64,000 nucleotides of DNA from Acanthococcus lagerstroemiae. Lineage: Eukaryota > Arthropoda > Insecta > Hemiptera > Eriococcidae. The position numbers were made by a program, and so were the translations under genes. How positions within the stretch are numbered: position 1 is the stretch's first letter; every line of letters begins with the position of its first letter. The notes beneath the pieces are model-generated. The model was not told where the DNA came from. It did not search any database and saw nothing but the letters and a program-made list of their open reading frames with translations. Below are positions 1 through 64,000 of the stretch, piece by piece. The stretch spans positions 57,281,211 to 57,345,210 of the forward strand of contig CM063113.1 of the NCBI GenBank assembly GCA_031841125.1, in the 5' to 3' direction.

Positions 1-95
1 ACTTATTCAGGCTCATAAGTGTTATTAAGATTCCAGTGAGACTCATTGAAGTTTCTTTAGAACTGGTTGGGAATCACTGGCACCTACCGACGCTT
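1..95. repeat. Degenerate short-motif repeat tract (edge)
   Basis: The first ~80 bases consist of loosely repeated words such as actcatt, ttattcag and aagattc. The same composition is seen more extensively at about 2140-2520. It is cut by the window edge, so its true extent is unknown. No coding signal is visible. Confidence 0.3.
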
Positions 96-99
96 CTAA

Positions 100-1277
100 A
101 ATAAGTTGTCCTTTGCTGGGCAAAGGCTTCGCTCAACCGTGCCCATTCTCACCGGTGCCATGCTATTCGGTGATACAAGTTGTGTCCCAGAAATTTTGAG
201 AAATCGTGTCTCCATCTTTGCCTCGGCTTACCCTGTTTACGAATTTTCCACAGTAGCCAAACCATGGATTTTTTGTCCTCCTATCGCTACTAATTCTTGC
301 CATGTGCCCCCCTCCCCACATTACCACTTTTCCCTCTGGATTGCACGAATAAAATTTTGACTGTGTTTTAGTTTTCTTTTGATCCATCGGATGTTTATCT
401 AGTCTCCACTTTTCACATTTACAATTTCTCTTTCTAAATCGTTCTGGTGGGTTTCTATTTTCCTTTCATCTTTTTTCGATAGGGTTCATACCTGGTACCC
501 ATACAATAAGGCCGGAAGGGTGCAACTGTTTGACTTTTCTGCATATTTTGTAAATTTCCTTTCAAGATATACTTCAACCACTAAAAGTTTTTCCATGAAA
601 AATAGCAACTCTTCTTTCCACGTCCCTACTACACGAGCCATCCAGGGAAACACTTTGGTCTGGGTCGATGAACTCTGGAACAGCCTTTATTCGTTTACCT
701 TCCAAATTTAAATTTTGTTTTTCTTTTATTTGATAATAATATGTAACATCGGCTTTTCCGGAATAATCATTACGCCTGCTTCCTTTCCAGCCAAACTTAA
801 TTCATCAATAATTTCTTAGAAATATTCTGGGTTTTCCGGGATCAGCACTATATCATCCGGAAAACGGAGATTACTCAATTTTTCATTATTTATACATAAT
901 TTTTTGTTTTCCCACTTCATTTTTCAAAAGATTTCTTCCAAAGGTATGTTAAACACCTGATAGCGGGTCTCCCTGCTTCACTCCCTTCTCAATTTGGGAA
1001 AAATTCCAGCTTTGTCAGCGACTATTCGTGTTAGTAAGTTGGTATACATGTCTTTTACCAATGTTATCAGTTTTCCTAGAATACCTTCTTTCTCAAGTGC
1101 CCTTAAGATAAAGTTATGTTATACTATATCAAAAGCCTTTGTATAATCTATGAATAATAGGTGTAGGTACTTCGTTTCTGTATTCTCTGCATTTTTCAAT
1201 GATCTACCATAACGTATGAAATATGGTCAATCGTTGAGAAACCTTTTCTAGATCCTGTTTGTTCCTTTAACAGATCA
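100..1277 (-). pseudogene. RTE/BovB-type LINE ORF2 relic (RT and C-terminus)
   Basis: A decayed non-LTR retrotransposon polyprotein read on the minus strand. From high to low coordinate it shows an RT segment like KGFSTIDHI (about 1215-1260), a KGVKQGDPLS-like segment in broken form (about 950-990), and the polymerase box as FPDDIVLI (about 835-880). There the usual FADD has become FPDD, keeping both aspartates. A LPALLYG-like thumb segment follows (about 500-540), and then a C-terminal stretch with a GHMAR motif near 300. Known members of this family copy their RNA by target-primed reverse transcription. Frameshifts and stops interrupt every block, and the endonuclease end is absent, so the copy is dead. 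The order of blocks matches the RTE-type LINEs at 20.7-24.6 kb. The clade assignment is by motif memory, not alignment. Confidence 0.75.
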
Positions 1278-1294
1278 TGGCTTCAAATGTTTAT

Positions 1295-1814
1295 AATTTA
1301 GTGTGTCGCGGCAAAAAGGGCACATATCGACTTCAGATTCGGAATCTATGGACTTTTTATGGTCTGAAACAATTTACCCCACCTTCCCAACTCGGTTTGT
1401 TATCAACAGAGATGCTTGAGAATGATGTGAAAAAAAACATGGAAAAAACGGTCGTGTCATAGTTATTGTTAGTCGTGCTCCTTTTCGAGTTGTGCACCGC
1501 GTTTTTGTGCTATTATTGAGTCAAAAATAGAATTAGGTATCTGATTAATGATTTACCGAAAATGGGAAAAAAGTCGCTACAAAAAGGGCACATAACTCAC
1601 CAAATACAAACAGGAAAATATAAATGAAGGAGGCATTGTTTCATTACAACGTCATGATTTTTCAGAAGGTGAAGTGTGAAGTTTCGAATCAAAGCAACAA
1701 TAAGTATTTTACGCCAATATAGTGGTAACACTGAATGTACCCAACTTCAAAGCTGTTTTTCTGAAAACGTCGTTTCGTTGCATGTGCCCTTTTTGCTGCG
1801 ACACACTCAATTTA
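1295..1814. mobile_element. Non-autonomous TIR element, ~520 bp
   Basis: The ends are inverted repeats of about 30 bp. The left one contains AGTGTGTCGCGGCAAAAAGG and runs on into GCACAT (1295-1330). The right one is its near-complement, with a one-base change (GCGGC/GCAGC), at 1781-1814. A third partial copy (GTCGCTACAAAAAGGGCACA) lies inside at 1573-1592 in the left-arm orientation. TA dinucleotides lie at both outer edges, but exact termini and target duplication are ambiguous. The short ORFs within resemble no transposase. The superfamily is not assigned. Confidence 0.6.
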
Positions 1815-1829
1815 TAGTTACAATTTTGA

Positions 1830-2139
1830 GAAAATATTTGACAGAACGATGGTTAAACGCACTGGCCTATAATTAGTAATTCTACGTTTATTACCTTTTT
1901 TTATAATGTAGGATTACGTCGGACTTCTTTCATTGGTCAGGAATTTGACTCCATTCCAGTATCAAGTTGAACGGAATTGTCAATGTTCTCACTATATTGT
2001 ATCCCCTCCAAATTTTCTCTGTTCATTCTTGATTGATCTGTGCCTAGGGCTTTCTTCTTTCTTCAAATTTCTTACTACTCATAAAACTTCATTTTCCATA
2101 AAATGCGGTACTGTCTCGAGTCTAACATACGTATTGGTA
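1830..2139. other. No feature seen
   Basis: A+T-rich sequence between the TIR element and the degenerate repeat tract. A 94-aa open frame here has no recognisable domain or coding bias. I see no structure worth annotating. Confidence 0.4.
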
Positions 2140-2525
2140 CATTTTAAACTTCGTTATAACTCTACTAAAATTCGGTCGGACTTATTCAGATTCATATATA
2201 TGCTATTCAGATTATGATTAAACTCATTTAAGCTTCCCTATGACCTTGAAACTGGACAGGACTAATCAGCCTCTTTTCTACAACTTATTCAGACGCGTTC
2301 AAAATTCATTCTCACTATTCTTACTCGTGTCTTTGTTAAGACTCATCAGGATCTTTTAATTCTGACTCTGTTAAGATTAGTTTTTAGACTTATTTCAACT
2401 CCTCAGTCACATTCAGATTCAGCTACGACTCATTCGAATTCTTTTTGTGCTCGTAGAGACTCGCCAAATCAAACTCATTCGGACGGTTTTCAAGCTCATT
2501 CTGATTTACTACAAATCATTCACAC
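2140..2525. repeat. Degenerate short-period repeat tract
   Basis: Words such as gactcattc, ttattcag, ttaagactcat and gattcagatt recur every ten to thirty bases with no fixed register, as in an old decayed satellite. It resembles the reverse complement of the tract at 39.84-40.76 kb, where gagtcttgac/ttaacagag-type words dominate. No coding content. Confidence 0.5.
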
Positions 2526-4900
2526 AAAACCCTAATACCATCGCGCTCAAGTTTTTCGATTTGAAACCTGAAATCTGCTGAGTGAGCGAAGTTGATTTCT
2601 ATATAAGCAAAAAATAAAGGTCCTCGTACATTTAAATTTTCCGAGCAGTTACCTAAACATGCCGAGTTTGTCGACTGCGAATATAGCCTGGGATATGGCA
2701 CCCCTGCATCATCCCGCCAGTCACGAGACCCACGCATGCAGACTTATTATTGGTCAATTCCGAAAACTAAAGAGGGTATGAGACTTCAAAGTTCGAAGAA
2801 CAGTGAATTTTTCATCACGAACCCGATAGTAAGTTTTTATTTTGTAAATCTTGAAATACGATAATAGATAGTACTCGTACATTGAAAATGCTTAGCACAA
2901 AAACTTACGTCATTATTAATGTCCTATTCGCATTCTTGAAAGAGCCACGGCAGTCTGAAAATTCGAATCATAAAATTCATACAAGAACTCTTTCGCCGGA
3001 TAAATTTGGACTTTGATAGCCTCTTCAATACGTTAATATTTTACACTTTTGATAAGATTTTGTAGAACTTCTAAGACGTAAGTTTCGAAATTAAACTCTT
3101 TTTATGACGATTTTTTGCAGCATCTTTTGAACACTAGCCGTGGGCTGTACTTTAAAATGCAACGGAAGCTATCTGTGTACATCTTCAGTATTGAAGGGGC
3201 AACCAAAATCCAAATAAATTGATTCAAGAGTTGGCGAGACACAAGGGGAAAATGCTAACATTTTTGTCACTCATTTCGCGCGCAAATGTATACAGCACAA
3301 TTTTGTTCCTTCCATCCGTCATACGCGTACGTAGTTTTCAAATTTTCTAAGAAGGCTTTCGGTACATTTGGTGGAGAAGAGGCTAAGTCCCCAAAGTGCC
3401 TCCCTTTAACACTCCTAGCTAAAATGTTTCTTTAAATTTTATGATTCGCATTTTCAAACTCGCGCAAAATATTCAATAACGAAAATAGGTAAAGCATTTT
3501 TAATGTACTACCCACTGTCACCCTTCCAAAAGAAATAATCACCGTTAAATTGCGGACACTACTATGGAAAAAAGGTCAGCGAGCCATAAAAATCAAATAA
3601 CTGAATAAGTTACATGAGATGCTTTTCTACCTTAATAGCTGTAAAATATAAGCACGTCTTATATTTTTGTGAAGTTCGGTAACTTTTCCATAATAACGAT
3701 CAATTCATACAGAAAAATTCTGAGTTTTCATTTTTGAAAAGCCAAGAAGCCCCATCAATTTGAAGAATCTGCTATTGATATCTATCAGAATTGAAAAATT
3801 AAAATTTGTGATTTTCCATGACCTGAAATTTTTATTCTCATGTCTCCAGAAAACAACTGCGGCAACATTTCATAAGCTTTTCTTGTTTTTATAAATCTTG
3901 TATCAGATCACTTCCACGACTTTTCATCCATACATTCTCTGCATAATGCATTATTTCGTAAGTTTTCGAATTTGAATTGTAGACCCTCTCGTTTTGTCCG
4001 CACGAGCAGATATTTTAGATACATTATTATTATTCATTACTACCATGACCTCTTCTGAAAAAACATGATTTTACCATGACTTTCATGACTTCCATGACCT
4101 GTAAACACTGTATAACATTCTTAGTACTAGTTCATCAAACGAGAAGCCCCCCTGTGCGCACTCTCTCTTTTTAAGCACTGATATTACAGATTTCAAAAAC
4201 TGTGAAGCAGTCGTCATGATTCCATTTATGTGAACGTCCAGCATGAGTAGAATGTAATGCTAATCCATTTGCATAACTGCTGACTTCTTTAAAATACTAC
4301 TCAAAAACTACTCAAAATTACTCAATTTGAATAGTTGCTTCGTTCACGAGATATATAAGCAATAAAAATTTTATAAAAACCAAAACACTGAGTATTATGC
4401 TCTTGACTATATTCATAGGACACCCTCAGCTACAAGACTCCGTTCTTGAAATACAAACAAAATGGGAACCAAAAATGATTCTAGCTCAATTTCTGACTTA
4501 AATTTCCCTCGAATCTAAATTCCATCGATGGTATAGTTCATCAGAAATTCTTATACACGATGTAAATACTTTGAAAATATCAAATTTCAGGTATCTAGAG
4601 ACTCAGCGTAGACAAATTCTTTATGAGAGTGGAGGCGGTAAGGGGTCAAACTGTACAAAAATATACGGAACTGACCGAATTTTGTCAACTTTGTACTTAA
4701 ATTTCAATCGACAAGCAAAAAGAAGAAAATACTGCCGACTAATTCCGATAAAACTGCAAAGTTGGGCCAAGAAATTTCCCCCTCTAATAGTTTTGACCCT
4801 AAAAACAGGACTACTAGTAATATTCACTTTCAAAAATAATAGTGTAAGAATGCCTTCGCTCACTTTGAGTGTCAAGTTTGGCTTAGCCTAAATTACAAAA
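2526..4900. other. A+T-rich intergenic DNA, no gene seen
   Basis: About 2.4 kb with only short random open frames, the longest about 106 codons near 4571-4891 on the plus strand and an overlapping one on the minus strand. Neither shows a known motif. A T-run of about 12 lies near 4914. No TIR, LINE motif or tRNA-like box was noticed. Confidence 0.45.
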
Positions 4901-5134
4901 TGTAATTTCAAACTTTTTTTTTTTTTCTTTTTTGTTGAAGAAACAGAATACACTTGAGAAAAAATATGATGAAATTTTGCGGGCCTTTTGAAATCTTGCG
5001 CCACAGACCATAGTCTACTCTGTATCCTACACCCGAAGATAGGCCCATGAGTGGTATCGGCTTAAAACCATTATCCTACGACAGAAATGACAAATTCAGA
5101 AATTTCCATTCCAAATTCGCACTCCACTGTGGGT

Positions 5135-5150
5135 GGGGGGGGGGGGGGGG
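5135..5150. repeat. Poly-G tract (16 G)
   Basis: An uninterrupted run of 16 G, preceded by GGGT. It is the longest of more than ten G- or C-homopolymers of about nine bases or more in this window. Confidence 0.9.
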
Positions 5151-5304
5151 AGACAATAAATTTGTAGCAGTATTATAGTCCATATACCATGAAATCGTTT
5201 GGTTCAAACGGAAGCGACGCTCTTTCGAGTCCGTTGTGTTGGTTTTGCGAACCGTCGAAATTTGATTAAGTTTTGCACCGCGACAGCCTATAAGAAAATT
5301 TTGC

Positions 5305-5720
5305 CTTAACCCTCTTCGTTCCCGCCCGCCAGCATATCGTGTCGACCCGCGGGGCACTCGTCGCGTTTCCAAAACTCGAACAATTTTACGACCCCGTCGA
5401 AATTCGTTGTTCGACATTGAGAAAATATTAGACTCCGAAAATTCGGTCGGCGAACGATACGAGCGTTATTTTCGGAAAAAGCGCGTTGAAAAAGTTCGTC
5501 TCGACGATCTCAAAATCTGGATTATAATTTTTGTACGACGAAGAAAAAAAGTGGAAAATTTGACAAGAGCTTATTTCCCAAGGTCTGTTGAAACCACATC
5601 CGAAATCTTTTGGAATCAGAATGTCGCGTGTACATTTCGGCAGTACGGTCGAATATTTCCTACAGGAAAAGTCGCGCTTAATCGCCTTAGCGTTGACGTT
5701 TTTAGAGGCACCACTTGAGT
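5305..5720 (+). mobile_element. Possible piggyBac-like left end
   Basis: TTAA at 5305-5308 is followed directly by CCCTC and a CG-rich stretch (CCCGCCCGCC, GTCGACCCGCGG). Known piggyBac elements insert at TTAA and start with CC(C/T) followed by short G/C-rich inverted repeats. The plus-strand frame 5407-5718 (103 codons, rich in R, K and E) starts just inside but matches no transposase core I know. No matching GGG-TTAA right end was found within the next several hundred bases. If real, this is a truncated copy. Evidence is weak and rests on one terminus only. Confidence 0.25.
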
Positions 5721-5911
5721 TGATTAAGAAATCATTGTAAGAATCCCTAGGTGTATCCGTCTGGTATTAACGGCGGTTATTTTTAAAACTCCCGGGGCAC
5801 ATGTAAACATCAGAATGAACGACAAATGTAGAGCACCAAAGCGTAAGCGACGAATTGAAGCTGAAATTGCTGTCATTTTTGAGGAAACTCGGTAACGAGT
5901 GAAGAACCCGG

Positions 5912-5960
5912 AATTTGCGTCAGCAATTATATGCGTCAACAACGATTTGCGTCAGCAATG
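5912..5960 (+). repeat. Short tandem repeat, ~17 bp x 3
   Basis: Three imperfect tandem units of the form ttgcgtcagcaat / atgcgtcaacaacg / ttgcgtcagcaatg. No function is apparent. Confidence 0.6.
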
Positions 5961-6589
5961 ACATACTTATACAAACAAGCATGAAACAGTCAACTCCAAG
6001 AAATCAGTATTTAGAAGGAATGTACCGTAGCGATGGTTTTAGATTTGGCTCCAGGAGAGGCTACTACACTTCGTGCAAAAAAGAAAAAAATGGGACGAAT
6101 TATAGTTTAGGACATTGAGCTGAGCAGGTATGAGCAATAAAATGTATTGTGAGAGGCGTAGTGCAGCAGATAGCACTGTCATGAATTTCTAGCAAACTTT
6201 CATCAAAATTTATTTTTAACGGCCAAAAAAGAAATATGCTCAATTTTGAGACGATGGAGCGAGCGATTTTATTTTGGTCAAAATCAAGACACCTGAAGTT
6301 TCCATGTTCATTCGAATAAATTTTTTTGTGTGAAAATAACAGTTGCGTTATAACCACATTAATTAATAAATTCGTGTCCAAAAATGAATTATGTAAGTTT
6401 AGGTCTAGGTACGTATGAAACAAACTTCGGGAAACTAACTGAGCTAATTCACAAAGAAACAACTTTTCTATCGCATCGCCTTATTGCTTATATACATATA
6501 TATTTTGCCTACGCCTTCATTTTAAGGCAAATCTCATAAATATATGTATATCCTGCTATATGACAACGACCCCTCCTCGATGGGGTGGT

Positions 6590-7160
6590 CGGTCAAGAGG
6601 TTATGGATGACAGCACAAACCAGCACAAACGGAGTACAAACGACTGCATCCACTTTCCCGTTTTCAATCCTTTGTCTAACCACTTTTTCAAAAACCATGT
6701 CTCCAGCCCCCATAAGTAATTCCCAATATTACAGGAAGGGGACGAACATAAACGACGGGATTTTCAGCCCAAACCAGCGCAAACGTAGCACAAACGAATG
6801 CCACCACTTGCAATCCAATTAGCCTAATTGGATGCTCCCATTTCATCCACTCCCCCTCACCCCCGAAAAATAAAACGAAATAAACCTCAATATCTTGGGA
6901 AGGGGGCAGCACAGACGACGGGGGCTTCAGCACAAACCAGCACAAATGTAGTCCAAACGATTTACACCATTTTGATCCTCTAGATGAGAGTGGAGGCGCT
7001 CCTATTTCTACAGCCTCAACTCGAAAATAATTCTCCCGAATATCTCAAGAAGAGGGCAGCAAAGATGACGGAGTTTTCAGCACAATCCAGCACGAATGTA
7101 GCACAAACAAATGGCATATGTTCCAAGCCTATCAGAGTGGGTGGAGAGGGGGGGCGAGAA
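6590..7160. repeat. Tandem array, four ~155-bp degenerate units
   Basis: The marker word cagcacaaaccagcacaaa and its variants recurs at 6611, 6765, 6928 and 7078, giving spacings of 154, 163 and 150 bp. It is followed each time by a (g/t)tagcacaaacga-like word. A gaagrgggcagca/acgacggg block precedes copies two to four. Overlapping minus-strand frames contain repeated FVCATF-like translations, which are a by-product of the repeat rather than a protein. It looks like a small decayed satellite, or part of a longer element containing internal repeats. Confidence 0.7.
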
Positions 7161-7164
7161 CTGG

Positions 7165-7845
7165 AGTAAACAGCACTACAAAAAACAAAACATTTGTACC
7201 GAAATAATAGAAAGGAGAAAAACCATGGATGAAAAGCAGTGTTGCCAGATTCCTTGAGATTTTGCGAGAAAAAAATTCGTAAGATCACAAACATTTTCCG
7301 TAAATTCTTACAAAATTAAAACTTTTTTTTCTGTAATACAATGACATTAGGTTGTATAACAGGAATAAATATATGGCAGCTTACACTTCTTTGTGGGCTA
7401 GTTTCGATCACTTCAAATTTTGATTTTTATCAGGTTTTCCCCCAAACTAATTCCTCTCTCAGTGAAAGCCTGTAAAAGCATTAAATTAATGTTGAATACT
7501 GAAAGATCTAACGATGTCCTTCCATCGCAATAATTGTAATTCTATTTTGTATTTTCAGCTTCGGTCTGCCCCGAGGCTAAATGAAACACCCTTTTTCAGC
7601 CTACTTTGCGCCTGGTTCACACCATCCTTCAACCAGTCAGCGATAACTACCCGGAATAAGTCCTCTTTCTCCCCTTTTTCACCCGGGCTAACCGAAGGTG
7701 TTTTAGGGTAGCTACCGAGCTCACTGCTGAATACAGAGGAAAATTCTGGGATTTTTCAAAAACTCCTAAGAGTGAAATATTAGCACGAAAACCCGATCAG
7801 GCATAATTTATAACAGTAAAAAGGTATTTTGGAGCAAGAAGAAAG
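7165..7845. other. No feature seen
   Basis: A+T-rich spacer between the tandem array and a LINE relic. Only short frames are present, none with a recognisable motif. Confidence 0.4.
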
Positions 7846-7849
7846 AGAA

Positions 7850-9245
7850 CAAATAATTTAACGGATAGAAAAAGAAAATTATTAGACTCTAAGCAGGACA
7901 AAGTAAAAAGATGGGCGAGATATGTTGAAAAACTGTAAAATAGAAAACGAATTTCTAAAAAGATTTGCCGACAGTATATCATTACCACCCACAAAGATAT
8001 TTCATCTAATAATAGAGACAGAGGAAACTCCAGAACATTGGAAAATTTCGGAAATAATACTTCTATTTAAAAAGGAAAATAAAGATGAAATTGAAAGTTA
8101 CAGACATATCAGTTTCCCTTCAAACGTTAGCAAAGTCTTGCGGAATTTAGAAAAAAAGAAACCAATCCTCACTTACAAACTGTAAATCAAATAACAGAAA
8201 AAAGAATTGAGTACCAACTAGAAACACATTTATTATTCGTAGACTTTCATACAGCCTTTGACTCGATAGAACACCAATATTTATGGACATATCTGAAGGA
8301 ACAGGGTATACCTCAGAAACTAATGAACACACTAAAAAATATGTACAATGGCTCTGAGGCATAAAATATATAATTAGATGAAAAAGGGGAGGTATTCGAG
8401 ACAGGAAGAGGAGTGAAGCAGGGCAGCTCCATTCGTCCTGTTTAATGCGGTAATCGAAGAAATTATACGAAAATGAAATTGGGAAGGCAGAGGAATCAAA
8501 GTGAACGGACGGTACTATCTAAGATTTGCGGATGACCTTATTCTGTTAAATAATGACAAGGGGGGAGGAAATAATAGAAACAAGTAGAGGAGGGAGACTG
8601 GAAACCGATAAAAGAAAAACAAAAAGCACAAGTAGCCAAGAGCAACAAACACACAAACAATTTGTATTAGATGAAATGGAGGAAATAAACGAATACAATT
8701 ATCTGGAACAGATAGTACCCTTCGAGGACAGAACTGAAAAAGAACTTAAATCGAGAAAAAACAAAGCATGAGGGAAATTCTGAGCAATGAAAAAGATCTT
8801 CGGAAACAAAAAACAGAGTCTGAACTCAAAAATAAGAATGCTGGACGGCTGTATTCTACCAGTACTAACGTACGGAACCTGAACATAGTCACTGACAAAA
8901 TCCTGAACACTAAAACTAAAAAGCAAATGGAAAGAAGGATTCTGAGGATAAAAAATACCGACAAAATTAGTAACATCAATACAAGGACAAAAACGCAAAG
9001 CGAAGATGTAGGGTCGAAAACAAAGAAATTAAAATTCAAGTATGCACGACAAAGGATAAGAATGAGAGAAAATAGATGGAACGGGCGAGTCACTGATTGG
9101 ACCCCATATGAAAACAAAAGAGTGAAAGGGCACCCAAGGACGAGGTGGAGGGATAAAACTAGAAATCGGGTGGGAATACAATGGAAAAATGCAGCTCGTA
9201 ATAGTGGAGGATAGAGGCCTGTGCCCGAGAATGAGCCGAAACTAT
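7850..9245 (+). pseudogene. RTE/BovB-type LINE ORF2 relic
   Basis: A plus-strand non-LTR retrotransposon relic lacking its endonuclease. It shows an N-terminal RT block with PEHWKISEIILLFKK (about 8030-8090), then FVDFHTAFDSIEH (about 8235-8275). A block like GRGVKQGSS follows (about 8405-8430), and then LRFADDLILLN (about 8517-8550) with the catalytic Asp pair intact. The lysine/arginine-rich C-terminus (8768-9214, 148 codons open) contains RGHPRTRWRD-like text in the form KGHPRTRWRDKTRN. Frameshifts and in-frame stops separate the blocks. Its 3' end directly meets the mariner remnant at 9253, so the mariner probably inserted in the LINE tail. Confidence 0.8.
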
Positions 9246-9252
9246 GTGTGTA

Positions 9253-10036
9253 CATAGGCTGTCGCTAAGTAACTGAGACTTATTTTTTCTAATTTTTACA
9301 ACACTGCGTAGGATTCCGGCGATCGCGCAGTCGTGTAGATGGGACATTGCTGTATCCATAGCAACTTTGTTCTCCTTTCCACCTTGTACCATCAACAAGT
9401 TGTGCGCGTTTTAGTAAAACTAGTTTGCGCGACCCCTCCAGGTTTTGTACACCACGATAATGCGGGCCCGCATACGGCTCAAACATTCCAGGAGTACGCA
9501 AAAAACGAAAAAAATCACAATTCACCCCCACCCCTGTATAGTCCTGACCTCGCCCCAGCGACTTTTGGTTTGTATTTCCCCAACTGAAGGCAGCTTTACG
9601 CGGTCGTCAATTCAACACGAATCAAGAAGTCATCACCGCGGCGCAGATGTTTTTCTCCTCATTACCGGCGACGGAATACACAAAAACGTTTGATAAATGG
9701 CAAGAACGGATGGACGCCCGTGTAACCATGAATGGCGCTTATTTTGAAAAAGATATTCGTGTACTTAATAAAGATGATGATTAATAAAAAATTTTGTAAT
9801 CGTATGCTTTGTTTCCTTAAAAAAAAAAAAAAAATCTTAAAAAAAAACTGGAGGGATCAGCCCATATGGTTTCTTTCAAATTTGTCTGGAACAGCGAGTT
9901 TTCAATCAAATGAGCTCGGTGTGGTCTCAATCGGTAGCTAATGAACCAAATTATTCCCCCACTGCGTAGAAACGCCGATAGGTAGCGTTGGTGGGTCGTA
10001 CGAATTTTAGTCTCAGTTACATAGCGACAGCCTATG
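9253..10036 (+). mobile_element. Mariner-type element, internally deleted, 784 bp
   Basis: TIRs start CATAGGCTGTCGCTA and match over 27 of 28 bases at the two ends. TA dinucleotides flank both sides (9251-9252 and 10037-10038), as expected for Tc1/mariner. Between them only the C-terminal third of a transposase is readable. It has HHDNAGPHTAQTFQEY (about 9448-9500), YSPDLAP (about 9536-9558), and then WQERMDARVTMNGAYFEKD in a shifted frame (about 9698-9757). The N-terminal DNA-binding part and the first catalytic aspartate are absent. Autonomous mariners are about 1.3 kb, so roughly 0.5 kb is missing. A run of A separates the coding remnant from the right end. Confidence 0.88.
9420..9757 (+). 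pseudogene. Mariner transposase C-terminal remnant
   Basis: Carries the second catalytic aspartate (HDN before the xPH motif) and the YSPDLAP motif. The residue that normally provides the third acidic position (D in CDFWLF) is replaced, since the text reads PATFGLY. After that a frameshift leads to the conserved tail KWQERMD. The family catalyses cut-and-paste transposition at TA, but this copy cannot be active. Confidence 0.82.
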
Positions 10037-10086
10037 TATACTGATACTAGCATATAGAAAAAATAATAGTTATTTTCGTTACAAGT

Positions 10087-10192
10087 GGGTAAAGTGAGCA
10101 ATTTTACCTGCGAGTGCAAAAATTAACAAAACGAGCCGCAGGCGAGTTTCGTTAATTGCACGAGCAGTGTTGGCTCACTTTTCCACGAGCGA
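10087..10192. repeat. Foldback hairpin, ~105 bp
   Basis: GGTAAAGTGAGC at the left pairs with the complement of GGCTCACTTTTCC at the right. Inside, GCGAGTGCAAAAATTAAC pairs with GTTAATTGCACGAGC, and GAGCC pairs with GGCGA near the apex. Such near-perfect hairpins are typical of very short MITEs. No target duplication was resolved. Confidence 0.65.
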
Positions 10193-10194
10193 CG

Positions 10195-11555
10195 AACGTA
10201 GCTTTATCCAACATAATAATGAGGAGTGTAGTTGCGAATTGCGAGTCAATACACGAATTGACATACGTGCACATTCGCATCGAAATAGTAGCTAGACGAT
10301 AATTTTTGTGTTTCAATTTCTGTAATTTGCAACATATATCAATTATAGTCGGTATTCTTATATTTTACTTAAATTTGAATTGTAACATTAGAACGTATTC
10401 TTGTTATAAGGAAATTCACATATAGTGAAATTCATGCTAGGAGCTCCATCTTCCCAAGGCACTACATTCGTGAGCAAAATGTTTTGAAGAGAAGCGTGCG
10501 ATAAATTCACCGTCAGAGATTCCAAAATTTTCGAGAAACGTAATCTTCAAGAAGGTGTTGTGTTCGACAAAGGCTTTGCTACTGCTTTATCATTACATTG
10601 AAAATGTGACTAGCTTCCATAAGCCGCATGGCTAAAACGAATGGGTTACCGATGTTCTTGACCGATGAAGTTAAATATAACGTCCACATCGATAGAAACA
10701 TTCATTTTGCGTGACAAGTATATAAATTACCTATAATTCAAAAATCTACTCAAAATCAAAAGATTACATCCAGTCTTATCAGATCACGTTTGTTCAGCGA
10801 TTGTAGCACTCCTACAGGGCATGTAATTCACGAATGCGACTTTTCGTGTTTTCGTCACGTGTTGTAGGCAAGCCGTGAGGAAAAAACTTTTTCCTCACTC
10901 TCCGGTTTTTACCTCACTCTCCATTTCAGTCAAATAAAAAAGCCAGTTTACTTATTCGATGCTGTTTGGAAAAATAGTCTTTATCAGTTACATGTTGGAT
11001 AAAGGCTGTTTTCTTTCTTTCTTTTCTTTGGCTCTGATTAATCGCAATAATCCACGCGTTAGAATTCAAGGAGCGAATTAGCATACTCTGTCGCTTGATT
11101 GCATTGGCGTTACGTTTTTCTGTCATAAAAGCAACAATTTTACAAGCTACACACGCCTCCCGCCCATGCTTCCAACATTGCCGTGAATACGCACGTTGCC
11201 CTTATCTACGGCCTCATTTTCTCGTGTACTTTCGTCGCGTTGATGCAGAAATAAAAATCTACAAAATCGAGAACAGAGGGAAAGAGAGAAAAAAATGAAG
11301 TCGTACAACTTTTCGCGTGTAAAAATTGTCGTCATTCCGCGTCAAAGAAGCACACGAATGCCCGGCGGTTGTCCTGTCCCCGTTTTATTATGTCACAAAT
11401 CTGTTCTTTCGCCATTGTTATTGTCAAAGTTGTTGGCGAGAATTATCTTGCAAACTGTCCTGCCGCTGCTGCCGACGCTACTGGGATATAGCTGGAACGT
11501 TATTAAATTTTAAAAACTGATGAACACGTTTTTGTATTTCTGACAATTGGCGCGT
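10195..11555. other. Intergenic, no gene seen
   Basis: Short frames up to 72 codons on both strands, none with a known motif. The right half (from about 11090) becomes richer in C and G. A host exon cannot be excluded, but nothing supports one. Confidence 0.4.
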
Positions 11556-12375
11556 GCATAGCGTTGGCGACGTTTTCGTGCATCCAAATGTTGCGATTTA
11601 GCGCGGCCAAGACGAGCAGGGCGTGTCGTCTTTGGTTGAACGAACTCGGCTCCGTAACTTCGGAAACCCAAAACGAGGGTGAAAAGTGCGAGAGAGAAGA
11701 TTTCGGAAACCGAAAAACGGTAGTTCAGACCTTGCTACGTCACCAGACTCGCGACCACGACCTTTGAACTTCGAGAATAGAAAACGGGAAACGTCGATGT
11801 GTCTCTTCCCATCGATGTGGGTCTCCAACGGCACACACTCTTGCCATCGAGTTCTTCTCGTTAGGCTGTATGGCAATGCACGCTTGCTAAACTGACCTTC
11901 GCGGTACCGCAACTCGAGTCCTGGAATCCGCCCTTCGGTGTATCGCGTCAGAGAGCTGAGAATATACGCCACTGAGTAGCATCCACCATCCTTCTTGATG
12001 AACAAGAACCGTCAGCAGGTCTAGTTGGCCAAAATGATAAAACGAACTGGCAATGGATGCGAAACCCTCGGCGAATTCGCGAGCCAAGTTCGCGTATCCA
12101 CGTTGTTAGTTTTACCAGTAACTGTTCGCAAAGGTCTTCAGGAATCCGATGTCGTTCCACCAGCGCCACGACCACCCTATTGTGTTCGCACTGACATATG
12201 ACAGGCTGATGAATGCGACCTATCAACGGCGACCCACGTCCGCGGTCGACTGCTAAACCGGGACCGGCGTTCTCGACGGCAGCTTTTCGTACCCGGTAAC
12301 CAATATCGACCCATCGCATTTTTCATCCATACCACGCGGTCTACACTATCGGCTCGATCGAGCATTAAAGTGTCG
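11556..12375. other. G+C-richer region with overlapping frames, function unknown
   Basis: This stretch has more CpG than its flanks and open frames on both strands. The largest are 135 codons at 11598-12005 and 123 codons at 11948-12319, both minus. Neither translation shows a domain, signal peptide or repeat that I recognise. The longer frames are probably a consequence of the base composition. A SINE-tail-like segment lies inside (11911-11957). Confidence 0.35.
11911..11957 (-). repeat. SINE tail-like segment
   Basis: The core ctggaatccgccctt, flanked by actcgagtc before and tcagaga after, closely matches the 3' part of the tRNA-derived SINE at 56972-57172 (acccgagcc, the same 15-base core, then tcagaga). 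No A or B box was found next to it here, so it is a fragment or an independently shared conserved tail domain. Confidence 0.5.
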
Positions 12376-12729
12376 CCGTTATTAAGTCGCGGGAATTACT
12401 GTACACACTACACAGTACATGTACGCAGTCTATGCACAACCGTACGTACTTATCGGTCTTTTGCTACGGAGAAGACACGCCACAGTCGACCCGGTTGGAG
12501 ATCTTGGCAATGAAGTCCACGTCGAGAGTCATCAATTATATGTCCGGATACTGAGATACGGACTCGCATTTTATTACTCGATTTGAAGTAACTGTTGACC
12601 TACACTGTGTATTCAAAAAGTTCCGGGACTAATTTTTTTCACGAAAGAACAAAAGAGTTTCGAAAAAAGTTTTTAGTTAGTTTTCAATATAATTCCCTCC
12701 TCGTTCTGTACAAATTTTACTGAGCTCGT

Positions 12730-13315
12730 ACAGTCACCAGAACGATCTGGAAAACTCCTTTTCTGGGATGGCTTTCAGAGCCCAGGTCACATTCCTTTGA
12801 ATCGCCACAACACCTTCGAAACGCTCTCGCTGCATCGCCATTTTTAAATTAGGAAATAAATAAAAAAATCTAACCGAGCCAGATCTGGTGAGTAGGGTGG
12901 ATAGTGAATCGCGGTGACTGACTTCTGAGCCAAAAATTGAGTGACGAGTGTCGAGGAATGGGCTGGCGCATAGTCTTGTGTCTCTTGCAAAAGGAAAAAA
13001 AAATCGCCGGTGCGGTGCAATTCCAGTCTCACGCGTCGAATCCACTTCAAAAGTCGTCCGATGACACCTTTGTAAGATGCTGCGTTTACTATTTGGCCTG
13101 GAGGCACAAATTTAGTGTCGATAACCCGGGAGAATCGAAAAAAGGAAGTGGAAGGGCGCTCCTCTCGCAGGTCATTTTCCAGTGAGCGCATACCACTGGA
13201 AAACCTTGCCTCGGTTTTAACAATCATCCTCGTACGCGGTTTCTGAAAATTCGAATGTTTCCGAACCACTTTTTCCAACTTTGAAACAAATTTTGTGTGC
13301 GCACGTATGCTCCAT
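12730..13315 (-). pseudogene. Mariner transposase relic lacking the central catalytic part
   Basis: The minus-strand start is the ATG at 13315, giving MEHTCAHKICFKVGKSGSET, a typical mariner N-terminus in length and pattern. A frameshift follows, and then text ending in RPSTS (about 13150). That joins almost directly to FVPPGQIVNAASYKG (about 13060-13100), which in relatives lies some 130 residues further on. The helix-turn-helix region is therefore present but the first catalytic aspartate is deleted. The second (D-Y-APAH, about 12950) and third (YSPDLARLDFF, about 12885) acidic motifs remain. The tail includes ERFEGV and EFSRSFW (12734-12810). Not functional. Confidence 0.85.
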
Positions 13316-13404
13316 TATGACGGAGTAACGAAAACACGTCACTTCAAAGGAACACAATCAGTCCCTAAATGAAGTTACAGCGCTGACACTTCAATTTTGG
13401 GTAG

Positions 13405-13567
13405 AGCACTAGAACACTCAAATGAAGACCATACGCCATTTTCTATCCAGCTCGTTCCGTGAAACGAAAACCGGCCACGCGGTCGTTTCCGCGCAGCCGA
13501 TTTTCTTTTCTCGGAACTGAACTGGATAGAAAATAGCGTATGTCTACACTCATATTGTTCTAGTGCT
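13405..13567. mobile_element. Hairpin MITE nested in mariner, 163 bp
   Basis: The arms 13405-13480 and 13490-13567 pair almost throughout. The outer end AGCACTAGAACA pairs with TGTTCTAGTGCT-like sequence at the right. The middle pairs CCATTTTCTATCCAG with CTGGATAGAAAATAG-like sequence. The inner part pairs GAAAACCGG with CCGATTTTC. It sits between the TIR and the ATG of the mariner. No clear target duplication was found. Confidence 0.65.
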
Positions 13568-13892
13568 TTATTTTGGATAGCTAAGGGATGATATTGCATA
13601 GTTCCGGTATCGGCTAACAGATAGCGCCAGTTGTACATCTTATACAAAATTAGTCCCGTAACTTTTTGAATACAATAGCTGAAGTAAAAAACAGAATGTC
13701 CAAAATGAGGAACCCGTGGCGTTTTGCGTTGGGAGGCAATTTTCCAAGGCCTCCCTTCGTTCTGACTAGTAATTCGTGTTCATGAGTTATAATAATATCA
13801 GAAAAAATTTGAAATGTCGATGGTTCGACCCAGAGATTTCCTACAATCGACCTAATAAGACATATTATACAAATTTATGCTTGTCTGCAATA

Positions 13893-14285
13893 CATGTGAC
13901 CTGGAATCATTAAATGTGCCTCTGGTGTCAAAAAATCATTTTTCACTTTCTTGGCAACTCTTATAGAAAAAATCACACTCTTTCGAATGAAATAAATCGC
14001 AGATTCCTATCTTCATTAGTTTTTCCACAAATTGCATTTAAAAATTACGTCAAAAGTTTAAAAACATTCGTTTACATGGCGTCGCGTGAAATGGGCCTAC
14101 AAAAATGACAGAGAACCAGAACTCGGAACGTGGTTGTCATAGCAACGCGTAAACGCACTACCACAAATGTATACGCTATCTATGTACATCCACGTGCACC
14201 ACTACCACCATCCCATCTTTACACTCATTTATCTCGAAAACCTGTTTTTGCACGAGAGGCACATTTCATGATTCCAGGTCACATG
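13893..14285. mobile_element. TIR element (MITE), ~393 bp
   Basis: The left end CATGTGACCTGGAATCAT (13893-13910) continues to AAATGTGCCTCT. It is matched in inverse orientation at 14255-14285 with one difference in about 31 bases. No protein is encoded and the TSD is unclear. The superfamily is unassigned. Confidence 0.65.
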
Positions 14286-15185
14286 AATGAAAAAAATTGC
14301 GATGTGGTGTATGGATGTGTACTGTTTTATAATTCATGCTTCGCAGTTGGTGGGGTCTTTTTACTATCTGACAACGTTGCAGAGGAAAGACCTCTCAACA
14401 ACTGTGAGACGTGAAAGAATTTGTTGAGATATGTGTTAAGATAAGACCTCACAATAAGCGCCAAATATGAAATAATTTGTGTATAAGACAGTGACACATG
14501 ACGTCACCAGAACCCTTGTTATCAATATTGGGGGAAAAACCAAAATGAAATACATGTAGTCTAATGGGAAGTTAACGAATTTTTCCACGTATGTCAAAAT
14601 TTCTCAAAGTAAGTAGAATTATGTGAAAAATGATAAGAATGAAATTTATAGGAAACGGTATTTACATTTTTATAAAGCAACTCTTGTATCATTTCGATCA
14701 TTCACTCGCGAATGATTACAATATTTGAAAATTGTTTATACTAGTAAGTAGCTCAACATTTTGAATTATGTATTTTGGATTTAAGTTATTTCTAATTTAA
14801 TTTAATAAGAATAGTCAACTTTTCACCACCGATTGCCAAAATCTCGGTTTAACTTGAAATTACTCAGTCATTTCAATCAATTTTATCAAACTTGGGGCAA
14901 AATATGTAAACGAAGCCTAAGTACCATTCTCTTATTCAGACACTGATGACATGACCTCCCAAGGACTGTAAAAATTCATGCCTCCAAAATCTTGTTTTTT
15001 TAGGGTTCACCTTACTGACAAGGTTCGGCAGGTAAATTGTGATGAAGTTCCGCCCAGTCTCCAGTTTTTTCATGGGCCTTCCTAAAGCGATTATAGTTAC
15101 ACAACCTCCCTTTATACGCGAAACGTGTATAGGTGAGTGTGTGTGCGTGGGGAAGACGTTCTTTTCCATACAAAGGGAGATATTG
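14286..15185. other. No feature seen
   Basis: A+T-rich spacer. Short frames only, none with known motifs. Confidence 0.4.
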
Positions 15186-16660
15186 CGTATGACACGAATC
15201 AGTCGAAGGGATAAATTAAAGAGAGAGTATAAAAAGGCACATGAGGAATGGATGAAAGAAAAAAGTGAAAGATAGATTCATGAATAAAGGACAAACAGAC
15301 TTGGCATACAGAAAAGTAAAAACTGAGTTTGGAGGAAGAAGGAAGAAAGCACATAATAAAGGAGGGAGAGCCGATATACACAGCTGAAGGAAAAGTGAAT
15401 AGGTGGGTAGAGTATATAGAATGAGTATATAGTAATAATGGGGATGAAGAGATAAGAATGGAGAGGGAGAAAGATGTGGAAGAAGATGAGAGAAGAGACT
15501 CAATTTTAAGAGGTGAATTTGACAAGGCAATGAGAGACTTAAAGAAAGGAAAAACTCCAGGAATGGATGAGATACCAGCTGAATTATTACAGAACTTCGC
15601 AGGATATGTACTTGATAAATTGTACACATTACTCGTAGTATGTTACAGTTACATTCATGACAAAGGGGAAAAGCGAGAGGATTTTAAAAAGAATGTTATT
15701 GTAACTGTACCGAAAAAAGCAGGAGGAGATAGGTGTGAAAGTTATCGAATAATTCATCTTCTTTCACATACGTCAAAAATATTAATTAGGAGAATTTATA
15801 GGAGAATTGAGAATAAAATATGTAGATGCACAACTAGGAGATGATCAGTTTGGATTTGGAAAAAAGGAGAGGCACTAGAGAAGTAGAGCTAGCTTTGAGA
15901 TTAATTGTAGATGGGAGACTCAAAAAAGGGGCTGGATACAAACATGACAATCTGTGATACCGAAAAAACTGTTGACTCTGTTAAATAGGATAAAATAGTT
16001 TTGATGTTCTAAAAAAGATAGGAATAAAATTTAAAGAAAGGCAAGTTATTTTAAACTTATATAAAGGACAGAAAGCTACATCAAGAACAGAATGAGAGAA
16101 CGGGGAGGCTAATATAAAAAAAGGTGTAAGGCAGGGGTATTCCTTATCTCCAGATATCATTTAATTTGTACACCGAGTGAGCTAAAAATAAATCTGGAAA
16201 TCAAAAAATTATTTTTGAAAACTTATGCTTGAGCATAGCTTTGTATGGATGTGAAACTTGGAGCATAAGAAAATCAGAGAAGAGGAGGATCGAAGCTTTT
16301 GAGACGCAGTGCTATAGGCGGATACCTAATATCAAATGGACAGATAAGGCAAAGAATAAGGAAGCATGTACTTAATAAAATGGATATATTTGGACTGTCG
16401 GAAGAAGAGGAGAGATAAACCAACGGGGCATAACTTGAGGCACCCAGGAATAATATCATTGCTGCTACAAGGGCGGGTGGAAGAAGAGAACTTGGTAGCG
16501 GTCGTCAAGGATTCCAATATATTCAACAGATAATCGAGGATGTCAAATGTAAGAGTTATTTGGAAATGAAAGAACTCTCATATAAGACAAGGAGAAATGG
16601 AGTGCTGCATCAAACCGGGCGTAAGACTCATAATCTTATCATCATCATCACAATTAGTAA
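15186..16660 (+). pseudogene. RTE-type LINE ORF2 relic with (ATC)n tail
   Basis: The plus-strand frame 15458-15844 (128 codons) holds the RT start: KGKTPGMDEIPAELL (about 15545-15590), then CESYRIIHLLSHTSKIL (about 15735-15785). Then DQFGFGKK (about 15843) appears in a shifted frame. The FADD box is missing, so a deletion lies between about 16180 and 16220. The thumb segment IALYGCETWSIRKSEKRRIE reads at about 16235-16300. The 3' end is marked by atcatcatcatc near 16637-16650, the simple-repeat tail typical of RTE-like LINEs. The same thumb and 3' segment (gcacccaggaata) recurs at 35.46-35.58 kb, so the two copies belong to one family. Confidence 0.78.
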
Positions 16661-17305
16661 TTACTTTTTATGCATTCATAAACGGTTTTAATGACTGCAT
16701 ACCTATACAAATTAATAGCAGATTTAAAAATTAATTCTATCACTTTCAGAGACTAGATTTACGAGATTTTTGTAAATTTGCAAAATGTTTTTGAAAGTTT
16801 TTCTCGACTGGTCCCTAGAGAAGTCTTGTGCGGAACAATGCAGGTGAAATGCATCATTTTGGTACGCACTGTGAATGATTTACGAATTCTCTCCCCCCCC
16901 CCCTCCTGTGGATTTTACAAAAATCCATTTTCGCGAAAAACCGATTTCTTTTTCTTGTAGGTACTAGGTTTCGTTTTTTCCTCAAAGAACCTTACCCCTT
17001 TCAATTCCCTTCCCTCCGCCCCATCTTACAACTTCCCATGATTCTTAAAAAGCACATATATTTAGCAGGAAGTGTTTCCTCTCGGAATTAATTTTGCCCG
17101 CTGTAAGTACCTTTCTGTCTCCTGTTTCTGGGTCTCTCTTATTCGGAAGAGTCATGAATATCTTGGAATGTAAGCATGCACATTTACAAACAACACATAA
17201 TATGGGTCTTGTTATCTCCTGGAAAAAATTTATAGGTGTTGAAAGAAGTGGACGGGAGGGGGGGGGGGGTAAAGTAAGTGTGCATGAAAAGGGGAACAAG
17301 ATGAA
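16661..17305. other. No gene; C-run and pyrimidine tracts
   Basis: Contains an 11-C run at 16893-16903 and a 12-G run near 17258. No coding or TE motif is seen. Confidence 0.4.
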
Positions 17306-17835
17306 ACACTTCCAGGAAGTATTCGTATCAAGAATTCCGGAAGAAATATACAGTTTTTCTAGCTCTATTATTTATTAATTTTTTGAAGGGCGGGGGAAAT
17401 AAAAATCATTTTTGGAGAATCTTTCGGGTGACATATCTTTATTGAATGAAACTAATTTCAAAAGCTGTAATATTTCAAGTGACTTCTCTTACTTAACGAG
17501 CTTTTACCTCGAATAACTCCGGGGTCTCCGGACCGGAGCTCAATTTTTTTTTTCCTCTCAAATCCTTTATAACTTCCAGGAGGTAGCAAGAATTCAAGAA
17601 GAAATAAATATAGTTTTTCAAGCTTATTTTATTTTTTTTGGGAGGGGGGAGAGAGATTAAAAGCATGTTTGCAAAATATACCGGGTGACCTATCCTTTAC
17701 TAAATGAACCTAATTTCAAACGCTGTAATGTTTTAGATGTCTTTCCTTACTTCACGAAGTTTTTTCCTGAGAGACTTAAAGGTTTCCGGACCAGAGCTCA
17801 AATTTTTCCTCAAAAATTCTTTATAACTCATCATT
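17306..17835. repeat. Tandem repeat, two ~260-bp units
   Basis: Unit landmarks recur about 263 bp apart: ttccaggaagta at 17311 and ttccaggaggtag at about 17574. They are followed by aagaattc...gaagaaata, then gggtgacatatc/gggtgacctatc, then tccggaccggagctcaa/tccggaccagagctcaa. Copies are roughly 75-80% alike by eye. No coding function. Confidence 0.65.
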
Positions 17836-20695
17836 TTTATCCTACAGGGAACCAATCTGGAGACGTGACCTGTAAAATATGAACTTCTTATCACCCTAAT
17901 ATACTTGAGATCCACCCCCACCCCCGTGTATATACCGCAGTGTAGTTTATTTTGCACCTGTTATCTGTAATTTGTTTTATCAAACACAACTACACCAAAA
18001 GACTCCCAGCATCTATAACATCATTGTAGACCACAGCAGCATGGCTCTACAAATTTGTCAACAATGTTTATAGCCTTACTCGGGTGTACGTCGCTATTTC
18101 GTTCAAATCATTCCAGAGTTGACTAAGTATATGCAATTTCATTACCATAGAAAACCGCAAATTTTTCATCCATATTCGTTAAGAAAATCTTAATTCGTGA
18201 ACTACCATATACGAGTATATTTTCGATTTATTACTCAAGGTGAGGGTCAATTCCAGTTGCATTTTTTCGTTTCTGAAAATCGTGCATGGTTAACTTTATA
18301 GCCGAAATGATCTTGTAATAACAAGCAGACGAGCGTAACGAGGTGCTTGTTGAGTTATCAAAGAATACGGGATAAGATCACGAGAAATTTTATAGCCGTT
18401 TTGGTAATTTTGATGCAAGTAAGAGTACGGAAATCTTTAAGTCGGTCTTTCTGAACTCATACACATTTGTTTCAGCGAAATGATTTTTCCGAAAGTCCTT
18501 TACGAATAAATTAAATCTAATGAAATGTAGATTGCCACCGAGTGGCCATCTGCTAGCACCCACGTAATCGGTGAAGCCCGGTTACGGATACATGGAGGCA
18601 GTGGGGGAATGGCCCTTCTTAGAGAAGAAAATTGAAAATGCCTCGATATGAGAACAAGTTTTGAAGAGTCGGATAGAGTTTTGAAAAGTCTTTAAGAAGC
18701 CTCAGGAGCAGACATAGGTACACAGAGCGGGAAAAGGAGGCAATTGCTCCACCCAAAGCGAAATGTCTTCACTGTCCATGCTCTAATATTGTAAAGTACT
18801 TACAAATAGATTGGTAGTTTCGCGGATTTGATCGTGATGCCATTAAGAAATCGACACTCACCTGAAACAAATGAACACAAGGTACGTTAGAGTATTGAAA
18901 GCTTATTTTCATCAAATGTAGGTAAATTCGTGTTGCTGAACTAAACGTCGGGTTCTTCCATCCAAACTTCTTTTCTTCTGGTCATTTCATGAAATTTTTA
19001 AAATTTATATTCTTTCGACCCAAACTCGGGATTTCCCAATGATGTTATTAGGGAGGGGGGGGGAGGGTTCCAACTTGAATTTAAAGTTTTACCACTTCAA
19101 ACTTGAAGTCTCTCCCCATCTTCAGGTCAGAGACTCACCGTTACTCGGGGGTTTTCAATCAAATTATGTTTTCCATTGGGCTTGGATTTTCCCACTGTAA
19201 CTTAACCGTGACTTTAGTTCTCCACACTTTTTCCACACCGAAACACAGAGACCGAATACTCAGCGACTAAACCTTTCCACCAGCACGACAAATCGATTAT
19301 TAATTTCGATAAACGAAGCCCACGTCGACCTTAGGTCCGATTCTCAAAATACGATGCAACATTACAGCAGAGTGTTCAAATAACTCGAACGAAAAATAAC
19401 CGACCAAGCGCTGGATTTTATAGGCAGGCACCACACGCGACAAAATCCACGTATTTCTCTTTTGAGTAATGACTGCACATTAGTTAGTGAGGCAGGGTAA
19501 CAAAGCATCCCGACTACGAGCGTTAATTACGGTAAAAGAAGAAGAAAGAAAGAAAAAAAAAAAAAGAAGAAGTAATAAAAAAAAAGAGACAGTTGTACAG
19601 TAAAGGCGTACGGAGAGTACGCGGGGACGTCTCCTCTTTTTCACTCGTCGTTGTTGGTAGCATTGTGACTTTAAAGAACCCGGCGAAGATCACCATTATT
19701 CTTCATTAATAACGAACTTTTCGTCCCGGGTTCCGCTACCTGGTAACACTGAGACCGATTTTTCTTCGGCAAAAACCGGCTGACACGTTTGGTAATCAGT
19801 AAACAGAGCATACACAATGTTTGATTTATTACCTAGTCTCTCATTGTTACCGTTCATTACGAGGATGACGTGTTCTGGCATCAATAATCTCTCCTGCTCG
19901 TGTATATATATATACAGAAAACAAAAGACCTATTTTCGCCATTTGCATATACTCGCCTGCCTCCCCGAACCCTCATAATAAGCCGCGGGTCTCGCTTTTC
20001 TTAATTACTCTGTCGGCTTTCCGTGAAGACGATCGTCGAAATTTTCCTTTTTCCAAACGCTGCCAACGTAGAAGGAAACGTTACCTCGTAACAACGAATC
20101 CGACCTGCGGGCAACTCAGCTCGAGTTCGTTCAACAGGGCTGACACATTTGCCCTGGCTGGCTTTCAGCTTCTGGCATACCGAGTGTAGGGGGTGAGCGA
20201 TACTAGGCCGATTTCTACATGACGTTTGATAATGAAAACGGAAACCCTTTCGTGAAAATGTTCTCGAACTCGAAGTTGAAAGGATGACGACGATCTTGTG
20301 GTTTATGCACCACAGTGAGGTCGCTAAATGACATCAATAAGGGCATATGATCGCGGTATCCCTATAATCCCTTTTTTTTTTTAGAATTACAAAAAAAAAA
20401 TGACTTTCTGCTGTTGAATTGATTCTAATGACTTCTTGTCGGTAACAGCTGCAAATATCCTGTATCATGGTCAATATGTTCCGTGTTCCTGCTTTCGCTT
20501 TTCAATCATGTGAAAAAGAAATCGAAACAACGATTTTTCACTCGCCCCTTTAAAAGCCACGTAGGCAAGTCTACTTGCATATGCAGGTAGTTTTACCTAG
20601 TTCGAATCATTGATTTAGATAATCTTCGTAGAGGTCATATTATTTACATATTTACAATAGGTCCCTTATACTCCTAAAGGTGATGAATCGCGTTT
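17836..20695. other. Intergenic, no gene seen
   Basis: A hairpin-like pair (AACAAGCA / TGCTTGTT, with outer tatagcc / ggcta-like ends) lies near 18298-18400 and may be a small MITE. A 10-G run lies near 19056, a purine-rich tract at 19540-19590 and a TA microsatellite near 19903. No open frame has a recognisable domain. Confidence 0.4.
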
Positions 20696-21960
20696 ACACC
20701 AACTTATTCAGTGCGTCCCTGATCGGGCATAGGTCTCCGCCACTCTTCTCCATCTGTTCCTATCCCATGCACCCCTTACTCAAAGTCTTCCGTTTTTTTT
20801 ATCCTCGTGCCACTTTGTCAGAGGTCTTCTCGGTGATCTCCAATCTTCCATAGGATATCAATCAACAAACTCTTCTTCCCTATCCTTCCCTTCATTCCCT
20901 GGCAACATGTCCCGCATAGGCGAACTTCAATTTTTTGGCGATGTATCAGCAATTTTTTCCCCCAGTTTTTCTTCTCACTTCGATGTTTTTCAGTTTATCC
21001 CTCTTTTTTGTGCTCGGAATCGACCTTTCCATAGCCATCTGTGTTCTCGACATTTTCAAGTTCTGTGCTTCGGTGGTTGTCCATGTCTGCGCCTCATACA
21101 TCAAGACCGGTAATATACACCCTTCCAGAATTATTATTTTTAGCGGCATTTTGCTCTTGTACGCTTGTTTTAACGTCCAAAAACTCCTCCAAGCCTGTTC
21201 TCTGTCTGCTTTAAATGAATGTACTGCGCTGTCTTCAACTCTAATTTTCCTCTGGTCCTAAATCCATTTTCGGGGCTTTTTCTTGAATTATAATTAACGC
21301 CGTTTTATTTGCATTGATTTTCAAGCCTACATTCCGTCCCTCTTATCCCAGTTCTTTGACCATTAATTGGAGTTCCTCTCTATCCTGTGCTATTTGAGCC
21401 AGACCCCGTCTATTTTCAACCCCTTCCCTTCCCATTTTAGGTTATGGAAGATTTCCTCTCGGAGGCATTTGAAAAGATTTGGGGATAGAGGGTCTCCCTG
21501 TTTTACACCTCTTTTGATTTCGAAGTATTATCCCATTTTATCCAGACGTACCCACTTCTTTGAATTTCTATACATTTCTTCTATTATTCCTCGGAACACC
21601 TTGTCTCCAGAGGATCTCCCACATAGGCGCCGACTTGGTACTTTGGGGGGGGGGAGGAGCCCCTTCCCCCAATATTTTCAACTCAAAAATGGAAAAGTAC
21701 ACGTACAACAAATTTTACCATCAATGTTTGAATTTAACAAAAAAGAAAAAAAAAAGAGAAACGAATAAGAATAAAATTGATAATACCGAAATATCAGTCG
21801 CGTATCAATAAAATAATCAAGAAAAAACCGCGCTCCGACTGATTCTGCCCCCCCCCCAATATTTTCCATAAGTCGACGCCTATGATCTCCCACAGTGCTG
21901 GCGCGAAATCGAATCAAAAGCTTTCTGAAAGTCAATCAGCAGTATATTCAGATTTTGACG
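20696..21960 (-). pseudogene. RTE-type LINE: RT core and C-terminus
   Basis: Continues the previous relic. LNILLIDFQKAFDSI lies at about 21950-21905, just upstream of the MITE. On the other side of the MITE come GVKQGDPLSPNLFK-like text (about 21515-21470), AQDREELQLMVKEL (about 21400-21355) and GCILPVLMYEAQTW (about 21118-21080). A C-terminal block with an AMERSIPS-like motif (about 21035) follows. The FADD box is degraded near 21400. The order and spacing match the upstream half. Confidence 0.8.
21622..21884. mobile_element. hAT-type MITE, 263 bp, 8-bp TSD
   Basis: The ends CATAGGCGCCGACTT and AAGTCGACGCCTATG are inverted repeats with one mismatch. They are flanked by a perfect direct repeat ATCTCCCA (21614-21621 and 21885-21892), extendable to GATCTCCCAC if the outer bases are counted. 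An 8-bp duplication is the hAT signature. A G-run lies just inside the left end and a C-run inside the right. No protein. It sits inside the RT coding region of the minus-strand LINE. Confidence 0.82.
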
Positions 21961-22875
21961 TGTGCGCCAGATTGGAACAGGAACATGAAGAAGAAAAACT
22001 ACGTAAAATGGATTTCTTCCTGACGCAGGCGGTTTCGGGTCACGAGTGCTTTGCATCGATCGCCGGGACAGCGACCGGTGCTCCTGCGGCGTTGGCCCAG
22101 AGACACCTCGGTATGTGTTCCGAGAATGTGCCCGGTGGGCTGATGGGAGGCTGGACAACTGGGCCAGAGTGAGCCGCGAGCACCTGCGGTTTGTGCGAGG
22201 GATGGTGAAGAAAACCCAGCATATCCCGCAGGTGACGAAAATCAGGCCGGATGAGATTGAATAACCCGGAAGAGAATGGAGGCAAACCCCCGAAGAAGCC
22301 GGAAGAGGCCACTCCCACCGTCGTCGCCACCGCCGCCGCAGCAGCAGAAGAAGCTGTCAATTGCCGTCAACTACGGGCGTTGGACTGTGAACCCTACCTA
22401 ACAGGTAAGACAAAATAAGTCAGGTGTTGATTAGGTTCACCTCCTCCGAAGAGAGGTAAGGCACGAACGGAGTCACGGACCCCAACGTCGTTGCCAGAGA
22501 CGCCGTCCATTATAAGAGAGAAGAAGACAAAACCTAACGTAAGAGCCGTAAGAGTATAAGATTGTAAGGCCCACCTTCCCCAGTGAAGGGAGGTCCACTT
22601 TGGCCAGAAAATGATGAAAAATATACTTGAGTAAGCATGTAAGGCTCGCCTCCCCATAAGAAGAGGTCCGGTTTAGCCAAAATGACAAAGTGATAGTTGA
22701 ATGTGAGAGGTTCCCTAGGGCAGCCGACGAAAAACTTCAGGGTAAAAGTAGGGCAAAACAGGGGACCCCATATGAAACAGTAATCTGTCATTTATACGTA
22801 TAATTGTAAACACATATATTAGTTAATACACTGAGCCATCAGCCGGGTGTTGGAGAGGCCGCCCTTTTGAACAAA
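21961..22875 (+). mobile_element. R1-like LINE 3' fragment inserted in RTE LINE
   Basis: The plus strand shows KMDFFLTQAVSGHECF (about 22006-22053), then in another frame DSDRCSCGVGPETPRYVF (about 22067-22120). This is the CCHC-like C-terminal signature of R1-group LINE polyproteins. The frame ends at 22264. About 600 bp of 3' untranslated sequence with internal repeats follows, ending in AACAAAAAAA near 22868. Flanks on both sides are the minus-strand RTE LINE read collinearly, so this is an insertion. Boundaries are approximate. A possible short target duplication (attttga/attttaa) is not convincing. Confidence 0.7.
22425..22700. repeat. Three ~90-bp repeats in LINE 3' UTR
   Basis: Modules of the type gttcacctcctccgaagaga, ggcccaccttccccagtgaa and ggctcgcctccccataagaa recur near 22433, 22566 and 22650. 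Each is followed by gaggt(cc), and in two cases by ttggcca/tagccaaaatga. Each can form a small CCTCC/GGAGG hairpin. They lie in the tail of the R1-like fragment. Confidence 0.55.
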
Positions 22876-24560
22876 AAAATTTTAATCAAATTCCTTCGTT
22901 TTTTCGAGTATTATTGCTTTATAAGAAAGATGTGGTCTACAGTTGAGTATCCTTTCCTAAAGCTTGAGTTCAAGGCTTTGATTGAAATCCAAAATGGAGT
23001 ACATAACGATTTTTGATCACCTTTGCAAAAACGTTTCCCAAATTAGAGGTTAAATTTATCGGCCTGAAGTTGTCTATGTCTGCTTTATCGCCTTTCTTGA
23101 ATAGTAACACTATTTCTCATAGTTTCCATTGAATGGGATTTACCTCTTTCTCGAAGATCAAGTTGAAGATTTTTGTAATTACTGGAGTCAGCTCATTAGC
23201 AAAGTTTTTGATTTCCGTCTGGTCCTGCTGATGTCGCTCACTCAGGACGGCGAAGACTTCTCCTTTCAAGAACAGAGGCGTTGTCTCTTCCTCTTCCGTT
23301 CTCCGAAACTTGGAGTTTGTGCTTTCTTCCGTCTCCCGTAGTTTGTGGTAAAAATCAGTTGCTACCTGAACTATCTTGTCCCTGTCGAATTCCATTTTGG
23401 CATATTTATTCCTGATTCTTGAGGTCAAATTAAGGTCACGGAAAATGTGCTTTTTCGCTTTTTTCACAGACCCCGAATCCATGATAAGATCGTATAGCGT
23501 TTCCGTGTCAAACTTCAATATATCTTCTCTACCCTAATTTTTCGCTGTTTTCCTGAATTCTACTAATTCTATTTTTTCTCACAAGCTTCTATTCCTGGCC
23601 CTTGCTAAAAGGTTCCTTTTCTCACAATTTTTTGGTGTTTCAGAGATTTTGTTATTTATGCCTACATTGGACTCTTCCACTGCGAATTTCTTGTATGTAC
23701 AACTCTTAAAGAAGTTTTTCAAATTTACCATACGTCATCGGTACATCATTTTCCTTCCCCTAGCAGTCTACTTTGTCCAGTTCGTTGGTCAATCTTCGTT
23801 TGGTATCCTGCTTTCTAAATTCTGGAATTCCTTTTTCCTTGTTTCCGAATTTTTTCCTAAAATTTGTGACTCTGCTCCTTGTGGGTATCCTTCGTTTTAA
23901 TTGCAAGGCCCGGTGGTCCGAAGAGAAGACGAACGAATCGCACCGTTTCAACTCTTTAACTATCCTCATGTCGTTACTCAGAAAATAGTCTATCTCGTTT
24001 TTAGTATTGCCACCTGGTGAGCACCAGGTCCATCTCTTAGCTTTCCAAGTTCACTACTTTCTAGGAGCCATTCTCTGTAACTCGCTCGGCATTTCTGTTT
24101 GTTTCTTCCCCGAGCCAAATTTACCTATACTTTTGAGGTTACCGCTGTCCAAGTCTCCGGCCAACTTCGCGTTTCCGTCTCTCATTGTTATGATGTAATA
24201 TTCTCTCTCTATATCGATTGTTCTTGCAGAAGTTCATAAAATGCTTCCGCTTCGTTTCCATTTGCCTGAAGCGTGGAGAAGTACGCTTGGATTAGTAGAC
24301 ATTGTGTTTTGGAATACAACGCTAATTTCGAGAAACTTATTCTCTCCGGGATACCTCTTACTCCTGTGATTTTGCTTACTAATTTTTATGGATATAGAAA
24401 CCCGTTCCTCTCGGAAATCCCATTCTCTCTTTTTTGCAATTTTCCCTCGTTTTATCTGATTTCCGATAATCCAAATATATCGAAATCCATTTTGCCAGTT
24501 CAAACTCTAATATCACGTTCGTGGCCAAACCCTGAGGATTAAAAGTAAAAATATTAACGT
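22876..24560 (-). pseudogene. RTE-type LINE: endonuclease and N-terminal RT
   Basis: The apurinic-type endonuclease starts near 24560 (text like FTFNPQGL) and continues with MDFDIFGLSEIR (about 24490-24450). It reaches WTWCSPGGNTKNEIDYFLS (about 24030-23985) and SDHRALQLK (about 23905-23880), the SDH catalytic motif. A linker follows, and then frame 23518-23117 (133 codons) with RDKIVQVATDFY and EVNPIQWKL, the usual lead-in to RT. The last readable block is FRKGYSTVDHIF (about 22965-22925). Known role: nicking of target DNA followed by reverse transcription. Stops and shifts between blocks make it a pseudogene. Confidence 0.82.
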
Positions 24561-24599
24561 TTACGACATTTCTAGTGTTATTCAGAGCAGTTAGGATTC

Positions 24600-25590
24600 T
24601 GAAAATTTGGAAAAATTTTGAGAAATTAAAAAATGTCCCCTATTACTTTTTTCGGTGAGACGATGACCGTAGATGTAGTGATCGATGGAGTTCGGGTGGA
24701 GAGTAGCGCCGCTTTCACGCCCCATGGGCGCTGCAGTCCGGCTTGGGGCCCGCGTAGGGGCCATGAGACAGAAAAACTATTTTTAAAAAACACCGCCACG
24801 AGAGTCAAGCATCCAAGCAATCTTCACAGATATGATCCGGAATACCATGCCGTTTTTGTCAATGTGAGTTTCCAGGAAAAAAACGACTCGAGTTTCTAAT
24901 TACAGTTTTCAAAATCGAGAAGGATGTCTGTAGGTCTGCTAGTCGTCGCCCTTGGGAAAAGTCGGGGCCGAGCGCGCGTTTTGTCGTCGGAGACGCGAGG
25001 TCTGTCCCAAAATTACACAGAGAATTTCTCGTCGCCGCCACCGTTGTCATAATTCAGTGGCACGTCGAAATTTTTTTCCATTACGGTTTACCGAAAAGCT
25101 TATCTCGAGAAGTTTTATTCGAATGCAAATAATAAAGAAAAACTTTCGAATCGAAAACTCTCGTACTGTGCTATGTATACTGCAACACACTCCGGTGGCG
25201 CACATTTGCAGCTTTCCCGTAAGCAAGCTCGGCACGTTAGACCAAAAAAAAGAAAAAAAGTCCCGGGTAAATCGTTTTGCGAAGATAGGTTCGTTTTACT
25301 TTTCTTCCCTTCAGTCTCTGCAAAATGACGGGTTCAGGGAGAGATTAGCAACCGAGTTACACACGAAAATGATTTGAAACACTGCGTTTGACCTATTAGA
25401 GCTCACATTTCATTTTAAGGGTTGCTTAATGATGTTACCCGACCCTGTAGTTGTCTGTAGTTGATTTCGTCAGCTAACATTTGTATGATGAACTTTCGCT
25501 ATCACAGCACGGTTCAAGTTTGAAGATGAGCCCAATCAGCCCATTGAGTTCGGATCTAGGGGTGCTCGAAATGCGTGAAATCAGTTTTCT
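24600..25590. other. No gene assigned; moderately CpG-rich
   Basis: Open frames of 88 codons (24633-24899, plus) and 141 codons (24952-25377, plus) are present. Neither shows a recognisable domain or a plausible splice-supported structure. I treat them as unassigned. Confidence 0.35.
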
Positions 25591-25594
25591 TTGA

Positions 25595-25930
25595 AAACTT
25601 ATACCTCGCGAAAACGTAGCATTTGATATCGATACCGCACTTAACTCGTATTGCTCCCTCTAGAAAACCAATATCAAAAATTAATTCAGTGATCCAGAAA
25701 ACGTAGTATTTAATACTCGTATCTGTACTGCATTTTACTTAATTTTGCCTTCTCCCCGGCATCACAATTTTTAAGTGAATGTGAAAAACTGATGCCAAAA
25801 ATAGACTCAATGACCACGAAAACTTAATATTCAATAAACCTACTATATTTTACCCCTTCTCCCTGTACCATAATTTCGAATTTTCAACTAAACCACTACT
25901 GAAATAAAATTTTGTGACCTTGAAGCTTCC
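25595..25930. repeat. Degenerate tandem repeat, ~110 bp units
   Basis: Landmarks cgcgaaaacgtagcatttgat (about 25608), ccagaaaacgtagtatttaat (about 25692) and ccacgaaaacttaatattcaa (about 25815) recur. Each is followed by a ctg/ctta-rich stretch ending in ctccc or ctcccc. Related gtgaccttgaaaac words occur near 39525 and 63362. Confidence 0.5.
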
Positions 25931-26241
25931 CCATCCGGTATCTGGATTCCGTGATTAGCGCTTATGACAATGTTATGGATTATAATAAAGTCACTTCAGT
26001 AGGTATAAAAGGCCGATACTGGGCCACACAACGGACTATGCTAAGCGCCATCTGACGTCACGACGCAACGAGTTCGCGTGGACAGTTCGGTACTAGGTAA
26101 TTAAGGGACTATGTTTAATGTATTTCGGATGGAATTTGAAGCGCGTTGCTTGCGAATTTAAAGGCGGGAAGCATTAAGTGGGAGATATTTTTGTGGTATA
26201 TTTTTAATTGAATATTTAAAATTTGATTGATTAACCTACCT

Positions 26242-26300
26242 GAGACAGGAGAGTCCCTCGTTAGATGCGATAGCGTCAACGATGGACCTCTCTATGTCTC
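26242..26300. repeat. Hairpin module A1
   Basis: GAGACA...TGTCTC, then GAGAGTCC pairing with GGACCTCTC, then TCGTTAGATGC and GCGTCAACGA around a four-base apex. Further copies are at 27062-27119 and 27194-27240, and an inverted one in the right arm near 29309-29367. Confidence 0.8.
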
Positions 26301-26433
26301 CCAATTAAATTTTGATCACTTTCGACCTATCAATCCTGAATTTGTATCTTTTATCCGATTTATTCTATCATATAAGGTATTGGATTGGAGGTATTAATTA
26401 ATTAATTTAGTCGTTTACCTAGCCAATCAAGCT

Positions 26434-26489
26434 GAGGACAGCGGTTCGATACTAGACGCGCTAGCGTCTATTATCGAAGCCTCTGTCCC
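26434..26489. repeat. Hairpin module B
   Basis: GAGGACAG and CTCTGTCC form the base, TTCGATA and ATCGAA the middle, and AGACGC-GCTA-GCGTCT the apex. A mirror copy lies in the right arm near 29120-29175. Confidence 0.8.
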
Positions 26490-26499
26490 TCGCAATAAA

Positions 26500-26560
26500 G
26501 AGAGGAGATTCGTCGATCTTTGAAGACGAAGGTCTTCTAAGATCGACGAGTCTAGCTCTC
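26500..26560. repeat. Hairpin module C
   Basis: CGTCGATCTT pairs with AAGATCGACG, and AAGAC pairs with GTCTT around a GAAG apex, extended outward by GAGAG/CTCTC. Mirror copy in the right arm near 29049-29109. Confidence 0.82.
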
Positions 26561-27061
26561 GCTAAAATGCAATTAGATATCAAAAATGAGGAAAATATGA
26601 AATAATATTTCGAAAATACGCGTCGAGATTCGAATAATCGAATTGGCGAGCCAGTTTCACGTTCCAGGCTATGAGGAACGGGCATTTCGCTTATTTCGTC
26701 TCAAGTCATTAGCAAACAGCGATGACCACCGGAGAAAAAATCTCGCCATTGTGTGGGTATGCCAAACGGTAAACAATGCTTTTGTAACTCGAGAATCCTT
26801 TGTCCAGACTCTAGACAATTTTGCAGGTTGGAAAAATATCGGCGGTGGTGGTGAGGGTTGTGCGACTTGCTATCCTCTAACGGGATCGTCTAACAGTTGA
26901 CAATCCTTTTGCAAACTCGAGATTCCTGCGTTGGTGTCCAATCTAAAGTGGGGGAAGCATTAAGTGGGAGATATTTTCGTTGTATATTTTGAACTGAATA
27001 TTTAAAATTTCGCGCGTGTTGATGTTTGTATGATGTTAACGGGGTAGGTGATTAAGGAGGT

Positions 27062-27119
27062 TGACAAGAGAGTCCCTCGTTAGACGCGGCAGCGTCAACG
27101 ATGGGCCTCTCAGCGTCTC
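27062..27119. repeat. Hairpin module A2 (core)
   Basis: Same pattern as A1: gagagtccctcgttagacgc, four-base apex, gcgtcaacgatgggcctctc. Situated just inside the left arm, so it is a copy additional to the arm pair. Confidence 0.78.
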
Positions 27120-27193
27120 CCAATTAAATTTAGAACAGTATCAACCTATCAATCCTGAATTAATTTTCGAATTTGATAGTCATCTACCAACCC

Positions 27194-27240
27194 GAGACAA
27201 GAGAGTCCCTCGATAGACGCTATGGACCTCTCAGTGTCTC
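27194..27240. repeat. Hairpin module A3 (core, shortened)
   Basis: gagacaagagagtccctcga, then tagacgctatggacctctca, then gtgtctc. The second apical GCGTC strand is deleted relative to A1 and A2, shortening the stem. Confidence 0.7.
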
Positions 27241-27739
27241 GCAATTAAATTTGAGTATAACCAATCATTATTATTATTATTAATTTTGCAAATCTCCGAA
27301 TCAAAGAATATCATATACATGGACATGTATGCTATTTTCACTCGATGCAGTCGACGGACGAGACAATTTCACATTTGTACCGTTAAAACCTGCGTTAGAT
27401 TCGACAAACTACCCCATCATGGACATGCATGCTATTTTCACACGAAGCAGTCAACAGGCGAAACATATCTAGACTTTTTTCGCAAAAAGTAGACTCGACC
27501 TGTATCAATTAGCGAGCGTGACACTTGACGCTTTGAGTGTACGGCTCCAAGCCCAGGGCAAATAGTATCAATCAACTTCTAATGTGCATATTGTAATCCC
27601 TTTTTTTCTCGCGGATACAGGCGTCAGCCTTATTTTATCCAACCAGCCTATGATTAGAAGATTTTAACGAAAAAGTGGTGACATTAAAGCTTTAGACAAT
27701 GCATTTTGGATTCAAATCCGAGATTAGGATGTTTTAATG

Positions 27740-28310
27740 ATAAAGTGGGAGATACCTACATGAAATATCTATATTTTAACAGAATTACCTTTGAGTAGAG
27801 GGGATATCGAACAACAGATGAATGTGGTTAGCATTTACCCAAATTACTCTCGAGTATAAGGAGATAGCCTTCTGCCTGGGAGTTGGAAGTTTTGATGGAG
27901 AAAGCGTTAGCTTCTTCATCTATACTCCCCATCTCGCCCTAATTAATATTAATTAATTAAATGAGAGAGAGAGATAACTACTTGTATTTTATCCGAATTA
28001 CTTTTGAGTAGGAGATTATCAAATGCCAGAGGAAATGATAGGTACCTGAATTACTTTTGAGTTTGGGTTATCAAATATCAGATGAATGCGGTGGACATTG
28101 AGTACATGGAGATATCCTTTAGCCCGGGAGATGAGAGTTTTAGCGGAGAAAGCGTCAGCTCCATTGCCTATACCTACTCTCCATCTCACCCTAATTAATA
28201 TTAATTAAATGAGAGATATTTACATGAAATATTCGTATTTTATCCAAATTACTCTCGAGTATAAGGAGTTAGCCCTCAACCTGGGAGATGAGTCCCAATT
28301 AAGCTATTGA
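27740..28310 (+). repeat. Core tandem repeats with hairpins, ~2.5 units
   Basis: Blocks recur in order: an attacttttgagta / attactctcgagtataagga word, ggagata(g/t)cc, a gggag(t/a)tg... hairpin with gagaaagcgt(t/c)agct at its apex (27877-27930 and 28126-28188), and ccctaattaatattaattaa followed by atgagaga. A third, truncated unit ends near 28295. Period is roughly 250-270 bp. No protein-coding signal. Confidence 0.7.
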
Positions 28311-28581
28311 GTCTAATGATTATTAAAAAATGAAATAATTTTCGCAAAATCATCGAATTTTTGAATCAGAGTCATGTTTTATATTCAATTTGAAAAATCC
28401 TCTATAATTACCACGGAATAACGGGTTTTCATCAAATGTCTGTAAATCCGCATGACTATAATGCTATGTGGACATCGTTGGTATGCAGCAAAAATACCGT
28501 TTGATTTAGGCTTTCATTCCCCTTGTCAGTGACTGTTTTACATAAAATATGAAATACCCGCTAGTCTTCCAAGATACTGAT

Positions 28582-29611
28582 AAACATCAACACGCGCGAA
28601 ATTTTAAATATTCAGTTCAAAATATACAACGAAAATATCTCCCACTTAATGCTTCCCCCACTTTAAATTGGACACCAACGCAGGAATCTCGAGTTTGCAA
28701 AAGGATTGTCAACTGTTAGACGATCCCGTTAGAGGATAGCAAGTCGCACAACCCTCACCACCACCGCCGATATTTTTCCAACCTGCAAAATTGTCTAGAG
28801 TCTGGACAAAGGATTCTCGAGTTACAAAAGCATTGTTTACCGTTTGGCATACCCACACAATGGCGAGATTTTTTCTCCGGTGGTCATCGCTGTTTGCTAA
28901 TGACTTGAGACGAAATAAGCGAAATGCCCGTTCCTCATAGCCTGGAACGTGAAACTGGCTCGCCAATTCGATTATTCGAATCTCGACGCGTATTTTCGAA
29001 ATATTATTTCATATTTTCCTCATTTTTGATATCTAATTGCATTTTAGCGAGAGCTAGACTCGTCGATCTTAGAAGACCTTCGTCTTCAAAGATCGACGAA
29101 TCTCCTCTCTTTATTGCGAGGGACAGAAGCTTCGATAATAGACGCTAGCGCGTCTAGTATCAAACCGCTGTCCTCAGCTTGATTGGCTAGGTAAACGACT
29201 AAATTAATTAATTAATACCTCCAATCCAATACCTTATATGATAGAATAAATCGGAAAAAAGATACAAATTCAGGATTGATAGGTCGAAAGTGATCAAAAT
29301 TTAATTGGGAGACATAGAGAGGTCCATCGTTGACGCTATCGCATCTAACGAGGGACTCTCCTGTCTCAGGTAGGTTAATCAATCAAATTTTAAATATTCA
29401 ATTAAAAATATACCACAAAAATATCTCCCACTTAATGCTTCCCGCCTTTAAATTCGCAAGCAACGCGCTTCAAATTCCATCCGAAATACATTAAACATAG
29501 TCCCTTAATTACCTATTACCGAACTGTCCACGCGAACTCGTTGCGTCGTGACGTCAGATGGCGCTTAGCATAGTCCGTTGTGTGGCCCAGTATCGGCCTT
29601 TTATACCTACT
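28582..29611 (-). repeat. Right inverted arm, 1,030 bp
   Basis: Inverse copy of the left arm, ending at the ACT terminus before CACTTC. Inner boundary aaacatcaacacgcgcgaaa corresponds to tttcgcgcgtgttgatgttt on the left. Confidence 0.92.
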
Positions 29612-29619
29612 CACTTCTA

Positions 29620-30685
29620 CCTTTTGAAAACACAAAATAACGAACCCTTCAAAAAAATTAGCACAAAAGGTAGGGGGTGGTGACTTTTACTATGATCATT
29701 AGGACCATCGTACTTAACTTTCTGTCAAAGATCATCAGCTTACGCATCATTTTTAAGCCAAATTTTCCAAGACTAGCTACCAAAATGAAATGTTATTTTC
29801 AGACCTCATAGGATACTGATTATGTTTGTTTTTCTGTTTTTTATTTGTTTTTTTGAGCCCGGCATCATCCAATGGTTGTGAGAGTCGTATTGCAGCCAAA
29901 GTGTTGTGTTGCAGTGATGATCGAGTTCTAAGATGAAGTCGATTCAACCATGGTGGAGAAGTAAGGCACCAAACTGTGGTCAAAATTTGTCATTTCCTAA
30001 GGGTTTCCTTGGCTCATGATCTAATCGGTTGTAATAGAGATACAGAGCTGAGATTTTAAATGTGCTCTCTTACACATGTTTTCTGAACTGAGTTCGAAGA
30101 TGAACGCCAGCGGTCAACAGTTCCACAGTCAAGGGGGTTGATAGCAAAAAAAAATCTTCTTTTAGACGTTAAAATCTTCAAATTCATTATTTTGTGAACT
30201 GTAAATTGTGTCAAAATATATGGCAAACAGATATTTTTGAGATCTACCTTTTTAGTTATTACCATTTTTTCTGTGCGACTGACGGTTAAGAGGACTTTGA
30301 GGATATAAGGTGTGAGTATGGTTTTGATTTATATAAGTGAAATTTCAGCATTATTTATGTTTTTAAGGTCACGTGTGCAGAAAGCAAGGATGGTTCAGTG
30401 CCTCACTACAGCAACTTAGTGTGAAGATCCATGGGTTTGAATCCAGTCGATGGAATGTAAGTTGTATTTTTTAATATAAATATTTATATTTGTAAATACC
30501 TCTCCTATGTGTGTCACATGAGCTTGGTGAGGGGGTTTTAAAAAGATCTGAAGGCACATGAGAAAACTTCGACAGATGAACGCTGACGAAAGAAAGGGTA
30601 CATTATATTCTTCCCTGGGGATGCATCTCCACCGCCACAATTATGATGGCAACTCACAATGTAAATGATTATTTCGGACGTAAAA
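29620..30685. other. No gene seen
   Basis: A+T-rich spacer with short frames (up to 74 codons) and no recognised motif. Confidence 0.4.
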
Positions 30686-30689
30686 AGTC

Positions 30690-32165
30690 TCCCATTCAGA
30701 GGCTCGGGCAGTGATTACCTAGCGAGAAACTATCTGAATTAAGACTAAGGTCATAGAATGTAAGGACACTGAATGAGGTGGGTAAATTAAAAACTTGAAT
30801 AAAGAGATGAAAACATTAGAATAGACATAATAGGAATTGGTGAAGTGAGATGGCCAGAATAAAATGAATTTGGGACGGGGGAGCGTAGAATAATTAATAC
30901 AGCAGCGAAAAGAGGGCAAGCAGGCGCAGGTACAACTATGAACCGAGCACGGATTTTTAAGCGCTCAAAACTCAAAACAAAAAAAACAAAAAAAACAACA
31001 AAAAAACAATGCCGTATTAAGAACCTGTAACAAAACCTAAATAGTCCATATAAAGTCCGATAAAAATGAAATAGTCTCAAAAAAATAAAACAGTCCCGAA
31101 AAGCTTCTACAAAACGAGGGCTTCATGGGTATCAAATTAAAGTTTTTGAAAAACTGAACCTAGTTTTTATAATTCTATTCCTCCTGAACTATGCAAAACG
31201 TAACAATCTTGAATCAAAATACTTTATTGCAAAAATAATAAAGCTATTGCGATTTTGATTTTGCAATTTTTTTTTTTTTATTTCGATTGAAATGGATTTT
31301 TCAAAATCGTTTTTCTCTAAAAATTTTTAATTGAATATTTTGTCTTCTTAAAACGCTGAAAATAGACAAAATATTTCGAAAACTGATTTCTATCTGAAAT
31401 AGTCCCAAAGAGTCTCTAAAAATATCACTCTTAGGCGAAAATATCATTTGTAAGGAAAAATAGTCTGAAAAAGGCTGTATTAAATTTAGTTTATTAGAAT
31501 TTCCTGATTCGTCCAGAAAATCTCAAAAGACCGAATAGGCTAAGCTAGAAAAAAAAGGTGTTTGCCTGAAAATCCGTGCCCTGATTATGAATAAGACTGT
31601 AGGTGACAGACAGCAAAATTATGCCCAACTCCAAGAAAAGAAATTCATAAAAATGTAGTTTTTGTTCAACTTTTGCCCCGGACCATCTTATCTAACAGTT
31701 GCAGATATAGAAAAATCTTTTGATAATGTTGAATGGTCAAAACCTTTCAAATATTGAAGGCGATAGGAGTTAAGTATACAGAAATAAGAGTAATATGGTA
31801 CTTATTATAAGGACCGAAGAGCTTAAATACAAATAGAGGATGAAGTGGAAGAAACGAAAATTCAAAAAGGAGTGGGACAATGTTGCTATTTGTCAACAGT
31901 ACTGTTTAGCCTATTTATAGAAAAAAGAAACAAAAAGAAAAAAGGAATGAAAGGAAATCAGGTGTGAAAATATAAGGGGAGACGTTTAGAATGATAAGAT
32001 TTGCAGATGACATTGCAACAAGGGAAAAAGTGAAGAAAAACTAGAGAAAATGTTGAAAAATTCGGGTGAATAATTGGAAATAAAATATAAAAGGAAGATG
32101 AATAAAAATAAAACAAAAGTGATGGTAGTCGACAAAAAAGGGTTATCGATAAATCCTGACGAAAA
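30690..32165 (+). pseudogene. RTE-type LINE relic, endonuclease start plus RT, with insert
   Basis: Endonuclease N-terminal text lies at about 30760-30930 (NEVGKLK, EVRWPE-like, GQAGAG). It is interrupted by a 643-bp hAT-type insert. Beyond the insert come RT blocks: ADIEKSFDNVEWS (about 31690-31735), KGVGQ with degraded QG (about 31865) and MIRFADDIAT (about 31990-32020). The Asp pair is intact. The region between endonuclease and RT (about 1.5 kb in relatives) is missing, so there is a large internal deletion in addition to many stops. Confidence 0.72.
30941..31583. mobile_element. hAT-type MITE, 643 bp
   Basis: The left end CCGAGCACGGATTTTTAAGC and right end GCCTGAAAATCCGTGCCCTG are imperfect inverted repeats. 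The right end reads CAGGGCACGG inward, a typical hAT start. The flanks actatgaa (30933-30940) and attatgaa (31584-31591) are an 8-bp target duplication with one difference. The interior is A-rich and non-coding. Confidence 0.75.
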
Positions 32166-32448
32166 CTGAGATCACTCTTTTCACTCACAAAAGGAAGGGC
32201 AAGGAGTTGATCAAGGTGTGCAATACAAAGAAGGACCGTTAGCTCTCATAGGAAAGGTGAAGTACTTAGGAGTATAGTATCTGGACGAAAAACTCTCCTG
32301 AAGGGATCACGTCTCAGAGAAAATAAGAAAAGGCTTTGGGTTTGCTGTACCTCAGTCGGCAGGATCTGGAGACTCTCTCCCAAAATGATGCACAGGATAG
32401 TGGATATATACCGGTGTAACACCTCCCAGATTCACACATTCGGCAGTT

Positions 32449-33060
32449 GTGTGGTGGGTCCAGGTCCACCTGGCTAAAGTCAGAGAGAAATTGGACCACC
32501 AGCAAGAGCTCGCGTACGTGACGACAATAGGGGCCATGAGAACGATGCCGACGAAAGTACTGGAAAGACTCCTAAACCTGCCACCACTTCATACTGCTAT
32601 AAAAGCAGCTGCGATAATGGAGGCTTATCGTCTCGGCCAACCAAACCTTCGGGCCTAAAAAATAGGCCACAGAAAGATATGGGAGATGGCGGGGACGATA
32701 GACAAATGTTTTGGGATGCCGGGGGACAGAATCGCGATGGAATACTTCTTTTACAAGCCATACCGTGCATTGATACCCACACGGGAGGCATTGAAAAAGC
32801 GGTGGCCAAGCAGTCTAGGAAAAGAGGAGCATGTGTGGTTTGCAGGTGCCTCAAAGAATGACCAAGGTGCAGGAATCGGAATCACAAATGCAAAAGGCGC
32901 TGAAAACTATTCAACGGCACTGGGTGAGAAAACGTCACAATCCTCCAATCAGAGGTAAAGGCAATCACGTTGGGCGTTATGGAAACCAGCAGAAGGGCCT
33001 TGTTAAGAAGCAGGTCTATCTGCACAGACAGTCAAATGGCTATTAATGCACTATTGGGCC
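32449..33060 (+). pseudogene. LINE RT C-terminus and RNase H relic
   Basis: Frame 32449-32658 holds the post-RT connection domain. Frame 32686-32958 carries the first RNase H block. The canonical TDGS signature reads AGAS here, so the first catalytic Asp is lost. A third frame (32831-33046) and later text hold the TDSQMAINAL block. The final HxxxxGNExAD block is poorly preserved (ADGNALADR near 33508-33535). Several frameshifts. Confidence 0.72.
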
Positions 33061-33665
33061 TATCGGCACACTGAACTAAATCCTTGGTGGTGGCGAACTG
33101 CATTAACAAACTTAACTAAAAATTCCTAAGTATCAAAGAAAAGAGAAAAAAAGAGAAAAAACCTCAAAATTCCCGAATAGCAAAGCAAAAAAAGGAAAAC
33201 CGTTTGCCTTGTTCCGTTTTCTCAACTTCTCAACTCAATTCCCAAGTATCAAAGAAAAAAAAAAACCTTTCAACTTGTTGGATTTTCCAAACTCGCCTGA
33301 CTGAAATGGTAAATTTTCCCAACTGCTTAGGGAAAAATTCCTACAAGTTGCCCCCCTCCCCCCATCGGTACGTTCCTGTAAAAGGGAACATGAACGCGGA
33401 TACTAACGAAGGAGGGCACAAAAAAGGAACTGGCAACGCCCATTCCGTGTCTTCCCGTAGAATACAGCGTCACAAAATCCAAGGTAAAAGCTTGGATAAG
33501 TAAGCAGATGGAAATGCATTGGCGGACCGCTAGTGGCATGAAAGTCAGTAAACACTGATAGGGAGGACACCCCGGTAAGTACGCCGAGTTCCTACTAGGG
33601 CTTGACAGAAAACAGGCAAGGCTCATGGTTGAACTTCTAACTGGTCATGGAGCCACAAAACACGT

Positions 33666-34933
33666 GTGGTTGTAGCGTGGGAGCGGGCACCGGCCGAGGT
33701 GGACAAACTGTATTGGTGGGTGATTGTGATTGAATAACGGGTTTTAATTATCCGTAGTGGTCGTTTGGACGAGCCGTGGTCATTGAGTAGGGAAAGTTCA
33801 TCTCTGCTTGGCTTGATGTCGGTAAATGGTAATCGCGAAAACAACGTCATTGTTGATACGGATGACCATGAGCTGAGAACGACTAGTAGTTGAGAAAAAC
33901 TTCCGAAAATTTCGTGTCGGGGTTTGTTTGTGCCGGAAAATTGATATGACTGTAACAATTATTATCCTGAACTGATTTACTTTCCTCTCAAGTTTTTTAA
34001 AAATAAAATTCGTTACTGGTGAGAGGGAATAACATGAGTGACCGAAAGTTCGACCACGGGGGCTACCACAGTGGCCGGCGAATCCATGTCACGTCGAGCC
34101 TGAACTGAACATGTCCGCCCTTAAGCCTGCGGAGCGAGCAGTCCAACCGTTGAGGAGTCTACGAGTTACACCCGACATGATCACAGACCAGCCCCGCAGC
34201 TGATGAAGTAGAATCAGGGGTCAGCATCTCCAACCACTTTACGAGCTGGCCGCCTCACGGAGTCTTTGTTTTGGTTACTTTGCGCTACGTTGTCATCCTA
34301 ACAAGTTCCTTGTTATTTACTCATGTTTTTTTTTTTCATCGTATTCTGCTGCCCAATTTAGTAGGTGCACCACGGGTCGTTGGTTTCGGTTTTAAGGGGG
34401 AAAAATTGCTATAAATTTTAGGTGGAGGCGGGAGTATGTTTGAACACAGGTATTTCATTTGTTTCTTTTCACAAGCTGGAAAGGAGTACGAAGCGGAGGC
34501 CTCTCCTTCGTTGCCGTGTGGACCCCCAAGTACGTGGCCACTTATTTATCTATAATATTGTACAAGCCTAGGCGTATTAGTCGTAGGTTGAGTTAATGTG
34601 TGTGGTGTTTTAATGCCCGTGTCAGTGTGGGGGTATTGTTAAAGGGTCATGCAGTCTGGGGGCAGTTTGATGTCTTAGACAGGTAGAGACAGCCTTTCAT
34701 ACTGCCAGAAAGAGGTGACACCAATGGTTTATTTATTATCTTTGTATCCGTGGCCTACACATTTTACCTTGTTATCTTTTTTCGTGTTATTCGGAATTTA
34801 GACAGTTACGCAGATTTTTGTGTGTGTGTGTAAATATAAATGTATTTCTAGTCAGAATCTGCTATGAGATTTCTTTTTTAGTGGTGCTGATCTAATTCCA
34901 GCGGGCGAGGGGAGTGGTGGGGTTTGCCAGTCC
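33666..34933. mobile_element. 1.27-kb non-coding insertion with CACGT duplication (candidate solo LTR)
   Basis: CACGT at 33661-33665 and 34934-34938 flanks the segment. Deleting the segment plus one copy joins ACA AAA CAC to GTT AGA TGG in one reading frame (TKHVRWYKIG), exactly restoring the LINE protein, so it is an insertion. The sequence begins TGTGG if a 4-bp duplication is assumed, and no terminal inverted repeat is evident, which favours a solo LTR. The right end does not finish in CA, so the class stays open. No protein inside. Confidence 0.72.
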
Positions 34934-35224
34934 CACGTTAGATGGTATAAAATAGGAGTGGCAACAAGCAGCTCTTGTAGGCACTGTGGACAAGAGGAAG
35001 AAACCTCGATTCAAATCATATGTCAATACCAGCAATAGCCGGGACAGGACACGAAGCACTGGGACCAAAGTATCCAGCACCCAGTGAAGTCAAGAGGATA
35101 ATTCTCACTTTGGCGGTAAAAGTGAGGCTACTGAAATGATCCTTAACAGCAACCTGAGGAAAAGGGCAATGGACTACAAATCCTGAACACTCGGCGCACA
35201 CACTGCCACCTCACACAAATGTAA

Positions 35225-35790
35225 TGTAATGGTTGTCGACAGACTGGAACAAAATCCAATAAATATTGAAATAAGAGGTGAAGGAATACAGAAGCACAGG
35301 TATTTAAATACCTAGGTAGTCCGATAATGCAAGATGGAAGAAGTCAAATAGAAATAAGCTAAGGGAACTTTTTCCAAAAAGTAGACATAAAATATTCAGG
35401 GTAAATGTAAATTTAAAAGTAGGACTGATATTTCTTCAAATGTAAATTAGAAGTATAGCACTGAATGGATGTGAGACCCGAGGACAATAAGGACATGAGA
35501 AAGACAACGCATAGAAACTTTTGAAAGGTGGCGTTATCGGAGAATGTTGAAAACCAATCATATAAGGCACCCAGGGATATTGTTTGCTAGAGGAAATGGC
35601 TGAGGGGAGGAACTGGAAAGGAAAGCAAAAAATGAGCTATGAAGAACAGATAATGAAGGATACGAAGTGTAAATCCTCCTCGGAAATGAAATGATTAGCA
35701 GCACAGGGGAGAGAAAAATGGAGAAACGTAACGTACCACTTGGGAGAACTAAGAAAAATATCATCATAATTTGATAATAATTCTGTTTCT
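35225..35790 (+). pseudogene. RTE-type LINE 3' fragment
   Basis: Thumb and C-terminal text: YLNT near 35295-35310, IALNGCETRGQ (about 35455-35490) and RWRYRRML-like text (about 35528-35555). Then a gcacccagggata block (about 35569) shared with the LINE at 15.2-16.7 kb, ending with atatcatcataatttgataa. Many stops. Lies just after the I/LOA-type LINE 3' end. Confidence 0.68.
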
Positions 35791-36099
35791 CACTATTAAT
35801 AAAAGGTATGGTTCCTTCAGTTATTCGAAAATTTTGAATTTTTCCAATAGTTACTTCGAATTCTTCGTCGTCTTGCTTTGAAACCTTCAAGTTTAGTGAT
35901 AACCACTTTTTTGTACGATCAAGAGTAGATAAAATTTTTGACGTTTATGGGTTTGTGTGACCCAGTTAACAATTGTTCAGCAAAATATGTATTCATCATG
36001 CGTTCTCGGCTACTTTTCGGCAAAAAACTGATGTTCACCCTCTCAGCGAAGATGTATTCTATGATTTCGAAGTTCTAATGTTAGTCAATTTTCGTGCTG

Positions 36100-37200
36100 T
36101 TTTCCACTCGTTTTCCCGGAATGTTACATACATCGCGTACACGGCGTTATTCGTCGTATACCGCACGATGTCGATCCCAACCCAACGCCTGCCACTTCCG
36201 CCATTCGGCAACCGCGAACACTCTCGGCCGAGTTAGAAAAGTGAATGAACGCCAAAAAGCGTCACGACGTCGCGTGGCTCTCGAAGTGGCGCGCAAAAGT
36301 GCGGTCGTCCCGTCGATCACGGCATCGAAAAACGACCGAAATTCGCGCTTTTTGACCGAGCTGCTCGCGATAGTCCGCGTGCCCGAATGTTCGCCCCCGC
36401 CCCCTAATCGAGCCACCTAAATTAGTAAACACACTGCGATCTCTTCCACACAAGATACGTCGACTTCTACACGTTCTAGATCGTTTTGAGGGCGCACGCC
36501 GGTGCCTCGAATCGAGAGAGGAACACTCGTCCGTTAGATCGGCGCGCCGCGACGCGACCGAATTTTGGGGCGCCCTTTGCAGCCGTCCGTGTACACGGCC
36601 GGGCGAGAAAGGCGGTAACGCCGGCGAAGAAGGCGAATCGTATACGCCGTATAGTAATAGCGTTAGACTACTTGGATACTATTAAACGAGAGAAAAGTCC
36701 GATGAAAGCACCCCGGCGCCTTATCTTGGCACTGATACTGTTGTCGGCACGAAGGCGCCGGGTCGCTTCCCATCAAACTGTCAACTTTTAACAGTTTCCT
36801 TCTTTTATGAAAAACTAGGCATTTATGCACGCGTTTTCCCGCCGCAAAATTGACTGATTATCGCCGTCTGCCCCGGGACTAATGAGGACTAACTGTGCGG
36901 CTAAATCCGCCGGGTATATTTTATTTTATACCCCGCGCTCAAACGACTCGGTTTCGCGCCATTTAGCCGGATCATTCGCGCGATTTTTTTGGTTGCTTGC
37001 TCTCTCCCCTTTTTCTCGCCGACGGCGTCGGATTTCGCGAATTTGCCGCAGCCACGTTTCGAAGAGGGGGGGGGGAGGGGGACAAAGGTTGGAGTTAGAA
37101 AATTCACCTGTGTTGGCCGCGAATGGGGTGCAATGACCGCGATTTGCCGACCTAAAATCGCATACCGGCCGGTAGGTTCAATTTTTCGTCCCTCCTATTT
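36100..37200. other. CpG-rich region, possible promoter or first-exon DNA
   Basis: Much richer in CG dinucleotides than the surroundings, with overlapping frames of about 77-110 codons on both strands (for example 36094-36420, 36486-36791). The translations are Arg/Ala-rich and featureless, as expected from composition. It contains no TE motif, so it is a candidate for unique host sequence. No splice pattern or start site could be supported. Confidence 0.3.
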
Positions 37201-37369
37201 TCTTCAGACAAACACAGTGTAGCCAATATGAGTTCATTTTTTTGTTTGATTCGCTGAGTGCAAGAGCTGTAACTGAGTTAGTTCTGTGATTTTTAAGAGG
37301 ACGGAAGGGGGTGATTGTCAAAGCAGGAAGGAGGGATGAAAAAATTAAGTTCCAAATAGAGATTGGTTC

Positions 37370-37570
37370 ATATATTTTCTAGGGATCTGTATTCGATTTT
37401 GAGGGTAATTCTTACGTCCGACCCTAGGGGATGCCACCGAAGAGGTTTGACACCAAAATTCATTTTTCGAGTGAGTATTCCACTTATAGATTTTCAGAGC
37501 CACTGGATTCGATTATGAGGGCAATTATAAGAGCCAACTGTCTGGCGGCACTAAGAAGGGTTACAAACAA
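37370..37570. repeat. Tandem repeat, two ~115-bp units
   Basis: ctagggatctgtattcgatt then ttgagggtaatt, followed by gaccctaggggatgccaccg; and cagagccactggattcgatt then atgagggcaatt, followed by aactgtctggcggcactaag. Spacing is about 115 bp with moderate similarity. Confidence 0.5.
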
Positions 37571-37574
37571 ATAA

Positions 37575-38143
37575 TTACACTACTGAACAAAATGAAATTT
37601 TTTGTTTGCACAATACATTTAGGGAGATGATTTTTGAGTACTTTTCAACGCTGAATACAGTGCCGTCGGCCGTTTTTCTCTATCACGTCGAGTTCTTCTG
37701 ATCAAAAATTATAAAAAATTCAACTAAATGTGTTCAAAAAGAGGTTTAGGAACTGAATGTGGTCATACTGATTCGTGTTGTTGTGTGTTGAGGTTGTGTG
37801 TAGTGGTGTGTATTCCGTCTGTTTGTTTTCTGTTATAACAGTCTGATAACACTGATAATATCAGTCAGTGGTACCGCTTATTCCACTGCAAAAACAAAAT
37901 GGAAACGAATTTCAGTCGTTCAGAGCTCCGAATTATGACGTGATATAGAAAAATGGATCGCAGTATCGTGTTCAGCGTTAAAAAGTATCTCAGAATCACC
38001 TGTCGAAATGCGTTGTGCAAAATAGTTGTTCAGTAGTGTTATAAAGTGGTTGCGAATGTTAAACAGGACCTCAATAGAATACCTACTCGGAACATTAATT
38101 GTTATTTGGTTTGGCCCTTTTTTGTTAGTACAAATATTCAATC
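37575..38143. other. No feature seen
   Basis: A+T-rich spacer up to the Jockey-type LINE target site. GT-rich stretch at 37775-37810. Confidence 0.4.
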
Positions 38144-38155
38144 AATTGGTGGAGT

Positions 38156-39343
38156 CAGTTTGGCTTTCGAGCCAAGCATGCTACATTCGAGCAGGTACAT
38201 AGGGTATATACCACAGCCAGGAATGCACTAGAAGCCAGAAAATTCTGCCCGGCAGTCTTCCTGGAAAACGGGCGTTCGACAGGGTATGGATCCAAGGATT
38301 ACTCCATAAGAGTGGCGACTACCTGCCAGAAGCCCACATTCACCTGCTTGAATCCTACCTCCAAAACAGGAAATTCCAGGTCTACTATGGCGAAGAATCC
38401 TCCTGCATCAAACCCATAGCAGCTGGGGTACCGCAGGGCAGTGTCCTAGGCCCCCTCCTCTACGTATTATTCACGGCTGACATCCCCAAAACAGGAAACA
38501 CAACCATGGCTAAATTCGCGGACGACACAGCAATTATGACACCAAACCCGGATTTCAACACAGCAACTTCACACCTTCAAGGAGCGGTGAACGCTGTCTC
38601 TGACTGGGCTAGGAATTGGAGAACCAAATTAATTCAAACAAGTCAACCAAAGTGGACTTTGCACTCCGACCAAATCCCCCAGCCCCTATCTATATAGATG
38701 GGGAAAGGGTTCCTACCTGCCTTCACACCTGGTACCTAGGAATTCACCTAGACAAAAGACTCACCTGGAACCCACACATCTTGAAGAAGAGAGAGGAAAT
38801 CAAAATACGCCTCCATTCCATGTATTGGATACTGAGAGCCAGGAACCAGCTCACACTTAGCAACAAGAGGCTACTCTACATAACAATCCTGAAACCTGCA
38901 TGGAGCTACGGAGCCCCATCTGGGGCTGCGCGGCAGACTCCAACATAGCAACACTCCAGCGCATCCAGAACCTGGTTCTGCGGAAGATAACAGGTGCACC
39001 GTGGTATATCACGAACAGCAGCCTTCACCAGGACCTCAATATACCAACTGTGAAGGAGGAAATACGAAAACTAGCCCAATCCTACAACTGCCGACTCCAT
39101 AAGCACTCCAACACCCTAGCGATCAACCTACTGGAAACCTCACCAGTAATTCGCCTCCGCCGGAAGCTGCCCACTGACATTTAGTATTTAATCACAGGTT
39201 AACTTAGTACTACCCCCAGAGCCCTGCGAATGCGCAGGCACCTGGTATCATGTCAATATACTATATACATAAAAGTACCCCCCCCCCCCCGAATGTAAAT
39301 GCCAATAGGCAGTCCAAGAAATAAATAAAATTATTTAAAAAAA
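38156..39343 (+). mobile_element. Jockey-type LINE, 5'-truncated, 12-bp TSD
   Basis: The direct repeat AATTGGTGGAGT occurs at 38144-38155 and 39344-39355. The insertion starts inside RT domain 3 (QFGFRAKHAT-like, read across frames). It ends with a C-run (39278-39290), ataaataaaattattt and an A tail. Length is 1,188 bp. 5' truncation, A tail and target duplication together are the classic mark of target-primed reverse transcription. Confidence 0.9.
38160..39184 (+). pseudogene. Jockey-type RT C-terminal half
   Basis: Blocks: AFDRVWIQGLLHKSG (about 38274-38318), AAGVPQGSVLGPLLYVLF (about 38420-38473) and AKFADDTAIM (about 38510-38540). Then YLGIHLDKRLTW (about 38733-38768), NKRLLYITILKPAWSYG (about 38860-38910) and SPIWGCAADSN. 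The final part ends at 39184 (RLRRKLPTDI). At least two frameshifts (near 38630 and 38920) break the frame. The catalytic FADD is intact. Its closest relative in the window is the LINE at 48.1-49.7 kb, with the same motif order and the same ending. Confidence 0.85.
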
Positions 39344-39357
39344 AATTGGTGGAGTGT

Positions 39358-39425
39358 ACGGCGATGCACGCGTGCCAGCGTTGCTCCCCAGATACCACAC
39401 CCCTGGCCCTGGAAACTACCGAAGT
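39358..39425. repeat. Dispersed repeat, copy 1
   Basis: gcgatgcacgcgtgccagcg, then a cccagataccacacccctgg block and gaaac. Resembles 45198-45262 (gcgatgcacacatgccaaat, gggacgccgcacccctattc, gaaac). Nature unknown. Confidence 0.5.
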
Positions 39426-39839
39426 ACTTTCTCGAAAAAATAACCAATACTTGGTCTTAACTCTCTTTGATGACAGCTCGGACGGTCGATTCATAAACTA
39501 CCCTCAAAATCTATTCATAATTCAGTGACCTTGAAAACCTATAAGTCAACCATTATCACGATTTTTTTATTTTTTCACTTCTCTTCCTCATTTTAAAGCC
39601 ACCTCCAGGACTACCGACTCAGATAACGAACCCAAACTATTTTAAAGTTGATCAGTATCACATAGTTCATCAATTTTATGATAACAAATTCTTAACACAA
39701 ATAAGGGCAACGAAAAAAATGTCTGTTGAAAGTGTCAAAACTTTATGTATTTCCCCGTAAGAACGGGAGGGGACGAGTGGCACGCGTTTCGTTTATTTGA
39801 TCGAACTGAAACTTTGCAGGCATTCTTTTGTTTCTTTCA

Positions 39840-40760
39840 TTGAAACCAGTTAGGGAATCTCTCAACGACTCTTAATTAGTCCTAACAGATCCTGACAGAG
39901 CTGCGAATGGCTCTTAAAGAGTCTTACAAACTAAGGAGTTCTAACCTAATACTATCGGAACTTATCAAAGTTTTAACGAACCTGAATGGTCGCAAACAGC
40001 CTCTGAAAATTTTGACTCAGTCTCAAAAAGCCTTGATCTATCTCAAAGAAAAAAAACTTAACGCGATTTCAGAAGAAAGTTTTAATCTTAACAGAATTTT
40101 GACGAGTCTCACAATTACCTAACTAGTCCTGAGACGTCTCAATCTTCACGATGTTTTAACGAATCTTGACTAAATATTGACAGTTTAGAGAGGCCTTAAC
40201 ACAGTATAAGAAGTTCTAATCAGTTTTGACAGAATTTTCACGAATTCCAAGAAGTCTTGGCAAAGTATGAGCCAGTATTTAGAATTTAAAGAGTCCTTCA
40301 TAGAGTATCAACCATCTGCCACCAGGTTCCATCCCCTATGAGCTCAATCTGTCTTGACGAGTCTTAAAAAGGGTTCCATATTAATACGAAGTCTTACCGT
40401 GTTTCAATAAATTCTAACGTAATCTATTCTTACTTTAATTCTTTACAGAGTAATGAGAGCGTCCAAATGAGACTAAGAAGTCCTAACAAAAGCTAACAAG
40501 TTTTAACAGACTGTGCTCAGTACTAACGTGCCGTACCGAGTTTCGACAGAGTCTCAACGAGTCGCAGTCAACTTTGAAAACTTTAAAGATTCGTATCCAA
40601 GTCCTGATCGAAAACTGAAATGTCTCAGCTTATTTTAAAATATTCTAACGTAACTTGAACATTTTTTATTGAGTCTTTGCAGAATTTTAACAAGTCTCTC
40701 CCATTTGTAACATAATTTGACCAGCGTGTGAAGTTTTATTGTGTCTTAGCTAAACACTGA
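39840..40760. repeat. Degenerate short-period repeat tract, ~0.9 kb
   Basis: Words such as gagtctta(a/c), ttttaacgaa, cttaacaga, agttctaac and gtcttgac recur every ten to twenty bases throughout. The 71-codon frame at 39907-40122 arises from this repetition. Looks like an ancient satellite and is roughly the reverse complement in word content of 2140-2525. Confidence 0.6.
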
Positions 40761-40764
40761 GAAA

Positions 40765-43700
40765 TTCTGCCTACAGAGATGTGAACCGACGAGAGCGGGG
40801 AGAGGGAGGGGGATTGAACCACGACCACAACATGTTGAGCTCTGATCAACTGACATTTTGGCTGTACCAGTAGATCATATGTATCTCAGAACTTGAAAAA
40901 CTTCGCCTCTGCAACCTCGATTCCTCTTGGGCGATTTGACTCATTTCCACGTTACTTATTTAATTCTATATCTCTTTGATTGCGCAGCGGCGCCAGTGAC
41001 ACAGAAGTCATATTTCACATTCGCTTTTATGGTTTCAAACGATATTAGGATCCATTTGCCGGCCACAAGACCACCGCAAGTGATTCTTCGAAGAAGTCGA
41101 ATTGTCTTTCCGAAGAAAATAAAAAGTTTATAGACTACTAAAAGTGGAGTTCTACTTTCGCTACACGCGTTCATTAGACTCTACGCATCGATGCAACACT
41201 ATCGTACCTTTGTTTTTTCGTGTAGATGGAGCATACCCATTTACTCGCATAAATGTTTCCTTTCGGTAGGTTATTGCGACATGGCAACTGAGTCGAGAAC
41301 GAGTAAAAATTACAAAAGACGTGAAGTTATGTTATCGAATTCAGTATTCAGCGAGCAACTGAAAATGTTAAAACTATATCTCGAATTACGTGACGAAAAG
41401 TATCATTCGCATTTGAATATACTGTAGATACTTCCGGAGTACACTAAAAAATCAACTATCTCAACCAGTGTCGAGCAAACTTCGATACTACATATAGACT
41501 AGATACAAGACCTGACCTTCCAACTTTTTTGAAAGCTTGTATGCTGTAATTCGGTACAACCATAAAACTTATCTCTCGCTATCCGCCTTTCTCAGATGAA
41601 TAAAACACAAGCTAGTTGAATTGTAAGTAATTCCACATTCAAAAAAGCATCCCAGTTCACAGCTACAGGGGTTACGGGTTGTAGTTCGGGGTAGCTACTC
41701 GCTAAATTAGTCGCTAAATGCTCAACTTGCTTTCTACAGCTGTATCGCCATCTTCAGTTAGTCGCGAGAACTTATAGTTGCTTACTGCGCCATCTGTCAA
41801 CTTATAAACGCACCTCGAAACAACGTTAGTGCGGGTCTTCAAGTATAGCCAGCAGGAATAGTTTGAATATTACTTTCCCAAAATTACAAAACTAAAAAAC
41901 TACAAAGCTACTCGCTTATTGCAAGAGGGGTTTTGCCCAACAAAAGAGAAAAGGAAAAGAAGGAACGTGAATCATAAAGATACATCGGTCAATAATTAAT
42001 GCTTAGAATTTCAAAACAATCAAACAGTCGATGTTGATACTGATTCATATTTTGAGATTTAAATATATCAGAAAACATTATCAGGATGTCGTCGTTTTTG
42101 CTGGATCGACAGATCGTCGTATAATATTTGGGACATTCCTTTCGAAAAGCCGTGTATGTCCTCAGCATCTCTGAAATGCACGAACATCCGATTTTTACGT
42201 CTTCATTTAACAGCAATAAGACAGAACACCGAAACTGATCATTTACTGACTTACAGAACAAATAAATAACTGTGTGCAAAGTCACCCCTCCATGTTTTTT
42301 TTTTACACTTCTCACCAATTTTTAGGTCACTATGCTGTTTAATATACAATACTTTACTTTTATCACGACCGCGATGAAATTTTGCGTGTAATGACACCAA
42401 ACACATACAGTTTTCTTCGATTTTTACTCATTAAGTACCTGAAACAATTTCGGCAATGTAATTTTGATACGCTGTTTGAAGCGAATTGGTTTCACACGAC
42501 AGCCACAACATGCTACATTACAAAGAGTGACGTGTCAGTGTTGCCACACATTCTATTTTTTATCTCGCGCTCACAGGAGCACTGAAAACACACGTGTGCT
42601 AAGTCACCTCGTGATCGCAGAGTCACCCTGTGTGACGGTAAACAAAATACTCTCGCTGATTGGCTACGTCTCCAAAAAACAAAAATAATAAACAAAATAG
42701 TATTTGCTTCTGAAACCCCTAAAAACTGTAAATAGTAGGCTCACAATATCCGACCCAGGACTAGGCTAGAAAATCCAATTTCCTACTTTAAATTACCGAT
42801 GGGACCCAAATCAAAGACGAATCAAAAATCTGATGAACATGTAACACTAGGAACCCAGAAACTCTCTCGCTTTCCCATTCTGGGGTAATTTTCAAAGTCA
42901 AGTAAAATTTCACCATTCCACAAGTGGTATTTGCATTCTGAACATGAAATCGAGCCTAGATCAAAAATCTAGTAAGATATTCGAGATCGGCGGCCGGAAA
43001 AACGCCAATGCGATAATTGGTTCGATACAATTCCATTTGAAATTTTGAAGCTGACTGCACGTTTGAATTTCGCTTCGTGAACATAAGATTTTTCAACAAA
43101 AAATTCTCGTTTCTCCTGAGTCGATCCGATGGCGCAATCCATATTCAAGATCGGGGAAGAGCGGGGTATTTTGTGCCACACTCTATGTACGCGTGTTATC
43201 ACAGTGCAATTTTCGTATCCTTATTTCCACGAATAAATAAATTTGCCTAAGTAGGTGAGGGGGGGGGGGCGAGAGGTTTAAATCGACCAGGTACCCAATT
43301 ATGAAATTTTTCAGATGAATAGAGAGAGCTTTAATTAATCGTAAATGATAGGCCAAAAATAATGCAAATTCTGTTTTTCTGATCACCTGAAGTTCACATC
43401 TAGCGACCGAATAACAGGGAACAACAGGGACCAGGGCCGCTCTCAGATAGTATAGAGAATGCATAGAAAACCAAACCCAAATGGCTCATATGGACTAATT
43501 CTGCGCCTCGGATGAGACGAAAAGAAGCCAAAAAAATCTCTTTTTAGCCCCTATTTCTTTATAAGGGGCGGGGCGTCTCAAAGTACATGAAGCTTTTTCA
43601 ACTGGGTATGCTCGTCAAAAGTTTATTTAACTGGGCAGCATCTAATACATCGATATGTTTGTTTATGACTACTCTAAAAGGGCTGAAAATTATGGATAAC

Positions 43701-45190
43701 AGAATTATTATTTTTAAAATAGACTCAGAAAGTTCATTAAACACATTTCATCAGTTTAGCTAAGGGCCTCGGGGCTGGATTGAGGTTTCTGAGGGCGCTG
43801 GGCTGACGTATACGGGCCCCTACTTATACTCATCTAGGGATTGAGTAACTCCTGAAATTCGGAGACGAACTAACGTTTATTACTTGGAACATGAAACTCT
43901 ATAGAAAGAATTAGGACCAACAAAATCTGGTATTACCTCTAATAGTAATAGGTTGTAGGTATCCCCTTACAAAGGTAATCAAAAATTATTAATACATCAG
44001 GGTTCAAAAAAATTTCAATTCTCGAATATGTGGTGTTCCAATAAAAAACAGACGTCAAGGTCTGTGCATTGAGCTCCCAAGAACAGGTGCATCGTCTGTC
44101 TCTTGTATCAAGGAGGTGGCAAATAGCTAGACGTTTCGCGGGTGAAACGGGCAAAATTTTTTTAGTATTTCTGCCAAGTTTGGTCAAAGTGCAAATACAT
44201 AAACGGGAGTCTTTACATTTGTACACAGAGTTTTCATGGTGCAACTCATCCAGGATCAGTACCAATAAAATAATATAAAATAAAATCCCCGGAAAGTTTC
44301 ACTCAATCGGATGAGGAGAACATGTGCCGCAACCCTCTTACCCTGTCACAAAAAATACGTTGAGTTTTGAGGTGTGTACGAAATAACGTTTGTGAAAATT
44401 GCATATAATAATTTTTATATTTCCTCAATTTACCGAAAAAACTATCATCATTTTAGATAAAGAGATTCATCGTATATTCCCTCAAATATCGCTTTACCTT
44501 ACACTTTCCTAGACTAACCACTGGAGTGCAAATGGGGGAATCGCCTCCTAGGATCTCAGTTTGCTCTTTGAGCAGAAGAAAAAATTATTACCCTCTTTTT
44601 TCTTTTTTTTTTTTAATCCACTATTAATCCTCTCCTTGCTGACATTTGTCCCTTCGAACATTGGATTTTCCTAATTGATAAAAGAGTCCGGTTGCGATCT
44701 GGCCTCTTCCTGGTATTTTTGTCAAGTAATACCGATCAAAAATCGATTATTAAATCGGTGCCTAAAAAATCAATTTCTCCAATTAAAAAAAACAAACATC
44801 GATTATCGTTAATCCATCTTACTGAAATCGAAAAATCGACTTTTTACCCCCCCCCCCCTCCCCCAGGTGATACGTCGGATCACTGCGGGATCTGTAGAGA
44901 AGAATTTTATGGAGTCCTGTGATAACAGCGCACATATTCTTGCTCCCCCTGTAACTCACAGATGGCGCAGTACCACAATTTATACCTTCTGGAATTGTAC
45001 TTGATAGTAGGAATATTTTGTACTCCTAATTCTCCTGATTTCTCGCCGTTTCTTCTGCCTTTGTAGTCTCTTTATGTAGTTACCCACCAAAAATGAGAAT
45101 TTTTTGAAAAAAATTCGCGCCACCTTTCCAATTTATAATTTTGACTGAATAATTAGGTCACACTTAAAAGGGATGGATGATCGATGATAG
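40765..45190. other. Intergenic, no gene supported
   Basis: About 4.4 kb with frames up to 109 codons (41989-42318, minus) but no recognisable domain. An 11-G run lies near 43259, a C-rich run near 44847 and T-runs near 44600. A 42.7-43.0 kb stretch has weakly repeated aatcaaaaatct words. TE relics too old to recognise are likely. Confidence 0.4.
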
Positions 45191-45197
45191 AGGGGCA

Positions 45198-45262
45198 TAT
45201 GGCGATGCACACATGCCAAATTAGCCCCGGGACGCCGCACCCCTATTCCAGAAACGCCCCGA
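45198..45262. repeat. Dispersed repeat, copy 2
   Basis: Second copy of the repeat at 39358-39425, same orientation. Flanks do not match, so both are probably fragments of one element. Confidence 0.5.
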
Positions 45263-45476
45263 ATGGGCCTGCGTCAGAATAGGGGGGATCACTTTGAGGT
45301 AGGTCCTCCTAACCCCATTTCTCCTGTCACCAAGGGATTGATGATGAGACCAAAAATGTTAGAAATTCTCCGGTTTAGATACGGTTCTGAATTTCCAGTC
45401 TCCTTGCGCGATTATCCACCGAAGATAAAATTTTTGTTTGTATTCATGTGTACACACTAATCTTTTTCAAGACCTT

Positions 45477-45485
45477 GTTTGTTTG

Positions 45486-45516
<31 letters not shown>
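45477..45516. repeat. Poly-T tract (~30 T)
   Basis: TTTGTTTG followed by about 30 T. It could be the A tail of a minus-strand retroposon, but no LINE or SINE body was recognised to its right. Confidence 0.85.
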
Positions 45517-45518
<2 letters not shown>

Positions 45519-45519
45519 G

Positions 45520-46545
45520 AATTACTTGATGGAAATAAAATAATATAGAACGACTATCGATATTTTTATATTTGATTTGCGATCAGATCGATTTTTTTTT
45601 TTTGCAAAATCGATTTTTGATTTAAATTGATCGTAAAATTTTCAAAAATTGGCATTACTAGTTACAAGTGAAAGAATTGGAAAACACTTGCACGCTATAA
45701 CCGAGTTGTCGTACGTACATTATTAGCATAAAACTTGTTGTTAATCAAAACTGATATTTTCTAAGCCACCGAATTGCATAGGTGTACGTTTGATGAGTCT
45801 GACAGAAGGGACTGGGGGCAGCTGCGTCTCACCAGACTCGTATTACACTTTAAACGGATATTTAAGAATGTTATTCGAAATATGATCGCTCGTAACGGGT
45901 TGGACTGACGTGAAAAATATTCCTAATCGAATTCACAAGATATCCGGCTGTACAATTAACTTTGATTTTTCTAACTGTTTTATTTTATTTATTTTATTTT
46001 TTACAAACAATGCATTAGCAGTGATTCGGTGGAAGTGAAGTGAACACAATTTTTCTGACACCAAGACTGCGGATGCTACCGACTAGTAAGTTCTTAAAAA
46101 CTGGTAATGTGGACTGGTGTAGATTTCAGAGCGAGTTGCGTATGCTGTGAGTTGGGATGCGTGAAGTGTAGTGTACTATTACCACTGTTACTTAAGTGAC
46201 ACGAAATGAAACACTCCCTTGCTACCTATTGACTGCGAGTTACCTGTCAGATACAGACCGATTATTTTATGAGCTTCAAAAATACTTTCAAATGCTCGAA
46301 ATGTTCATCACACGAACTGTTCAGCAGTAAAATTAAAACAAATTCGACGATTCGAGTCATTTTAAAAAGAAAGTTTGTTTTCGAAATGTATTCTCACACT
46401 ATCGAACTCCATACTTTCTACGAGTAAGTACATGGTTACGAATTATGTACTGTCAACCTATAAGTGAAAAACAGAAATCTTTCCGAGGACGTGGATGACC
46501 ATCGTCCCCTCTTTCTCTCAAACCCGGTATTTCTTTATAACTGCT
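45520..46545. other. No feature seen
   Basis: A+T-rich sequence with repeated atcgattttt words (45560-45650). No gene. Confidence 0.4.
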
Positions 46546-46584
46546 ACACAATTTACGACAGTCTGCCAGTTGAGTCGTTCTGCA

Positions 46585-46665
46585 GTTGAGTGGTTTGCGT
46601 GCTCTCGCTTCGCAATCTTGGCGTCTCGGGTTCCAGTTCCACCAGCGCCACAAAGCCAGTGATAT
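46585..46665 (+). repeat. Possible tRNA-derived SINE or pseudo-tRNA fragment
   Basis: GTTGAGTGGTTTGCG resembles a degraded A box. The segment gctctcgcttcgcaatcttg looks like an Ala-type anticodon arm (CGC in the loop). GGGTTCCAGTTCC resembles a B box with one extra base. The acceptor stem cannot be formed. Weak, composition-independent similarity only. Confidence 0.35.
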
Positions 46666-46679
46666 TCGACTACCCCCAG

Positions 46680-47820
46680 TAACATCCTAGCGAACAGAGC
46701 AACTGCAGTATCAATCGAAGTGGAAATATAACGCGCCGTGTGCCATCGCCTGTTCGACTGAACAAGGCATTACCTTCGCACAGCGTGTTACAACCAGATC
46801 AGAAAGAATTATACGGTGCGTGTGCACATCATGAACAGCTTACCTAGTGTCGTGAAATATGTGGCTAGTAAGCGAACTACGGCTGTACACTCTTCGGCAC
46901 AGAGAAGGAAACGCAACAAAACCGTGGGGACAACGATGGCAAACTACCCCGCCTAAAACCAACCAGGAAAATGGCGTGTCAGGAACCACGATTCGAAGTC
47001 CGGCAACGCGCACAACCGGTAGAAGAATCTAAAGGTAAATCCTGAAACTGGGGATGTGTGAAATAATTCGTAGAAGCAGGGTAACAATCATAATTAATAT
47101 TTCATAATTACCAAATTATGACAGTCATGATTAAATTATTTCACCTGAATTAAAGTTGTGATTAATCAGGGGTAGATTAATTATTAAATAGTTGAAATTA
47201 ATCACGATGAGATTAATTATGAAAGTTGAACTTGCAATGGAAGCTTGTAGTTTAAAGTTGAATTCCCACCTGCATGGTGCAGGGAGAAAAGTAGTCATGA
47301 GCACAACTGACACACACACACTATAGAAATAACTAAGTTGGTAGAAACAACAAATAAATTTATTCTTTACAAAATTAAATTAGAAGGTTCTGAATGGTAT
47401 CCGGCACAAGTAGAAACAAGATACCGTCAGTCATAAGTAGAGAAAGGATTCCTCGGCATTTATAACTTTGTTCTAAGATGAGATAGAGGAGTGCTGATAA
47501 GAAATGAACACGAATTAGGCTACTAGAAGTCAGTGGTTAAAAGTTTATGTTGCCGAAAATTGCCGGATAAATGCCAAAAAACTGCCCAACCGTCCAAGTT
47601 GAGTTTCTGATCCGAAATTAAATATTAAAAATTACAAGATACCCATTAAAAATCACAAAATTACGTATGTACGAATAAATTTGATGATCTGAAAGATAAA
47701 ATGAAGCCAAAGCGACGTATGCAGGACGCCCCGTGACTGAAGTAACTCGAAAATGCATGTACGTCCGAAGTATACGCAGTACGGTGCCTGTTTCAACGCG
47801 GAATGCTAGGTTCTTCGTAA
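46680..47820. other. No feature seen
   Basis: Contains clustered attaatta/aattaat words (47150-47225) that can fold back. No gene. Confidence 0.4.
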
Positions 47821-47824
47821 TTTC

Positions 47825-48016
47825 GATAATGTGAATCATGTGTGTAATCCCAAAATATTGAGTTCTTATTTATATGCACCTTTGGTTTCGGTTGATGTGG
47901 AGCGCTCCTTCTCAGAATACAAACTTCTGCTCACTGAAAGGCGACAAGCATTCACTCAAGAGAACGTGGAGAAGCACCTTCTCATAATGTATAACTCTAG
48001 AATATTATCGGATTAA
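47825..48016 (+). pseudogene. hAT-type transposase C-terminal fragment
   Basis: The open frame ending at 48013-48015 reads PLVSVDVERSFSEYKLLLTE and continues RRQAFTQENVEKHLLIMYNS-like. This is the hAT dimerisation (C-terminal) pattern, in which S-x-x-x-E-R-x-F-S is diagnostic. In the family this domain mediates transposase multimerisation. Only about 60 residues are present and nothing upstream is recognisable, so it is a fragment. Domesticated genes also carry this domain, but the lack of any upstream frame argues for a TE relic. Confidence 0.7.
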
Positions 48017-48157
48017 ACTTGTTAACTATTTTTCTTAAATAATTATTGAAAACCTTCTTTTTTTTTGGCGAAACGTATCACGTTTTGATGTTTTATTACG
48101 GAAGAAAGCAGAAAAAGAAGAGTATTTTAAAGGGAAACGTGAGCCATCTTTAGAGAT

Positions 48158-49078
48158 TTGTCAGCAAACCCTCTACTTGATTTTGGTAAGATCAAGCCTG
48201 CATCACCTATGGAAGTGGCCACACTTATTGACAACTTGAAACTTCGTAAAGCTCCTAGTCCGGACAAAGTGCTACCTATCATGCTGCAGGAACTTCCTCG
48301 CAAAGGAATAGTGTACATCACATATCTGATCAACGCTGCGATTCGACTTCGACACGTCCCTCTGGCATGGAAACAGGCCAAAGTTATTGTTATTCTCAAA
48401 CCTGACAAACCTCCTGAACTCCCCAGCAGTTATCGTCCCATATCATTACTTCCCATTGTTTCTAAAATCTTCGAGAAAATTATCCGTAACCGTCTTTTGA
48501 CAATAATTCGCAATCAGAACCTACTCCCACCGTTTCAGTTTGGATTCAGAGAAAAACACGCGACAGTCGAACAAATCCATCGAGTCACACATACCGTCTC
48601 ACAAGCATTGGAAGATAAAAACTATGCACCGGCAGTATTTCTTGACGTCAGCAGCGCCTTCGACAAGGTATGGCACCGTGGACTAATCCACAAACTACTA
48701 CCATACTTCCCATCCTGCCTCTGCAGGTTGATCAAATCATACCTAAGTGACCGTCAATTCAAAGTTCACATCGGAACCGAATCTTCTCGCTGGACCAGCA
48801 TTGCTGCAGGTGTACCACAAGGCAGTGTGTTGGGTCCTATATTGTATCTTCTCTACACCATGGACATCCCACAAACTGAGGGTGTCATCACTGTGCTCTT
48901 TGCAGACGACACGGGTCTTATTGCTCGCAACATATCCTATGATACGGCGGTATCTTCTCTTCAGACAGCAGTTGATCGAGTTTGCCACTGGGTAAGTAGC
49001 TGGAAAATATTGCTCAACAAGAAGAAATCAGTCCGCGTCGACTTCACACTATCATTGACGGTGAGCCAGTTCCAGTAG
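48158..49078 (+). CDS. Jockey-type reverse transcriptase (partial, 306 codons)
   Basis: The longest open frame in the window. Blocks in order: LKLRKAPSPDKV (about residues 27-38, usually KAPGPD), SYRPISLLPIVSKIFEKII (about 91-109), QFGFREKHATVEQIHRV (about 128-144) and AVFLDVSSAFDKVWHRGL (about 159-176). Then AAGVPQGSVLGPILYLLY (about 217-234), with FADDTGL at about 249-255. All RT catalytic aspartates are present (D in FLDVSSAFD and the FADD pair). It copies element RNA at a nicked target in the known family. The upstream part is missing and the frame shifts at about 49065 into the next segment. The ATG is only the first one in an already truncated copy, not a true start. Confidence 0.85.
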   Translation: MSANPLLDFGKIKPASPMEVATLIDNLKLRKAPSPDKVLPIMLQELPRKGIVYITYLINAAIRLRHVPLAWKQAKVIVILKPDKPPELPSSYRPISLLPIVSKIFEKIIRNRLLTIIRNQNLLPPFQFGFREKHATVEQIHRVTHTVSQALEDKNYAPAVFLDVSSAFDKVWHRGLIHKLLPYFPSCLCRLIKSYLSDRQFKVHIGTESSRWTSIAAGVPQGSVLGPILYLLYTMDIPQTEGVITVLFADDTGLIARNISYDTAVSSLQTAVDRVCHWVSSWKILLNKKKSVRVDFTLSLTVSQFQ

Positions 49079-49554
49079 CCGGGCACGCCAGATACTTGGG
49101 ACTTCACCTCAACAGTAAACTCAACTGGCAAGAGCATGTCAAACGAAAGCGTAAACTTCTCGACCTTCAATACAGGAAGTTCTACTGGTTAATTGGCCGT
49201 CATTCCAATCTAAACCTGGCCAATAAACGTCTTATATATACCACAATATTCAAGCCTATGTGGACATACGGCAGTGAGATATGGGGATCCACCAGTAAAT
49301 CAAACCAATTAATAATCGAACGATTTCAGAACAAATTTATGCGCACAATAACCAGAGCCCCGTGGTTTGTTTCAAATGCTCAACTTCGCTCCGATTTGTC
49401 TCTTGACACTGTTGGAGAAACAATCACCAAAAAAGCCAACAATTATATCAAGCGTCTCCACAATCATCCGAACGTTGAAGCAATAATTCTACTTGACGAC
49501 TCCAGCGACACCAGAAGGCTACGTCGACAATACCCATTAGACCTTATAAATTAA
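49079..49554 (+). pseudogene. Jockey-type RT thumb and C-terminus (frameshifted)
   Basis: The frame 49096-49554 continues the protein after a single frameshift: YLGLHLNSKLNWQEHV (start about 49090), NKRLIYTTIFKPMWTYGSEI (about 49223-49282), RAPWFVSNAQLRSDL (about 49355-49400). It ends at RRQYPLDLIN with a stop at 49552-49554. One indel separates it from the 306-codon frame, so the copy is recent compared with other LINEs here. Confidence 0.85.
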
Positions 49555-49718
49555 ATAGACTACCTATTTAAGTTATTTGTGTTTCACTAAATGTTATGTA
49601 TTTACTATGAGTGCGCATATGTAAAATAACCAGTTTTCTCTACTTTGTTATACGTATATTGGTTAATGCTGTACTATATGGCAGTTCCAAATAAAAATTA
49701 TTGTACACTAAAAAAGTT

Positions 49719-49920
49719 ATTGCTAGAGACTATTCTACAGCTGGTGAAAAGTGGCGTGAGGGATTGGAGAAAGAAGGTGAGGCTGTAGTGGTCAGGTAAT
49801 TAAGGTTAAGGAATGTGAGAAGAAGGGTGAGGAAAAGGTGGAGGAGTCCAAGAAGGAAGAACCTGTACCACTCCGCCGTTCAAGTCGTGAGCCTAAACCT
49901 GTTCAACGTTTAGATTTATA
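49719..49920 (+). pseudogene. Gypsy-type LTR element: integrase C-terminal remnant
   Basis: VIARDYSTAGEKWREGL (from about 49719) resembles the tail of Gypsy integrases (ARDY...KW..G). The frame ends early, and in another frame VPLRRSSREPKPVQRLDL reads to the stop near 49919. This is the usual last segment of such polyproteins. At least one frameshift. The N-terminal part is cut off by the Jockey-type insertion. Confidence 0.68.
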
Positions 49921-50041
49921 GTTAGTTTTTTGTTTGTTTTTGTTTAGCAGTATGTGTTTTTGTTTCATACTGCTCTTTTTTTACTATTGTTAGTTTGCTA
50001 TTGTGATTTAATTTAGTTTGGACCCTCATTTTGTTTTCTTC

Positions 50042-50267
50042 GTGGGGGAAAATTGTAGTGTCGCTCATGTGGCTAGACTGTTTTGTTTTTGTTTTATTCT
50101 CGACCAGTACCACGTTCTGAGTCGAGTTCTCTGTTCACGTTGTCTTACCGTTTGAGTATTATCGAATACAGAAATGAAATAATGAAATCGTTTTCTTTTG
50201 TGAATCAAGGCTACAAACGTATTTTATTTTGTAAAAGTCTTTTAAAAACGTTCGACATAGCACAAGG
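50042..50267 (+). mobile_element. Polypurine tract and 3' LTR of Gypsy-type element (end approximate)
   Basis: The polypurine tract GTGGGGGAAAA (from 50042) is followed by TGTAGTGTCGCTCATG (from 50054), a normal LTR start. It lies about 130 bp after the polyprotein stop. Inside are an AATAATG/AAATAATG region near 50178 and a T-rich segment. The right end is not certain. A possible ...TTCGACA end lies near 50267. No 5' LTR was seen in the window. Confidence 0.6.
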
Positions 50268-50359
50268 GGGGTGGAGGCGAGTACCATCAAGGTACATCAA
50301 TGCGACTACCAACTGCTCTGATAGAAATTCTAAGTAAGCGAGGATCATTGAATTACTGT

Positions 50360-50525
50360 AGAATTGGTAGGGTTTTTACCAAGTGCACCACCACCAGGTG
50401 GTAACACAAGGCTTGTAGTAGACACCAAGAGAGGAAACGTAAATTCCTGTAGAATTCAATTTACCGAGTGCACCACCACCGGATAGTGACACAAGGCTTG
50501 TAGAACACACAAAACGAACGACGAC
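50360..50525. repeat. Tandem repeat, two ~92-bp units
   Basis: tgtagaatt, then ttaccaagtgcaccaccacc and acacaaggcttgtagtagac; second unit tgtagaatt, ttaccgagtgcaccaccacc, acacaaggcttgtagaacac. Spacing about 92 bp. Lies just downstream of the LTR. Confidence 0.75.
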
Positions 50526-51028
50526 CATAGGAAAATTCGACTTCTCAAACAAAATGTAAATATAACCGGTAGTAAATAATAAAATCGTCTGACCGGATCC
50601 GTAGCGGTATTCATTTCCATTTCGGAAAGAGAAACACAACAAAACAAGCACAGAGTAACGTCAGTAAACCAAGAACAATAACATGCAGCATGGAGCACAA
50701 TAACAGAATGGGAGGTTTCGGTGGCTCGCCACCGATCCCAAATTCGAGAACTGGACTTCCCCCACTGGGTTCCGTCTTGTACGTACATGGTCACACGTGG
50801 ACCAATGGAGATATATAGTAGTACGTGGACTAATGAGGGGGCCGAAATCCACTACAGGGGGCGAGCCGTACACTCAAATGCGTCCAAATTATCGTCACAG
50901 GCGGGGGCTATCCTAACAGGTAGGGGCAAGCCAAGCTTGAGCAGGGCGTCGAAAGGTTAATTAATCAAGGTTGATTAATTATAATCAATTAATACAGTTG
51001 AATCATATTAGAGTTGTATTAAATTATT
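50526..51028. other. No feature seen
   Basis: Includes a small attaatcaa/ttgattaat foldback near 50958-50980. No gene. Confidence 0.4.
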
Positions 51029-51037
51029 ATTATTACT

Positions 51038-52449
51038 CGGCCCAATATTATTTAATGTCTATATAAACGAACTGCTTCAGCTGCCATTGAAGGCGAAACC
51101 AATAGCGTATGCAGACGATACGTCTCTAATTTACAGCCCGCGAAGCTGGAAAGAAATAGCAAATGAATTTGAACACGACATGAATATATTGGTGCCATGG
51201 CTGAGGGAGAACCAACTTCACCTGAATGTGGGAAAGTGCTGCCGGGTCGTGTACGCATATAAGGCTCCTCAGTGGTCCCAAGACGTGAAATTGATGATAA
51301 ACGGTAGGGAAATTGAAGGAAAGAATGTGGTGAAATACTTGGGACTGCATCTAGACTCTGGACTGACATGGAAGGAACAGTCGATGTACATGCAGTCCAG
51401 ATTGAGAAAACTGAACTACCTCTTCTGGCACTTAAAAAATTTTTTTTCGGAAAAACACCTAAAGAAGCTTTACTGTCCACTGTATGAATCTGTATGCATA
51501 CGGATTGATACACTGGGGCGCATCACATCACATGAAGCCGATTAGAGTGTTACAAAATTACGTCTGTAGGAGCATTCTGGGCCTCGAAAAAAGAACTTCT
51601 GAACCCGAAATTTACGAAAAAATGAAAGTCACGACAGTGGAAAATTTGTATCGCCAACGAGTAGCAATATTTGTGTTTAAAAATAAATTGGAATATGCTG
51701 TGCACGGCTCGGTGGCGGTTTCCAGGCATGGTGGTGGTCAGGTTGCCCAATACCCGGGGTGGCGGAAACACCACTCAAGACTCCAGCTAAAATACAGGGG
51801 TTTTGAAGTATTTAATGGGCTGCCAATCCAGCTGAGAAATGAGCCTCGGTTATCCGCGTTCAAGAAGTCTCTAAAAGAGCTAAAAGAGCTATAGCGTGGT
51901 TTTCGCTTGGCTTCTTTGCGGGCTGACGGGCTGGCTTATGGATTGCATTGCGTGGGGGTGGCGCGTTGCAAGTTGAAATATTTCAGCTTGTGGCGTGTTG
52001 CCTTTTGCGTGGTGTGGTTTGGGGGCTGGCTTGTTGGCTTGTGGCTTGTGGCTTGTGGGGAGCCGGGTGAAAACCACGCTTATAGAAGGTATCGAACCTC
52101 AGTTGTCTTTGTCGTTGGAGTTTTCAATGTCGTGTGTTCCGTTTGTGCCCAAATTGTGTATGTTTATTGTGTTTGTGTGCAGTGTTATTTTGTCCATGTG
52201 AATTAAGTGTTTTGTTATTTATGTTAGTACTGCAGGTTTTGCCATTGTTATTGCGCTTTTGATTTTGATCTACCTTTTATTTATTTATTTCTATTACGTT
52301 TTGTTTATTTATTTATCTTAAGGGGTAATAATAATAGTAATCCCCCCCACTCGCCCCCCTATACAATGGGGCACAGGGGGCGTATCAAATGTTCTAAATA
52401 TAAAAATGTAAAAATTATTATTATTATTATTGAATAAATTGAAATTGAA
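51038..52449 (+). mobile_element. CR1/L2-like LINE 3' end with 9-bp TSD
   Basis: The direct repeat ATTATTACT occurs at 51029-51037 and 52450-52458. The insertion begins within the RT core and ends in tgaataaattgaaattgaa, a short-repeat tail with no poly-A, as known for CR1/L2-group LINEs. Length is 1,412 bp, including about 540 bp of 3' UTR after the stop at 51892-51894. Confidence 0.83.
51060..51894 (+). pseudogene. CR1/L2-like RT C-terminal part
   Basis: Frame 51087-51545 carries AYADDTSLIY (about 51105-51135), WLRENQLHLNVGKC (about 51198-51240), VKYLGLHLDSGLTW (about 51330-51370) and FFSEKHLKKLYCPLYESV. A single frameshift near 51500 leads to frame 51484-51894 with AYGLIHWGA, LQNYVCRSILGL and the ending FNGLPIQLRNEPRLSAFKKS. 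The YADD box is intact. Everything upstream of RT block 5 is missing. Confidence 0.82.
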
Positions 52450-52459
52450 ATTATTACTA

Positions 52460-54940
52460 TCATAAATTTCGACTATGTCGAGTCGAAAATAATGAATTTT
52501 TGACAGGATGTATGGAACCTTCCTATCATCCAATGTGTAACACTATCCAAACACCTTAAATCGAATGAACAAGAGGCTCGGATGAACTGGCAGTTTCGTG
52601 AACGATGCGATACGGGCAAAAGGCCGAAATTGAACTCATTAGTTACGTATGAAAGCTGCTGATCGCGTCTGGATCCAAGTTCAAGTTCGACGAGTGTTTG
52701 TTTTTCGGCCAGGTACATGCTGAGGATAATGTTCGCTCCGTTCTGCTAACACATTCGCTTGAGTCCACCAGAGACGAACGTTAAAGATTATCGCACAAGA
52801 GCTACATACCAGTTGCAGTTTGCGACAGTTAATTAATAGAGAGAAATAAACGAGCCGTGCCATGCCATGAGATCGTCCGTCAAACGACTTCATTCCGAGT
52901 CTGGACGAGTTTGGTCGTACGACCGTACGAGTTGCGGCGATTGCCATGTAATCATGCGGTTGATGTCGGTATTCGAGAGGTTCATATTGTACCATAGAGA
53001 CAAGCCTACAATCTCGTAATTCCTAATTAGAAAAGCAAGCATACTGGACAACTCTTTTTATCGATGAGGCATTATAAAACGTACGTAGAAGATAGAAAAA
53101 AATACAAACTTACGCAGCTTCTACAAAGATTACTGCACGTCCGGTCAGTAATAAAAGGGGGAAAATAACACGCCGGCCTATGTAGACGTATATTACAAAC
53201 ACCGACCAAGACGGAAGATGGTCGGCTAGTGGAATACAAAGAGGTCAATAGTCATTTCTTTTAGATCTTGTTCACTCGCAAGAATTCGAACTTGTTTCTT
53301 TACGATCAAATTAAAATGCGGGAAATGCTCCGTGCATTTCACTTTACTGAAATATTTGTAACACTAATTATTTTTAGAATACCTGCAGTTCGATCAGCTC
53401 GGCGAGTGTACGAAACCTCGAGTTACCAACAATGTTTCAAAATTGTCGAATGGGGTAGCTTTTTCATTTCCTACAATTCAAAACAACCTAATAAATTTAT
53501 ACAACAACTAACTTCCAAAGCGAGAACCTATTCCAATTAATAACATAAGACTTACTGATTGGACAGACTACACAACAACGGACAAGCAATAGGAACACAC
53601 CAAATAGGTTTACCATACGGTACTACACACTACTATAAATACAGAACGACAAAGAGAAAAGTGTTAGGGTAATCCACTGGGGATGGCATAACAGCCGAAA
53701 GCGCTCTGGACTACAGAAGGAAGAAATTGTGAATTGGCACACCTTACATACAGAATTATTTTCTTCTGTTTGATCTAGTGTTCTTCAAGCTATCTTTTCA
53801 TCATCAGACAAGTCGTCAATCGTTAAGAAATAGGCCTGCAATATTCCAAAGCTGCTCGCCAGGACATACTGCAGGAAAATCCATCCAATTTCATAATCTT
53901 CGCAGAACATTTGCCTTCCTCTGCAGAATAGGTCCATTGATATTCAAGGCACGTTGTTGCTTAAACCAAGATAATAACCCATCGTCTAACGATTTGTGAA
54001 CAGATTCACGCACTTTCTCAGTCATACTTTTCAAGAGCTTTGCACTTTTCGCGATGTTTGTAAATTGAGGGAAGTAGTCGACGAATGTGTTTTATAGCGC
54101 CTTGCTAAATCGCCAATCTTTGTACCACTTTTGGGCAGTGAAATATCCGTCAATTTTTCTTCCAAAGAAAAACTATGTCGCGACATTTTACATACAGGGT
54201 GTCTTGCAATGACCCTCTTCCACCTGGCAAGCAGACAACCTACCCCAACAATATGTCAATATGTTTGCATACTCTTACTCATGAAGGAGCTGAGTTATGA
54301 TCAAATTGTGAAAAGTTTTCTATCTTTGAATTTTTTTTTTCTTCTCACGGTTGGAGATAGAACAATGGCACCAGTAGGTAATAGTAGAGGGCAGTTGTGG
54401 TAACCACCAAAAAATGGTCAGAATCGGTTCAACAGAGTGTTATTACTAAAATCAGTTTTAGTACAAATCATATCAGAAAATTTTCAATTTCCTTTGAAAC
54501 GTTACCTCTTAAGCTACTGTTGTTTGTTTGCAATAGATTATGGGTTACATTTATCGGCACGCGAAGGAATAATGAACGCACGCGAAAAAAGAGACATGTA
54601 ATTCAAATAAACGCGAAAACAATAAGTGCACGATAAAAGAAAAAGGTAAACAGGAAAAAAACGTTATTGAACGCTATGGTTATTGTATGAAACGAGAAAG
54701 AAGAAATTACCCCACATTTCTTGGCACGCGAAATAGTAAGACTAAGTAAAATAAGGTTTAAATCAGTAAGGCCTTTTTGTCAGGGCAGGTTGACCTCTCT
54801 CTTGCGTTTCTGTCTGAGAGGGACAGTCTTTGCAGCCGCGGGTACCACCATCTTTTTCTGCCGTATGTTAACGTTCAAGGACTACTTGCACACAATCATG
54901 TACTAAGTACCTAATGAACAATTGTTCCTTGTACTAAAGC
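52460..54940. other. Intergenic, no gene supported
   Basis: Frames up to 104 codons (52681-52995, minus), none with recognisable domains. No TE motif noticed. Confidence 0.4.
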
Positions 54941-54945
54941 CGTAT

Positions 54946-55087
54946 AGATACGAGTGAAGACATTACGCCATTTTGCCTCACACTACGCCCGTAGATGCCG
55001 AATTGACTATGTGGTACACTCCGCATAGTCGGATTTGGTATCCACGGGCACGGTGTGAGCCAAAATGGCGTGTCTTCACTTGTATTA
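54946..55087. mobile_element. Hairpin MITE, ~142 bp
   Basis: The arms 54946-55011 and 55023-55087 are near-complementary. GAGTGAAGAC pairs with GTCTTCACTTG, ACGCCATTTTG with CAAAATGGCGT, and ACTATG with CATAGT at the apex. About 80-85% of positions pair. Possible outer ends are ATAGATAC/GTATTATG. No TSD resolved. Confidence 0.7.
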
Positions 55088-55089
55088 TG

Positions 55090-55660
55090 AGCTCCACTCG
55101 TACATACCCTGCTACTTAGATTTACCCTTTTAAACACGTCAAATTATGGTCGACTATTTGTAGTTTTATCGCGTTAGAATATTACATTTCTTGTCAAAAC
55201 CTGCTAAAAATATTGTGTGTGCGTCATTACGTGAATCACATATAAGAAGTCGTAGGCTTCAATTTTTTTGTGTTTCTTTCGCGTGCGATTGTATATTCCT
55301 TATAGATTATACATTAAATTTCCCATAAAAAAGGTCATTCGCAATTTTTTTGTATCTGGATTAGAACTGCTCAAAATGGAGTTAAAGATATCCCCGTTAA
55401 GAATTATTACTTTTTAACACAGATGCACAGACTTTATGAAGATAATAATCATCTTCTTCAGCTACTTCATTACTTCACAGAGTTATATCGTTTATGGGAC
55501 TTATTCACCTCCCTCCTTTCATCTATTGACCCCATATCTGAAATAGTGGCCCATGAAATGAAGGGGGGGTATTATCCAATAATTGGTTCCAATGGTAACT
55601 AAATTCGGTTTTGGTAACATTTTGGCCATATTCCCCGATTTGTGGAGCATACCGATGGGA
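55090..55660. other. No feature seen
   Basis: A+T-rich spacer with a 7-G run near 55563. Confidence 0.4.
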
Positions 55661-55667
55661 AGAAGAT

Positions 55668-55966
55668 GCTCAGGGACGAAATTATAGGGGGCGTGGGGAT
55701 TAACCCCCCCCCTCCCAATAATTTGGCAGTCGGCAAATTTTGGAACTGTTCATTTGAATTTTTCATTTTTTATAAATGTTTATTTGTTTGTTTGTTCGTT
55801 CGTTCTTTTTTTCTCTCTCAATTAAAAACCAGCAAATTTTTATTTTTTAAAAATTTTGTCGGCGAATTTTTAGTTTAAAAAAGGTATTTGTCGGCAAATT
55901 TTTCGTCTCTTCGTCTCTACCCCCCCCCCCTCCTAACTGGAAGTCAAATTTCGTTCCTGAAAATGG
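55668..55966. mobile_element. hAT-like MITE, copy 1
   Basis: Starts CAGGGACGAAATTATAGGGG and ends in AAATTTCGTTCCTG, imperfect inverted repeats. The interior ttggcagtcggcaaatttt, tgtttgtttg and ttgtcggcaaatttttcgtc blocks match copy 2 in the same order. Start CAGGG suggests hAT, but no 8-bp duplication was found at the flanks. Confidence 0.7.
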
Positions 55967-56565
55967 AATACCCTGAACTCCTGTCATCACAGACTAGTCA
56001 GTCAAAAGCCGAAGTTTTCAAGCTGAGCGTCAATGTGGAAGACATTTCGAAAATCTGAAAGTCGGTAGCAAACGTTGAATTTCCAATTTCAATTACCATT
56101 CTGTTATTAGTTTGGCCTAAAGCTTGAAATTTGAGAAAGTTGAACATTTTATTGAAATCTAAAAGTTGAATGTAAAAGACTTATTTTCCAATGTCACAAG
56201 CTCAATCCGATAGCAAATCTTCTAATGTTTGATTTGCGGCCTTTGGTTCTGGTGAATATATTGGAGGCAAATTTAGTCTGGAACAAAAGTCAAAACTCCA
56301 TATGTTTTTCCCATAAGAACGAAAGGGAACTACGGGTTTTTTTCAGATTTTATTAGAACCAGTTTAGGAAACGAGTCAGAGGAAATTCAGAAAAAATATC
56401 ACCAAAATTAAATAACGACCACCTTACCGTGTAAAGGAAGTTCTGTGTTCCTCTCAAGTATTCCTACCATCCTTCCAGCTTCCCCCTCCCGGACTAGGGT
56501 GTATGTTCATGTGTGCAAATGTATCGAAGTGCTTGGGGGATAAGATTTCAATCTGTATTTTCAGG

Positions 56566-56842
56566 GACGAAACTTATAGGGGGGGGGGGTGAAACATCTC
56601 CAGTCATTTGGCAGTCGGCAAATTTTGAAACTGTTCGTTTGAATTTCTCATTTTCTCAGAACGTTTGTTTGTTTGTTGTTGTTTTTTTCAATCAAAAAAT
56701 ATTTTGATTAAAAAAACAGCAAATTTTCAATTTAAAAAAAAATGTTGTCCACGAATTTATAGTTTTCAAAAAATATTTGTCGGCAAATTTTTCTTCTCCA
56801 ACCCCCTCCCCTCCCAAACTAAAAGTGAAGTTTCGTCTCTGG
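56566..56842. mobile_element. hAT-like MITE, copy 2
   Basis: Starts CAGGGACGAAACTTATAGGG and ends AAGTTTCGTCTCTG. Same internal blocks as copy 1, in the same orientation, with several indels. A 10-G run lies just inside the left end. No convincing TSD. Confidence 0.72.
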
Positions 56843-56971
56843 AGGTGCAAGATGACAGCCATTCACCTGTCATTTAGTGTGGCTCGTTATAACAAGTACA
56901 AATCTCAAATTTTGAGGGAAGTATAGATCTAACTATTTACAGATTAAAGTGACCTCTTTCCCAATTTTGCT

Positions 56972-57172
56972 CTCAACCCGAGCCCTGGAATCCGCCCTTT
57001 CGAGCATTACCTCAGAGACGTCGGGGAGGCTGTTGGGGCTGTCTTAGCCCTCTTCACTTCTTGCCGAAAAACCGGCCTAGATCGAAATGTAGCGAGTTGC
57101 TACGTGGGCTCGAACCCGAGACCTCCGGATTTCGAGACCAACGCGCGCTATCCACTCGGCCAACCAGACCCC
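56972..57172 (-). repeat. tRNA-Ser-like SINE
   Basis: On the minus strand the 5' end GGGGTCTGG is followed by the A box TTGGCCGAGTGG (complement of 57152-57163). A Ser-type anticodon loop with CGA follows (TCTCGAAATCC), and then the B box GGGTTCGAGCC (complement of 57107-57117). After the tRNA part come about 110 bp of unrelated body, ending in the tail core aagggcggattccag. The acceptor stem does not close, so it is a SINE, not a gene. Transcription by RNA polymerase III from the A and B boxes is the known mode for this class. Confidence 0.8.
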
Positions 57173-57174
57173 AA

Positions 57175-59340
57175 AATAATTCCTTATACACGATATCCGT
57201 TATAGCAAATCCTCGGTACATCAGATACTTCTTATAACGTGCATTGAAGAGACACCACGCTCAACCGAGCAATTTCCTCAGTACAACCGGTTGCTCGCTT
57301 CAACCGAATTCGGTATAGATGATTTCTACTGTAAACAGTTTGAGAATAGAGTAGTAGTTCGAAATAGGTCTCAACGTTTTACCTAACCATCGAATTGAAA
57401 GACCAAAGTCCAAATTACACTCCCCAAATTGAAATTCTCTCAGGAATACCCTCGTTGATCAGTGAAATAGTATTAGGAATACTTACGGCTATGCTTACAA
57501 GTACGTTAGCTATAGGGACTCTAATTTCTCGCCTCACACATCGGAATGTTCGAAGCAACATATTGGTTGCTGATGCAACTGGAACAAGTTTCAGACACCA
57601 TCCTGTGGTTTACAATACAGATACGTGTTTCATGCAAAGAGAGCGTGAATCGACGCGTGAACACGAGAATGAAAATCGGCGATGCTTCTCGATGGCAAAA
57701 TAATACAACCATAACACTACACAACAAACTGAGATTTTTTGGAAACCGCATGAAGGAAAATAGATGATTCTTAATGTATTTTTCACGCTGAATTCAAATA
57801 TGATATTAAAAATGCTGAGTTAGCTAATCATTTTTTACGTTTGCTGGGAAATTTAATAGTGTATTATGAGAAATTGTTCTATTTTATGTGGCGACACTGA
57901 TGTTGTATTAAACTGATATTACCAATAAGCTTTGTCTTCGACGGTACTGAATAAGAGGACTTCCGTTCCGTGTTGTTCTCTGTTCCTTTGTGTTCCGTAA
58001 GTATTATTCCAATTCAACAAGGAGCGTTGTGATTATCGTGAATATTCGGGCATTGAACACATTCATATTCATCAAATTTATTGTCGGAACACATTTATCT
58101 AGTTCACTTACATTTCGTAAAAGAAACAATAAACTGTAATACCGGAATGAAAAGGCGTTATTTTTTCACTGAAGAGATCGCCTTCCTCAAAATTGTCGTT
58201 CCATCACTTCATCGTTAATGATAAAATCTTAGAATCAGTTGAAACTGGTTAGATCGTTTTGATATCAAAACGTCAAAACACACGTTCACACGCGTCACTG
58301 TGTTGGCGAGTTTGTTTTGTGATACATGCAGTGTGGCCACATTCATTAATATTTCTAACACGAGAGGGAAATTACGGGAAATAATTCAGAATGAATTTAC
58401 GAGAAAAGGAGAGCTAATTAAGAAAAACAAAAAGCGGCATTGAATTCAGCGTGAAAAATACTTCTAGAATCGGCTACTCTCGTTCTTGCGGTTTTTTGGC
58501 TGTTGGGTAGTGTAATTCACCGAGGATGTGGAAATCCATAGATAGTGTGTTTTGAGATCTGCGCGGATCCACATCTCACAATCCTCGTCCTGCTGCGACA
58601 CAATATGGTACACGTAGCACGGCCGCGTGTCAAACAGCCAGTCAACGGATATAAGATTCATGGGCACCTAAAAATCGTCCGGCTTCGACTAAATTAACGA
58701 CTGACTTCCGCCCAGAAGCAAATTGGTTCGAACTGAGGCGAGTTGAGTCGACTTACAGACTTATAAAAGTAAACAAATACAAAAATGATACTTATTACCG
58801 GGAAGGCATGCGATGTGTCGAAAATTTACAGTACTCGTTAATTAACAGTTACGCAACTGGATGGCATGAAGACAACGCGAAATTTACGTTCGGGGTACCG
58901 AAAACAGTTTCATCAAATTGGGTTATAGCGGTTCGACAAAATCGATCGCGGGTGAAAATGTTACCTCATAAAAAAAAGTACCTAACCGGATGCGAGTACC
59001 AAGTACGCGAGGTACAGGAAAAGGAAAGCCCAATAAATTGTATCCGTTGTACACATAAACAGTGATTCTTCTGACATTCGTTTCATGTTACTCAGATTCC
59101 AGGGCGGAGGATTGGAAATGCTCGTATACGCAGTATCTGTTTTCTTTCTCGCAATATCCTCTGTCCAAAAGAGGAAAAATAAAACAACAATCGGAATTAC
59201 ATCGAGAAAATTAAATAAAACTACGAGCACTTTAAAGATCATCAACAAAAAGTATCGTTGGAAATCTGGCAAATCACGTAATACAAATCTATATAGGAAA
59301 GATCAGAAACTGCCCTTCCCTTATACTCAGTACCGTAAGT
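57175..59340. other. Intergenic, no gene supported
   Basis: Frames up to 102 codons without recognisable domains. A perfect 18-bp palindrome lies at 58255-58272. Confidence 0.4.
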
Positions 59341-59344
59341 CGAA

Positions 59345-59861
59345 TGATACTTGAATCAACAAGAATTCACCCTATTTTGGATCACCTCCCACTCTAACAT
59401 TTCTCAGAACGACATAGCCGATGAAACCGCTAAGCTTTTCTTGAACATTTCTCCAATCCCTAATATTCCAATCCCGACATAAATGTTTAAAAAATCAGTA
59501 TATCATTCGTGCACAAAGTCTTCCGACACTGGGATCAAGTCCTGCCAACTAACAAACTAAAATCCATAAAAACCACAGGTTACTTTTGGAAATCCCATCA
59601 AAAGTCCAGAAAAGACGAAGTAATAGTTTTCCGACTAAGAAATGGACATTCGGCTCTCACTACAAACACACGTACCCCAAACTCAACACTAGAATCCCTG
59701 ATCCCTGCTCTCCGACAATCACACTCAAAACCTTAAACTCACATCATTCCTAAAAGCAACAAACCTCTACTCCAAAATGTAACCCATACAGTCTGTATGT
59801 ATCTAGCCAATAGGCTGTACATGGCGTGGCTACCGCCCCCCTCCCCCTCCTGAAAAAAAAG
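59345..59861 (+). pseudogene. I-type LINE 3' end: RNase H tail and C-terminus
   Basis: WITSHSNISQNDIADETAK (about 59377-59435) resembles the last RNase H block (H...GN..AD..AK). NKLKSIKTTGYFW and KSRKDEVIVFRLRNGHS (frame 59509-59736) match the C-terminal RLR-GH segment that follows RNase H in I-group LINEs. The 3' end reads gccaataggctgtacatggc and then an A-run at about 59854. Frameshifts between blocks; 5' part missing. No clear target duplication. Confidence 0.65.
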
Positions 59862-59864
59862 AGA

Positions 59865-62800
59865 ACGTCTTGATCCCATAACTGTTTTCTACTATTGCCA
59901 AAAGTTTCACTAGTCTATCTATTAGCAATGTTGAGAGAGAAATTTCCACTAATGCTGTACATAATTTCTTCAAATGTTCATATCTTTGCCCCTTCCAATG
60001 TACGAGCAGGCAAACATAGCTACACAGTGTTAGGATGAATTGCTTACTTACCCGATTAAACGAGGGTCACGTAATTTGAAACACCCTAATCTGTACAAGT
60101 AGAACGTAATGGCGCCGAAGAGATCGACACGAGTGAAGCGACTTTTTGCTGGAGGGTTGGGTTATGATGCAGCCAGACATGGATTCCTTACTACCACCTA
60201 TGAACAAACGAACTTCCCCCACAGACATGAGTCACGCTCCATTTGGGAAAGTTCGAGAACTGAACACTGTAACTCCGTGTATAAAATGAGTTCTTCAATC
60301 TTATCACGGTTCAATGATAATACTACATTCTAAGAATCAACACAGCCACAGATCACTTTATTTTCGAGTTACAGCTGTCTTTCACAACTGAAGTACACGC
60401 ATGTGACAGTCTGTCGCTCAGTCCAGCATATCGTTGACACTCTGAAGAAGAAAACGAAGTAAAGTTTTTTGTTTCTTTCGTGTATGCTGACAATTACATT
60501 TCTTCGGCGACAATGAGTGGAGTGGAAACGTGCATCGAACGACAAATGGTCTAGTCTCGGTTGTTTCGCGTTCTACATTTTCACCTGAATCGGCAATTAG
60601 TGGGCATTTTAAGAATAATTTCGTGTTAGAGATGACATCGTATTCTTCGTCCGACTCTGATTTACAGACGTAGGCATATTCTACGATGCGCGTACCTAGG
60701 TATGCATACCGGCAACATATAAATACGTACACACCAGACACTTACTTACGTACTTACTAATACATGTGACTTATACGGGGATACAAGGCGGGCTTGTGCG
60801 TTTTGCCTGCTCATATTTGTACACACGTCTGCATTCAGTTTCATTGGCTCGGTTACAACAGAGAAATTTGTATCCACAAACTCGGACTCGCTAATGCAGT
60901 TACTCTGTTCCTCGCAAATCCACCGGATTACTCGGCGTGCGCCAACTTAAATTACTGGCCGGCGGTCAGACAGGCGCGAGTAGGACACTGCGCTATTTTT
61001 TTTTATTTTATTTTTTTTTTTGGAAACGATCACGCAACAAAATTTCCGACGAAGATCGTATCTGTGGCCGAAGAAGCGTTACCGAGGTTAATAAGTTGCA
61101 ATTTTTAGCACGCACAGGTCATGACATGTGTCACACATTCACCGGCTCGAGTCGGTATCCAGGTCTAATGGCTTAACAGGGACACCAGTAGGACGATATC
61201 GCTTCACCAGCGACACTGATGCAGAGATATCTGTATTCTAAAAAAATAATAATCAACATATGCCAAGCGAATGTATTCGTCGTAGAGTCGCTGCATGGGC
61301 GATCGAAGTAGGCAGGCTAATCGAACATCATTCGTTTAATGAAGGTTAGCCCTTACATAGAATCGGCAAACGGAGAAAGACAATATCAAGAAAGTAGGCG
61401 ACTGAAATGAAAACTGTAGATACCGGTTACCAAACTGATGCGGCTTATTTAGAGAACTCGTTGGAGGTCGAATATAGGCGCAAATTATGGACCGGTAAGC
61501 GAAATTTCCTTGGACTCGGTTCGTATCCATGTTCAGAGATAATGGAAATTGGACAACGTGCCCCTCTCAAATCGAAACGCAACATTTGCGACATTGCAGC
61601 AAATGGAACAAGGGGACGATCCCCTACTGCTGTGATACGGATGTGGATACTATCCAGTGCCGGTTTTACCATACGGAGCAAAATTGCGACCCAAAACATT
61701 TCCGGGGGGGGGGGATGTAAAAAAATAAGGTGGCAAAAATACTGAAGCCCAGAGCGGCAAAGTACTTCGGCCCTGATTCCCATTCCAATTTTTCTAAGCA
61801 AGGGTTAATTTTACTAAATTGAACAACTCTGTAAGACGTTGTAGGAGGCACCCCTTCATCGAGGTGACAGGATTTTTATTTCGCCGAGACGAAAACGATT
61901 AAGACCAACAAGCATATAATCGAAATTTTTTCCACTTTTTCAATTTTGACAACTCAGACTTCGACCTAGTCAGCTAATAAACATTTTTAAGCTTGACAAG
62001 CAACAAGAAAAAGTTATGAAAGTAAATAATACAGGTAGCAACAACGTCTTGCTTCTATTTCTCCATTTGATGAGCTACTTTTTTAAGTTATCAGGGAATT
62101 AAGATTTTGAAATACGAAAAAAAAGTTGGGGAGATTTTTCTCCAACATTCTTCAACACATTTTCTTGCTTACTATTTTTGATATATTTTAAGATTCGTTA
62201 AAAATTGTCAATGTTGATTGAGGTTCGTAAAAACTCGATTACAATATTTGAAGACCCATTTTCTACTGCGGGGAAGGGAATTGCAGGCCAGATATTCAAT
62301 ATTTAGTTGCGATAGTATACGTATACCTAATATGGAATACATCAGAATACCACATTTCTCTACAGCATGATGGGGTGGTAATGGAAGGAACAGCAATTCA
62401 GCAAAGTTATTAACTTTTCATGGTTGATTTTGAAACAATAGGTCAGAATAATACTTTTTTTTATTCGCTTTAAATCAGAAATCAGACTTGCCTGAGGACT
62501 CATGTGTATGCGTCAATATTTTGTGCTCCTTGTATATAAAATGATTCCTCTTTATTGACTCTCAACTCACTTTTTCCTGTGCATAAATTATCTTTCTTCT
62601 GTCTACTTATCGCAGAAGTTGAAAAATTCCAGGTTAGGCTCGGACATACTACTGGAGACTGCAATACTTTTGCCGCCCTACTTGTGGTATGCCCCAAGAG
62701 AATGTAGAAGCCCTCCCATCACTTACGTATATTTGAATTTGCATACAAAGAATTAAGGTGAGAGCGGAAGAGAAATATAACGGGTTTTTAAAATTTACCA

Positions 62801-64000
62801 TCCCTTCATCGCCCGAGGCTGAAACCTCATCACTCATCAGTCATGGGAAATCAAGGTCTGCTTTCAACATTTCTAACAATCAAAAATAATTTACGTGGAA
62901 AATTGTTTTTTTTCTCCAAAATTTCAAATGTTTGTTAAGGGTTTTTCTTTTTTTGATATATCTACTAGGGTAGGTTTTATTCAGTCTAAGTGGGAATTCA
63001 TTTTTTCAGTTTTTTCTAGGGATCGTATAACTGAAAATTAATTTTATTAATGTGTTGCAAATTCGTTCTTATCGATTTCAATTGGCTATGGGACTGTGCT
63101 CGAACATACAGTCAATGGCCCCAGGGGATGGCTTCAGAAAGAGAGCAGGAGGAGAGAGAAGATACATAATTGGCTGAATTCAACTTTGAAGTAGTTCATA
63201 CATTCAGATTCTCGGAGCACTACTAGAGGGAGTTGAGATCAAATAACAATCAGTCGATCGAGAAGGTATCCTAGTTACTATTCAACAATTGCAAAAAAAT
63301 TATAATTTAATTTAGACCCTTTCTGGGGCTAACAGACGAGTCGGATACGAATTGGCTTCAGCGACCTTGAAAACTTGTAATGAGGTGATATCTCGGGGGA
63401 AAAAATTAACAATTTGGTGCCAACCTCCTTCCGTGGTTCCTCGGGGGATCAGACGTGAACATTACCCGCAAATCGACTAAGGAAACCTCAAAACCTTTTA
63501 GTCGATCCGTATCTCGAGTTTCATTTCCCGCCCCTCCTCTTTTGATTTGAGAGCTATCACTCGAGGCCATTGATCCACACTTCCCAGTCAAGCTATATTT
63601 TATCTTTGACCAGCATTGTACAGCTTCTTGAAAATTATGCGAACAAATTTTCAACCTAATTGAATTCTACGGAAAAAAGTTTTTCAATTAAAAATGTTTA
63701 TTCAATGTATTTCTTTATAGGGTAGAAGGCATATGATACGCGTTCCTCTTTTCCGATCAAGCTAAGACTTTACTGGATTTTTTTGGTATTTTGTTGAAAC
63801 GGGAGGAGGTTCCGGTAAAAATTCCGGTGTTCAAAAATGACGATCACCTTAATATCTATCTATGTTAACTGGAAGTGGAAAGGGTTGTTCGAATTTTTTA
63901 AATACTTCCAAAATTGTATTTTTTTGAACAAGGAAAACTTTAGATAAATCAGTAACATTTTAGGGTACTTACGCTTCAAGGTGAGAATTTTTGGATGCAA
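59865..64000. other. Intergenic, no gene supported
   Basis: Short frames up to 118 codons, none recognisable. An 11-G run lies near 61705, and a T-run near 61000. A word group gcgaccttgaaaac near 63362 echoes the tandem repeats at 25.6-25.9 kb. Confidence 0.4.

What the first reader, a model, noticed from the sequence alone, without database searches (positions are those of the whole stretch)
25992..29617. 3.6-kb element with 1-kb near-identical inverted arms and perfect 6-bp TSD
Seen: arms 25998-27027 and 28582-29611, ends AGT...ACT, direct repeat CACTTC on both sides, an 85-codon frame identical in both arms, and no transposition protein inside. Known: Polintons/Mavericks give 6-bp duplications and have long TIRs with AG/CT ends. 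Inference: a young, non-autonomous Polinton-like element, far smaller than the 15-20 kb autonomous forms. If correct, a full-length partner with the same ends should exist elsewhere in the genome.
Basis: partly seen in the sequence, partly recalled or inferred. Interest (0 to 1): 0.86.

Follow-up and report, generated by a model that had tools for sequence, protein, structure and literature searches.

The report
Gene-free Polinton derivative with palindromic relatives
A 3.6-kb gene-free mobile element in an arthropod genome is a stripped-down relative of 18-kb virus-like Polinton elements that sit in the same genome with the same ends, and some of its nearest kin are virus-sized DNA palindromes in which no gene was recognised.

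Summary
Observation confirmed: two 1030-bp inverted arms (1025 of 1030 identical) around a 1554-bp spacer, ends AGT...ACT, CACTTC on both sides. In the same genome, 13 of 13 further inverted pairs read have AGT...ACT ends and perfect 6-bp duplications (one insertion counted twice); a small pair recognised later has not. Pairs of 18.0-18.5 kb encode integrase, type-B DNA polymerase or double-jelly-roll capsid protein. So this is a non-autonomous Polinton/Maverick. The 85-codon frame is chance. Beyond the finding: the spacer is the inner part of a longer end shared by many elements; the window element is one 2584-bp end joined bluntly to 1030 bp of the inverted end. Four relatives of 17.4-18.0 kb, about as long as the coding ones, have no recognised gene in the parts read and are near-perfect palindromes, two of them over their whole length. 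I read the window element as a deletion or snap-back derivative of such satellites, moved in trans by coding relatives. Encapsidation is possible, unproven.

The parts
25992..25997 (.). left target-site duplication CACTTC
25998..27027 (+). left arm, 1030 bp, begins AGTAGGTATAAAAGG
26004..26013 (+). TATAAAAGGC, TATA-box-like, 6 bp from the end, facing inward; expression not tested
26242..26300 (+). hairpin 1 of left arm, 25 of 25 pairs, z -7.1
26430..26495 (+). hairpin 2 of left arm, z -7.8
26497..26565 (+). hairpin 3 of left arm, z -6.7
26643..26900 (+). 85-codon frame; chance, not a gene
27028..28581 (+). 1554-bp spacer = inner part of a longer end found as 40 scored long hits in the genome
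27061..27119 (+). eroded spacer copy of hairpin 1 (21 of 25 pairs)
28581..28582 (.). junction where the 2584-bp end meets the inverted 1030-bp arm; no shared bases at the join
28582..29611 (-). right arm, ends CCTACT
29044..29112 (-). hairpin 3 of right arm
   Evidence: (I10); arm coordinates
29114..29179 (-). hairpin 2 of right arm, weaker than in the left arm (-32.9 against -37.1 kcal/mol)
29309..29367 (-). hairpin 1 of right arm
29596..29605 (-). inward TATAAAAGGC of right arm
28709..28966 (-). same 85-codon frame in right arm; chance
29612..29617 (.). right target-site duplication CACTTC

Best explanation
It is a young non-autonomous Polinton/Maverick. Shown: ends, 6-bp duplications, coding partners with related ends, and the make-up of the window copy, one long element end (2584 bp) plus 1030 bp of the inverted end. 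Inferred: it arose by internal deletion or by snap-back copying during protein-primed replication of a long-armed relative. It keeps the terminal sequences that a coding relative's polymerase and integrase recognise, and was replicated and inserted in trans with a 6-bp staggered cut. The hairpins in the arms may be cis-acting sites, but no test here supports a function for them.
For: Arms, ends and duplication. 13 of 13 further inverted pairs have AGT...ACT ends and perfect 6-bp duplications; two share flanks (one insertion), so 13 independent insertions with the window. Integrase rve with Chromo in C3:31.5M, C6:43.2M and C4:55.7M. DNA_pol_B_2 in C6:43.2M, C9:21.2M and C3:30.0M and C3:31.5M. 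DJR capsid in C9:21.2M, C3:31.5M (97), C6:43.2M and C4:55.7M (109). Window positions 1-2584 are 98.4% identical to the C8:14.5M element. 2641 of 3614 bp align to 13 pieces of elements that carry coding frames.
Against: No coding partner with the whole arm was found; the arm looks like a mosaic of two subtypes. Trans-mobilisation is inferred, not shown. One small pair, C3:70.07M (2,124 bp, arms 94.4%), lacks a duplication abutting both ends; GTACTA follows the right end and recurs 5 bases off the left end. No second 3.6-kb copy was identified; each search scored only 40 candidates.
Confidence: 0.93

Rival explanations
1. Simple internal deletion in the chromosome or in replicating DNA of a parent with long inverted ends, with no snap-back step.
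For: Parents with ends of about 4-9 kb exist; the join is blunt. One deletion gives 2584 + 1030.
Against: Does not itself explain how the long-armed or palindromic parents arose from coding elements with 0.8-1.3-kb repeats.
Confidence: 0.5
2. Snap-back (copy-back) genome: synthesis from one end turned back on its own strand, as in asymmetric AAV snap-back genomes, and was then integrated.
For: Geometry of one end, a loop, and the same end inverted. Relatives range from asymmetric to near-perfect palindromes. AAV precedent: PMC8235507 (passages).
Against: The window copy alone cannot tell this from deletion in a long-armed parent. AAV uses another replication mode (recalled), and that paper itself proposes end joining.
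Confidence: 0.4
3. Foldback element of the P superfamily (Galileo type).
For: Long, internally repetitive arms and no gene; the longest Galileo arms are in non-autonomous copies (PMC3573991, passages).
Against: Galileo duplications are 7 bp; here 6 bp in 14 of 15 pairs read, window included, and none in one; coding partners carry Polinton genes.
Confidence: 0.01
4. Assembly artefact (palindromic read or a doubled arm).
For: Near-identical arms, and giant palindromes among the kin.
Against: Five arm differences; perfect duplications with unlike flanks on the two sides; many loci. Raw reads were not seen.
Confidence: 0.02

Closest known systems
Polinton/Maverick (adintovirus-like) elements
   Same: 6-bp duplications, AGT...ACT ends (5 of 6 letters of the vertebrate (AGT)2 motif), long inverted repeats; partners in the same genome carry integrase, type-B polymerase and DJR capsid gene
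   Different: 3.6 kb, no genes; published intact vertebrate elements are 12.7-24.6 kb with 46-1447-bp repeats (PMC8097293, section 7 read)
Foldback/Galileo non-autonomous elements (P superfamily)
   Same: long internally repetitive arms, transposase lost, arm length varies (PMC3573991, passages)
   Different: 6-bp not 7-bp duplication; partners are Polintons
AAV snap-back defective genomes
   Same: one viral end, a loop, and the same end inverted; symmetric and asymmetric forms (PMC8235507, passages)
   Different: here integrated in a host genome, in a family whose coding members carry a type-B polymerase; packaging not shown
IS3EU/GingerRoot; Dada
   Same: about 6-bp duplications
   Different: TA..TA or TG..CA ends (PMC10045372, passages); Dada lacks terminal inverted repeats and targets small RNA genes (PMC3706591, passages)

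Membership tests
Polinton/Maverick, autonomous | 6-bp target-site duplication | tested here: met
   window and 13 of 13 pairs; one later pair, C3:70.07M, without it: 14 of 15 in all
Polinton/Maverick, autonomous | AG/AGT...ACT ends and long terminal inverted repeats | tested here: met
   motif in PMC8097293
Polinton/Maverick, autonomous | own polymerase, integrase, capsid genes, 10-25 kb | tested here: not met
   3614 bp, no Pfam match over a cut-off among 10 frames; hence filed as non-autonomous derivative only
Polinton/Maverick, non-autonomous derivative | gene-free element sharing ends and duplication length with coding Polintons of the same genome | tested here: met
Polinton/Maverick, non-autonomous derivative | mobilised in trans by the coding partner | not testable with these tools
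   inferred from shared ends
Snap-back defective genome | one end duplicated inverted around a loop | tested here: met
   2584 + inverted 1030
Snap-back defective genome | formed during viral replication and packaged | not testable with these tools
   sizes close to coding elements only suggest it
Galileo/P superfamily foldback | 7-bp duplication | tested here: not met
   PMC3573991 passages
IS3EU/GingerRoot | TA..TA (or TG..CA) ends | tested here: not met
   AGT...ACT; PMC10045372 passages
Dada | no terminal inverted repeats; inserted in small RNA genes | tested here: not met
   PMC3706591 passages

The most novel reading that the evidence does not exclude
An arthropod genome holds a lineage of near-perfectly palindromic satellites of a Polinton that keep about the length of the coding elements (17.4-18.0 kb against 18.0-18.5 kb) although no gene was recognised in them, because they arise as snap-back genomes and are replicated, sized and packaged by the coding Polinton's machinery before integrating. 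The window element is a small asymmetric member. If so, the length of non-coding satellites is genomic evidence that animal Polintons form particles with a size limit.
Probability: 0.3. Interest if true: 0.85.

Novelty: new variant of a known kind. Interest (0 to 1): 0.62.

Why it matters
Small gene-free derivatives are routine for cut-and-paste transposons (recalled), but I found no paper in the held library using the phrases non-autonomous Polinton or non-autonomous Maverick. Here one sits with its coding partners in one genome, and with virus-length palindromic satellites. That set lets the cis-acting ends, the route by which defective Polintons form, and the open question whether animal Polintons package DNA be tested by observation.

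Tried and rejected
The 85-codon frame as a gene: chance, no homologue. Hairpins as selected structures: strong folds in the arms (z -6.7 to -7.8) and a tip motif found 8 times against 0.04 expected. But: no compensatory change in 13 and 23 distinct rows; the first hairpin is hardly more conserved than the rest of the outer arm (549/590 against 2513/2750, 10 arms); the five spacer segments fold less well (z -5.0, -3.5, -3.3, -1.9, 0.0); the two differences in hairpin 2 weaken it in the right arm; two hairpins elsewhere in the window are stronger, and 4 of the 16 strongest lie in the element. No Rfam family. Exact-end and hairpin searches of viral contigs gave nothing real: 0 hits; 27 16-mer hits, none of 27 with further similarity or a paired end. 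Genome contigs 0; phages and plasmids none. Ends of 8 spacer-bearing foldbacks were fetched but not reliably located by a loose pattern, so their duplications were not tested. C8:14.5M has lost its left 438 bp, so its duplication could not be tested. Of the 12 single-arm places, C8:14.5M and C3:70.07M were paired later and 10 were not. Intended copy counts of the integrase and of the palindrome centre did not complete.

Full report
Observation. Arms 25998-27027 and 28582-29611 are 1030 nt, 1025 of 1030 identical without gaps, around 1554 nt. They begin AGTAGG, end CCTACT, and are flanked on both sides by CACTTC. Equal 6-mers at that spacing elsewhere in the window: 21 of 52,374. The five arm differences and the unlike flanks speak against a doubled arm. 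The direct repeat can be stretched to 7 bp only with ends unsymmetrical by one base, and the other copies settle it at 6. The 85-codon frame is chance: 126 of 500 shuffles of the arm do as well, no homologue, no Pfam match over a cut-off in 10 frames of the element.

Genome. The window lies in a 658-Mb assembly, at G000:C8:57281211-57345210. Among the 120 listed of 1290 relatives of a reverse transcriptase in the window, the named ones are insects and a springtail (the springtail is so classed from memory). The search with the first 603 bp of the arm scored 40 of 247 candidates, so its counts are lower bounds. I paired matches that face each other and read the ends of 13 pairs besides the window. 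13 of 13 have AGT...ACT ends and a perfect 6-bp duplication. Two of these (C1:30.30M, C1:30.35M) share flanks and are one insertion duplicated with its surroundings, so with the window there are 13 independent insertions. Of 12 further places with one arm, two were paired later. C8:14.5M has lost its left 438 bp. C3:70.07M is a second small element, 2,124 bp with arms of 575/590 bp (94.4%) and no stop-free frame over 161 codons; it has AGT...ACT ends but no duplication next to both ends: GTACTA follows the right end and recurs 5 bases away from the left end. So 14 of 15 pairs read, window included, have the perfect duplication.

Partners. C3:31.5M (18,338 bp; inverted repeats 791 bp, 99.9%) carries rve integrase (E 4e-14) with a Chromo match just below that family's cut-off, DNA_pol_B_2 (1e-17), DJR capsid (9.5e-92) and a phospholipase-A2-like domain (7e-11). 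C6:43.2M (18,266 bp; 1156-bp repeats, 100%) and C4:55.7M (17,967 bp; 981/988 bp, 98.9%) carry integrase with Chromo (over the cut-off) and capsid. C9:21.2M (18,525 bp; 1273 bp, 99.9%) carries capsid and PLA2-like domains. DNA_pol_B_2 lies in C9:21.2M, C6:43.2M and C3:30.0M. Integrase was found in 3 of 3 coding elements whose integrase-bearing stretch was scanned; in C9:21.2M that stretch was not fetched. These are Polintons/Mavericks. They share with the window arm either positions 1-345 (86%, C3:31.5M) or the first 53-63 bp plus 343-946 (92-93.5%; the other three). The window arm thus looks like a mosaic of two end types.

Where the window copy comes from. The spacer is not unique: 40 scored long hits of 360 candidates, 30 of the 40 as 15 facing pairs, 14 of 15 pairs 13.1-15.5 kb from outer edge to outer edge and one 21.9 kb. 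C8:14.5M matches window positions 1-2584 at 98.4% and has inverted arms of about 5.26 kb. So the window element is one end, 1-2584, joined to the inverse of 1-1030. At the join neither donor shares a base with the other. Deletion in a long-armed parent and snap-back copying both give this.

Long relatives without recognised genes. Four elements, C2:0.12M (17,421 bp), C7:33.8M (17,376), C9:46.4M (17,894) and C3:41.05M (17,958), are near-perfect palindromes in what was read. C3:41.05M is one over its whole length: outer 3.9 kb with 2 mismatches and 56 gap positions, then 1088 and 2912 bp at 100%, then 993 aligned positions with gaps only, around about 119 unpaired bases. C2:0.12M too: 8407 against 8369 bp with 5 mismatches and 44 gap positions, and a last stretch around the middle that is 91% palindromic. 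Of C7:33.8M and C9:46.4M only the ends and the middle 6 kb were read: the inner arms have 0 mismatches over 2593 and 2242 bp around 104 unpaired bases, centred within 4 and 75 bp of the element's middle. In these parts no stop-free frame exceeds 182 codons; four of these frames were scanned and none has a Pfam match. The interiors resemble one another (95-99.8%). L097 and L075, from two centres, match none of 13 pieces of elements that carry coding frames, whereas positions 619-3277 of C2:0.12M match the coding element C9:21.2M at 94.8%. C3:30.0M has polymerase in both arms at 3972 and 3970 bp from its ends, and C1:30.35M has a long frame in both arms. Flanks on the two sides differ and the duplications are perfect, which speaks against read or assembly fold-backs; raw reads were not seen. 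The interiors are related by descent, so the shared length is not independent evidence of size selection. Other relatives are shorter: 11,463, 10,422, 10,396, 9,864 and 2,124 bp.

Hairpins. Each arm has three hairpins of about 60 nt (z -6.7 to -7.8 in the left arm). Two of the three tips, and one in the spacer, fit GAYGCNNNNGCGTC, which has 8 matches in the window, all in the element, against 0.04 expected. The motif is also in the ends of the 4 coding elements looked at: L090, L148, L150, L152. Against a selected structure: pairs are 96-97% kept but no pair changed on both sides; identity inside the first hairpin is 93.1% against 91.4% outside; the spacer's copies fold less well; hairpin 2 is weaker in the right arm, and stronger hairpins occur elsewhere in the window. 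They may be cis-acting sites; nothing here shows it. Both ends also carry an inward TATAAAAGG 6 bp from the terminus, of untested meaning.

Mechanism. Shown: the anatomy, the 6-bp duplications, the coding partners and the junction. [quoted passage not shown] that this integrase makes the 6-bp stagger is inference. Inferred too: the element was copied and inserted in trans, and it and its palindromic kin arose by deletion or snap-back synthesis. Asymmetric and symmetric snap-back genomes are described for AAV (PMC8235507, passages), whose authors propose end joining.

Known or not. Polintons are known; non-autonomous ones are little described in the held library: 3 papers held any of six phrases, each only 'polinton-derived'. 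A search for at least 4 of Polinton, Maverick, palindrom, defective interfering, satellite and terminal inverted repeats gave 40 papers, of which I saw 20 titles and abstract starts, none on this; I then read passages of two of them, which also do not report it. I therefore call it a new variant of a known kind.

Noticed in passing
genome G000, e.g. C6:10098023-10111788, C2:47036486-47050247, C8:51528327-51541863, C5:45083366-45096402: Many DNA_pol_B_2 matches come as inverted, near-equal pairs about 10-12 kb apart, as if other Polinton families here also have polymerase-bearing inverted arms.
   Followed up: no
G000:C1:30303982-30313845 and C1:30350947-30361368: Two elements with the same flanks and duplication in the bases read: a host segmental duplication that includes the element.
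   Followed up: partly
G000:C5:359496-359895 and C5:410463-410862: Two single arms in opposite orientation with the same flank in the 30 bases read: an inverted host duplication.
   Followed up: no
G000:C3:70070315-70072438 (L095 7316-9439): A 2.1-kb gene-poor pair with the same kind of ends but no perfect duplication next to both.
   Followed up: partly
window 54981-55060 and 51941-52020: Two very strong hairpins (-46.5 and -43.6 kcal/mol per 80 nt) outside the element.
   Followed up: no
window 38203-38694, 48143-49075, 51012-51542: Three reverse-transcriptase fragments, probably of non-LTR type (the type is recalled).
   Followed up: partly
window 12844-13314, minus strand: Weak DDE_3 match (E 0.007, below cut-off), probably a mariner relic (the name is recalled).
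   Followed up: no
G000:C2:33466500-33476400 (L131 5687-7111, minus): A 475-codon frame with Endonuclease_7 domain between the arms of a long-armed relative, 65-68% alike in DNA to pieces of coding elements.
   Followed up: no
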